Positions 1 through 64,000 of a stretch of 64,000 nucleotides of DNA are shown piece by piece. The translations under genes and the position numbers were made by a program. Positions within the stretch are counted from its first letter, which is position 1; each line of letters starts with the position of its first letter. Under the pieces are notes generated by a model. That model searched no databases and was not told where the DNA came from. It saw only the letters and a list, made by a program, of their open reading frames with translations. Source of the DNA: Buxus sempervirens (taxonomy: Eukaryota > Streptophyta > Magnoliopsida > Buxales > Buxaceae); NCBI GenBank assembly GCA_947561395.2, contig OX387191.1, positions 35,481,439 to 35,545,438 on the forward strand. Direction: 5' to 3'.

Positions 1-644
1 AATTCCTTTTTCAACTCTAAATCCAATGTTGGTAGTTTAAGCCTGGATTTCCCATTTTATAAATCAAGCATAGGTTTGCCTTGTGCTTCAATTAGTAGCC
101 CAAAAACATTTTATGCCATTTGAATTTGCTTTCAAAAGTTGTTATGTAAAAATAAATAAATAACAAAAAATTAATAAAAAATAAAAAAAAAGATACTTTT
201 TGCATTTATTAATAAGCAATGATTTGTTGCTTCTTATAGAAAGCCAAAAGAAAAAAGGCTGCCATTAAAAGTACTTTTTTTATTTTCAAAAGTTTTAGAA
301 AAAAAAAACATTTTTTTTATATCAAAAGAGTGTCTTAGAAATTATCTTGCAGCATGCTTTCTGTGATTAGGATGCCACATAGAGAAGCTGTCCAGAGATC
401 CAACTTAGCATCATCTCTCTTTCATCTTGCAGGCAGTATTTTTCCTCTCTGTTAAAGGTTTTTCAAAGGTTCTAACAACTTTTTTCCACAAAATATCACA
501 TCAACTGGAATCAGAATAGGAGATGCTTTGTTCATGAGTATAATTGTCTCAAAGACTCAAACCCAGATCTTAGCTTTACAAGACGCCAGCTACATTTTCG
601 CCATTATCAACCAAGGCTGAGAAATTCAACTCTTTCCAAGTTTG
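1..644 (-). other. 3' UTR and downstream flank of GABA-T
   Basis: No open reading frame or element is recognised. Minus-strand AATAAA-type hexamers (TTTATT on the plus strand at about 205-210 and 279-284) could end the transcript 360-440 nt after the stop. This is inferred from motif and position only. Confidence 0.3.
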
Positions 645-722
645 TTACTGATTCCGCTTAGATTTGAGTTCCATCACCCTCGCTTCTGTTGCTTTCAATG
701 CCTCTCCATAAATGCTTATTAT
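645..722 (-). CDS. POP2: GABA-T exon 19 (C-terminus and stop)
   Basis: It encodes [20 protein letters not shown] then SKRNQ and a TAA stop, matching the lysine-rich C-terminus of plant GABA-T. Confidence 0.92.
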   Translation of the reverse strand: MISIYGEALKATEARVMELKSKRNQ

Positions 723-3700
723 CTGAAACTTATAATGCCAGCTTTTGTCAGTAACTGGAATAAAAAGCCAGTGTAATCATCTGTATAATAAACAAGATAG
801 TAGAATGATCTCAAAGAGAATCGAGTTGGTCGCCAATGATCTAGAATGTTTATTGAGAAGCCATCCTTGTTTCTTTTGGACATTAGAACTACTTTGCACA
901 ACTTTTACAGTTTAAACAATTTAGTCCCCATCTACCGCAGTGCCCATTAACAAGCTTAGCTCCAGTTTTATTATAGAAGACCCATTAGACCAGAGATACT
1001 TCCTTTTATTCTCATCATCCAGAAAAAGAAATTTAATGAAAACCATTAAAATTTTTTCTTACCTCATCAACTTCATCTGGGGAGATTATAAGTGGAGGGG
1101 ACATAAATATGGAATCTCCTGCAATACGCACCAGCAATCCACGCTTCTCACATTGTACTCCAAAATATGCCCCTATCCCTGTGAAGCCACCCAGAAAATA
1201 CTATTATAACCACCCAATTCAAAGAAAAAATAAAAGAGAGATTAACATGTATGCCAAGATTATTTTTGTTGACTAAAGCAGAAAAAACAAGCAGCCATTT
1301 TTACAGGAAAGACTACAGATAATAAGGACTATCTACTGTAACTACATAAGTGTTTTCCCATATCCAAAGTGAGGATGAATGGATAATAGGAAAGGTGCAA
1401 CATACCTAGGTGGCAGATCATTCTACACTTGCGTCGCTTAGTACACATAAAGACAGAAAAAAGTATCTTAATCAAGAAGGTGAGTAAACTGAAAAAGCAG
1501 AGGAGGTGTGGCAAAACTGACTTGTGGAGACCTAGTTGCTCCCAAACTTGTGCACAGAATAAATTTCCACATGCATCCTGGTCATAGCCAGGAAGACCCA
1601 ATTATATGTCCATTTACACATGGTTTGACAGATTGTTCCCAACTTTAGATAGTTAAGATCGATCTTTATGTATCATATCATCTCCTAATTATATGTTCAA
1701 CTCTTTCAAAGTGCCCAAGAGTGTAGCCCCTTTGCAGCAAATCATGAAGCTTCACGGTTGTATTTCATAGTTACATGCTTTACTTTTGATATATCTTTTC
1801 TTTGTTTGAGCATAGATCTTTTGTTTTTCCATGGATTATTGAACCAACATACTTGGCAGTTTCAGTCGTGTGAGTTCCAGCAACCAGGCTCCTGATGGTG
1901 GACATGACCACAGTAAATTTCTACTTTCTAGGTTTGATTTTATTACTCCTTAAGCACTCTAGTAAATCACAATCATGATAAATACTGGATTCTAAGGCAT
2001 GATCTCAGACTTGGTTGTTTATTTTTTCAAGTATTTGTTGAATTTTATATCTTCAATAAGTCTCTGAGTCAACTATGGTAGTACAATCTTATACATAGAG
2101 TCATCCTAGTGTTCCATCCTCGTTTTCATTTTGTAAATTTCATCTCTTTTACTTATGACTACTAATGACATGTTTGGAATCATGTAATGAGTATACAAGA
2201 TGAAATTCATGCAGTTTAAACTTTTTATATGTAATTATTAACAAAATGACACGACTAATCATAGCGTCATGCATTGAAGGACAATTTTTACAATATATGA
2301 ATAACATGGGAGGGAGTATCACAACTCATGTTCATGCATACCATTGTAAAATAGTGTAGCAAAGTGGAGTAAAATATCAATCACCATGGAGAATAGCTGC
2401 ACTCAACTTTAGAAGAAAGACAACAACAACAACAAATATATCATCAACAGCAACAAATAAAATTTGGCCTAAAACCATACATTTCATCTATCAACAATAT
2501 ATTATCACAAATGCTAAGTTCTTAAATATCCCTAGAAAAATATCAAATGAAATCTAGGGATATCGAAATTTGAATCTCAGTAGCTGGTTCCTTCCCCACA
2601 GGTGGTATCCAGAAGAACTACCTATATTTTGGACTGAATGGAATAAATGTCTCTGTTGTAGGCATCAAGGGATGTTTTGATATTTTTGGATTATCTACTA
2701 ATCTACTAAACATATAGAAGAAAAATAATAGTACAAGAATTGAAATTAATAATCATGAGTTGCAACTAAGACTATGGCCTATGTTACATGGACATTTTAC
2801 ACAACCCAAAGTACCCATGTCTGACACGACATGACATGGGTATGGGTATGGGATATGTGTCGGATCCTTTGCATGTTCTCTTGGACATGACAACCCAAGA
2901 TCAATTAGAAAATAATTAATTTGCAAGTAATGAATCAAAAAAGATAATAGTTTTTGCAAAGAGAGAGTGCATATTCTCAAACTCAAAAATTGCAAGCAGT
3001 GACTTAAAAAGAAAAATATAGTAAAAAAAAAGGAAAAACATAAATATGAAAGCTAGGCTTCTAATTGGCATTATTGACATTTACTTGGAGACTTTTCAGC
3101 CGAATCTCAGTTTCCTTATCCAAATTTTGGACACTTCTCAACCGAGTCCCCGTATCCTAAGTTTTGACGGTCAAATGAATCCAACTCCTAGACACATACC
3201 CACACCCAACACTCATACCCGAGTCCACGTAACATAGACTATGGCTGGGTTTGGATACCAGAAAAAGGCATCTTGGGATTCAAGTATTTCAAACAAGATG
3301 CTTCCTCACGTTTCCCGACATCCTAAGCTTGATGCGCTTCAGCGTGTTTTTGTCATGCCTTTTCGTAAGATTTCAGAACCACCAACTTTCCCAATATTAA
3401 ATGCATGTGGGATGCAGGAAATGTCACTTTTCTTGCAATCTCCTGCATTTTCCAAGCATCAAAAGGTATCCAATATGATATATCATATTCTCAACATTTC
3501 TTTTGGTGTTCCTGGACCCTTCATCCCAATTATCTTCATGTTTTTACATCTTACTCCAGAAATTGTATGCTTTAATGGAAGTTTCCACTTTGAATTCCCA
3601 AGATGCAAAGGGCCTTGCATAGGGTTAAGTTCCATGTTACCAACAAAAAGGAAAAACCGTGCAAACTGGTGAGAGCCATTACTAAATAAAGAACCTATGG

Positions 3701-6700
3701 CATTAACTCTAACATCCCATCAAATGAAATATATTTCCCTTATTCTATCATAAGTATAGGGAAATTTTTCTGGGTAATTAAAATCCCAAAAAAAAAAAAG
3801 AGTTAACAGAGTTCAGGCTTATTAGATCCACTGCAAGCAAAATGTAAACAGAAAAACAAACGCACAAAGAGCACATAAGCAAGCTTAAATGATTACATAC
3901 TCAAATTTAATAGATCATTTTTAAATACAGTATAAGCTCAGCAAAAGAAAAACACAAAGATAGAAAAGAAACCAACAGTTTTTTACCAAAAATTCCGAGA
4001 AAGGCTTATAGTATTATATTACAATTTAGCCTCATAGTTATAAATTCTTCAAGACTAGGTGCCAAAATATTACGAAGGGCAATTGGAATGGGTTAAGAAA
4101 AAAAGGACCAACCAAGAAATACAGAAATATATTTTACTTCAGAAGGAAAAATCTGAATATAACTTCCACCTTTATTACTAATGAACATGAAATGATGAGC
4201 TTTTCCCCTAATTAAGAAATGGAGAATGCCAACACCTACACACACACACACACCCTAACAATAGTTATAAGTAGAATACAATGTTCTTCTCAAGGTAATG
4301 TAGCTTTAAATGTTCAACTGCCATAACAAATTTTTTCATAAATGAAAAAGGAGGTATTACTTCCACTATCAAGGATTAAGAGTCATTTGATGGACTGGTT
4401 TTAAGCATGTAAAGGTCTCCATGCAAGTGGTAGAGAAAAAATGGTACTTCAAATTAAATACCAGGCATAATTTTTTCCCTATGTCTCACAGGTATCTTCC
4501 TTTATGGACCATAATCCTCTAGCTAATATAAGCCTTCTAAGATATAAATCAAACCAACCAATCAAAATTCTATCTTGTTTGGATGCTGGCTTTTGAGAAA
4601 AGGAAACATGATACAATGGGATGTCTTTATATACTTATTCTAGTATGTGAAACTAGCATATCTTTATTTATTAAACTGTTTAAATTTTAAGGAATTATTA
4701 TAAGCCTTCCCCATTTTCCTATTTTTTACCTTTTTTTTTTTTTTGAACTTCTTGAAATAGAATTTACTGGTGATATCATGCTTTGGGAGGTTGAAACAAC
4801 AAATCACTTGACCAGTGAGCTGTCTCTTTCTCGTTTGAAGAGTGTTCAAGATCTAAACTTTAAAATAGACACGAAACTTACCCCATTCAGGAGGGAACAA
4901 ATCATTTGGTGATTTATTGTCAGTAAACTCAGTACCAAGAACCAACCCAGTTCCTCGTATCTGCAAAATAAAGGTGGTGTGATGAAGTAAATATCTTAAT
5001 TGTCGCCAAGAGATGAATTCAAAAATTTAGAGGTTGAATTACCTCCCCAATAATAGGACTGCTAGAAAACGCTTTAATGCCATTTTGAAACCTAGGGGAA
5101 ATGCTCTGGACTTGTTCAACAATATTCCTTTCTCTGAGAACCAATAAAACTATCTGTTATGACCACTTAACTTATATCATGTGCTTAAGTAGAAAATAAA
5201 ATCATGGATTAGCATACTTGTAGATCTTAAGGGCCTCCAATGCAACCGCACAAGATACAGGATGTCCAGAATAAGTAAAACCATGAGAAAAGGATCCTGA
5301 TAATTACAAGAATAGGACAACAGATCAACACAAAAAGGGAGAGAAAAAAAACTAGTTTATACAATCTCAAGCTGCAAAATTGGATTAAAAAACATACCAA
5401 GTTTGTTGCTTTGTGAGTGTATGACTTCTGAAACTTCAGGGCTTACAAGGACTGCACCAATTGGCAGGTATGCAGACGAAAGAGCCTAGGAACAAGATGT
5501 GATAATAAAGAGAGATAAGAAAATTGAAGTAACAGAAATTAGAAATAATCCTCTTCCTGTTAAAAGTGAGAAATGCGTACTTAGATAGTCAATCCTACCT
5601 TTGCAAAGGAGACTAGGTCTGGTTTTATGTTGTATTTATCACACCCAAACATTGTTCCAAGCCTTCCAAAGGCACAGATAACCTAAATCAAATAGAAGAA
5701 AATAACATGAATAAGGAAAGAAACTACATCTGATCCTACTTTGGCAAAGAGAATATAGATTTTGGTGTGTAATATGATGGATGCCACAAAACTTTGGAAG
5801 AGCTACTATGATACGTCTGATCATAAGTTGCAATAACAGAAATAGAGATTTTGTCCCATAATATGATGGATGTCCTGAAACTTTGGGAGCTACTATGATA
5901 CCTCATCAGCAATGAAGAGAATGTCATATTTCCTCACTACAGCTTGAATCTGCCAGTATGAAAATGAAATAATCAATGAGAGGCAAATTTGGCGAGGAAT
6001 AAATGGGACTACAGGAAAAAAAATTAAAAAAGAGTCTTTTTTAGAGATTGAACATTCGCAGCCATGATTACAGAATAGCAGGTATGTGTTAGTCCATTGA
6101 AACTTGGTGCTTCACTTTTGTGACATCTGGAGCCAAAGTAGATGATAACCAAATGTAAAATATGTATCATTATCTCAATCATCCAAAAGTGAAATAACCA
6201 TCAACCAAACTGAAATTCAAGAATCGAGAAGTCCTAAGAGTATGTTTTCATGACATTGTGTCTATATGGGCATTTGACTTTCTCTTTACTCACATGTATA
6301 GGACTACTAACATATATACAAATTGCAACATGCAGCGATGAATATCACCACTCACATCTGCAAAATTCTAGTAAAGAAGAATGTGTAAATTTGTGTCAGT
6401 ATATCTATGCTACCAATAAAAGCACAAACTATCTTAAGCTTTTTTTACTTTTATATTCCACCATTTTTAGGATTCAAATTCAAAAATCCTTACCCCATTA
6501 GAGCCTCAAGTTAAGTAAATCATTCCAAAATTTCTTTAGCTTATTTAGAGTAATAAGTCAACAGAACAAATCATAAAAATCAAAATAAAATCTATACTAC
6601 TAATAAAATCAAAAACTACATAAAATGTTTTTATATTTTTTCAGACCCAAAATGCCCTTTTCAATGTTCTAATTCCAAACATCCTTACTTTGCTAGAGCA

Positions 6701-9700
6701 TCTAGTTAAATAAACTATTCAGAAAATTCTGTATCTTATTTAGTGTCATAAGTCAACAGGGCAAATCATTTATAAAAAAAATACAGAGAGAGAGAATAAT
6801 ATAGTTCTTTTTTTTTTTTTTTTACCTTTCTGTAAGGGGAGACAAAAGTAAGAAACCTTTAAAATTCGTAACTCTCAATTGCACCAATAATAGAATACTG
6901 ATATATGCCTATCTTGAAACATTATTTATATAAAAAAGAGTCCGAACTGATAGTCCTACATCGAAAGACCTTAAATTAATAGGAAAAAATACATTTCAAA
7001 ACCATAATTAAAACTCCATATGGATTTTCCACTATCTTAACGATGTAAGACTATTTTTCATGTTCTAAAAATAAATCTGAAGCAAATGCTCAAAATTCTA
7101 AGACAATAACTATGGATAAACTAAAATTTAGGTATTAATAAACTAATCAAAGTAAAGAAATATCATTTATATACAATAATAATTAATGTGTTAAAACAAA
7201 CCTTTACATTTTATTGCGAGAATACAGTTGCTCAAAAAGCTAAGAAAGAGTTATATCCTATAAAAGTCCATCTCCACATGCAAGGGAGTTATGAAATGAT
7301 AATATCTCCGCCCGCCCGCACGCATGCACATACACACACAAAAGTAAGTTATGCATGTATGAATATCTGGGTTTTCAATGAAAATTATCATAATGCTTCC
7401 AATTTCCTAGAAAGGTGATAACAATATAACACAAACTACAGTTCAACCCTTAATGTACTGAAAATTAACCTTCTCAAAGTAAGTTGCAGGGGGAGGGATA
7501 ACACCACCAGCACCCATGAGAGGTTCAGCTATGAATGCAGCAATCTGAAAAGAAAACAGCATTAGATAAGAAAAAAACATAATGTTTTTTTTTCTTAGAA
7601 TAACTCACAGAAAAAGATCCGGAAATATTAGAGAAACTACCGTCTCTGGCCCTTCTTTGAGGATCAGGTTCTCCAAATTGTTGGCTAGTCTTGTTGAGAA
7701 TTCCTCCTCCGTCTCACCTGGTAGATACGTTAGTATGTCTATCACAGTGACAAGTCATATAATACATGGAATACCACTACCAGGAAATGAATGGGCAAGA
7801 GTAAAACCTGGTAGATGAAAGCGCCAATAATGAGGACAATCAGTGTGTAATACAAATGGAACTGGCAGATCAAATTTTTGATGCATTGCTGGAAGGCTGG
7901 CAACAATTGTCTTGTTAGTGAATGCACAAGTTCCATTGGCAATTTTTGAGTAGAACTGAGTATAGAATGATCAATATGCTAATAAAATGATAACCAATCA
8001 ACTTCAGTTAAATCTGACAGACCCACTCTATGGATATGGCTAAACATGAAGCAAAGTTCAATATCACTAGATATATTGCCACTTGGAGAAGCAGATATAT
8101 CACCTCATATATTGAGCGAAATATGCAAGATTAAATTAATGGATTTATATCGCCTCTAGGGGGATAGATCGCCAGATATATCTAGGGACACATCGATATT
8201 TAAAACCATGACAAGAAGTTAATATAAAGTACAGTTCTATATTAGAAAGGTTGCCTTATATATATCCTACCCAGAAAGACTTGCTGCTACTAAGGTTGAA
8301 CCATGGTACCTGCAAGAGTGCAAAGACATTATAGTTTCATTAATATATAACACTTTATAAGAAAACATCAAAAGCACTGACTGTTAATCAAGAACATACG
8401 ATTTGGAGCGAGCTATAAATTTCTTCTTGTTCGGCCTTCCAAGTGCGTTGTTATAGTACCAAACAAGCTTCACCTAAAGCAAATAGAACATGGCATAAAA
8501 TAAAAGAAGATGCTATCAATTTATTTTTAAAGTTGAATCATAAGCCTCAAAGCATGATATTGACTTCATAAGCACACAAACTTTTCAGCCATCATTCGAT
8601 GATGTTTCACCACTTTTTATTCATCTGGCATGCTGGATGATTATTATGCAAATAGAAACCACTGAAAATTGTACTAGAAATCCAGATATTGTTGCATTAA
8701 GACTTAACAAGAGCTGGACTCTATGTTGTTTTAAACTATATTCTGACATGGACACCAACAAAATTCAAGTTCTCCTCCATTTACTCATCGTTTAACTACT
8801 ATTCTTAAGTAAGGAACTTGGTTATAGAAGTAAAATAGTGGTGTTGTGAAAACTATTAGAGCCAGTGAAAAACAAGGCAAAAATAGAATGAGAAAAAGAA
8901 AACAGAACACATAAGAACTACAGATTTACATTGTTCCATCACTATGTTACTAAGTTAACAGGATGAAGACAATCAGTGCAATATTTTGCCACTATAAAGA
9001 TAACAATTTATAAACTATACTTAAACCAACATTCAATTTTTAAATAGGATATCAAAATCCATCTTTAAAAATGGTCTCAAAATCCATACCTCTAACCTAC
9101 TCACTGGAATAGTACATCATGTTCGTATTCCAGCTTGAAAGAACTCCAGTAGGACAGAAGCAATTTTTTACATAGGGGGGAAAAAAAGCATATGTTTATC
9201 CTTTTAGATACCTAGGGAGGCATCCATCAACAAACCATTACAATTGCCGAGGTGTCACGCACAAACTTTTCGCTTGCAGCAAAACGACCGCGTAGCGCTA
9301 TGGCTCTCACTTAGCCATAGCCAGCCTTATACCATCCAAGTACTTTTCCAACTCATAACATCTTCTACTCAACAGGATATGAGTCGCTTCTGATCCCTGC
9401 TCCCCAAGCCTATCTTGACTAGCCCACAAGTTGCTTCACAGCACCTAACTAGCACTTGCCCTACTTGTAGTGTTCCCTTGTCGTCATGGCCTATCCAGCA
9501 CTCTTGAAGTGCTACCAAGATCCTTGAACAAGCCAAGCATCCAATGCATCCTCACACAAGGCCATGCACATAGAGTGTCACGGTACCATCTTGAATAGCA
9601 CTAGAACTCCATCAGCTCCTACCATCACACGCCAAGGCTATCTAGCCGCCAACATACCTCCTACAATCTTGGCACCACCCACAACACCAAGAGAAGCAAC

Positions 9701-12700
9701 CCACATCTCATAGCACCAACAATCTAAGTTACAACACGGCCCCAAAGTACTCGTGTCAACACGATACAACATGGGTATGGTATGGGATATGTGTCAGATC
9801 CTTCGCATGTTCACTTGGACATGGCAACCCAAGATTGATCAGACAATAATTATCAAATAACCAACTTGCAAATAATGAAACAAAAAGGATAATAGTTTTT
9901 GCAAAGAGAGATGTATTTTCTCAAACTCAAAAATTACAAGCAATGACTCAAAAATAAAAATATAGGGAAAGAAAAAAGGAAAAAGAGAAATATGAAAGCT
10001 AGGCTTCTAACTGGCATTATTGACATTTACTTGGAGCCTTTTCAACCGAATCCGAGTATCCTTATCCAAATTTTGGACACTTCTTAACCGAGTCCCTGTA
10101 TCCAAAGTTTTGAGGATCAAGTGAATCTGACACATACTTACATCCGACACTTGTATCCGAGTCCATGTAACATAGCCAAAACGGCACTCCAGGCTTCGAA
10201 TTTGCAATGCGACATTGTCTTTCGTGCTATGCGACATCTATGACACATATCTGAACCCAGGACATGTTGCCACGGAAGCCCATGCCAAGCACACAGTACC
10301 TAGCATTAGCCATCAATCAGCCATGCCTTGCCCACGCATGAAAGCACACACAAGGGCCAGCGAGCATGCCAACTTCCGCCCCCACTTAGTAGCGCACTAC
10401 TGTCGAGTAGCCAACCCAAATAGTGTCCCAAGATGTACCATCGTGTCCTAGGAGACCTTAGACATCACCTTCAGGATGCCAAGACCCGCCCCCAATCCCC
10501 ATGGGGAGTGCTTGTTTGATGACCATTGTGGCACTAGGAAGTGCCAAGCGTAGCCACTCCTCTGTAAGGAGGATATTACACCTTTGCCATTCTACCGGGA
10601 ATCCAACTCTTCACTGCATAAAATACACCCTTTGAGCATTTTTACCGCATAACCACCACACTACCATCTAAGCACCCCTATGCCATATAAAAGTCCCCCA
10701 GAGTTGATCCCCAAAAGCTCTCTTCTTGTTGGTCATGCCTGACCAAAGTCGGCCTTACCGAGCCAAGCTATGTGCCAACCATGGCACTGTCATGGGTCAA
10801 GCACCATGCAAGTTGCTTGCGCAAGACAAAGGGGCAATGATTTCTGATAGGTTTGAAGACACAAATGTAATAACAGGAAATCAAGGGAAATCTCCTTAAT
10901 ATCATCATTTCAAGTGAAAACTAAGTTTGAGCACCATAGACTAAAGCAAGTTAGAGTGTCATATGATGCAAGTCAATTTGGAACATCTAACCAAGAACAA
11001 TTACAAAGGTGTCTTTGATATGTGTCCATGTAGATTTGTGCATAGATAGGTGTTTCTGAGCATAGGTTGCACCATTTTGCCTTCAGATCCTCCACCTCAC
11101 CAATATTCAGACTAGGGTTGTAATGGGAATTTGGAGAGATATATGTTTTAACCCTAATCTTTTCAAAAACGAATGGAAAACTCTTCTCTCTCCCATGGGT
11201 GTAGGCATACTGCCGTACCGCATAAATCTGTGTGCAATTTATGTTTGATTCTTCTTTTACGTTCATAAATTAGTATAATCACAATATCAATTTCAACACA
11301 AACAAGAAAAGTTGAGAGATAAGAGAGAAGAAAAAGAAAAGGAGAATAGAATAAGAGAATGGCTGATAAGTGATTGAAGTCAAATCGGCTTATTTATAAT
11401 ATTTCTCTTCAATCATAATATGGAAAAGACCAAAACGCACTTATAGGACTCGAGCACTACATGTGAGTACATAACACTTTTACCCACAAAAAAGAAAAGG
11501 AAAAAAGAAAAGAAAGAGTACACAAGACCACATAGGCTTGATGACATATATTACATAAGCCGAGCTTGCTTTAAATAACATCCATTCTTGATCTACCCAC
11601 AGGGCTAGTAAACAAATTAGCTAATTTACTCTTAGAACTTACAAACAGTGCACAAATATCACCACTTTGAAATTTTTTCCAGAAAAAGATTGTGTGAATC
11701 AACTTTAATATACTTCTTCCTCTCAAGAAAATCAGGATTAGTGGCACAATAAACAGCTATTTTATTGTCACAAAAGAGATTCATGGGCAAGAAAATCTTA
11801 AAACAATTCTCAAAAAGTAGAGATATTTAAATTAACTCAATAGATGGATCGACCATAAATACTACAATTCTCCATTCTATCCAACCACCACACTCTATTT
11901 TTACTTTTCCAATTCATTAGATTACCACCAAAGAAAGTTCAATGCCCTACAGTTGATCCCCAATTAGAAGGAGACCTCACCTAGTCAACAATTTTTTGGT
12001 GGATGATTAACTATATATCTATTACTACTATAAAGCAAAGAGGGAGTTTTCTGGCTTACATTTTGTTCCGTTGCCCTCCAAGTAATCCCTATTTTGTTAC
12101 CCACGTCCTTTTTTTTTATTTGACACCCAATGTCACCATCATAACCGATGAAATCATATGCGATTTAGGGGCTGCCTAAAATGTTCTCCACTTTTTATCA
12201 AATTAACTCCCACATCCATTTGTTAATGATAGGTGTATCAATAACTAGCTGCCTAACATTTTAATACCCAAAATGCCCTCAATTCTACTTCAAATTTACT
12301 GTGCGCATAGCGCGTGCATTCCCCTAGTTATAGATAAAATGAAGAAGGAAGAATTTACAAAACTCCCCATAAGGAATGGGTAATATGAAAACAATATTCA
12401 GATTACCAAAATTTTCCCAGAAAAGACAACAGCTTGGAGCTTCCTTAAGGTACCTCATAGCACAAATTACAAAACCTCCCAATATGGATATCAAGTCAAT
12501 TACATAAACTGGCTTGCAGCACTAATAGCAAAATAAATGCCACGTCTAGTGACTGCTCAATTGTTGATTTTGCTGACTAGTACACTATAGATCCTTAAGG
12601 AGATCTCTCTGTGTTGCATATTAACAGAAGTATTCAAGGTTCGCCGTGCCGATTTCAATGCTCTTTCACTAGGGGCCTATTGTGCCGTTTCATTGGAATT

Positions 12701-15700
12701 TTGCCAACAGAGCACTTGTGTCATTGTGTTTTTGTGCTGCCATAATCAAGAATTCCTAAAAATTTAAAAATAAACAAAAATCGATGAAATAAAGCATTTA
12801 TAAAAAAAATCTGAAAATATATTTCTATTATATATGTGTATATATATACCTATTATCTCTCTTATTCAACTCATAGAATAAAACATAGTAGAAAATATAC
12901 TTCTACAAGACAATTTTTCAAACATTATATAGAACTATCTAGTAAGTACTTGATGAGACCAAGTAACATTCTACAACAATTTTACCATGTGATATAGGAA
13001 TAAATTCCCAAGTACCATTGGATTTAAGAGCAGATATCTCATCTTCTATAGCTTTCTACCAATCCAAGTGTGATAAAGTGTCTAGAAAATAGGAATGGAT
13101 AAAACTAACAGGGATATTAAAGAGCAAATCAAGGATGCAGAGAAACCTGTACTATACGTAAAACTAGATAAGATCAGCAGTAAGAATGCTTACCCTTGCA
13201 TAAAGTGACAAAGATTCAAATCATATAGAAGAGAAGCTTCAGACAAAGATAACTTGAAATGAAAGAGATGAAACAACAGAAATAACACTAGATATGCAAG
13301 CATCAAAGAAGACAGTGAAGCTGAATTGAAAATAAAGCCAACATTTGGACCAAAGAAAATACATCTATTAAACAGAGAACTGTGTCTCATTTGAAGTAGT
13401 TGCAATAGAAATATTAGTAGGAGTTGGTATTGTAAAAAGAATAAAATCAGAAGACTGTAGCTAAGAACCATCATTAGAGAAATAGGCAGAAGACTCAAAA
13501 TGTTCCATCATCAGAAACAAAATGCCGATGGATCTAACTCATTAATGTTTGGACTTATCTAATGAACAACACGAATACAAATAAAAATGTAATCTACTAA
13601 AAATTAAGCAGCATGAATTGTCATGATCCTCCTCCAAGAACAGAATAAGGTAGCCAAATGATTAAGAAACAAGAAGTTAGAATAACATCACGCCAAGAAG
13701 TCTTCAGTACATCACTCCAAGAAGCCCTTGGTACATTCATATAAATCAGTAAGGCATGGACAACTTTAAGCAGATGTGGGTATTTCCTCTCGGATACTCC
13801 AATGAAAAATGCCATGTCAAATCATATATATTTGAATGCGTGAAAATTTGTATTCTTTGGCATTATCTGATCTCAATACATAAGCAGGTGATGAAATTAA
13901 ATTTTATTTTCAACACAAAAGGCTTAAAAAAGAGCAAATGACCCTGAATTTTCTTTCATTAAATAAATTAAAGCCATTATGAAGTAATAATCCAGAAACA
14001 TAACAAAATATTGGAATCTGAAATCAGAATTACAATCACTAGGACCTGATGCCTGGGAACGGACTAACATAAATGGTTGAGCCACATGGTTACCAATTCT
14101 TAATGGGAAAAAATATTGGTGATGCTCACAAGTCACACTCCAAAGAAAATAAATGACTCAGTGATAAACAAGCATCATTATATTCTTCAAGGATGGATGA
14201 CCAAACCAACTATGCTATTTAATTAGGGACAAAGAGCTTTTTATTAGTTTCTCCATTCAAATAGCAGAGACCACCCAATTCATGACTACTACCAATCTTC
14301 TTATTCATGTTAAGATCCTGAAAAACACAAAAGGATGGAAAAAGGTAACAGAAATAGACATCAATATCAATGGAAATTTATAACATAAACTACAAGGTGA
14401 GATCAAAATTAGATTGAATAACTCTTACAACCTCCGGGAGTAACACATTAAAGAAATTCAAAACATAGAAGTGTTTGAAAAGATACCCTGTAGTCCTGAT
14501 GTGCATGGATGCTCCTGAATCAATTACCTAAGTTCGATAAGGGCAAATAGTGGAAGTATTATCTAAATGGACTAAACTAGCTGTGAATTGAAGTCTTCCG
14601 AGTATTCTAGGTAAGAACAAGTTTAGAATATTCCTCCATTGGAGCAATCATACTACCAAAGGTTCAACTGCATCCGGATGCCTAGATGGAAATGTATGTA
14701 TGCCATAAAACAATATCAGAAGCAAAAGCATGGTCAGCAATTTTTAGTAGTTTCCATGCAAATCCGACATCCCAATCATAATCAACAATGTGACCTTTAT
14801 TGCCACAAACCAAAATAACCAACTCTCTTCCCATCAGGATCCACCATCCACTCCCCCTGGCTCACAATCTTCGCCTTCACTAAAATGACCTCTCAGACAA
14901 ACCTTTCTCAATGGAAGCATCATTGTGGCCTCCACCACCATCACCTCCTTGCATGCTAAGGGCCGATTGATCACTCAAACCACAAATATGAGAATCTAAA
15001 CAGAAGTTCTTCAAACACTAAAGGCACCTTTGATAGAGACAAAAGACCAACTCTGCCAAAAATCTGAGTTTGAACAGATCTATACTTTGAATTGAGCAAA
15101 TTTACCTATGACGCTTCTTAATCCTCATGTCTTCAAATTGAAAAATTACACCCTTCTCTTCTAGCTTCAACGAAAAATACTCACTTTTACATATCATAGA
15201 TGCAGGTCATGTTATTAGACCTGGAGAATAGCAATGTGGTGTTTCCTTTGATCTGTTTCGATGTATCACATAACACGAATGAGACACTAGTCATGAGATC
15301 CATGCCATTCTACAACAATGTCATGATTTGTGCATCTTCTTGAACCCATTCATAATTTTCTTGTTGATTTGAGTTTCTCCTCACTAATATACTGCCTTTT
15401 TCCTTTTCTATGAATGTCGATTTGACCCAAGTAACAAAGTTACTTCCATTCAGTTTAATAGAAATAACCTTTAAAGGAATACAATCAAAAGATATAAAAA
15501 AAATGAGTTTAGGAATCATTAATTTATTATCTATTATAGATCTTCAATCTTCTAAAAAAAACTTTCTGGAAAGGCAAAAAACAACAATTCTAAAGAAAAT
15601 TATTCATGAACTCAACAACACTTTTTGGACATACTGTCATGGGCACTATTCAGACAAATTATTGTTAAGAATATTGTTCATACAATTACAAAGTACCAAG

Positions 15701-16017
15701 CAATAACACTGTTCAGATCATACTGTTCATGAAATCTGAAGCACTCTCATCCAAAACAATTATCAAATCTAAAACTATTACACAACAAGAAGGGTTCCCA
15801 ACCACATGCAATTTTCAACAATAATAGGTAGAAACACCATACTAAAAAGAAGAAACAAATGAATTAACAAAAAGGGAACTCCAAGATATTATATAATTAT
15901 AGTTACTCCTACAATTTAAGAGAAATAAAATACAAGAACAAGAAGAGCCATGGTGTGACCATTGGATCCCTTGTAAAACATGGAACATTCAGATTAGAAA
16001 GTAAATAAAAAATAGAG

Positions 16018-16073
<56 letters not shown>

Positions 16074-19000
16074 CAACAGAATAATGGTAGAGAAGACAAG
16101 GGGAGAACTCAAAAATCAAGCTTCCTGTAGATTTCTCCTCTATTTATATTATTTTCATTTTAACCATCTAATTAAAAGGATCAAAATGTCCTTTGAAGGT
16201 TTGAGCAGTTCATGAAGTTTTATATAGCAGGTTTAAGTAGCTCCATACTTTCCATTCCAAAAGGTTTCTACGAGTCTCTAAGGAAATAGTATGAATTATA
16301 AAAATTTTGGCAGCAAAGAATCCTAAGGTTCATTACAAACTCTAAAGATATGGACATTTATATGATGATTAAGATTATCAGGAGTTGTCCAGCATGGAGA
16401 GTCTAACTTGAACACAGAGATTTCTTTTTTTTTTTTTAAGTAGCATATATCCTAAGCTCATATACAACATTAAATGACCAATTTTCGGCATTAAAACTCT
16501 AAAACAAAGTCCATTACACCCGCATGAGAATGGTTCCATTATCACATTGCATTTGACAGTATCTTGTTTTTAATTTTAAGAAATAGGATTTTCATTTTGA
16601 AATTTTGATGGATAGACTCAGAAATCTTACTAGTAATAACTGTTGGTTCAAATTGGCATGATATCATCAGATAGTGTAAAAATTTCTATTACATGGCATA
16701 ATAAGGAACCATGTTATAAAAATCACAAATCAAATTGCTTACCTGAGAATCATTAGCTTCTGAGCCACTATTTGTAAAGAAAACTTTTCCCATTTTTCTA
16801 GCAGTAAAAGTCTCAAGGAGCTCCGTTGCAAGATCCTGTCAAAACAAAAATAATAATTCATAAGGCAAAGCATCAGTGTGATGTAAATGGGGAAGTTTCT
16901 TTTTGAATATAAATAATTTAAGAGAACAATGACAAGACATGATTAAACAGACAACAGAAAGACAATGCCAAAATTAGTAAAGGAAAAAATATTAACTCAC
17001 CAAGGAAGGTTTTGTAGTACGATTCCAGAAAGAATGATAAAATGGCAAAGTATTTAGTTGTGCAGTAGCAGCTGCAACAAGTCGGGGTTCATTTCCTCCT
17101 GGAAAATTCCAATAGCATTTAAGTGACTGAAACGGGTGCATACATCATAGATTTCACATATAAATCATATTCATTGCATGAATGACAAAGAGCCATGCAA
17201 ATGTCTCATAAGTTGCCAATAAATAGTATTCATCACCATTACAAAATTACGAAACCAAACAAGCACAAAACTTTTACCATTTCCTGGCTTTCTATCTAAT
17301 ATTCATTTCAGATCCCATCCAAGATAGCAAGTTTATTTATCAATGGGGATCAACAGCAGGACCTACAGTCAACAAAATTTATACAATTGATGAAGCAGCT
17401 TAATGGAAGTATAAATAGGCAACCAAGTGTCACCTTATGGCTCATCCAGGTGTCATTCATGTGGCTTATCCATAGCTTTGACCATGTCCTTGGTGGTTGC
17501 ATTGGTTGATAAACGATAACTCATTACCCGTAGTTTGTTAATATTCATCAAGTATTTCCTTGTTAAGTTTTTGGTTTACAGCCTTCAAGGTTTGTATTTT
17601 GACTAACTCGGCAAGACATTAATTTTGTTAAATCCTTGGTCTTTGTTGGCAATGAATCAAGATGATTAAGGAACTGGAGCACATCAAGCGTAAACGGCCA
17701 TAACCCAGTGTAGGTCCCACAAAAGTAGGGTCTTGGGATTGGCTAACTGTAAAAAGACCTAACTTTTGGCATTTTTATACAAAGTAAGAGCACTCAGACT
17801 CAAACATGTGGTCTCATGCCGATCACTTGATGGTTTTGCCATCACAACAAGTGAGGCCCCCAAGAGAGAAAAATGAACATCTATAGTTGACCAATCGGAC
17901 AAAGACGGACCCAATATGGAGGAAAATATACTTACAAGAACCAAAATGGAAAGCAATCTTTTGAACATAATTTTTTAAGAGAAAAAAAAAGGCTGGAGTC
18001 AAAAACTTAATTTCAAATTGATCAAGTAAGGTGATGCAACCATGCTACTTTCATTGAACTGAACCGAGGTTAAGTTCTACTTAGGCGTTTGTAAAGGGAA
18101 ACAAACATAAGGAATAACATCCAGAAACTAGAGAAAATATTTGAAAACGGAAAGAGAAGCATAAGAATAGAGGAGGAAGAAAAAAAAGAAGCAAAGTGTA
18201 GAAGGAGGTTATAAATAAGCAGAAATTGCCCCAAATCGGTAAGCAAATTATATGGTACATCCTAGGATTTTGGTCATTACATGTACTCTGTTATTTTGGT
18301 ATTTCATATACATGAATGACTTTTATATGGTTTGTGATTATTTTGATTTGAGAAACAATGATTTATGTTTTAGGACATCTCATCTTTTGCCATTGTCATG
18401 TAATCTCTTCCCAAATCCTCTGTCACCTACTATATAAAGGAAAGATGATATGTTGTTGGAAATCTTGATTAAAGTTAATTCTCGCTTGATTGCTTTCCCA
18501 ATCCAATCTAGTATCTCAATATTCTGAGTAAAACCTTTCGTCAATTTAATTGGATGAATCACCAACCTTCTTTGTATTTAGCTACAATTCAATAATCAGC
18601 CATGTTTGTCTACCTCTGTTGGTAGTGAATGTTAGTTCACAGGAAAAACATATTAGATCACCTATGAAGTCTATTTGGGTTATACAAGTGAATTGTATAA
18701 AACACAATCTGCCAGAAATAATCCTCTCTCTATTCTCTTGCAATGGTATGTACAACGCTTATTGAGAAGACCATAACTGATCTCTTTAGCAAGTCAGTTA
18801 CTTTTACCATTGTCCACAAACTCAAGCCTAACCTTCTAATACAAACCAAGGAAGATCCAAATCAACATGCCATTGTCATCTCTCAGGAACTCAGCATAAT
18901 GAAGTCAATTATATATTTCACTTTGTTTTAAGTTTGACAAAAACATTGGGTGCAAGACAGTGAGGACTTGGTAGTTACATCTTACTTGGGATTGAGGACA

Positions 19001-22000
19001 TGATTTATTTGGGTAAATTATAATGCAAAGATGGGATCTTGAGGTAACATCAGACTATGACCGTGGGTTGGATTCTTACCCACCTATTTGAAAACCGTTA
19101 TCTTAGGTGGTTGTGAATGAATATCAAGCTTGATGGGGTCAATGAGCTCAAATATAAGGCAGATGTGTCCAACATTGAATCAAGATCTCCCCGTCACAAA
19201 TCACGACTAAGGAATCCCATCTAATGTCCTTCACTTTGTCTCCAATCCTTGATGAAGAGGGAATGGCTCAATCCTCACACTGTTTTAAGATAAAGATCTC
19301 AACAGCAATCATGAGAATTAAGTAATATGAACACCCCAATGAAAGGGAAGGGAGAGGGAGAATGTACTTAGTTTCTCCAGAAATGACATTACATAGAAAA
19401 CTTATCATAATCACTCTTTTCACTTTCTACATGTAGCAGACAGACAAACTAACATCATATGGTTCACCAAGGACATAACTATGGGAAATTTCAACTTGAG
19501 ATGAATCCATCCTCTTCCTTTAAATTAGAGGGAAATTGCTTTACTTTAGTATGTGAAAATGATATGATCAATGACAGCACATGGGAATGTTAAATTTTGA
19601 AGCCAAGCATCCTAGCAATCTGGAACTTTTCTCACCTTCGTAACAACCGAATCTTAACAACAGAGCTAGAAGAGCAACTCAAGTCCAACATAATATTTAT
19701 CTTTTTCACCATCAATTCCAAGTGTAAAAGTACGTTACTAGAGGCAAGGGATTCACTACAACCTATAAAGCATAAGACCAACTTGTGATGTTTCCCCTTA
19801 CACTTGGACACAGAGAAATTTTTTGGTTCAAGGTGGGGTTCCACATCTAAGAAACATTAAGCCAGAATTTTCACAATGTATAAATCCCTTAGTCAACTTT
19901 ACACCTCTAAATTATCAACATAAAATACATCAATTGCTGCAGATAACAATAAGTTTCTACTTATAAAAATATTTCACACTAGATATTGGTATAAGCTGGG
20001 ATGGATCGTCGATCCCCCCACCTTCCCCATAGCATATGATTCCCATAAGACAAGGTTTCCTCCATCATGGGTCATCCCCATGGAGAGGTGATCCATTGTT
20101 ATCCGAAGTGCACAAAAAGGAAATGGTTTCATATAAGCTACCAAAGAAAAATGAAATTTCAAAGCAATAAGTTACCAAAAAATGGAAAATAAAAAAGAAC
20201 TAAGGTATAAAAAATTTTGGTTTAATTGCATATTAACTAGGCAGAACAGAACTTATAAGCAAGAGACAGAGATAAATGCAAAAAAGGAAGGATTGGAAAC
20301 TGTATACTATATGACAAGTACCTAATGCTAGGCACCATAGACCAGCAAGGGAATCAAGATATTTCTTCCCATTGACGTCATATACATAGCAACCCTGCAC
20401 AAATTGATCAATATATGATGGCATCACATGATTAAGTCACAAATCAGCTTCCTAGAAGAGGAATGCTGAAAAAAAGACCAAAAATTAATTTAGCTCTAGA
20501 ATGGCCCTTCCCCCTAGTGCTAAATAAATGAGAAAGGAAAAATGAACAGAATAAAACATGGATGTGCATTCAACCTGAACCCAGAATTTTCTTCTCGATT
20601 TTCACTACTGTTTGTAAATTTCTAAAATATTTCCAAGAAAAATTATCACCTGAGACCTTTCAATAACTAGAGGATTTAAGTCAGTAGTATGCCACCCAGC
20701 AGTGAATGGTGCCAGCATATCATGTCCCTTGAACCTGACAAATATAACTCATTAACCAAGGAACATAGAACACAAAAAATTAGATCATTGCGTAGAATCA
20801 TGGTACAATCATACATGATGATTAGAAAGAAGGGGGGAGAGAGAATCGGGAAGTATTGACCAAAACCATGTGTTCCATACCCATTCCCTTCTGGATCTTC
20901 CTTTTGTAGAGAGGCCTTTGTACTGTTCCATCGAGACAGAAAAGGAACCTGGAGCAGAGGCTCACAGAGAATTCCTGAAACTGAGGCATGCTTTACATGT
21001 GAACCAACCTGTGAAAGAAAACAACATATAACATCTAAGCAAAAACATTGGAGGCATTGGATCTACGTAAAACCATCAATGGCTTCTGTAAACAATACAA
21101 ATCACACAGAAAGCTTTCTTGCATAAACCATGAAGATATCATACACTCAAATTATATCTGCTTCTAATGATGTCGCATACACCATTAAATAACATGCTGT
21201 TCACTACTTTGATAGTTATAATAATAGATGTCGCATACAATATGGAATAATATACTGTTCAGTGCTAGATGATTATAGCGTCTTTGATCCCAGGGATTTC
21301 TCGTGTCACCATAGGTAATGGAAACCTCAGGCCTCGGTATCACATATTTTCAACTTTAGCAAACACTATCACGTTTCAACTTCAATTACATGTTTAATTA
21401 TTATTAACAGAACTCAAAATGATTTACCTAGATTCAACTAAAACCACCTTAAATGCCATGGAAAGTTATAAAATAAAGCAAAAACCAATTCTCCTTTTAG
21501 AAAACAAGGAATACTAAAACTCATATCACCTCAATCAGATGACCAAATATGATTAGAAGCTTTGACATTTATTCCCCTTGCAATCTACTTACAAAATTCA
21601 AGCCATTGACTTAACGATTCAAGCCACTCAGGGCGTTACCAATCTAATTTAACCAGTCTCTTAAATCAGGTAACTTGAATTATAGAACTTCTACGAATTT
21701 CCCCAATCTAAGATAGACCACCAGAGAAACAAATTAAATGGCCTGGTTGCCATTTCTGTTGTATGATCATAATGATGGCACTCTCAAAACACCAAACGAA
21801 CATGATCTATTATTTCAGAACAAGAATTCATATCATGAATCAAGGCAAGTATTAACCTATCATCTAAATTTTCTACTACCAAATTCCAGATTCTAAATTG
21901 CAAATATCCAATGAGCTCAGCACATCAGAATAACTGAAAAAAAGGATCTGGGTCTGTTAAATTGGACCCAAAAAAAAGCTATAAACTCAATCAATCGATG

Positions 22001-22336
22001 GAGCAAAACTATCCAGAGTTTATGACAAAGGAAAATGCAGAACAGGACTCCCATGCAAAACTGTACCGCCTGTAACAACTAAGAAACCATGGGATTAGAA
22101 GTTAAAACCAAAGTAACGCCAGTAAAGGATGAGAAAGAATTAGTGCGTTTAGAAGAACAAAACAGAACTCATAACCAAAACATCACACCAAACTCTAAAG
22201 GGTACAATAACGACAAAGTTTCTGAAGAAACTACAGACAGTAAAACGGAGACAATTACATAATTTACAGATTTCCGGGTATCGAAGACTGAAACCTGAGT
22301 TCGAAGATTGGATCGAAGGAGCTGCTTGATGAACAT
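645..22336 (-). CDS. POP2: gamma-aminobutyrate transaminase, mitochondrial; 19 coding exons, 511 aa
   Basis: Class III PLP-dependent aminotransferase of the plant GABA shunt. The family converts GABA plus pyruvate or glyoxylate to succinic semialdehyde plus alanine or glycine in the mitochondrial matrix. Exons, in gene order: 22336-22295, 21008-20881, 20734-20650, 20394-20322, 17098-17001, 16835-16743, 8473-8400, 8309-8271, 7896-7808, 7717-7641, 7544-7470, 5949-5902, 5682-5599, 5485-5398, 5296-5218, 5133-5043, 4960-4882, 1178-1063, 722-645. All junctions are GT-AG and every phase matches (1536 nt with stop). Visible landmarks are [12 protein letters not shown] near residue 58, [11 protein letters not shown] at 161-171 (PLP phosphate site), SYHGST at 198, IADEV with Asp306, and the Schiff-base lysine in SFAKALSSAY at residue 335. 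The Arg-rich, acid-free N-terminus fits a mitochondrial presequence. Length matches the family (about 500-520). It looks intact. Ser-Phe replaces the commoner Thr-Leu just before the catalytic AK. Confidence 0.95.
1063..1178 (-). CDS. POP2: GABA-T exon 18 ([14 protein letters not shown])
   Basis: It encodes [20 protein letters not shown] then [19 protein letters not shown]. It starts after CTTCACAG and ends GATGAG before GTAAG. Confidence 0.95.
1179..4881 (-). other. GABA-T intron 17
   Basis: This 3.7-kb intron holds the MITE at 2779-3237 and a short CA microsatellite near 4231-4253. The open frame at 3241-3672 starts in the MITE's target duplication and has no recognisable protein, so it is not called. 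Confidence 0.65.
2779..3237. mobile_element. hAT-like MITE, copy 1 (459 bp)
   Basis: Terminal inverted repeats CTATGTTACATGGAC and GTCCACGTAACATAG bound the element. The 8-bp target duplication ACTATGGC lies at 2771-2778 and 3238-3245. An 8-bp duplication fits the hAT superfamily. There is no coding capacity. A diverged copy lies at 9724-10175. Confidence 0.85.
4882..4960 (-). CDS. POP2: GABA-T exon 17 ([12 protein letters not shown])
   Basis: It encodes [20 protein letters not shown] then LFPPEW. A 3.7-kb intron containing a MITE follows. Confidence 0.95.
5043..5133 (-). CDS. POP2: GABA-T exon 16
   Basis: It encodes [20 protein letters not shown] then [10 protein letters not shown], the start of the C-terminal domain. 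The acceptor is TTCTCAG and the donor GTAATT. Confidence 0.93.
5218..5296 (-). CDS. POP2: GABA-T exon 15 ([11 protein letters not shown])
   Basis: It encodes [20 protein letters not shown] then [15 protein letters not shown] is diagnostic for class III omega-aminotransferases. Confidence 0.95.
5398..5485 (-). CDS. POP2: GABA-T exon 14 ([12 protein letters not shown])
   Basis: It encodes [20 protein letters not shown] then [10 protein letters not shown], continuing straight on from the catalytic lysine. Confidence 0.95.
5599..5682 (-). CDS. POP2: GABA-T exon 13 (catalytic lysine)
   Basis: It encodes [20 protein letters not shown] then PDLVSFAK. The last codon is the PLP-binding Lys335. With exon 12 this forms the class III aminotransferase signature. 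Confidence 0.96.
5902..5949 (-). CDS. POP2: GABA-T exon 12 (LFIADE)
   Basis: It encodes [16 protein letters not shown]. Asp306 is the family residue that contacts the PLP pyridine nitrogen. Intron sequence at its donor is duplicated 84 bp further on (see findings). Confidence 0.95.
5950..7469 (-). other. GABA-T intron 11
   Basis: This 1.5-kb intron is AT-rich. About 6425-6580 and 6620-6775 are diverged tandem copies of one stretch: both share TAAGTCAACAG and the CCTTAC..AGAGC segment. A short CA-rich run lies near 7315-7340. No gene is seen. Confidence 0.6.
7470..7544 (-). CDS. POP2: GABA-T exon 11 ([14 protein letters not shown])
   Basis: It encodes [20 protein letters not shown] then TYFEK, part of the active-site domain. 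It is 75 bp with phase 0 at both ends. Confidence 0.95.
7641..7717 (-). CDS. POP2: GABA-T exon 10 ([11 protein letters not shown])
   Basis: It encodes [20 protein letters not shown] then KEGPET. It ends ACG before GTAGTTT in phase 0. Confidence 0.94.
7808..7896 (-). CDS. POP2: GABA-T exon 9 ([16 protein letters not shown])
   Basis: It encodes [20 protein letters not shown] followed by [10 protein letters not shown], typical of plant GABA-T. Both junction phases agree with the neighbouring exons. Confidence 0.95.
8271..8309 (-). CDS. POP2: GABA-T exon 8 (39-bp microexon)
   Basis: It reads [13 protein letters not shown], with the conserved YHGST whose aromatic residue stacks on PLP in this fold. 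At 39 bp it is the shortest exon, and it is flanked by clean AG and GTAGG sites. Confidence 0.93.
8400..8473 (-). CDS. POP2: GABA-T exon 7 ([14 protein letters not shown])
   Basis: It encodes [19 protein letters not shown] then IARSKS, a highly conserved plant GABA-T block, on the far side of the 8.3-kb intron. The acceptor is CTTTAG and the donor GTATGTT. Confidence 0.95.
9245..10850. mobile_element. GC-richer LTR-like fragment
   Basis: This tract differs sharply in base composition from the intron around it and continues on both sides of the MITE. A TATA-like ATATAAAAG lies near 10685. The left end TGTCACGC looks like an LTR terminus. No protein domain is visible and no partner LTR was found. 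It is an old, broken LTR-element fossil of unknown family. Confidence 0.4.
9724..10175. mobile_element. hAT-like MITE, copy 2 (diverged)
   Basis: It aligns along its length with the 2779-3237 copy in the same orientation and shares the ATGGGTATGG and GGATATGTGTC blocks. The right terminus GTCCATGTAACATAG is intact and the left is decayed. No clear target duplication remains. It interrupts GC-richer sequence on both sides. Confidence 0.75.
12018..12327 (+). mobile_element. non-autonomous Helitron (310 bp)
   Basis: The left end TCTATTACTACTATAAAGCA matches the plant Helitron start. The right end CTAG is preceded by a GC-rich GCGC-ATA-GCGC hairpin about 10 nt upstream. The element sits between host A (12017) and T (12328), as Helitrons do. 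It has no coding capacity and lies inside the Copia fossil. Confidence 0.8.
16018..16071. repeat. (GA)n microsatellite
   Basis: About 25 GA dinucleotides in a row lie in the leader-like part of the Copia 5' flank. Confidence 0.95.
16743..16835 (-). CDS. POP2: GABA-T exon 6 (PLP phosphate loop)
   Basis: It encodes residues 143-173, including [13 protein letters not shown], the glycine-serine loop that binds the PLP phosphate. It is followed by the largest intron (8.3 kb), which is filled with mobile elements. Confidence 0.95.
17001..17098 (-). CDS. POP2: GABA-T exon 5 (GGNEPRLV)
   Basis: It encodes [15 protein letters not shown], then the [16 protein letters not shown] block. A 3.2-kb intron precedes it. 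The donor is GTGAGTT. Confidence 0.95.
17099..20321 (-). other. GABA-T intron 4
   Basis: This 3.2-kb intron has no recognised exon. It holds several short open frames that match nothing I know. Some stretches read like very old retroelement debris, but no domain could be named. Confidence 0.6.
20322..20394 (-). CDS. POP2: GABA-T exon 4 ([18 protein letters not shown])
   Basis: It reads [16 protein letters not shown] followed by AGLWCLALG, a near-universal block in plant GABA-T. Phase 1 at the end leads into GGNEPR of exon 5. Confidence 0.95.
20650..20734 (-). CDS. POP2: GABA-T exon 3 (KGHDMLAPF)
   Basis: It encodes the family-typical [13 protein letters not shown] start of the catalytic fold and ends in ERSQ. 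The donor used here is CAG before GTGATAA. An upstream GTCTCAG would shift the frame. Confidence 0.92.
20881..21008 (-). CDS. POP2: GABA-T exon 2 (rest of presequence)
   Basis: This 128-bp exon starts after TTTCTTTCACAG and ends GGGAATGG before GTATGG. Phase 2 at its end joins exon 3 to read GFKGHDM. A GT 14 nt downstream would break the frame and was rejected. The sequence is the poorly conserved linker between presequence and enzyme. Confidence 0.85.
21009..22294 (-). other. GABA-T intron 1
   Basis: This 1.3-kb first intron is AT-rich. I see no gene, repeat or mobile element in it. Confidence 0.7.
22295..22336 (-). CDS. POP2: GABA-T exon 1 (start of presequence)
   Basis: It codes for 14 residues, [14 protein letters not shown], and ends CAG before a GTTTCAG donor. 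Arabidopsis POP2 starts with a similar short Arg-rich stretch ending in TTQ. The frame stays open upstream, but the only other possible start, at 22399, is GTG, so this is the first in-frame ATG. The donor is weak and no transcript is available to confirm it. Confidence 0.75.
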
Positions 22337-22422
22337 CTTCGTCTCCACAGCACGTAAGCACTTGCAGAACCGGAGAGGCTTATTACAGTACGTCTTCACT
22401 TCTTAAACGTCAGAGATTCGAT

Positions 22423-22430
22423 CTTATAAC
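22423..22430 (-). promoter_or_regulatory. possible TATA box of GABA-T
   Basis: The minus strand reads GTTATAAG about 90 nt before the start codon. Transcription 25-30 nt downstream would give a leader of about 65 nt. Nothing else supports it. Confidence 0.3.
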
Positions 22431-22899
22431 AAACAGCACCGGCTTGCCAGAGATTTCAAGGACAAAATACCCTTCGCTTCTTAGAAATTTTCAAACTCAA
22501 CTTCAAGTCAAAGTGATCGTCCAATCCTCACATTTTGCATTTTTTTTTTTGGGTAATGCCACATTTTGCATCCTTAAAACATGTTGGATTGAATATAACG
22601 TATTATTGAGATTTTGTAAGAATAATTTTGGAAATAAGAAATTTAATTAAATATTTGGAAGGATTGATAAACGGAAGTTTCTATGTTTTGGAAATGTGAA
22701 GGATGAATGTGGACATAGTAAATTTCTATATTTGGGAGGACAGTTTTGGAAATAGAATCATTTTCAATTAATGCCTAGGATTTTGGAGCGCCGTTTGGAT
22801 GGATCATAAAAGCGAAATTAGACTTCTCTTCCTTGAGGGGGAACATGAGTACCGTCCATGGTGGGATCCTAGTCAGCTGGACGTGTGTTACAATTAAAT

Positions 22900-23050
22900 T
22901 ATTTATTTAAAGGTCTGCCGGGTAAAATAAGGTTAACGTAGTATTCTTCTATCCAAAAAAAAAAAAAAGCTTTGGGGGCCAAAATAAGGCTAACATAGCA
23001 TTCTTCTACCCAAAAAAAGAAAAAAGAAAAAAAGGTTAACGTAGTAGTCC
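22900..23050. repeat. diverged direct repeats with A-runs
   Basis: The phrase AAATAAGGTTAACGTAGTA and its variants recur three times around A-rich runs. The origin is unknown. Confidence 0.5.
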
Positions 23051-23131
23051 TGCATACGGTAGTGCATGATTGATGAGAAACGGAAATAGGACTTGACAAG
23101 TAACCATTTTCTGGGGTTATTTTTATACTAA

Positions 23132-23355
23132 CTAGTAGGATGCACGTGCAGTATTTCACGAATGTGATACAAATTTTAAGACTTATAATGCATTGCTAAG
23201 GGTCTCTTTTGGAAATTGAAAAAATGAGAGACAAAGTTACCCATGTAAATATATAAGGCAAAATGTCATTAGAAGGTTATTTTAGGAAAAAAATTTAGTT
23301 AGTTTGGCGGGCTTCCAAGGGGTGCCTTGCATTATATATAGTAATATAATATAGA
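23132..23355 (-). mobile_element. non-autonomous Helitron (224 bp)
   Basis: On the minus strand it starts TCTATATTATATTACTATA after a host A. It ends CTAG before a host T, with the palindrome TGCACGTGCA just inside the end. The start resembles the 12018 Helitron. The hairpin lies closer to the end than usual. Confidence 0.6.
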
Positions 23356-23434
23356 TAGTGCAAGATCAATAAAAATAAGTCAAGCGTGTGATCTCATGCC
23401 CCCAAACCCTAGGGTACCAATTTATGATAGATGC

Positions 23435-24190
23435 TAAGGGTGCAACTCAATCCAGTTAAAACCGAACTCAAATCGATCCAAACCAACCTTGGTTCTGTTT
23501 GGGTTGGGTTCAAAACATTTGGTTTGGTTTTGGTCTTAAATATACAAAACTGAATTACTTTTGGTTTGGTTTTGGGATGGAAGCAAAATATAACCGAACC
23601 AAACCGAAACCCAATATATATCTATATCTATTATTTTTATTATAATTTTATATTACAAATATCCACATGGACACTTGTTGAAACAGGCATCACACAAGGG
23701 ATAAGGGCTCTTTTGGCCATTTATAGGCAATCGGTTGGAGAAAGATGACTTCCCCAGCCAATGTGGGACTAAATTTCCTTGGTCCCCACGTGAAGCACTC
23801 ATGAAGCATACGTGCATTGGCTAGGGAAGTCATTCGTCCCCAGCTGATTGCTTATAAATAAATGGGCTCAAAGCCCTTAAGACCTATATAATAACAATAA
23901 ATACTAAAAGGGCTCAAAGCCCTTACGGCGAGCCAATATTGAGGCCCAGCTACAATATGGTGAACCAAAATGCCCATTTAATTACCCATCTCTAGACTAC
24001 AACCAAACCAAATTTAGATTTGGTTCGGTTTGGTTTGGGTTTAGGGTTTTATATTTCAAATTAGTTTGGTTTTCGGTTTGATAGTTTTGGTTTTTATTTT
24101 GCGGTTCGATTTTGGGTTGATATCCAATGCTTTCAATTTGGTCTTAGATTGAGCTCAACACGGACCGAACCAGCCTGAGTTGCATCCCTA
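23435..24190. mobile_element. hAT-like non-autonomous element, decayed
   Basis: Ends of the form TAAGGGTGCAACTCA and TGAGTTGCATCCCTA are inverted repeats. Subterminal zones are rich in GGTTTGGTT and AACCAAACC motifs in opposite orientation, typical of hAT-like ends. No 8-bp duplication is recognisable. A hairpin MITE sits inside. Confidence 0.5.
23703..23878. mobile_element. hairpin MITE (about 176 bp)
   Basis: Almost the whole segment folds on itself. AAGGGCTCTTTTGGCC at the left pairs with GGGCTCAAAGCCCTT at the right, and GACTTCCCCAGCCAATG pairs with CATTGGCTAGGGAAGTC inside. The GGGCTCAAAGCCCTT end recurs just downstream near 23912-23926. Confidence 0.5.
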
Positions 24191-24507
24191 AAAGACACAA
24201 ATGACCGATGCACAACCTCACCTGTAGGTGCAACTACAGCTCCAATACAATATTCTATTCTATTCTACTACTCCTAAAAGCAAAAACGCCAATTCTTCAT
24301 TGTCAATTGGTTTTTTTTCCCCTATTTTACTGATTAAAATTGCAATATTACCTACACAATGTTAAATAATTTATCACTCTTAAATAGACATTATATTAGA
24401 TAAAAAGATTTTAAAGGGGTGAAATAATCAATCAATATATGAAGGATAATTGTATCATTTAGAGAAATATTTCCCTACAATGTAATGAGATAACAATCAC
24501 CTTAAGT
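24191..24507. other. intergenic spacer
   Basis: No gene is seen. A Helitron-like left end (TCTATTCTACTACTCC near 24264) has no matching right end. Confidence 0.5.
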
Positions 24508-24877
24508 CAGTGGCGGAGCCAGGACTCTAAATCTGGGGGGGCAAAAAAAAATTTCAATTAACACTTCTCATAAAATATAGAAATTTTAATGACTTGGGGG
24601 TGGGCAAACCAGAAATTTTAGAGGGTATTATCATGAAATATAAAAATTTTCAATGGGTTGGGAGGCAAACCAGAAAATTTTAGAAAGGATTCTCATGAAA
24701 TAGAAAATTTTTCAATGGGTTAAGGGGGCAAATCAGAAATTTGGGGGGGGGGGGGGGGGGTGGTGGGGGGGCGCAAAACATAAATTTTAATTAAAAAATA
24801 TATACCTTTTTAATAAAAAAATAAAAGTTAGGGGGGGCAATTGCCCCCCCCCTAACCAATACCTGGTTCCGCCACTG
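24508..24877. mobile_element. hAT-like MITE (370 bp) with G-tract
   Basis: Inverted ends CAGTGGCGGAGCCAGG and CCTGGTTCCGCCACTG are joined by AT-rich, G-run-rich sequence with about three tandem units of roughly 65 bp. 8-bp flanks CCTTAAGT and CTTTAAGT form a target duplication with one mismatch. The end sequence is common in plant hAT-like MITEs. Confidence 0.85.
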
Positions 24878-25048
24878 CTTTAAGTAATCTTATTCAATAA
24901 ATATTATGATGAAGTTATTCAATATATATTAGAGGAAGTGTCAGTGTATATTAGACTATTAGTGGGCTCTATGTAACGGTCTTTTTAATTTCTTATCCTA
25001 TTTAATAACATGACGAAGTTTATCACTTTAGATATTATCTTTTTCAAG

Positions 25049-25504
25049 GGGAAAAAAAATTTTTAGTTGCTCTTTTTCAAAAGATTTAAGATTCAGTCTT
25101 CAAAGTTTTGAATTTTAACTTTTAATATACCTTTATCAAAATATTTAATTTTTAGTATCATTTCACTATTATGAATAAATTCTTCCCAAAATACCCTTAT
25201 ACAACTTATTCCCCGGACTTGTACAAGTAATAAAGTGACTTGTACAAACTATTTTAGACTTGTATAAGTAATAAAATGACTTGTACAAGTCAATAAATTA
25301 GCTTGTACAAGTCAATAAAATGAATTGTACAAGTCATTTAGATAAGTGATGAAAGGGCATTTTTGGAATAAATGGGTTGAAATAGTGAAATAGTACTAAA
25401 AATTAAATATTTTGATAAAGGTATATTAAAAGTTAAAAATCAAAACTTTGAAGCCTGAATCTTAAATATTTTGAAAAAGAGCCACTAAAAATTAATTTTC
25501 CCTT
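25049..25504. mobile_element. Mutator-like MITE with long inverted arms
   Basis: Arms of about 130 bp are near-perfect inverted copies; both hold TTTTAATATACCTTTATCAA. The flanks repeat the 9-bp TTTTTCAAG (25040-25048 and 25505-25513), as expected for Mutator-type insertion. The centre is a run of ACTTGTACAAGT palindromes. Confidence 0.75.
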
Positions 25505-25513
25505 TTTTTCAAG

Positions 25514-26110
25514 AGGGAGAGTGGGTAATGTCTTATATTATGAACTGATCTTCTTTAAGAGGAAGTTCATATTAGAGGATGAGTGGGTGATGTATGTAAC
25601 AGATAGAGGGTGAGTGATGATAACGGATACTTATAAAATCTAAAGGTCTACACATCTCACTATTTAGAATTTAACGTGGTTATGATCTCTATGTAATAGG
25701 TAAAGTTTATGGTAGAAGTTAACCATCTATATATGTTTAACTATTTAGAAATAAATGTTTACACATCTAAGGGTTTAGAATTCCAAATTTAATGTGAACA
25801 ATTTTTTTAAAAGCACTGTAAACATCTACAAATCTAAGAGTCAATAGTTTCTTCAAAGCACTCTAAAAACTTAAACTTTATATTATTTAATTTAATTTAA
25901 GCATTTAAATGACTAATCAAAATTCGTTATATTCATGTGGAGCAGTCTCTTAAAATTTGTTATGCCCTTTGACATTTATTCTTGTATGTGGTGGACTGAC
26001 CCTCACTTCCTATCATCCTTGCTTTTTGATGAAGCCAAGGGGTTAGTCATGTTCGATCAATCTCTTAATATATCATGGTTCGTTGATTACCAAAAATAAA
26101 AAATAAAAAA
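25514..26110. other. intergenic spacer
   Basis: AT-rich with no recognised gene or element. Words such as CTACACATCT and TTTAGAAT recur but form no clear unit. Confidence 0.5.
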
Positions 26111-26931
26111 TGTGAAACAGTTCTACACCCTTTGTGAGGCCATTGCCCTCAGGTTGGTTGGACCATCGAACCATTTTGGTTTTGGAGTCGCCATTATCCA
26201 TCGAGTTAGTGGATAGTCACCCATTATAAAAAATAAAACCAGTCTAACCAGAGATCGGGTCATGAAGTTCAGTTAAGTGATTGGGAAAGTGTCAGGCACC
26301 CAACCACTTCCAATTTAGTGAACTAGTTACCCTTTTCAAATTTCACCCTTAAAAATTTTAATTTTACAAAAAGCCTAAATTTCCTAAAAAGAACTTATTT
26401 TTGAGTTAAATTGAACACAAAAAATGTGGGATTATTGGGTTTGACCCGTTGGATGGCATGCCATGGATCATTGACCCAATCCCTCTCCAAAAACATTTTG
26501 TTTGTTTTTTATTAGAAATTCTAAAAGAATTAAATTGAACACAAAAAATGTGCGATTATTGGGCTTGACCCGTTGGATGGCATACCATGGATCATTGACC
26601 CAATCTCTATCTAAAAACATTTTGTTTGTTTGTTTTTTTTAGAAATTCTAAAAGATAAAATTGAAACCTTTTTTTTTATTTTACAAAACCAAATAAAAAC
26701 TAAGATCTTTATTTTTATTTTTAAAGAAACTGATAACCCAAATAAAAAAAACTCATTTTTTTAATGAAAAATATGAGTGAAATATATAAATCAATGACTT
26801 GAAAAAAACACAGATTCTCTTCAAAGTAACTATTTACTGTTCGTCCAAGACATTAACTACTGTTATGAAGAAACGGTAATGTCAAATAGCAAAGGAATGA
26901 TAAACATCATGTTGAAAATCCAATCGGTGAG

Positions 26932-29794
26932 TGTGCATGAGCCGATCCGCAGTAGAACCTGGTTGGGAGGTCATGTGTGGGTGCCTCCTTTAGGGATATG
27001 TCCCGACGTATTATCCGGCGAAAGCATGATGGATCGCATGTTTTCAAGATCGGGAAAGGATGTAGGGGACTGGAGAGTCGCCACTGCCTGATGGGGTGCA
27101 GACAGACACCTAGGTGCCTAAAAGGTTATTTAATTAGGTGGTTTGCGGCTTGAGATTTCGATTAAATACTCGGTTATGGTTCAAGGAAATTCGCAAACAC
27201 CCTAGTCCACCCCATTGGGTGACAGATCCCATGGGTCATCCTAGTTATGAGTCAACTTGTTTTTTATTTCACCCGTTCCTAAACCAATATACACTCTTTA
27301 TTTTATGTATGGGCGGGACCACATACATGGTATAGGTTCCTTTATTTGATTTTATCTTTTTAGGTTAAAAGTGATGTTATTTTATAGTATGGGTCCCATT
27401 GGAAGGCCCACAGGTTTACCAATTTTAGGCTTTAAGGAAAGCCTAAGTCCCGTTTGGGGTTACTATATTGGATAGCCCCCTTTTTGGATCGAGTTATTTG
27501 GTTGGGATGTGTTTTTAAAGATACAAAAGATATAAGTTGGTTTCTTTTAAAGGTTTTTAAGGGATCCATTGAGCTTGGAAATGGCCCTTAGGGGGTCCAA
27601 GTTGCTTAAAATCCACGTTTGGGGTGGATTTGGGTGAGCAAGAAAGGCATAAGCCCTTTTGGAAGGCCCACGTGGGTAAAAATTTGGGCCCATGGGCAGC
27701 CCAAGTCCCAAGGAGGTCCCCAGATGACCAAGGACCTTACGGGTCTAAAAGTTATTCAAATTAGAGTTAGTTTTAATCTTGTTTAAACCAGAAAACCTAC
27801 AACCTGCAAGTTTTTGTAAGAAACCGTATACATCATACGGTTCTGTCATAACCATAAGAAACCTATCATACGGTTATGACAGAACTTGTCTGAGTGTACG
27901 GTTCACACAGAAAACACAAATGTTTTGGTTTTTCTAGGGGATTTCCGGGGTCCCCAATCTTATGTGAGTTTGCAACAATCTGTGGGTCACCTTGCTGACC
28001 CACAGTGGTTACCAAAATTGATTTTAATGCTTATTAAACCTATTTTGTAAATGATCAAGCTAAATGGGATGAAGAAAAGGGTTTGGGGCCATTTCATTCC
28101 ATGTAGGATAAATCTCAAGTGTCCTAGGGTAGAGGGCAGGTCCTCCCCTTTCGGTTAGACAACAATTCCAGCCCTCTTGAAGAGGAGGGGTTGCGTAGGA
28201 AGCCCAAAAGGCCACTTGCTTGGGGTCTCGGCCAAACCACTCATAATAAAAGCAATGATATGGGAGAAAATCTATAAAAGAATGCAATAAAAACAGCCTG
28301 TTGTGGAGTATGTGGATGTGGTGATAATTTAAGGCATGCTTTATTAACCTAGAAAGAGCATGAGATTTAAAACAGTGGGTATGTGCATATGTGCATGCAC
28401 GTAATCTTACATAAATATGGATTAAAGTGAATGGACAAAGCAAAGTAGAATTAAAGCCTAAGAAGGGATATTGGGGTTTATGGGTTACATTTGATCCAGA
28501 ACAAAAGGAAAGAAAGAAATATAAAGAAAATGCTCCCACCATGCCATACTCTACGGTCTAGATCCCTCTTTTATTTGGACTCCCAAAGGGACTTAGTTAA
28601 CTAAAAGAGTAATAAAATGGGCCCTTTCACTCTCCCCTTTTATATGCATGTGATCATGCCTTCAAAACATGATCTTTATCTCCTTTCCATACCTACCAAA
28701 ACAGTGAAACATAAAAGAAAGGAAAAGCAAAGAAAGTGGAACCCATGGCAATACTCATATCACATAGACATACTTTTATTCTTGGTAAAAAAAAATCAAA
28801 TATATTGAACAAAAAAAGCTTAAAAGCTTACCTTGTGAAGAATAATCCTCTAGATATGGCTTTAAGCTTCCTTTAAGCCTTTAGACAGCACTTTAGTCCT
28901 CCTTTGTTACTTCCAAATTGATCCTCTCAGCCAAGATCAAGGTTAAAGGGAGTTAGAAGAGGTTTAGAAGGGTTTAGAGAGGTTCTTGGAAGTTTGGAGG
29001 TAATTTCGGAGAGTAGTAGGGTTTGGTGAAGTATTATCAAAGCTCAAGGATCAGCCAACACCTTGCACAGGGCCGGATGTGCCCTATTTATAGGAACAGG
29101 TCAAAACCATATACCATATACGGTTTTGGCCAAATCGTTTTACCTGTCTTTCAGCAATGATCAAATTCGTCCACGTGGCAAATTCGCACAAAGGATAAGA
29201 TTTTGATCAAGTCTTTCAAAACCGTATTGGCAATACGGTTTTGTTATTTTCAGCTCATTTTTTAGCCTACCGTATGGGCAACACGGTTTATTTGATCCTA
29301 CTTGATTAGATTTGATTTTCTGACAGATTTCTAGCAAGATTTGTGAATCTTGGGATTGATTTATTTGATCCTACTTGATTAGATTTGATTTTCTAATAGA
29401 TTTCTGACAAGATATGCGAATCTTGGGACCGTACATGGTATACGATCAAGGCAGAACTGTATAAGTTATACGGTTTGACCATATCTCCTAATAGATCTGC
29501 AATCATCAGAGAATATACGGTTTTAGCATATCCGTATATATCATATGATTAGATCATATCTTTGGGATTTGATTTGATTTGATTCCTAATTTGGCTTTGA
29601 TTAGACCTAATTAGATACGATTTGATCTGATTTGACGTTTGTCTTTTAGTGCTTCAGTTTGCCACTTGACAAGTCTTGCCACGTGTCTAGATTATCTGCA
29701 TTTATTGCCCTTTTACTGTTTAGCTCATATTTGGGTTTTCATTTTTGGCTTTTAGAGGGGTGCAAAAATGAGGTGCAAAAATGAGGTGCTTATA
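26932..29794 (-). mobile_element. A: solo LTR, Ty3/Gypsy (Tat-like), 2.9 kb
   Basis: The 5-bp duplication GTGAG flanks it at 26927-26931 and 29795-29799. On the minus strand it begins TATAAGCACCTCATTTTTGC and ends GGCTCATGCACA. It holds the GTGGCGACTC block and several ACCGTAT..ATACGGT hairpins. No internal domain is present, so it is a solo LTR left by recombination. Confidence 0.85.
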
Positions 29795-30117
29795 GTGAGA
29801 ACATTCATTCAAAGCATAAAAACACAGAGATTATATAGATTTAGATTGCCATGGAAACCCAAGATTCCATTCAATTCATGTTTCAGCATATTAGTTTATA
29901 TTTTTATTAAAGATTAATCCATCATCAGATATTCATCATAGAAACCTAATATAAGTGCACCCCGATCACCAAAAATTAAATAGATTAAAATTCATAACAA
30001 TCCTATAACATCAATGACAAAAAAAACTTCACTGAAACCCAATCAAACCCGTAACAATCCCATTGAATGTATCATGGGAAGTCATCATGGGAGTCTAATT
30101 AAAACACTAGATGACAT

Positions 30118-33100
30118 TGTGCTTGGTGAAATTGCACGGGATTTGGGTGCGTGCCTCCTAAAGGGTAAAACGGGAAATGGGGAGTCGCCACCCCCTAATG
30201 GGGTGCAGGCGGACACCTGGGTGCCTAAGTTTGTCTAATTTGATGGTCTATGGCTTGAGATTCTAGATAAGGTCTCGGTTACGGTCCGGGGAAGTCCTAA
30301 GACACCCCGGTCCGCCCCATCGGTTGACGAGTCCCTCGGGTCTCCTTGGTTCAAGTCAACTCGGTCTAACTCACCCTATTCCTAAGCCAAACATGCACAC
30401 TTTTGTTGGGTCTAGTGGGGACTACCAAAGTGGTATGGGTCCCCTTTTTATTTGTTTTTATCTTGCTTAGTTAAGTGATATGGGTCTGATTGGGTGGGCC
30501 CCGTTGGAAGGCCCACGGATCCCTTGGTGGGCTAAGCTTAGCCCACATATCCCTTGTTGGACCTCAATCTAACTGTAGGAGGCCCTTTGGGCTTTGGTTA
30601 GTTTGGTTAGTTTTATTTACGTCTCAAGTGAAAGATTAAATTAAGTTTTATCTTTGGATGGGCCTGGATGGTTTGTGGGCCCATTTGGTGGGCCTTACAA
30701 AGGTTGCCATGTAATTTGATTTATCTTGTTTAATCTGTTTCCAAAATGGGCTAGGCATGGGCTTGGGGCCCATAACCTAGGCTTGGGCTTGAAGGCCCAA
30801 GACTTCTGGATTAGGGTTTTTGAACCCTACCCTTATTTGGTTCAATGGGCTTAGTGAGCCCGATAGGTCCAGGCCCGTAGTCTCGGCCAAACCACACCTA
30901 ATCTAGGCCAGCATGATACAAGTTGGGCATCTGGTGGGCCTCAAAGGGTGTGGCCCAGTTATTAATTTAATTGTCTTATTTAAGTTCAAGTGGGTTGTTT
31001 GGGCTTGGTGGGCCCCATTGGAAGGCCCACAATGAATTTGATTGGACCGGATGGGTCCAAGGCCAACATTGGGTTTCCGGGTCCCAGAAACCCTACTGGT
31101 TCATGTGGTTTAGTTAAAATAAGCAAGAAAATGATAAGGGGCCAAAATTGAAAAAAAAATTGAGTTTTTTAAGGATGTAGCCGAAATGTTTGGTCAGCTA
31201 CAAAGAAGAATTGGCTTTTTTCAAATTTCTCAACTGCCCTTGGGTTTTGGGCTTGCACAAGACATTTGGCTACTGTGTGGGCCCCTGTGTTGGCTCACAG
31301 CGGAATAGTGAAAGGGGGTATACCCCACTTTTGGTCTTTTTTAGGACTTTAGCATCAAGCGAGAGGGGGAGAGGGCTGGGACTTTACCTTCTCCCTTTTT
31401 CACACCAAACCAGCAATGAAACAGGGACTTAAGTGTCCCTGTTTCGGCTCTTCTCATTCCACATACCAGCAAGCAAGCAAATCAAATGAAGACCAACCAA
31501 TCAAGCCTAGACTGCATACTTTAAACCATGAGTAAAGCGTATGTATCCTCACATTCCACATACATTCAAGAGGCTGTGTGTTCACATGCAGGTAAAGGTG
31601 AGGTGCTAGAACTAAATATGGATGACCTAATATGCTTTTAAGGAATATATGTATGTGCAAGAATGGGAGGGCTGATTACAAATAAGCAAAAACAACAACT
31701 ATTGGAGGCTAGGATCATGGCAAAAGTGCTGGAAACTGTAGGAAAAAAGTGGGGAAAGAACATCACTTATGGGACCTTTATGCATGAACATGTCTAGGAG
31801 ATATGGACATGAGATCAAAAGGAAAGGGAGACATACGTACCATTACTAACATCAACTAAACATGTTAATCAGATCATATGAAACACCAAAAACATGTAAA
31901 AGCAATGAGTAAACGAACAATGTGGGTGTGTGCTTAAGTAGACACCAACAAGGCCAAACGATGGGGGCTTACCATGACCCTCATGCATGATATTAACCAG
32001 CTGGACTTGGGGTATGTGGGGGTGTGGAAACATGGTAGAAACAGGGGATACTAGAGGGGAGAGGGGACATATTGATGGCACAAAAAAGCAACATACCAGG
32101 GACACATAACAGTAGCTAATGGAGGAGGGAGAAGGGAGCATGAGGGTGGGGTTTTCATAGACATGTGCATACATCATGGACTTTAAGACATGCCGAAACC
32201 AAGCTCTAAAACATGCTAAAACTAACCATCATGAAGATAAAAATAAAGCAAGAGAAGGGATCGTGGGGGTTAGATTAGGGATACATTGGAGCGGCAAACA
32301 AAAGGGGAACATGCTTCCCATTTAAATGAAAAGAAGGCAGCAGCAAAATGAGAAGAAGACAGCAGCAAAACATTAGCTTTAGGACCATTAAAACCATGTA
32401 TAAAAGGACCCTTTTCCTCCCTTAAAACCATCCATACACTCCCTTTACCATGGGAGGCCATTCTTATGGCGGAAATGAGAAAAAGGAAGGAGAAAATCAT
32501 GTTGGAGACCACATCACAGCAAGGAAGGGCAAAACTTTAGAACACTCTTAATATCCACTCATTTTTACATATGTAAAGTGAAAGGTGATGGAGAACCTTA
32601 CCTTGGGGTTTAAAAACCCTGAAGTGGTGTATGTGAACCTCCTTGGAGCAAGAACAATGGCTGAAGAAGCCTCTTCCAACACCAACACCAACTCTCCAAG
32701 CTTATTTCTTGACTCAAGATGAAGAAGGAAGGAAGAAAAGATGCTTAAAAAAGCTTTAGGCAAGGGTTTAATGGGTTGAGGAAGGGGTGGAGGGCAAGAA
32801 AAGGGTGTTTCATATGAAGGGGTATAGGGGAGAAAGGATAGGAGTAGCCCAAAAAAAACCAACCCCCAAAAAGTGGGCGGATGTTGCCTTTTATAGGCAA
32901 CTTTATGTATTTAACAACACACATGGTCGGATACACACATTAGGGTAAATTTTTGATAATTACAGATTCACCCCCGGATTTGACCAATGCAATTGATTTG
33001 ACCGATGCGACCTGTGGATATTTACATATTTACCCCCAGATATTTATAGATTTACCTTGGATATTTACACATTTACCCCCGGATATTTACAGATTTAACC

Positions 33101-33694
33101 CCAGATATTCATAAAAAATAGTATTTTATTCCAGATATTTTCATTTGCTATCCTTTTTTCTTTTTTTGCCATGTGGGCAATTTCCCGAGCTGTTTGACTT
33201 GTTCATAACTGCTTCATCCAAACTCCGATTCTGGCAAACTCAGTTGCGTTGGAACCAGGTCGAGATCTTCTATCCATTGGGACAGGGTTTTGCAGCAAAT
33301 TCAAGTTTTTGGTAAAAAGCTGAACCTGCATCTGGAATCTTAATTTGCTCATATCTCCTTGATCCGGACTCCGATTTGGGCAAACTTAGTTGCGTTAGAA
33401 TCATGTCGGAATCCTCTATCTGCTGGGATCAAATTGGGCAGCTGACTGGGCTTGAATAGAAAGTCAATTTCTGCTCCCTAGGGTTTGACCATCCCATAGC
33501 TCCTTCATCCAGACTCCGATTTGGGCAAACTTAGTTGCATTAGAACCGTATCGGAATCCTCTATTCATTGGGTAGAAGCATGGTGGCTGATCTGCACTTG
33601 ATCAAAAATCAACTTTTTGTCCCATCGGGGTTTGACTTTTTAGTTAATGTTTTTATTTTCGGCACTTCTGGTGTGAAAAAATGAGGTGCTTACA
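30118..33694 (-). mobile_element. B: solo LTR, Ty3/Gypsy (Tat-like), 3.6 kb
   Basis: The minus strand starts TGTAAGCACCTCATTTTTTC and ends CACCAAGCACA. Flanks GACAT (30113-30117) and GACGT (33695-33699) are a target duplication with one mismatch. U3 carries about four tandem units of roughly 120 bp (33170-33640) with the motif ACTCCGATTTGGGCAAACTT. Same family as A, C, F and H. Confidence 0.8.
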
Positions 33695-34474
33695 GACGTC
33701 ATGGAAACTTCCATGGAAATTTGATTCGGCACTATCCCATGGAATGGCATTATAGAAAGTCTCCATGGGAACCTAGTCAAACCCATAACCATTCCATGGG
33801 ATAGCGTCATGGACATCTAATCAAACTTGAAAGCATCGTCACCATGTGATATACAATAAGGATCATCAGCAATCATACATCATCCATGCAAATTTGGTTG
33901 AGGCTACAATGTGTAGATCAATTCTTGTAATCCTGGATAACATCCTGCATAATGTAAACATATGATTGAAAACTTGAAATCAACATCACATGGCACATAC
34001 CTGTTATGAATACTACAAGTTTTTCGCACGATTTTGCCTTTCAAATTAGTACTCTATAGGCCGTGCTCTTCATTTTCACCTGTGCTTAACGTGCCTTTCA
34101 CTTCCTCTCCTTATTCTCTTGTTTGCCCACAATGCTCAATCGTCTATCTTCTCTCTTTTTGATTTTTAATGTCACTTCTCCAATCTCCTTGTGCCTTATG
34201 GTTCCTTCTTCTTTGTCCTTTTTATAGAGGGGAGAATGGCCTTCTAATTTATTAGGAAGAAGACTTCTTGATAAGTGAGGAAGTTGAGGTTATCTACAAC
34301 TCTTGAATGCTTCCTTATCTCTGATAAGAAGAGAACACTGGTTTAATCTTTATCCTTATCTCCCACAACCTAGCTAAAAAAAAATCTCTTTTCTTTTTTT
34401 TTAAGTTGGGTTTTATCCGGGTTGGGTTTTGCATCGGTTCTCTTGTGGTTCGGCCCAAATTGGGGTGTCTACTA

Positions 34475-35382
34475 CTGCCCCTCTTTATTAGAGTTACTCG
34501 TAACGAATGACAAAGACAAGATTTGACCCCAATTTGGGCAATGCATAAAAAATTTCTACTTATGATAATTTAAGCTTTCCAAATATTTAAGTGTTAAAAA
34601 ATGTGGTTAGGATATGAAAGCAAGAGTCAACCTAGGCCCTTGGTCTTACAGGAAAATTGACTCTTTAGGAATATATTTGAATGAAAACAAATTAAAATAG
34701 CTCATCATATCATAACTAGAAATTACTTATTGCTGGAAATACGATAAGAATTGAAGCATGCAAGCTTAACCATAAGAGTAACTTGACTAAACCCTATCTG
34801 TCAGGTCAATCCTATGAAGATCATTTTGAATCTTTAACCAGCATCTCTGTAGACTATTTCTTCTCTTCATGCTCTTTTGTTCTCAAATGGCCCTGTAATA
34901 TCTAAAGGGTAAAAAGAAAACTATGAAATTTGAAAGAAACTCATGAACTTTTTCTATTTTTGTTTCTTTCTTTTTCTCTTTTTCCCTTTTTTGTTTACTT
35001 GCATGATATATATAACAAATTACAAGGCTCTATGTATGAAAAGTGATACATAGCCAGATATCAAAGAACTTTCTCTATTCAGTGAAGGTAGACTCATCTT
35101 TGATGATTATCAAAATAATTACAGTATTCTTGAGTCTTGGGGAACTTGGTAACAAATCTTAACTTCATCAAATCAAAATCACTTGAAAGAGTGTTATATC
35201 AAGTTGCATAAATACACAATGATGCCGACAAGGATGAGACAAATGACGTGCATCAGCTCTATTCAAATATTGACGTCCTTCCCAAAATTATCACCTTAAT
35301 GCGTTGGGGATAATTTGATGTCACTAGTGTTCTGAATTGCCCCATGGCTACATTTTGAGCTTTCTAATTTTGCAATAGTGTC
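34475..35382 (-). mobile_element. O: PPT and 3' internal sequence
   Basis: On the minus strand the purine tract AAAGAGGGGCAG abuts O's LTR. Non-coding sequence of a Tat-like element lies upstream until LTR C interrupts it. No protein domain is visible here. Confidence 0.55.
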
Positions 35383-36837
35383 TGTGCACATCGATCCGTG
35401 GCGCACAAATGCGGAGGGAACATGGGTCCCTCTTTCGGGAAAGCCCAACACTCTCCTGTAGAGGGAGGGGGTTAGGAGTTGTCACTGCCTAGATGTCTAA
35501 AAGATGTTTATTAGGTGGTCTGCACATCGAGATTCTGAAAAAGTACCCGGTTACAGTATGGGAAAGTCCGTAGACACCCTGGTCCACCCCATCAAAAGAC
35601 AGGTCCCACATGTCATCCCTAGTTTAGCCCTTAAGCGAGTCAACTCATTTTATCTCACCCATCTTAAGCAAATCATGCACATTCAATTAAGTCTTGGAGG
35701 GATCACATGAGTGATGTAGGTCCCTATACTTTGATTTTAATCTTTTAGACTGTGTGATTTGAGTCTGATTAGTGGGCCCCTTTGGAAGGCCCATGGGATG
35801 CCAAGTTAGACTCCGAAATGGTCAAAGTCCCCTTAGGATTACTGTTTGGACAGCACCCTTTTTTGTTTAAGCTCATTTTGTTTTTGGATGTGATTGTAAG
35901 CCCCTCATTTTTGCGCACCAGAAATGTCGAAAATGAAAACCCTAATCGAAAAGTCAAACCCTAAGGGGTCAAAAAGTTGAATTCTATATCTGGTGCAAAT
36001 CAGCCACCATACTTCTTACCATTGGATAGGAAATTTCAATACGGTTCTAACGACAATAAGTTTGCCCAAAGCAGAGTCCAGATTAGGAAGTTATAGGCTG
36101 GTCAAACCTGAGAGGAGTAGAAATCGGCTTTCTGCTAAACCCCAAATCAATTATCCAATCTTATCCCAGTAGATAGAGGATCCCGACACGATTCTAACGC
36201 AACTGAGTTTACTCAAATTGGGGTCCGGATGAGGAAGTTATGAGCTGGTCAAACCTGAGGGGAGCATAAATCGGCCTTCTGCTAAACCCCAAATCAGCTA
36301 TCCAATCTTATCCCAGTAGATAGAGGATCCCAACACGATTCTAACGCAACCGAGATTGCTTTAATTGGGGTCCAGATGAGGAAGTTATGAGCTGGTCAAA
36401 CCCTGGGGGAGCAGAAATTGACTTTCTGTTCAAGCCGAATTTACTGCCATACTTTATCCCGATGGATGAAGATTTCCGGCGTGGTTCCGACGCAATTGAA
36501 TTTGCCAGAATCTGAGTCCAAATGGAGAAGTTATGGAGCAGTTTCGGCTTTCTGCTAAAAAATTGAATTTGCAGCCATACTCTGGCTCAGTGGATAAGAA
36601 ATCTCGACCCAATTCCAACGCAACTGAGTTTGCCAGAATCGGAGTCCAAATGAAGAAGATATGAGCAGAACAACCCTAAGGGCAAAACCATAAATAAATG
36701 CAGAAACCTGTCCACGTGGCAAGTGTGCAAGCCACATTTTCCAAGTGACAAATCAAAGGGCAAAAAGGACAAAAAATATATATATATCTTGAATATAAAA
36801 TAATATTTCCAAAAATATCTCATTTTTTTACTAATTA

Positions 36838-36884
<47 letters not shown>
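36838..36884. repeat. (AAT)n microsatellite
   Basis: About 15 AAT units lie inside the F LTR. Confidence 0.95.
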
Positions 36885-36886
<2 letters not shown>

Positions 36887-37181
36887 GGACTATAATTAAA
36901 AATGGTGAGAGAAAGGAGAGACCCACGTGGGGTCTCTCTCTCCCTCTTTTCCCCCATATATTCCTTCCCCATGTGCACCTCCCCCCTTGATTTTTTTTTC
37001 TTTTTCCATGTGTTCCTTCATCCCCAAGGAACACCCCCCCCCCCCCCCAAATCTAAATCTTATCCTTTTTCCCCATGTGCTCATTCCCATGAGCACATGT
37101 GTCCCTTCCTCTCTTGAAGGACCTCCCCCATACACTCCCGTTCGTAGAGGATGGATTTTTTTGGTGACTTTTCTTCCATCC

Positions 37182-39454
37182 TATCAGCACCCTATTTTTG
37201 CACCATAAAATTGCCTAAGAAGCATATCTTAAACTGACATATATGTGGGCACGTAAATCGAGGTTTTTATAGTGAACTTGCATTTTTGAAATAACAAGCC
37301 CATAATAAAGAGAATTTTGAGCCGATTCCGATGCACCAAACCGTTCTCAAATCGGATCTCAAATGGCTAAGTTATGAATAAAAGAAATAAAGGGTAGTTT
37401 GGGGATTTTTACAAAACCGAAATGGGATGCAACATGGCTGCCATGTGTATGCCATGGTGGCTGCCATGTAACCAATGATAAATTAAAATTTTGTGGGGTT
37501 GTTTTAGTAAATAAGTAAGTTTACTAATGGGGTTTGTTATGCAAATAAATAAAAAATTTAATAACAAAGTTAAAAGAAAATAAAAAAATAAAAAAAATAA
37601 ACAAAGAGAAATGAGTTGGACGAATTGGTCCAACTCATATTCTCTTGAGATATTGAAACTAAGCCTAAAAAATATAAGCCGAATAAAAATGTGGGACAAT
37701 ATAGACTTTGACCAAACCTAAATGAATGAAGGGTTTAAGAGAGGAATAGTAGGAGTTAGGAGTTTAGGTGTTTAAGAGGAGAAGTTAAGAAAATGAAAGG
37801 TTTAAGAGAGGAAGAGGAGGAGTTAAGAGTTTAGAAGAGGAAGAGGAGGAGTTTGGAGTTTAGGTGTTTAAGAGAGGAGTTAGGAGTTTAGGTGTTTAAG
37901 AAAGGAGTTAGGAGCTTAGGTGTTTAAGAGAGGAGTTAGGAGCTTAGGTGTTTAAGAGGAGAAGTTAAGAAGTTGAATGGATGAGAATTCTCTATAAAAA
38001 GGATAGAAGTTGGGAGCAAAAGAGAGAGGATAAAAAGAAGAGAGTTCTTAAGAAAAAGCAAAGAGGGAAGTGAGAAAAAGAGGTAGTATAAGAGAAAAGA
38101 GGGAACATCTGGAGTTGAGCACATCAGTTTCCGGGAAATCGACTCCATACCAGGTTTTTTTCATTATTTTGTTTATTGATTCTTTAATCAAATATTTTTT
38201 TTATGTTGTTAGATTGTCAAATGAAAATAATACAAAGCATGTCACTGTTATGACCGAATCTGAATTTTTCAGTGTTATTAAATTGATAAATGAAAGTATA
38301 CAAAGCATGTCTCTTATCTGGCCGAATCTGTTGAATGAATGGATATGTGGGTTGAATTTTGAGCATTTGATAAACTAGGGTGCCTAATTTGTTATTCTGA
38401 AAAGTTAAAGGATTAAAAAAAAACTGATTGTATTTAATGTTTTAGTCCTTCTTTAAAACCCTTTTTTTAAGAACCCCTGGTGTTCATTTATTATTTCTTT
38501 ATTTCTTTCATGTTATTTCTTTAATCATTTTCTAAATTTCTTAATTATTTTTAGATAATATGCTTAATTAACATACTTAACTATACTAACCAAATTTTTT
38601 ATTAATTTCTTAATTCTTTAGATAATATGCTTAATTAATATACTTAACTATACTAACCAGATTTTTTTATTATTTTCTTAATTCTTTAGATAATAGGCTT
38701 AACTAACATATTTAATTTTTTTAATTTATTAATCATAGGCTTAAACATTTGTAACTCTTATTAATTTCTTATAACACTTCTTCTCTTGTCCAAATCCTTA
38801 GAAATAAGAATAAAAAAAATGGAAAAATAAAGTGTAATCTTCAATGGTTAAATATGATTGAATTTTTTACACATGCTTTGTACAAATAAATTACCATAAA
38901 AAAATTCAAAAAAAAAACAATAAAAAATGATTGGGATAATGGAGCATGTTAATTCCTCTAATCTCTTGTATATATGAGAAAGATAAGATAAAAAAATAAT
39001 AAAAAAATAAAAAGGAAAAGAAAAGATAAATAAATAAATATTTTGAAGTAACCAAGTACATTGCTCCATGATAAAATGTTTGATTTAGAATTTTTTATTT
39101 TGAATTTTTTATATGTATTATACATGATGTAATATAGCAACCTTCATTCCTCCAATATTTGTATACATGTGATCATAAAAAGAATAAATAAAAAAATATA
39201 TAAAAGATAAAAGATAAAAAAAAAGAATTAAATAATAGTAAAACAACCCAAATATTATCCAACTAATTTAAGGGAACTCATTTTGGTGGGGCAATCCAGG
39301 GTGTTCAAGGACTTCCCTGGGTTGTAATCGGGTCACTTATCCGAAATCACTGGTTTAGACCAAAAGTCAACAAGGTGTTTACCTGCACCATTTCAGGTAG
39401 TGGCGACTCCATTAAACATGTAACCCGCTTTTCAGCGCGCCCGAGGTGCGCACA
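37182..39454 (+). mobile_element. H: solo LTR, Tat-like (2.27 kb)
   Basis: It is flanked by CATCC at 37177-37181 and 39455-39459. It starts TATCAGCACCCTATTTTTGC and ends GAGGTGCGCACA, with the GTGGCGACTCC block near 39401. It holds about six units of AGGAGTTTAGGTGTTTAAGA (37740-37970) and a repeat of TTAACTATACTAACCA (38570-38665). Confidence 0.85.
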
Positions 39455-39741
39455 CATCCTTCTCCCACCTTTTGTCCTCACCTCTCCACCTACAACTAGA
39501 GAACATCTCTTCCATCCCTCCACCCTCAAATGCTTATAAAATCCCCATATTACTCCCTTGATCATCTATTACACCTTTTATTTCTCTTATATCTTCTTGA
39601 AGGCAAGGAAGAAGACCTTTTTTTGGAAGACAAGGAGAGTCTCTCTCATTGCTGTCCACATCACTTGGAGAATCAACACAAGTCTAGAAAGAGAAGGTAA
39701 TATAAAGGTGAGATTCCCACCAACTTTGTATCTAACATATG

Positions 39742-42104
39742 TGTAGACACCCCAAATTGCACAACAAAAATAATCAATAATCAGCAAAAATCATTATCTC
39801 CTTGGAAGCCAGCACAAAATTTGAGAAAATGAGTTTTTTCCTTGTATCCGACAACTCAGGTCGGATACAAGTGTCTTTCTTCGTATCCGATGGAATATGC
39901 CGGATACAAGCAGGCTCTAGTGTATCCGGCATCATATGCCGGATACATTAAGGCACTCGTGTATCTGACCTGACATGCCGGATACACTAGTTTTGCTCAA
40001 AATTAGGGTTTTCCGAGAGTTTTCACCTTTTACCATCATATCCCTCATTAAATGAGTGGAAATCTCGGAAATAGCCTTAGGGTTAAGGTTGGTGGGCTAT
40101 AGACCTTATGTTGTGTCTACCATCTCACCAACCCTAACCCTAGCCTTTGCCTATAAATAGGAGGCTCCTCCTTAAGCAAATGGCCATTAACTCTCTTGCC
40201 ATGAACTCTCTTGCCAATAATTCTTGCCAAGAATCTCTGCCAAGAAGAGCTCCGAGTGAAGAGGGAAACCGCTGCGGAATTGCTTCCAGAACTCAGGTAA
40301 GCCTCAAACTTATCTTTTATTTTCTATTTTACATTTCTAGATCTAGATCTCTTCTTCTACCTTTCTGTAGAATAAGGCCTTTTTGTGTGTATGAAAATCC
40401 TTCCCCGGCTCAAAGTATCTCAAGACTCCCCCTAGCCGTAAAACGTGAAGGCGGGATCTAGGAGAAACGAGACTGGGGATTGACCCTAGTACTAGAACCT
40501 ATTTAGAATAAAGCCTTTTGAATCTTTGAAGCCCGTTTCATATTCAAAGTACCCCAAGATTATCTTGAAGAACCGTGTTTAACGAGGAGAGAGAACTAAG
40601 GGAAACGATAATGGAGCGGAACCCTAGGTTGCTTTTAGAACCCTATTTTAAATGAATGAGAATGCATGCTATGTTGTTATATTGTTCTTGAATGATTTTC
40701 ACTTACACATACATTGCACCCGTTTTGGCGGGATAGGCTCATATTTTGGGTTTATTACATTTATTGTGATAAATCTGAAATAAATGGCCTCAATCAATTC
40801 TGCAATGTTTTTAAAATGTTTTTAAAAGATTTGGATTCATCTTGCACGAATCACACACACTTTATCACTATTTGGAGTTGGTTTTTATAAAAAATGGCTT
40901 AACTTGACAGCAACTGTACCCCGACTTCGGACACTCATAACTTCATCGTCCGGATGAATTTTGGAGTGATTCTAGAACCATGGGAAAGGTGAGGCTGTCT
41001 AGTTTATGCCTACCAAATTTCATTAATTTCTATCAAGCGGATGTTTGACACCTCTCTGTCGAAGTTGATTGGACAGTTCAGGTTTAAATACGGAACTTGT
41101 CACTTCGACGGAGCGCCATGTGTTCGTTTTAAATCCAATCCGAGTGATTTTTGTTTCTGGGCACTCCTTTATGAGTATAATTTCAAATCCAGTTGGTTTC
41201 ATAATTGTTTGACTCCATTTGTATTATTGGTAACAGATTTACTCAGAACTGCTCATCAGTACTTTTCTGGGTAAATCTATGATCTTCGGGGCCTGTTCGG
41301 GAGACCACCTAAGGTACATCCGAATGAATTTTTGTATGAGGCTAGTTTCGTTCGAAATATGGCCATACAGACTTCAATCACACCAAATTTCGTGGATTTT
41401 TACGGAGTGGATTGTTCTAGGTGATTTTCCAAACTTGCATGCTTATCACTTTTGATTTTCCCCAGCAGCAACTTTAAAGGAGCATAACTCCTAGGATTTC
41501 AACCGGATTTACTTGAAATTTTGCATGAGTCTCTTATTTACCATGATCTTTCAAATGGATTTGGTTTGATTCAATTTAAAATTGATTTTGAATGATTTCA
41601 AGACAAATGGCATTACTTTTCACCGAATTTTCCGGATTTAACTCAACTTGGTTTTGTGCAACTTTTGCTTTGGGTTTCCATTTTTGTTGATATTCCAGAA
41701 GTGATATTGACATAAAAGAGGATCTAGAATCCCTTTGGATTCCTCATGTGAAAATATCACACATTGGCTTAATTCTTTTCCAATGTTTTTAATGATTTTT
41801 AACAAGCTTTCTTATCTTTTTTGCATGAACAAACACTTGGCAACCACCTTGTGTGGGTGAATGGGGGTGCCTAACACCTTCCCCTGTTCATAATCTAATG
41901 CCCTTACCCATCTTTGGATTTGATTTTCAAGTAGAGTTATTTTTACTCTAGAATTTGCCTTTTAGTTATTTTTGCATATTTTTGAACTTTTTGGTGTCCA
42001 TTCACAACCCAAAATTCTGAATGGTGGCGACTCTCCCAATTTTGCGTTGAGCCCGTGTGCTGACGGAGGGGAAATCATCCCGGTGATTTTTCCCATGTCT
42101 CACA
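39742..42104 (+). repeat. J 5' LTR (2363 bp)
   Basis: It starts TGTAGACACC and ends TCTCACA. U3 has four GTATCCG..CGGATAC hairpins (39845-39990) upstream of a TATA box at 40152-40159. A strong splice-donor-like CAG/GTAAGCC lies at 40296/40297. The GGTGGCGACTC block sits near the end, as in Tat LTRs. Confidence 0.92.
40152..40159 (+). promoter_or_regulatory. TATA box of J 5' LTR
   Basis: TATAAATA sits about 410 bp into the LTR. The same box is at 53804-53811 in the 3' LTR. Confidence 0.6.
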
Positions 42105-42106
42105 AC

Positions 42107-42125
42107 TGGCGATTCTGCTGGGGAC
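42107..42125 (+). other. J primer binding site
   Basis: TGGCGATTCTGCTGGGGAC lies 2 nt after the LTR end. This wording is the tRNA-primer site seen in Tat/Ogre elements. Confidence 0.8.
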
Positions 42126-42369
42126 CTGTGGATTTAAGCCGTTTTGTGTATTTGTTCATGCTTTTTCTTACTTTTGAATGCTTGCTATTTTGCTTATTTT
42201 ACTTGGGCATATTGAATCTCCAATTTGATTTGCATGATTAGAAAAATTCACATGGATAAAAGCATGGGTATGTTGCTTGATTGTGTCTATGAATGTGTTT
42301 AAGGGAAAACCCATGTTGTAATAGGACTTTGATATGTGTTGTGAGAGCATGTGTTCTTTTAGGTTTCAA

Positions 42370-42845
42370 TACCATGAGGTGAACATGAAAAAATTTAAAA
42401 ACTTGAAATCTGGAAATTTAGTGTTAATTGCGGGTATTCAAGCATGTTTCCCATGAATAATGCTTTTTAGTGCTTAATGTGTGTTTTATGCCATGCTTTT
42501 GATTTGGGGGTATAGAATGACATGATTTGAGCATGAAAACAATGAGCAATGAAATCTGGAAATTTAGTGTTAATCTTGGGTTTTCAAGCATGTTTTCACC
42601 AACAAAACCTTTCTTACACCATGTCAAGTAGTTGCTGAATTTTTAGGCATCAATTTGGGATATGAGTGATACACTTTGAGCATGAAAACAATAAAAAAAA
42701 AATCTGGGAATTCAGTGGCCATTTTGGGGGTTTTCAAGCATGCTTTCTTGGACAAAAACACATATTGAACAATGCATTTAGTTGCTGAATTTTTAGGCTT
42801 CAATTCGGGTAAAAATAATGCACCTTTGAGCATGAAAAAGAGCAT
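42370..42845 (+). repeat. J leader tandem repeat (about 125-140 bp units)
   Basis: About four diverged units carry AAATCTGGAAATTTAGTG, TTTTCAAGCATG and TTTGAGCATGAAAA. The array resumes after LTR K at 45238-45300, which shows that K split it. Confidence 0.75.
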
Positions 42846-45232
42846 TGTAAAACCCCAGTTTTGAGTAGAAAAAAAATAATAATAATAAAAATAAAATAAA
42901 ATAAAATAACAGTCACAGTAAGGAAAATAAACAAATAATAACAGTAGATGAAAAAAAAATATATGCACATATAGATGTAGGTGCAGGTTAAATCAAATTT
43001 ATTATTGCTAGGAATTTGTGGTCATCAGTGTTAACGAAAATAAAGTGGAAATATTAATAGGTAAGTTGTATTCGGACCCGGAAATAAATAGAAATAGTTC
43101 AATATCTGTAAATCCGGGAAAGCCCTACACTAATGAGGGGTAGGAAGGGGATTCCGAGGGTAAAGGGTGAATTAGGTTTAATCCGGGCGGTGTCTATAAA
43201 TAGGTAACTCATACAAACTTTTTGGGGATTTGGGAAAAGGTTGTTGCTCGGGAGGAAATTAGGGCGGCGGCCGAGCAGCTTAACTCTCGAGATGAAATCC
43301 ACCAAGGATGGCCGGAAGCTTGAAGAAGGTCTTCAATACTGGTGAGTAGCACTGTTTTAAAACCGAGGTTTTAGTTTATTCGTAATGTATTTTGAAATGC
43401 ATGGTCGTATTGTGAGTTCTGGGTTTTTCTGGAATACCGCGAGTTACGAACGAAGATTGAAAATTAATGTGAAATTAAAGTTGTTTAGATTAAATCCAAA
43501 ATGGGTTGGGAAGTCTTCTGGGAGCATTAGGAGTGTAATGGAGCAATAACAGACCTAAACAAACCAGCCAGAGTTGGAGGTCTTGAAATAACAGAGACTC
43601 GAAATTCGCAGTGGGTATCCGCCCACTTGGCGCCCACTTGCGCCCACTTCGGGAAGTAGGCGCCTAAGAAAGTTGATCTGGCGCCGAGCTCGCGCCTACC
43701 TGGCGCTTAGCTCGCGCCTAATTAAAACCGATGCGCTTTTCTCGCGCCTATCTCGCGCTCTTCTCGCGCCTTTCTCCCCCTCAGCTCGCGCTCACTTAGT
43801 GTCGAGTGAGCGCATGGTCCATTTCCACCTATTTTTCTATCCGCCGACTGGTGCTCACCTGGCGCTCACTTCAGGAAGTGAGCGCATACCCAATTTAACT
43901 TACCGAATTTGATTTCCGACTGAACCAAGGGGGATTTTGATGTCTTGGGGTTTATATCACTTCACTAATCACTTGTTGGTAAACTTGGAACCTGCATTTC
44001 TTATTTAAATTCCTAGGAGAATGCTAGTGGCAAATTCTTAAAGATTCCTAAGGATGAGTGTGGGTGATTTTATATATGTTGTGCTGGATACCAAAACTCT
44101 AGGAGTTCTTAGTAGTTTTCTCCTTGAACTTATACACTGTTCTAATTGAGAAATTATTGACTTCTGGTTTTCATTTGTTTTGGGAAATGCTGAAATGTAT
44201 TGTCTTGTTATAAATAACTGTGTTTGTATTCAAATGGCATGGTTTTGTGGAAATGAGAAATACTGAAAGTATTGAGATACTGTTTGGTCCAGAGGGACAG
44301 GTGATGAACTATGATGAGATATACATGATGTGAAATGAATGGTTTTTACTTTAAATGTTGAAATTGAGATTATACGATGTTTTACTGTTTTAGTCTAGCT
44401 TGTCCTGGATCCAGAGTCTAAGCTTAGTAATGGGATGCTTTTATTTTATTGGAGTAATGGCATGGCCATGGAGTGTTGCCACGACTGGTGTAGAGCAGCC
44501 AGAAACCCTGAGTAGGCCTGGTTGTCAATGCCGAAACCCTGAGTAGGCCGGCATTGGATGACGAAACCTTGAGTAGGCCGTCATTTCAGAGTATCCGAAA
44601 CCCTGAGTAGGCCGGAACTGTGTACATGGAGGTGTGGAGGTCGCTCTGGCATGTTGATTAACCAATCAAATATTTGTATGACATTGACCATTTGGATTTA
44701 TTATTTATTTATCTGTTTTAGATGCTATGGAATAAATAGTGGAATTTGTCTTTCTTGGAGCATGGTTATAATGATTTAGTTTCTGGAATTGATCGAAGTT
44801 TTGTTGACGACGGAATTACCGATGTTAATTTCGTTTATTTTAAATTGCTTCCTAGACCTCTGGGGTCAAACAAATTTTAAAAGGGTTTACGCAGATTCCA
44901 CCGGGTTATTCTTGTTTTCTCGTGTGATTATTCGATCATAAACCTACAACTAGAAGATGTGTATTGCTGCATGCATGTGCTACTCGCTGAGATATTCGTA
45001 TCTCACTCTTTTGTCTCTGTTTGTTTATTTCAGATACGTATGGAGAGCCGGAAATTGCGGGTAGTGAAATTGGGTCATGTGAGTTTCACTTTGGGATTAT
45101 TTTAGTGCACTCTGTTACCTAGCATTATTTTAGTTCATGTTTTCCTCACTCTGGTAGTGCGATCCTGTTATTTATATTAACCTCTGGGTACGAGTTACGG
45201 GTTCCCATGTGGCTCGGACCCAGGGCGTTACA
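42846..45232 (+). mobile_element. K: solo LTR of a Ty3/Gypsy element (2.39 kb)
   Basis: It is flanked by AGCAT at 42841-42845 and 45233-45237. It starts TGTAAAACCCCAGTTTTG and ends CAGGGCGTTACA. A TATA box TATAAATA is at 43195-43202. It contains a CpG-rich CTCGCGC zone (43600-43890) and four hairpins with the loop AAACCCTGAGTAGGC (44496-44616). L is a second copy. Family probably chromovirus-like by its ends, not proven. Confidence 0.85.
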
Positions 45233-45299
45233 AGCATGAAATCTGAGATTTAGGGAATGCTTTTGGGTTTCAAGCATGTTTAGCATGGTTTATTTGTTG

Positions 45300-46690
45300 G
45301 CACAAAATGATAACATGCTTATATGCTATTTTTTTGGGTATGTGATAGTTGTGTGCATATTGAGTGGCTTGTAATACCTTGCTTGCTTATGTTTTCACTT
45401 TCAATATAATGTCATATGCCTTGGCTTGAAATTGTATGCATGGCTACGAAAAAGAGTGGCAAGGGGCTGGGACGTTGTGAATGTACCTCAATTTTAAATG
45501 CACTTGAGCACTTTAAACTATTTGCACAACCTACCCATAACCTATAGGAAGTTGAACCATGAATGTGGGTAGCTTGGTGCACCGAGGTCGATACTTCGGA
45601 AAGCAAAAGTGAAAACATTCACCTTAGAATTTAAGTCAATGATGTGATGACAATGGGATCTGTGATTCGATTCCGGGCATCACTAGACTTGAGTTCTAAG
45701 TTGCCAATTAAGCTAAAACCCAAAAACCATACGCTTGAAGGTGGAGAAACACGTTTTCAGCTAAAAGTACACAATTGCGTTTGGGGAATTGGGTGTAAAT
45801 GTGGGAAGGCCGTTTGCATGTTCACAGGCCAAGGTATAATACCATATTGAAGGTAACACAAGGTGGCAAGGTAAAGCCATGTATTCTTTTTATCATCTTC
45901 ATGAAAATTCAAAAAAAAAAAAAAGCCATGGTGTCCATATGCTTGGGATGAAATTTTTTTCAAAAATGTTTATAACCTAAGGTTGGTGTAACCCATAGGA
46001 TGAGTTTCCAACTCAATTTAATGGTCATCCTACCCAAAGTCCAAGCAAGAGGCAACCAAGTGTACAAAGTCCAACAATTGGTATGTAACTTTGGAGGGTA
46101 CAAGTACCCTCATGGATTTGGGAATTTTAGCTAGAATGATTTCAAAGCCCAATTTGGGGCAAGTTTTAAAGGCCAAGTCAAGGTGAACATCAAGTGGGAA
46201 TGAAAATAACACAATCTGGTGAAAAAATGAGTCAAAAAGGGCCATTTCGGCATTAACCGGCAACTCAGGTCGGTTAAGAAGAAGTTTATTCATATCTGGC
46301 ATATGTTATCGGTTACAAAGACCTATGCGTGTATCCGGCTAATTATGTCGGATACAGTAAGCCATAGCCTTATCCGATATATTATGTGGGATACATTCAA
46401 AAAATGCACAAATTGGTTTTCCAGTCCAAATTTTCAGAATAAAATGCCTAAAACACTGTGGATAATCTCTAGGCACCCCGAAAAGAACATAAAAATGTTC
46501 CAAAAATACAGAATAAAAGAAAAGAAAAAAAAAGAATAAAATAAAACATTCTTTTAGGATTTAAACTAATTTTGAAAATCAAAGAGGGAACCAAGGTGTC
46601 ATATTTTTTGATACCAATTCAACTCAAACATGTTTCAATCAAGCTCTTGAACTTGAAAACTGAGAAAATTCAGCAAAAAAAAAAAAGAAA
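45300..46690 (+). other. J leader, unclassified part
   Basis: Non-coding by eye. 46250-46395 holds decayed versions of the U3 GTATCCG..CGGATAC hairpins. Confidence 0.5.
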
Positions 46691-47085
46691 CCTTTGGTTG
46701 GATATTTTTATCAATCAAATCAAAACATTTGTGGGACACTTGGAAGCCCTAGAATATTCCAAGAAACCTTTGGTTGGTTATTTTTATCAATCAAATCAAA
46801 ACATTTGTGGGACACTTGGAAGCCCTAGAATATTCCAAGAAAACTTTGGTTGGTTATTTTTATCAATCAAATCAAAACATTTGTGGGACACTTGGAAGCC
46901 CTAGAATATTCTAAGAAACCTTTGATTGGTTATTTTTATCAATCAAATCAAAACATTTGTGGGACACTTGGAAGCCCTAGAATATTCCAAGAAACCTTTG
47001 GTTGGTTATTTTTATCAATCAAATCAAAACATTTGTGGGACACTTGGAAGCCTTAGAATATTCCAAAAAACCTTTGGTTGGTCTT
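46690..47085 (+). repeat. 76-bp tandem repeat, about five units, each with a hairpin
   Basis: The units contain TTTTTATCAATCAAATCAAA, then TTTGTGGGACACTTGGAAGC and the hairpin CTTGGAA-loop-TTCCAAG. Units are nearly identical. The open frames across them are a by-product of a unit length with no net stops. Confidence 0.9.
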
Positions 47086-47850
47086 TTTCGTACCAATCAA
47101 TTGAATTTTGTGGGCCATTTGAAAGCCTCTGAATTTCAAACATCAAACTTTTTTGGGCCGTCTAAAAGCCTCTAAATTTTAGACACAATCCTTTTTTGGG
47201 CCGTCTAAAAGCCTCTAAATTTTAGACACAATCCTTTTGGGCCGTCTAAAAGCCTCTAAATTTTAGACACAATCCTTTTTTGGGCCGTCTAAAAGCCTCT
47301 AAATTTTAGACACAATCCTTTTGGGCCGTCTAAAAGCCTCTAAATTTTAGACACAATCTTTTTGGGCCGTCTAAAAGCCTCTGAATTTTAGACACAACCT
47401 TTTTGGGCCATTTGAAAGCCTCTGAATTTCAAACATCAACCTTTTTAGGCCATTTGAAAGCCTCTGAATTTCAAACATCAACCTATTTTGGGCTGTCTAT
47501 AAGCTTCTGAATTATGGACACATACCCTTTGGGCCATCTAAAAGCCTCTGAATTTTAGACACATATCCTTTGGGCCGTCTAAAAGCCTCTGAATTTTAGA
47601 CAAATTATTTCTTTGGGCCGTCTATAAGCCTCTGAATTATAGATATATATCCTTTGGGCCATCTAAAAGCCTCTAAATTTTAGACAAATCATTTCTTTGG
47701 GCCGTCTAAAAGCCTCAGAATTTTAGACACAACTTTTTTGGGCCGTCTATAAGCCTCTGAATTATAGACACGTATCCTTTGGGCCATCTACAAGCCTTCG
47801 AATTTTAGACATTTCTCATTCTTTGGGACCTTTGGAAGCCCTAAAATATT
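47086..47850 (+). repeat. hairpin array, about 41-bp units, 18 copies
   Basis: Each unit has a TTTGGGCC-type lead, a 7-8 nt stem, the loop GCCTCTRAA and the complementary arm. Stem classes are TTTGAAA/TTTCAAA, GTCTAAAA/TTTTAGAC, GTCTATAA/TTATAGAC and, at the end, TTGGAA/TTCCAA. Confidence 0.92.
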
Positions 47851-47986
47851 CCAAGAATAAAAAAAACAAAAAAAAATGGAAAAATATAGAAAAAAAAACA
47901 AATAAATCTGGACTTGTGTTCACCTAACCCACTTATCTACATTTATAGGTGTGTGACTCAGATTAAATGGGAGCTGACATGTTTCT

Positions 47987-49861
47987 TTGCTTTTCCTTAC
48001 CCAGGTACACTTACTTGCAATCATTGCTCCCGTGACCAGATCCAAAGCTCGAGCAATGAATATTGAAGAAAACCAAGCCCAAGCTACTGTCCCTACTCAA
48101 GACTTTGCTCAGCTGCAAGAGCAGGTGGCCGGACTAGCTAAGATGCTAGGAGACTTACTGGCGGCTCAGGCCCAACAGGCACAGGCCCAAAACCAAGCTT
48201 CTACTTCCCATCAAGCACCGCCACCCCAAGCCTACGTTCCGCCTCTGGCTCAACCCATGCCTGAACCCATCTCTGAGCCAGTCCCTGAACCTATCTTGAT
48301 CCAGGAAAACACCGTGGAAGAGATAGAGAAAGAGAAGGCTAGGGAGGAAATGGAAAGAAAAATGCTGCTCAAGATAGAGAGGATCCAGGAAGAATTGAAG
48401 GAGGTAAAGGGGGGAAACAACTACGGAGGTACCACCTTCGATGACTTATGTATGTACCCGGATGTATGCCTACCGGCCAAGTTCAAGTGCCCGGACTTCG
48501 ACAAATTTGACGGCACAGGCTGCCCTATGAGCCATTTGAAACTATACTGTGGGGCTTTGTGCCAGTTTGGTCGGGATGATGGCATACTGATTCAACTCTT
48601 TCAGAGGAGTTTGACAGGATCGGCCTTGAGGTGGTTTGCCACAGTTGATCATGGGAAGATTAGAGGATGGAAGGACCTGGCAGACACCTTCTTAGACCAA
48701 TACAAATTTAACTCGGGGATCGTGCCAGACCGGTACGACATTATGAGGATGAGCAAGGGCAAAGATGAATCTGTGCGGCAATATGCCAAGAGGTGGAGAG
48801 AGGCTGCCTCCCAGGTCAGGCCGCCTATGCTGGAACCTGAAATGATCTCAACATTCATGGGTACGCTGGGGCAGCCTTTCTACAATCACCTGGTGGGTCA
48901 GATCACCACCAATTTTGCTGCCCTGGTACAAGTGGCCGGCTGGATTGAGGATGGGATCAAATCTAGCAAGATAATTGATTATTCCACCATGATCAGTTAA
49001 CAAGACTCCACTCATAACAAGGGAAATGGTAATGGAAAGAAAAAATCTGAGGAAAGGAGAGAAGCAGAAGTGAATATGGTGCAGCTTCCCAAGGGACCCG
49101 TTCAAATCAATGCCCATCTAGTTCCTTTGCTGCCTATCCAAATTAATGTCCCTTTTGCACAACCTGTGAAGGAGGAAGCAGAAATAAGGAAGAGATGGGA
49201 ATTTTCAAAACTGCCTATGAGACCATTTGAACTTTTACCTACCTCACTTCAAAAGGGTTACGTGACTTTGAGGTTGCCAAATCCTCATGCAAGCAAGGGG
49301 AAGGGTTATGATCCATCTGCAATTTGTGAGTATCATATGAGCACTCCAGGGCATACCACTGATTGTTGCTTGGCCCTAAAGCACGCAATTCAGGATTTGC
49401 TGGATAATAACTCTTTATCATTCAATTTAGTCACACCCACTCCTCCTCCCACCAGCAACAATGGGGCAAGCAGCTCAAATGCAATAGGGGCAATTTTCTC
49501 TGGAGAAAGAAGATTTGACCCTTCTCAACTTCTTGCTCCTATAGGGTCAATTGTCTGGGTTTATTTTGAAAGGGAAGAAGAACAAGAAAATATGATGGGT
49601 GGGGAAGGAAAAAAGAATGAAGAAAAAGGAAAAGAAGAGCCAAAAGAAGAAGAAATGGTGCAGATAACCATGCCTACACTGCATGAGCAATCGATGCAAG
49701 ATGGTGTAAAGATTGTTCTAGGGCAGAATATTCTACAAGAAGCCAATACAAAAAATGGGGCAGAGTCGATTGAGAAAGAAGGATGGCAGAGAAAGAATGG
49801 GGGTGTTTTCAAAGAAAAGAAAGAGGCAAAGGTTGAATTCATTTTGCCACACATTGATTGA
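47987..49861 (+). mobile_element. J gag-like region
   Basis: A Pro/Gln-rich N-terminal part and a short coiled-coil-like Glu/Lys stretch lead into a Ty3/Gypsy gag core (KFKCPDFDKFDGTG, LTGSALRWF, ESVRQYAKRWREAA). A later part has a single C-H-D-C-C-like cluster (CEYHMSTPGHTTDCC), typical of Tat/Ogre gag. About one break is seen across it. A strong pyrimidine tract and acceptor (CTTACCCAG at 47996-48004) precede it. Confidence 0.8.
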
Positions 49862-52800
49862 GCAGTCATCCAAGTTCTAGATCAAGTAACGTCACTTCTC
49901 CCAAGGGCTGAGCATGATGTCCTAAATATGAAGGCAATGGCTGATCAAAGAAAGGAATTCTTGCCTCAACCAGCAGAAGATGAAAATTTTTGCAAAAATG
50001 GAAAAAATCAACTTTTGTCTGTGAGAACAGGGGCAATTTTCGAATTCCCATGTTCTTTGAAAAGAAACCCCCATAAGGAGAATGCACATTTCCTGAGGAC
50101 TCTAAGGAGCCTTGTTCTCAGGAAGTGATTTAAATAAAGGCTCTTTCAAAAGCAAAAAAAAAAAAAAAAAAAGTTTTTTCTCTTTAACATTTTTCTAAAA
50201 AAAAAAAGAAAAAAAAGTTTTCAACAAGGTCCTGTTTTACTTATGAGTCATATCTCCTATTGAATTTCATTAAGTTGAATATGACTTCGACATTGGGCTC
50301 AATTTTGAGACCAAAATCGAAGAAAAAGACATTTTATATGAAAATTCAAATCTTTTTCAGTGTCATGAGAAGAAAATTCTGCAACATTATGAAGTGACCA
50401 ATTTTATGGCCTTTGGAACCAAAGATAACCCACAGTCTTCAACAGAAAAGATAGAAGAATATTTGAAGTTTCTTCATTAGAATACAAAAAGGATCGCATC
50501 ACTTGCTGATTCGTTCAAAGGGAAGTTGATAATATTGTTTGAAGAAATTTTGGGGCTTTGCACTTGAAAATATGGGAGAAGATTTGACCTTTTCGTTGGA
50601 AATAGAATTGGGCATCATCTGATGAGATTGATCAAAAGGTGAAGAACTTGTTCATAACAGAGGTTCTATTTGAAGAGGCTTTTATCTTGATAGAAGTTGG
50701 TTAAAAAGAAAAAAAAAGGAAAAAAAAGGAAAGAAGGAAAAATCCTGAGCCAGTCATGTAGTGCAACTCTACCAAGTCTGAAAATTCAAATTTTTCTTAA
50801 AATGATAAGAGGCCTTTCTTTCTTATATCCCAAAAAATTTTGAAATCCCTAGTTAGACCCTTTGAGCTTGATGCATTTTTCCAAGTAACCTAAACTGAGA
50901 ATTGTAACCCCACACTGGGGCAAATTTATTAAGGCATAAAAAAAAGGAATGAAGGGACAATTATGGAAGTTCAAAAGGGATTTTGAAGATGTTTTCAGAA
51001 AATGGGGCAAAGAAATAAAAAAATAAAAAAAAGAGAAGAAGGAAAAAGAAAAAGGAAGAAAGAAGAAAAAGAAATCATCAAAAGCTATGGGATATTTGGA
51101 GAATGTCTTCAAAATTGTGAAGAGAAGAATGGAAAAAAAAAGTTCAATATTGAGGAATAAGTTTCAAATGAAGAAATCACAATGGAGGAAGAACTTCATT
51201 ACTGGGGGGCAATTTTGTATTCATTCCAAAGGAAAAAAATGCCTTAAGAATTACAATTTCAGTTAACCCATTTGATCATATGGTATTTGAGCCTTTTATT
51301 CCTTTTCTTTCTAAACAAACATTAAGCCTTCATTTCGTCCCATTCATAAGTCCTCTTTGATTAAGAAATTTTGAATTAAGGCAGTTTTGACTACATAGTT
51401 GCTGGTGATGAAGGATTAAAAAAAAAAAAGAAGAAGAAAAAAAAATGTAGTGAAAACCCAGAAGGGCGCTACATGACAAATAATCAGCTATCTACAAGAA
51501 GGAAATCGTCAGAGAGGAAAGTCCAGAATTGGCATAGATTCAGGTGAAGTCCTCATGTCGGTAGTTATTTTGAGATACAGTCACTTTTCAAGTGATTGAG
51601 GAAAATTCTCTTTTCAAGATTGGAGCAACATACTCAGAACTATGATATGAATCATCTGTGAAAAAGTTAATGGCCATCAAAATTGTCATTAAGAAATTAT
51701 TGCTGAAGTTGAAGTCATAAATTCTCATATCATGGATACAATGGAGAAACAATTGCTCTTGAATTGGATGAAGAAAAATGTCTTTCTAGACTGGGGAAAA
51801 ATAGTCAGATTGAAAGAGTCGTCATATCTGGATCATCAATTGACAAGCCGATGGTCATGGGAATGATTCTAAAGGTTCTAAAGGCTTATTTTGGTCTTTC
51901 TTCATTTTCTGAAATAATCTTCTCATCATTCAACTTGATTTTAATTCTTTTGGACTATATGCTAATAAGTGTTTGGATCATTTTTCAAAAAAAATATAAA
52001 AACACAAAAAAGCAAAAAAAATATTTTTGGCATATGATGAGCATTTATGTCTTTTCATAAAAACATTGGTTTTGCAAGCATTAGAGAATTCTGAGGCCAT
52101 TAGTATCAAACCTATTTTTGTATTTGCATTTCTTTATAAGGGTTTCTTTTTGCAAAGGTTAAAAAAAAAAGAAGAAAGAAAAAGAAAAAAAAGAAAAAAA
52201 AAAGGGAAAAAAGAGGATCATCTCTACTGAGGGGTAAATACTACTTCAAGCAATCAAAACCGGGGCATGCTCAACGCCTTTCCTTTTGGGTTTTCATTGA
52301 AATAAATTACAGCATCTGGAAGAAGCAGTCAGGCCTTAGTCTTCGGATTTAAAAAAAAAAAGAAGAAGCTTCCAAGCAGTTGCATGTTTTCCCCTTTAAA
52401 CAAAGGTTTTCAATTCTGAAGAAGGATTTTACTGGAGTAGTAAGAAGGCATGAATGAGAGATCATGGGTTGTAAGGGTATGAGGTTAGATCAATTGATCA
52501 TGATTTTCAAATCCATCAGTCAAGAAGAACCATTCACTTAGGTAGTTGAAAAGAATGAAGGCAGGTTATGGGCAGCAATGGCACATACATCCTTATTGAG
52601 AGAGCAAGAAGATGAAGAAGCAAAAGCAAGTTGCAGAATATTCAAGCACAGGTTTGGGCATCAAATGGCACCCAGGTAAATCAAATAAGAAAATCAATCA
52701 GGAAAATTCAATAAAATATTTCCTTCCTTAATGTTGAAAAACATCAAAAGCAATTGAGTTTGCAGAGGTCAATTTTAAATCCACATTCTTTTCAAAATTT

Positions 52801-53416
52801 GCTTGTCTCAGATTTCTTTTCATAGCCACGAGAGCTCAAAGAAATCTGAGATAAGGAAGAGACGCCACCCCGTTAGACTATACACAGCAGGGGTTTCATT
52901 GGCTACCTTCAAATCCATGTTTTTTATCACTCATTTGTTTGACCAAAGCAAGTTCGATTAATGAGGTGTCTTTCAAACGTGCAATTTTGAGTTGTGTCTA
53001 TTCTTTGCTGTTCATTGTACTACAAAGTCTACTATTTTCACAAAAAAAACCCTATTTTGCCTTAAAATCCACTTCACAGTCACGAGAGCTCAGTGGAATT
53101 TGGGACAACTTGGGGGAAATGTGCTGGTTAAAAGGAAAATATTCACTCAATTTTTAACTTGGTTTGATAAAAAATCAGTTTTCAAAAATCTCATTTTGGG
53201 CTTAAAATACACTTCACAGCCACGAGAGCTCGGTGGTATTTAAGACATCTTGGAGAGATGCCCCCCTTAAAGTTAGGGCTTTTTGGCAAATCTTCACCAA
53301 AAAATTATTTTTACAAAATTGAATTGAACCAAGCAAATCATGGTTAAGGGAGTACAATTTGGGTTTGTCTAATCTTTTCAGCTCATTGCTTCGCAACTCC
53401 CGCAAAGAGGGGCAGT
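49862..53416 (+). other. J 3' internal region without recognisable pol; PPT at its end
   Basis: AT-rich with many A-runs. I looked for reverse transcriptase, RNase H and integrase motifs and saw none. Three diverged copies of CACGAGAGCTC with a shared lead occur near 52828, 53082 and 53220. The purine tract AAAGAGGGGCAGT ends at 53416, just before the 3' LTR. Confidence 0.65.
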
Positions 53417-55755
53417 TGTAGACACCCCAAATTGCATAGCAAAAATAATCAATAATCAGAAAAAATCATTATCTCCTTGGAAGCCAGCACAAAATTTGAG
53501 AAAATGAGTTTTTTCCTTGTATCCGACAACTCAGGTAGGATACAAGTGTCTTTCTTCGTATCCGATGGAATATGCCGGATACAACTCAGGTCGGATACAT
53601 TAAGGCACTCGTGTATCCGACCTGACATGCCGGATACACTAGTTTTGCTCAAAGTTAGGGTTTTCCGAGAGCTTTCACCTTTTACCATCATATCCCTCAT
53701 TAAATGAGTGGAAATCTCGGAAATAGCCTTAGGGTTAAGGTTGGTGGGCTATAGACCTTATGTTGTGTCTACCATCTCACCAACCCTAACCCTAGCCTTT
53801 GCCTATAAATAGGAGGCGCCTCCTTAAGCAAATGGCCATTAACTCTCTTGCCATGAACTCTCTTGCCAATAATTCTTGCCAAGAATCTCTGCCAAGAAGA
53901 GCTCCGAGTGAAGAGGGAAACCGCTGCGGAATTGCTTCCAGAACTCAGGTAAGCCTCAAACTTATCTTTTATTTTCTATTTTACATTTCTAGATCTAGAT
54001 CTCTTCTTCTACCTTTCTGTAGAATAAGGCCTTTTGTGTGTATGAAAATCCTTCCCCGGCTCAAAGTATCTCAAGACTCCCCCTAGCCGTAAAACGTGAA
54101 GGCGGGATCTAGGAGAAACGAGACTGGGGATTGACCCTAGTACTAGAACCTATTTAGAATAAAGCCTTTTGAATCTTTGAAGCCCGTTTCATATTCAAAG
54201 TACCCCAAGATTATCTTGAAGAACCGTGTTTAACGGAGAGAGAGAACTAAGGGAAACGATAATGGAGCGGAACCCTAGGTTGCTTTTAGAACCCTATTTT
54301 AAATGAATGAGAATGCATGCTATGTTGTTATATTGTTCTTGAATGATTTTCACTTACACATACATTGCACCCGTTTTGGCGGGATAGGCTCATATTTTGG
54401 GTTTATTACATTTATTGTGATAAATCTGAAATAAATGGCCTCAATCAATTCTGCAATGTTTTTAAAATGTTTTTAAAAGATTTGGATTCATCTTGCACGA
54501 ATCACACACACTTTATCACTATTTGGAGTTGGTTTTTATAAAAAATGGCTTAACTTGACAGCAACTGTACCCCGACTTCGGACACTCATAACTTCATCGT
54601 CCGGATGAATTTTGGAGTAATTATAGAACCATGGGAAAGGTGAGGCTGTATAGTTTATGCCTACCAAATTTCATTAATTTCTATCAAGCGGATGTTTGAC
54701 ACCTCTCTATCGAAGTTGATTGGACAGTTCAGGTTTAAATACGGAACTTGTCACTTCGACGGAGCGCCATGTGTTCGTTTTAAATCCGATCCGAGTGATT
54801 TTTGTTTCTGGGCACTCCTTTATGAGTATACTTTCAAATCCAGTTGGTTTCATAATTGTTTGACTCCATTTGTATTATTGGTAACAGATTTACTCAGAAC
54901 TGCTCATCAGTACTTTTCTGGGTAAATCTATGATCTTCGGGGCCTGTTCGGGAGACCACCTAAGGTACATCCGAATGAATTTTTGTATGAGGCTAGTTTC
55001 GTTCGAAATATGGCCATACAGACTTCAATCACACCAAATTTCGTGGATTTTTACGGAGTGGATTGTTCTAGGTGATTTTCCAAACTTGCATGCTTATCAC
55101 TTTTGATTTTCCCCAGCAGCAACTTTAAAGGAGCATAACTCCTAGGATTTCAACCGGATTTACTTGAAATTTTGCATGAGTCTCTTATTTACCATGATCT
55201 TTCAAATGGATTTGGTTTGATTCAATTTAAAATTGATTTTGAATGATTTCAAGACAAATGGCATTACTTTTCACCGAATTTTCCGGATTTAACTCAACTT
55301 GGTTTTGTGCAACTTTTGCTTTGGGTTTCCATTTTTGTTGATATTCCAGAAGTGATATTGACATAAAAGAGGATCTAGAATCCCTTTGGATTCCTCATGT
55401 GAAAATATCACACATTGGCTTAATTCTTTTCCAATGTTTTTAATGATTTTTAACAAGCTTTCTTATCTTTTTTGCATGAACAAACACTTGGCAACCACCT
55501 TGTGTGGGTGAATGGGGGTGCCTAACACCTTCCCCTGTTCATAATCTAATGCCCTTACCCATCTTTGGATTTGATTTTCAAGTAGAGTTATTTTTACTCT
55601 AGAATTTGCCTTTTAGTTATTTTTGCATATTTTTGAACTTTTTGGTGTCCATTCACACCCCAAAATTCTGAATGGTGGCGACTCTCCCAATTTTGCGTTA
55701 AGCCCGTGTGCTGATGGAAGGGAAATCATCCCGGTGATTTTTCCCATGTCTCACA
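53417..55755 (+). repeat. J 3' LTR (2339 bp)
   Basis: It aligns end to end with the 5' LTR. The main difference is the loss of about 24 bp inside the U3 hairpin array. The target duplication ATATG follows directly. Confidence 0.92.
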
Positions 55756-58284
55756 ATATGTCAAAATCATATCTTTTTGAATATAATCCTTTTTATTGTT
55801 TTAATACTTCATTCTTGATATATTTTTCTCACCATTTTCTTCTTTTGCATACCAATGTGATCCTCTTTGGTAAGAAGGGGACTCTTCAATCAAAAAGTGG
55901 GAGGAGTGTCTCATTTATCAAATACATAAGGGTGCTAGATAGTTTGTTTTCTTCAAATATCCTTTGTACCCCTAATTAACTCTCTCCTCTTCAAATATCC
56001 TTTGTACCCCTAATTAACTCTCCCCTCTTTCCCTTCTTTTAGCTATTTTCTTGTTTGTATAGTCATGATATTGGCCTCTTGTCTTCTTGTTTCTCTTCAA
56101 GAGTCATCATCACAAATTTAGTCCCATGTTCACCATTTTATTGCACATACATACATCATTTGCACATGCATGTGTTCTTGTGTAGAGGTAAGTAGGAAGC
56201 ATGTCTAGGCTCACTTAGTATCTTTGTTTTGCTGTTAATACATAAAAGGAACCTCACCTACAGCATGTAGTATAAACGCACAAACCATGTCACACACACA
56301 CACACAAATCGCATCATCAAAGTAGGATTAAAGTTATCCCACCATCTTTTATGCACTATTTTCATAAGATTTGTCGATGTTTGTATGCATACATATTTAT
56401 TGTAGCTTACTACTTTATATGTTTACTTGTGTGTGGTTTGAATGGTTGTTCATGAGCAGAGATTCATCCCATTTTGAAAAATCCCATGAAAGGAGACCAT
56501 TTAGGCCAAAATGGGAAATATGAACCACTGTGAGTTCACTTTGGAACTCACAGTCAGTCGCGAAGGTCACAGGGAAGCCGGTGAACGGAACCCTAGTGAG
56601 ATTCCGGCCTTTTTTGGGATTCGGGTTGGTTCCGCATACACAGCGCGGATCAGACCCAACCGCACTATGTATGCGGTCAGATCCATTTAACCCATAAAAG
56701 TCCATTTTCTTGACCTGGATTCATCTGGTTTGACCCAATTTCAATTAATCTAAACCATATGGGCCTTTGGGTTAGCCCAAACCCATTTTTGGAGACCTAG
56801 GCCCATTTGGACTCAATGAGATATTGTGGGCCTTCCAACGGAGCCCACACTCAGTCTGGCCCAAACCAAAGCCCATTTTAATAATGGGTCAAAGGCCACT
56901 TGGTTAATTTCCCATAGGCCAAGTCCAAGCCCATTGGACCTTAAAAGCCTTAACCCACTTAATTAATTTGCATGTTTAACCCAAAACCAAACAACCCAAT
57001 CCAATAATAGGGTTACCCAATAACCCTAATGGGGCCTCAGGCTTAAGCTCAACTTGACAATCCAATGGGCCTTCCAACAGGCCCCATACCTGATCCACTT
57101 CAAGATAACATCAATTAAAATAAAGGGGACCTACACCTTCAGTGGTCCCCACTCAGACCAAATAAACAAGTATGCTGGACTAGGAAAATATGGTGAGACT
57201 GAGTTGACTCGAACCAGGGAAACCCGAGGGATCCGTTAAACTGACGGGGGGGGGGGGGGGTGGGGTGTCTTCGAATTTCCTCGGACGTAACCGAGAACTT
57301 ACCTGAATCTCTAAATAAGCTGCAGACCAATAAATATTAGATCGGTTAGGCACCCTGGTGTCTGCCTGCACCTCTCAGGCAATGGCGACTCCGAATGTCC
57401 CGAGGCATGCATTCTACATGCGCCTCGTCATACGAAAACCCATGCGCACAATGATTTAAGGAAGAAAAGATTGGTTCCTTTCAGCTTTTGAATGACTGTG
57501 GGCTCGGGAATAGCCCACAAGGGTGTCCACTTAGTCAACAAGTCTATTTATGAATGAATCTCGGGTAAAACAAAAGGCGGGCTGTAACGCCTTGAAACCT
57601 GGTCTGCCCATATGGCGCATTGACTCGTCCCAGAGCTTTACTTACGGGCCCAAAAGAACCTAATTGATACAATCAAGGGCAAGTACATGGTAATCATCAA
57701 AGTGCAAATAAGCATAAGAATCATGGAATAAATATTTCCATCTAACAAAAGTCACCTATATAATAATCTTAAAGATGTGATATCTATGTATAACAAAAAG
57801 GGTAACTAAATGCTCATAATATATCTCTAATATGTGCCATCATATACTAAAGTCATAATCCAAAAGAGAGTTATTACATTCCCATTTACAATTCCTAAAA
57901 CCTAAAACCAATAACATAAGGAGAACTCTACTATGGGCGGTAGTAGTCCTCAAGCCTATACTTAGGCTCTCCCTTTGGCTCTGCCCCAATATCGTGTGCA
58001 CATAGAGGATCTGAAAACAAATCCAGTAAAAACAAAACTGGCATGAGACTAAAGTCCCAGTAAGCAGCAAACATGCATGAATATAAGCAGTTTATGCAAT
58101 TTTATAAGATCATGATAATATTCTCAGATATAAAGTATAAACTCAAGTTAAAGAATCTCAATCGGATCATTTCGACAGACCCAATCATTTACTACAAGCA
58201 TGTCATGGTAGGACTCATAATTCAAAATAAACCATTCACATCATTTGCTAGAACCAATGCCTTAATACACAAACCAAGTGAGAT

Positions 58285-58545
58285 TACTAATTCATTGCCA
58301 AGTGAGATTACTCATCCACTACTAAGTGAGATTACTCATTTACTACCAAGTGAGATTACTCATTCACTGCCAAGTGGGACTACTCATCCACTACTAAGTG
58401 AGATTACTCATTTACTACCAAGTGAGATTACTCATTCACTGTCAAGTGGGACTACTCATCCACTACTAAGTGAGATTACTCATTCAATGTCAAGTGGGAC
58501 TACTCATCCACTACTAAGTGAGATTACTCATTCACTACCAATCAA
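58285..58545. repeat. G hairpin array (about 24-bp units)
   Basis: Units have the form AGTGA-GATTACTCAT-TCACT or AGTGG-GACTACTCAT-CCACT, separated by 3-5 nt. Further single units lie near 58713 and 58757. Confidence 0.85.
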
Positions 58546-60179
58546 ACCTTAGGCCAGGTGCCTGGTCAAATCACATAAGAGCTTACCATACTTTTACCAA
58601 ATCAAAATCAATACTCACAAGTGTAATAGTAATCAATAATCACTTCACATCCAAAACCAAATCAAATTAAAACACATACACCATGAAGTCCATAAAACAC
58701 AAACTAGGGCCAAGTGGAATTCCCCATCCACTGCCATCCAACCAAGGCTAAGTGGGATTACCTATCCACTGCCAATCAAACCAAGGCTAAGTGCTTTATC
58801 AAATCACATAAGAGATCTCAACCTCAATTTCATAGATCCAAATCAAGCAAAACGAATGCTATAAAATCCACAAAATACATATTTGATAAGTGGAACCTTA
58901 GGTTTCCCAATAAAGTCATCATACCCAAAAATCAATAGGTTCCGAGACAAAGTTTTCGACCTTGAAAAATATTCTAAGCCTAGTTAAAAACGTTAACTTT
59001 TTGGGTATATGATTTTTCTAGACAAATCCACTAGGAGTTTTGGGCTCAAATTTTGATCATAGTCTAATGAAGGGTAGACAGATTTTTTATAATTTTATGG
59101 GCTTCTAAATCACTCATTTGGGTATCAAACTCAAAAAGGTGGTTTTTGATGAAAATTAAGCAAAATCATAATATTATGCATGAACTGGAAAGTTCACTTT
59201 TTATTGGTAAGGAACTAGGTCTTGAGAGTATTTTTAGTGGTTCCAAATGGGGGGTAAAACCTTATTTACATGTAAAGACTTAAGTAAATGGAAACATAAA
59301 ATTACACATGACATTTACTTGAAAAACATTTATGTAATAAGGATGCTATGTAGGAGGTTTAGGTTGTTTGGGAAGCTGTTGGGAAGAAAAGGGTGAAGAA
59401 CTGTCAAAAAAAGGGCTCACGATTAGCTTCACGATTAATTGTCCCTAGGCGATTAGGTCCACGATTAGTCGCCGACCTAGTCCTGAGTCGCAATTAGTCT
59501 CGCGACCTAATTTTGTTCCTAATGTTTTTGGGGGGTTTTGGCTCAGGATTAATTGCCAGCTCGGGTTTTGAAAATTTTTGGCTATTTTTCAACACCAAAC
59601 TCATACAAACCATTTCTAAACTTTCCAACACCAAGTTGGATGATCATAACACATCCCAACATACTTAAAAAAAACCTTCCAAAACAAAAATTCATCCCAA
59701 ATCCACATGAACACGAATCTAACACATGAAACCTCATTCAATATACAAAACTCAAACCCAAATCTGAAATATAATCAATATAGGTTGGAAATCAACAACA
59801 AATTAGTAGAAAACTAAACAAGATTTTTATACAACCAAAACCCTACAAATTTTAGAAGCAAAAACCAACATGCAAGATCATTTCCTCAAATAAATCAAAC
59901 CCTAGAGAGAGAATACGAATTTTGGCAATACATTTTGGTTTGAAGGGTTTGCTACTTGTTTATTGGAGAAGCACAACTTTTCTTCAATCTTCCTCCTCCT
60001 CCTTCTTCTTCTTCACCAAGCTTCCAAGCCCTCTACATTCTCTCTTTCTCTCTTGTTCTATATATAGAACACAAGAAGGTTCAAAAACACTTAGAAAATT
60101 TAGCTAGGGCATCTTTTTATATGTTTTTTTTTTGTTTATCAAAGTTGCCCCTCAACAAGTCTTTTATTCCACTAAACCC

Positions 60180-61045
60180 TTGGGGATACCTAAGGGTTAT
60201 CAAGGGGTACCTTAGTGTTATTTGCAGGGGTACCTTGGTGTTTCAAGGGGTTTACTTTAGTTATTCCAAGGGGTATACTTTAGGTATGCTTGGGAGGTAT
60301 ACTTTAGTTATACAAAGGAGGTACTTTATTTATAGAAGGGGTATACCTTAGTTATATGAGGGGGTACCCTTAGGTAATACAAGAGGTATACTTAGGTAAT
60401 ACAAGGGGTGTACCTTAGTTATAGAAGGGGGATACCTTAGTTATATGAGGGGGGTACCTTTAGGTAATAAAAGGGGTGTACCTTAGGTATACAAGGGATG
60501 TACCTTAGTTATATAAGGGGGGTACCTTAGTTATATGAGGGGGAGGGGGGGGGGGGGTACCTTTAGGTAATACAAGGGATTTACCTTGGATAATACAAGG
60601 GGTGTACCTTAGTTATATAAAGGGGGTACCTTAGGTATAATTGGGGGGTTACTTTAGGTAATACTTGGGGGTGCTTTAGGTATAATTGGGGGATACTTTA
60701 GGTAATACATGGGGGTACTTTAGGTATAATTGGGGGATACTTTAGATATAATTGGGGTACTTTGGGTAATACTTGGATGATACATTGGGTAATACATGGG
60801 TGTCGTCTAGGTAATACATGGGTGTACCTTAAGTATACTTGGGTGGTACCTTGGGTAATACATGGTGTACTTTAAGTAATACATGGGCGTATGTTAGGTA
60901 TCCAAGGGGGTACTTTGGGTATACTTGAGAGGGTACCTTTGGTAATGCAAGGAGGTACTTTAGGTATACTTACGAGGTACTTTAGGTATTCTTGGGAGGG
61001 TGTACTTTAGATTTACTTTAGGGGTGTGCCCTAGGTATACTTGGC
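60180..61045. repeat. G degenerate tandem repeat (about 20-24 bp)
   Basis: Some 35-40 variants of GGGGTACCTTAGGTAATACA run through the tract. A run of 14 G lies near 60545-60557. Confidence 0.85.
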
Positions 61046-62897
61046 CCAAATCGATGCTAATGAAAGTTTAAGAAAAAGGTCTAGAAATGTTGCAATTAGA
61101 ATCTGGGCACAAACAATAAATTTGGAAATTTTGTACTAGACGCTCGAACGTTAAAGTTGGACGTTAAACTTTTATCAAACAGGTTCTAAAGAAAACGACT
61201 AAATGCGCACACATTATCTGCGTGTGATAGAGATTCTATTCGAGCATTTGCTCAACGCGTGATGAATACACGATTCAAAGTCCGCGCATTAAGGCTAAGT
61301 TTTCATACTGAACTTCAAATTTTCAAAAGTTGTTTCCTACTTCACTAGAGCTACTTGGAGGATACATAGCCAATTGAAATTTAAACATAACCTTAATTAA
61401 GCTTAGTTTAATAGAACCTTCAACATACTTCAATTTACTTTCCCCAATTCTCAAACTTAATCCACATCCACCTCACCTTCATATCACGAGTGCTTAATTA
61501 GTCTAATAATCTTACTTTAAATAAATAAACTTAATAATTAAGATATAATCAGGGTTGGGTTTTACATGGGCCCCGTTGGAAATAGAGATGGACTTGGAAT
61601 GAGCCCAGAGTCCCAATTTGGGTCTCTGGATGGCCAAAGACCTTCTGGTTTGAAGGCAATTGTTTAAAATTGATTTTATCTGAGAATTAACAAGAAAACC
61701 AAAGATCTCCAGAATTCCACAAGTGATCATAGATACCATACAGTTCTGTCATAACTGTATGTATTATACAATTATGCCAAAATCGACCTGAGTTTACGGT
61801 TCACAACAGAAATGTGGATTCTTGGCTTTTCAGAAGGATTTTTGGGGTCCCTCGTCCCATGTGGGCCTAATATCAAATGTGGGTCTATCGATTGACCCAC
61901 AGTGGCTGCCAAGTCTGATTTTAAACTTTGATTAACCTATTATACTAGGTGATTAAGCCATAAGGAAGGGAGAAGGCTTGGGGCTCCTTCTCATTGTTTT
62001 GAGAAAGGGTTCTCAGGTGCTTGAAATGGAAAGGAGATTCTCCACTTCTGGTTCAGCAACAAGATCAACCAATTCAAGAATCAGAGGTTGAAATGGGACT
62101 CGAAAGGCCTCTTGCTATGGGTCATACGACCAAACCATGATGCATACCCACTCAGCAAACATACATGACATAAATGAGGCAAAATGGAGCATCAAAATCA
62201 TGCTGCAAAAATAGAGGTGTATGTGCTTCACTCAAGTGTGCATGAAGGAGCTAGAAATCAAACTCTAAACAACTACCATGGAATACTACAAACTAGGAAC
62301 TTGTGTGTGCTACATGGAGTATCTCCTAGAGCTTAAAAGCATGCTAAGAAAGCTTAAATCAAAACATACAGGTAATGGTACAGAACAACAAACAATCACT
62401 CATGTTTTTACACACCTATTCAAGCTAGCATAGCCATGAAATCAAAACACATCAACCTACAAAACTTTAACTTACACCAAGAGAATAAAGTGAACTAACT
62501 AAAGAAAGAAAGTAGGGAAAATTAGAGGTACAATGATCTAGATTTGAGGGAGAGAAATACATAAAGAATCACAATAATGAAATAACCTTAAATGGTCTCA
62601 AGAGACCTCAAGGACTCCACTCTCTCTCTCTCCCTTGTACGAACTCCATGGCATACCTCACCTCATGCAACCTCCTCTTAATCATGGACATAATCATAAT
62701 AGGAGAAGAAAAGAGAGAAGGGAGATAAGGATTATGAAGTTCAAAACATGTTCTTTATTCATTTAGAATCATATATGTTGTATTAAAACAAGAAAGAAGA
62801 TTTACCTTGATGGAGAAAAAGGCTTTGAAGGTGCTTAGAGCTTCCTTGGAGGCTTTGGCAGCAAGTGGAACGGCTCCTTTCTTCCCTCTTCACAAGG

Positions 62898-64000
62898 TTT
62901 AATGCCCCGGATCCGAGTCACATGAAAACCCGTAACTCGTATCCAGAGGTTAATATAAATAACAGGATCGCACTACCAAAGTAAGGAAAACATGAATTAA
63001 ATAATGCTATGTAACAGAGTGCGCTAAAATAATCCCAAAGTAAAACTCACATGACCCAATTTCACTACCCGCAATTACCGGCTCTCCATACGTATATGAA
63101 AAACAAACGGAAATAAAAGAGAGATACGAATATCTCAGCGAGTAGCACATGCATGCAGCAATACACATCTTCTAGTTGTAAATTTATGATTGAATAATCA
63201 CACGAGAAAACAAGAATAACCCGGTGAAATCTGCGTAAACCCTTTTAAAATTTGTTTGACCCAAGGGTCTAGGAAGCAATTTTAAACTATACGAAATTTA
63301 CATCGGTAATTCCTTCGTCAACAAAACTCCGATCAGTTCCAGAAACTATATCATTATAACCATGCTCCAAGAAAGACAAATTCCACTATTTATTCCATAG
63401 TATTTAAAACAGACAAATGAATAATAAATCCACATGGTCAATGTCATACAAATATTTGATTGGTTAATCAACATGCCAGAGCGACCTCCACACCTCCATG
63501 TACACAGTTCCGGCCTACTCAGGGTTTCAGATACTCTGAAATGACGGCCTATTCAGGGTTTCGTCATCCAATGCCGGCCTACTCAGGGTTTCAACATTGA
63601 CAACCAGGCCTACTCAGGGTTTCTGGTTGCTTTACACCAGTCGTGGCAACACTCCATGGCCATGCCGTTACTCCAATAAAATAAAAGCATCCCATTACTA
63701 AGCTTAGACTCTGGATCCAGGACAAGCTAAACCAAAATAGTAAAACATCGTATAATCTCAATTCCAACATCAAAGTAAAACCATTCATTCCACATCATGT
63801 ATAACTCATCACAGTTCATCATCTGTACCTCTGGACCAAGCAGTATCTCAAATACTTTCAGTATTTTCTCATTTCCACAACCCATGCCATTCGAATACAA
63901 AACGTAGTTATTTATACCAAGACAATACATTCAGAATTTTCCAAACAAATGAAACCAGAAGTCAATAATTTCTCAATCAAAACTGTGTATAAATTCAAAG
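62898..64000 (-). mobile_element. L: LTR copy of the K family, cut by the window edge
   Basis: This is the reverse complement of the last 1.1 kb of K, with clear matches through CTCGTATCCAGAGGTTAAT and the four-hairpin array at 63505-63625. It truncates LTR C at 62897. More diverged from K than J's LTRs are from each other. Confidence 0.8.

Follow-up and report, generated by a model that had tools for sequence, protein, structure and literature searches.

What is a row of hairpins with nearly constant loops and changing stems doing ahead of the gag gene of a plant retrotransposon? The question is raised by a 64,000-nt stretch of Buxus sempervirens DNA (the window), in which the original prediction, made from the letters alone, described an array of about 23 such hairpins and took the paired changes of their arms as the mark of a selected structure. 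We find that the array is real and unusual in form, and that its interpretation as a selected structure is partly supported.

The hairpin array and its host element

Hairpins of this kind (H1) were located by profile searches blind to pairing. These confirmed the array, with 23 units between 46739 and 47855, six with an 11-nt loop and 17 with a 9-nt loop, and Tandem Repeats Finder reported arrays of 76 bp and 41 bp. The array end, which had been put at 47847, shifts to 47855, and the four stems named in the prediction were all present in their places. The array comprises the following features:

46739-47067, + strand: five H1 hairpins with the 11-nt loop GCCCTAGAATA (one with GCCTTAGAATA), found by profile searches, 76-bp period; units at 46739-46763, 46815-46839, 46891-46915, 46967-46991 and 47043-47067
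46769-46795, + strand: first copy of a second hairpin (H2), TTTGGTTGGT...ATCAATCAAA, in the spacer part of the 76-bp unit, also modelled by RNA folding, and repeated with the unit
47118-47809, + strand: 17 H1 hairpins with a 9-nt loop, mostly GCCTCTRAA, found by profile searches, 41-43-bp period
47831-47855, + strand: terminal H1 unit with an 11-nt loop, stem TTTGGAA/TTCCAAG with one G-U

The five upstream units have the stem CTTGGAA/TTCCAAG plus one-arm variants. The 9-loop stems are TCTAAAA/TTTTAGA, TCTATAA/TTATAGA and TTTGAAA/TTTCAAA, with GGGC or AGGC directly 5'. Counting 7 pairs in each of the 23 units, 98.8% of 161 stem cells were Watson-Crick or G-U, compared with a mean of 85.3% and a maximum of 93.8% when 3' arms were permuted among units (5000 permutations). 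The loop GCCTCTRAA, predicted to be constant, is nearly so; GCCTCAGAA, GCTTCTGAA, GCCTTCGAA, GCCTTAGAATA and GCCCTAAAATA are further variants seen in the window. The outermost counted pair (G-C in GTCTAAAA/TTTTAGAC) did not hold up: it reads A.C in 481 of 1243 family profile matches (about 50 of these matches being 11-loop units) and is therefore probably no real pair.

H2, which the original prediction did not list, is contained in the 76-bp units, and its arms covary little. Arm pairing in 324 distinct spacers was 8.99 of 10 pairs versus 8.87 in shuffles (maximum 8.92), and for the 95 distinct arm pairs the value of 8.65 did not exceed the shuffles (maximum 8.74). A recurrent pair of arms from the first hairpin scan, GTTGCTTG/CATGCAAT, was dropped, as it sits in gag coding sequence.

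The array lies within an LTR retrotransposon with these parts:

39742-55755, + strand: LTR retrotransposon of 16 kb, with paired LTRs, target-site duplication and gag
39737-39741 and 55756-55760: target-site duplication ATATG, directly outside both LTRs
39742-42104, + strand: 5' LTR (TG...CA), found by self-alignment
42107-42125, + strand: putative primer-binding-site-like stretch TGGCGATTCTGCTGGGGAC, read from the sequence directly 3' of the 5' LTR
42846-45232, strand unassigned: solo LTR of another element nested in the leader, with ends and AGCAT duplication located
47978-49000, + strand: first open part of gag, first ATG at 48056, closed by an in-frame stop
49001-49861, + strand: second open stretch in the frame of gag, without a Pfam match when scanned separately from the first part
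53417-55755, + strand: 3' LTR, with the purine tract AAAGAGGGGCAGT upstream and ATATG at 55756-55760 downstream

The LTRs are ~2.35 kb long and 98.1% identical to each other. The gag matches Retrotrans_gag (PF03732; Pfam E 1.4e-10, 41.7 bits versus a cut-off of 24.1). Paired LTRs with a target-site duplication and a gag of the Retrotrans_gag family are features of a Ty3-type LTR retrotransposon. No pol was found at 49862-53416, where the longest open reading frame has at most 115 residues and the two + strand frames of at least 100 residues that were scanned matched no pol family. As no pol with a reverse transcriptase was found, the element is at most a non-autonomous Ty3-type member. The array is located in the leader before gag, as predicted. 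This leader measures 5.9 kb including the nested 2.4-kb solo LTR, so that the native leader would be about 3.6 kb. The solo LTR (termini TGTAAAACCCC...GGGCGTTACA, with AGCAT duplicated on both sides) lies outside the hairpin array; a unit within it (44502-44615) recurs on the reverse strand at 63512-63623.

TR-GAG elements are gag-only plant LTR retrotransposons with LTRs, a primer-binding site, a purine tract and gag, and no pol. The element described here resembles them in having LTRs, a primer-binding-site-like stretch, a purine tract and gag, with no pol found. We know of no leader array in TR-GAG elements.

The prediction had proposed to check whether other copies of the family bear arrays with yet other stems, and this was the case among the loci examined. 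A DNA search of the 676.5-Mb genome, in which 40 of 1894 candidates were scored, gave at least 107 matches, and 39 stretches were retrieved. A search with gag, in which the best 150 of 9085 candidates were scored, indicates by its number of candidates that the family is large. We examined 38 gag-centred loci, 30 from the first gag search (one being the window) and 8 further. The array was present in 36 of the 38, five of which overlap loci from the array search. The other two have no array, and their gag adjoins unrelated sequence; the switch to unrelated DNA lies near the gag start and probably reflects nested insertions. Most arrays begin with 11-loop units, continue with 9-loop units and close with one or two 11-loop units ahead of gag. 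Four loci have 9-loop units as the last detected, and nine have solely 11-loop units detected. Between 7 and 64 units were detected per locus; note that gag-centred loci end at the limits of their flanks. In one of the nine loci, part of a unit lies inverted (about 1300-1370, counted in gag orientation) at the site where other copies have the acceptor-like tract. The gag, PF03732 and reverse transcriptase matches listed fall on 14 contigs, plus one match on a further contig; the 14 contigs suggest 14 chromosomes.

Pairing, covariation and strand preference of the stems

In the reading that we prefer, the array would act as folded RNA in the sense transcript of the element and not as a DNA motif. 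Its short hairpins share a nearly constant loop (GCCTCTRAA or GCCCTAGAATA) and have GGG directly 5' of the stem, and the inner stem would keep its pairing while its sequence is free to change. On the sequence evidence, we consider it somewhat probable that such a selected RNA structure exists. The main rival is a neutral palindromic tandem repeat. It would evolve by slippage and unequal exchange during reverse transcription or recombination, and hairpin-templated copying (template switching) would sometimes use one arm to rewrite the other, so that paired changes arise with no selection on the stem.

Stem classes were counted in 1188 nine-loop units from 58 loci, after removal of 64 of 1252 rows (gaps, N, 11-loop arms or more than four departures). 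Three classes were found (A, 642 units; B, 325; C, 221; variants included). Class A is separated from class C by pairs 3 and 5 and from class B by pair 6, and in each case both arms have changed. Thus, the inner stems of the three classes differ by complete base pairs only (C-G/U-A, A-U/G-C and A-U/U-A); for A/B and A/C over stem pairs 2-8, the rough chance of this is 6e-5, uncorrected for the choice of classes. Class B also varies at pair 4, with T-A, C-G in a single unit, and U.G in 17 units from 14 loci (3 clustered events). One-arm change in other copies, which had been named as evidence against a selected structure, is common: 218 units deviate from their own class, while the other 970 fit a class at every scored arm position.

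The 11-loop units, tallied by type after removal of 35 of 1783 units, behave differently. Pairs 4-8 are nearly fixed, and pairs 2 and 3 pair poorly: widespread types have T.C at pair 2 in 46 loci, C.A at pair 2 in 29 loci and T.T at pair 3 in 20 loci. Thus, the predicted joint change of both arms applies across the three 9-loop classes, whereas 11-loop classes also differ by unpaired outer changes.

Several of these features would be expected of a neutral repeat. Class changes are few, the number of detected units differs widely between loci (see above), and the change between classes A and B runs from A-U to U-A without a G-U path, with a T.T one-arm state in 24 units from 16 loci. Moreover, stem and loop vary at similar rates, the arms being about as variable as the loop in both private and shared variants. 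Against a neutral repeat, arm copying should erase G-U pairs, but H2 has G-U at pair 5 in 328 of 456 spacers and at pair 9 in 189 of 456. The presence of arrays in nearly all gag-centred loci, with one order of unit types shared by most, also argues against it.

We analyzed covariation in 37 nine-loop types out of the 57 unit types present in at least 3 loci; we discarded a joint alignment of both loop lengths, in which MAFFT had placed the gap inside the 3' arm. In the 37 types, 99.6% of stem cells pair, compared with 13-58% in slid controls. Three of five shuffle measures were exceeded by none of 500 shuffles, including the number of double-changed cells (26 versus 6.9 shuffled) and the covariation score (0.248 versus 0.131). 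The other two did not exceed the shuffles: pairs with double changes numbered 3 versus 2.9 (412 of 500 shuffles reach 3), and further pair types 9 versus 9.8 (493 of 500 reach 9). RNAalifold, which had been proposed as a check, recovered the identical 7-pair stem unprompted at -4.4 kcal/mol, of which -1.1 came from covariation.

The proposed comparison with a phylogenetic null was performed with a tree-aware, R-scape-like test, in which changes were replaced on a FastTree tree built from the short units themselves (144 types seen at least 2 times, out of 534 distinct units). Stem pairs ranked 1, 2 and 4 among all column pairs (E 0.033, 1.22 and 4.26). Covariation above the null is thus seen for one stem pair and not for the others, which have these higher values or worse; with two to four inferred changes at the 3' columns of these pairs, the test has low power. 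The two negative shuffle measures and the outer 11-loop pairs do not support covariation, and slightly lower our confidence in both structure and mechanism.

Folding strength in the sense strand was modest. For 300-nt stretches from 12 loci, the mean z was -1.6 in sense and -0.4 in antisense, and the sense strand had the lower energy in only 11 of the 24 stretches. Pieces of 91-93 nt folded singly gave z of -2.2, -0.8 and -0.6 in sense and of -0.9, 0.6 and -0.1 in antisense.

Because the arms are reverse complements of each other, strand-symmetric neutral mutation should yield G-U and A-C one-arm states equally. We counted such states as clustered events, leaving out units with more than three departures. 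The G-U variants that the prediction mentioned for some units do occur, and in 9-loop stems they outnumber A-C by 52:27 (p 0.007; 68:29 under stricter clustering). In contrast, no G-U preference was observed in 11-loop cores (13:15; 16:20 under stricter clustering), and the ratio for both together was 65:42 (p 0.03). At the outer pair 2 of 11-loop units, TG (73) and CA (72) were balanced. The 9-loop excess is mostly one of A>G over T>C (35:15), with C>T versus G>A at 17:12. The flanks (leader and gag) have no strand bias, with rare variants per site of 0.51 for A>G, 0.52 for T>C, 0.58 for C>T and 0.55 for G>A, and it is this difference that weighs against a neutral repeat. G-U:A-C ratios were 43:23 for events private to one locus and 9:4 for shared events; that most events are private is unexpected if the bias came solely from selection before insertion. 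Thus, the strand test favours a sense-strand RNA for the 9-loop units and says nothing either way about the 11-loop units.

In favour of a neutral repeat, hypervariable tandem arrays are known in Tat-type elements (PMC7004042). These resemble the present element in being Ty3-type with hypervariable tandem repeats, also in forms lacking pol, but the Tat/Ogre arrays described there lie in the 3' UTR, downstream of gag-pol, whereas the array here is upstream of gag and consists of hairpin units with nearly constant loops. The Tat clade (Ogre, Retand) is defined by a second RNase H domain (aRH) in pol (PMC6317226). Taken together, a neutral repeat is nearly as likely as the reading of the array as a binding site on sense RNA. 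If the paired changes do stem from hairpin-templated copying, the array would be a good system in which to watch this process in a tandem repeat.

The original prediction also raised a pseudoknot between GGGC and the loop. GCCU in the loop could form a helix with GGGC 5' of the stem, and the two are compatible in 97.3% of cells in the 37 nine-loop types; however, this helix had no double change in these types and no signal in the tree-aware test. In 11-loop units the first G of GGG occurs as G with C in 427 cases, A with T in 51, G-T in 11 and A-C in 10, and the alternation between AGG/CCU and GGG/CCC looks like one event. Pseudoknot formation would turn pair 1 of the noted stem into a linker, which fits its frequent A.C state. 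An H-type pseudoknot is a possible form of the units, though not one supported by compensatory change.

The leader and the start of gag

Downstream of the hairpins, at distances of about 150 nt to 1.27 kb, there is a candidate splice site:

47995-48004, + strand: putative 3' splice-acceptor-like CCTTACCCAG after a pyrimidine-rich tract, with AG at 48003-48004

Across 55 loci, the two positions of this AG vary at 0.05 and 0.11, compared with 0.16-0.31 in the two codons upstream. Between the AG and the ATG at 48056, variation is least at the second codon position (mean 0.034), but the third position (0.106) barely exceeds the first (0.093); after the ATG the pattern is clearly that of coding sequence (0.238 versus 0.030 and 0.006). 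The conserved AG and the variation by codon position suggest a coding stretch that begins at a splice acceptor. The leader thus probably contains an intron ending at 48004, for which no 5' splice site was identified. Note that the leader, including the nested LTR, contains 134 ATGs, which makes plain scanning to gag unlikely.

These features bear on a second rival, control of splicing or translation, in which the hairpins would tune the use of the acceptor-like AG of gag or let ribosomes bypass the ATG-rich leader. It would fit the position of the array upstream of a conserved acceptor-like AG, and ATG is scarce on the sense strand of the arrays: in the window and related loci, 165 ATG were counted in 90.3 kb, versus 1423 expected from base composition and 1746 CAT, while the upstream flank has 430 versus 408 expected. 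However, the ATG count rests on few unit types and has small weight, ATGs are also present between the array and gag, and the intron has the gap at its 5' end mentioned above. Neither role would need a constant loop on free stems, and we regard control of splicing or translation as unlikely.

Production of a spliced gag RNA would have a precedent in BARE1 (PMC3735527). In the BARE1/BARE2 system of barley, gag is made from a spliced mRNA, genomic RNA is packaged separately and BARE2 is parasitic, as this paper describes. The likeness lies in a plant LTR element with a non-autonomous partner, in which splicing makes the gag RNA (here a putative step). BARE elements differ in being Ty1/copia and in having a 104-nt intron at the gag end (PMC3735527), whereas the putative intron here is in the leader. 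The word hairpin is absent from the main text of that paper.

A candidate packaging mark on unspliced RNA

Coming back to the preferred reading of the array as sense-strand RNA, the leader up to the AG at 48004 would be spliced out as an intron, so that only unspliced (genomic) RNA would carry the array. The loops may be bound by the element's own Gag or by the Gag of a partner, and the large number of units may add avidity to this binding during packaging or dimerisation. Hairpins that a protein reads at the loop show this pattern, in which the loop stays constant and the stem is free to vary. We put forward this full mechanism as a tentative proposal: a sense-RNA array in a leader intron would offer many copies of a binding site on unspliced RNA, with Gag as the most likely ligand.

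A more specific version, which we consider rather speculative, is a polyvalent packaging signal: dozens of tandem hairpins read at the loop, possibly as compact pseudoknots, in the leader intron, by which a gag-only element would outcompete others for Gag by adding units while its stems drift pair by pair. As to a partner, the best 150 of 15,542 candidates were scored in a reverse transcriptase search of the genome, which cannot distinguish whether a pol-bearing partner shares the leader.

The Ty1 5' leader contains a pseudoknot and kissing hairpins for packaging and dimerisation (PMC5454406). Both are LTR retrotransposons with RNA structure at their 5' end (putative here), and in Ty1 the pairing of the stems matters (PMC5454406). 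The difference is that the Ty1 leader, as described, forms one structure with a tested function, whereas the element here has many tandem units with a putative function.

To our knowledge, the way in which genomic RNA is marked for packaging in plant LTR retrotransposons is largely open. A 2025 review that covers the host factors of plant LTR elements uses neither 'stem-loop' nor 'dimeriz' in its main text, and a literature search over titles and the starts of abstracts found no description of hairpin arrays in a retrotransposon leader. If the preferred reading is true, a leader in which one hairpin is repeated many times while its stem changes would be a clear and testable candidate for a packaging mark, and the copies, which differ in unit number and stem class, provide a natural experiment.

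A role of the units as DNA-level dyad motifs, such as promoter or host-factor sites, is very improbable: the units are indeed inverted repeats at high copy number, as are the palindromic boxes in non-coding parts of Sireviruses (PMC2829016), but they keep the spacer nearly constant and vary in the half-sites, opposite to what a dyad protein site would show, and the 9-loop G-U preference is strand specific. Moreover, the array, whose mostly AT-rich stems lack a CGG-CCG core, is located in a leader, whereas the Sirevirus boxes have such a core and are found in LTRs and near env (PMC2829016).

An Rfam scan of 39000-56000 gave 3 matches with E up to 1, each below its gathering score, and none to the array. 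Other repeats with partial symmetry occur in the window. The 5' LTR contains palindromic GTATCCGACATAATATGCCGGATAC-like tandem repeats at 39883-39986, and a comparable theme recurs around 46290-46400 in the leader. Tandem arrays whose units are partly symmetric are also present at 58273-58541 (ACCAAGTGAGATTACTCATTCACT) and 60227-60996 (GGGGTACCTTAGTTATACAAGG).
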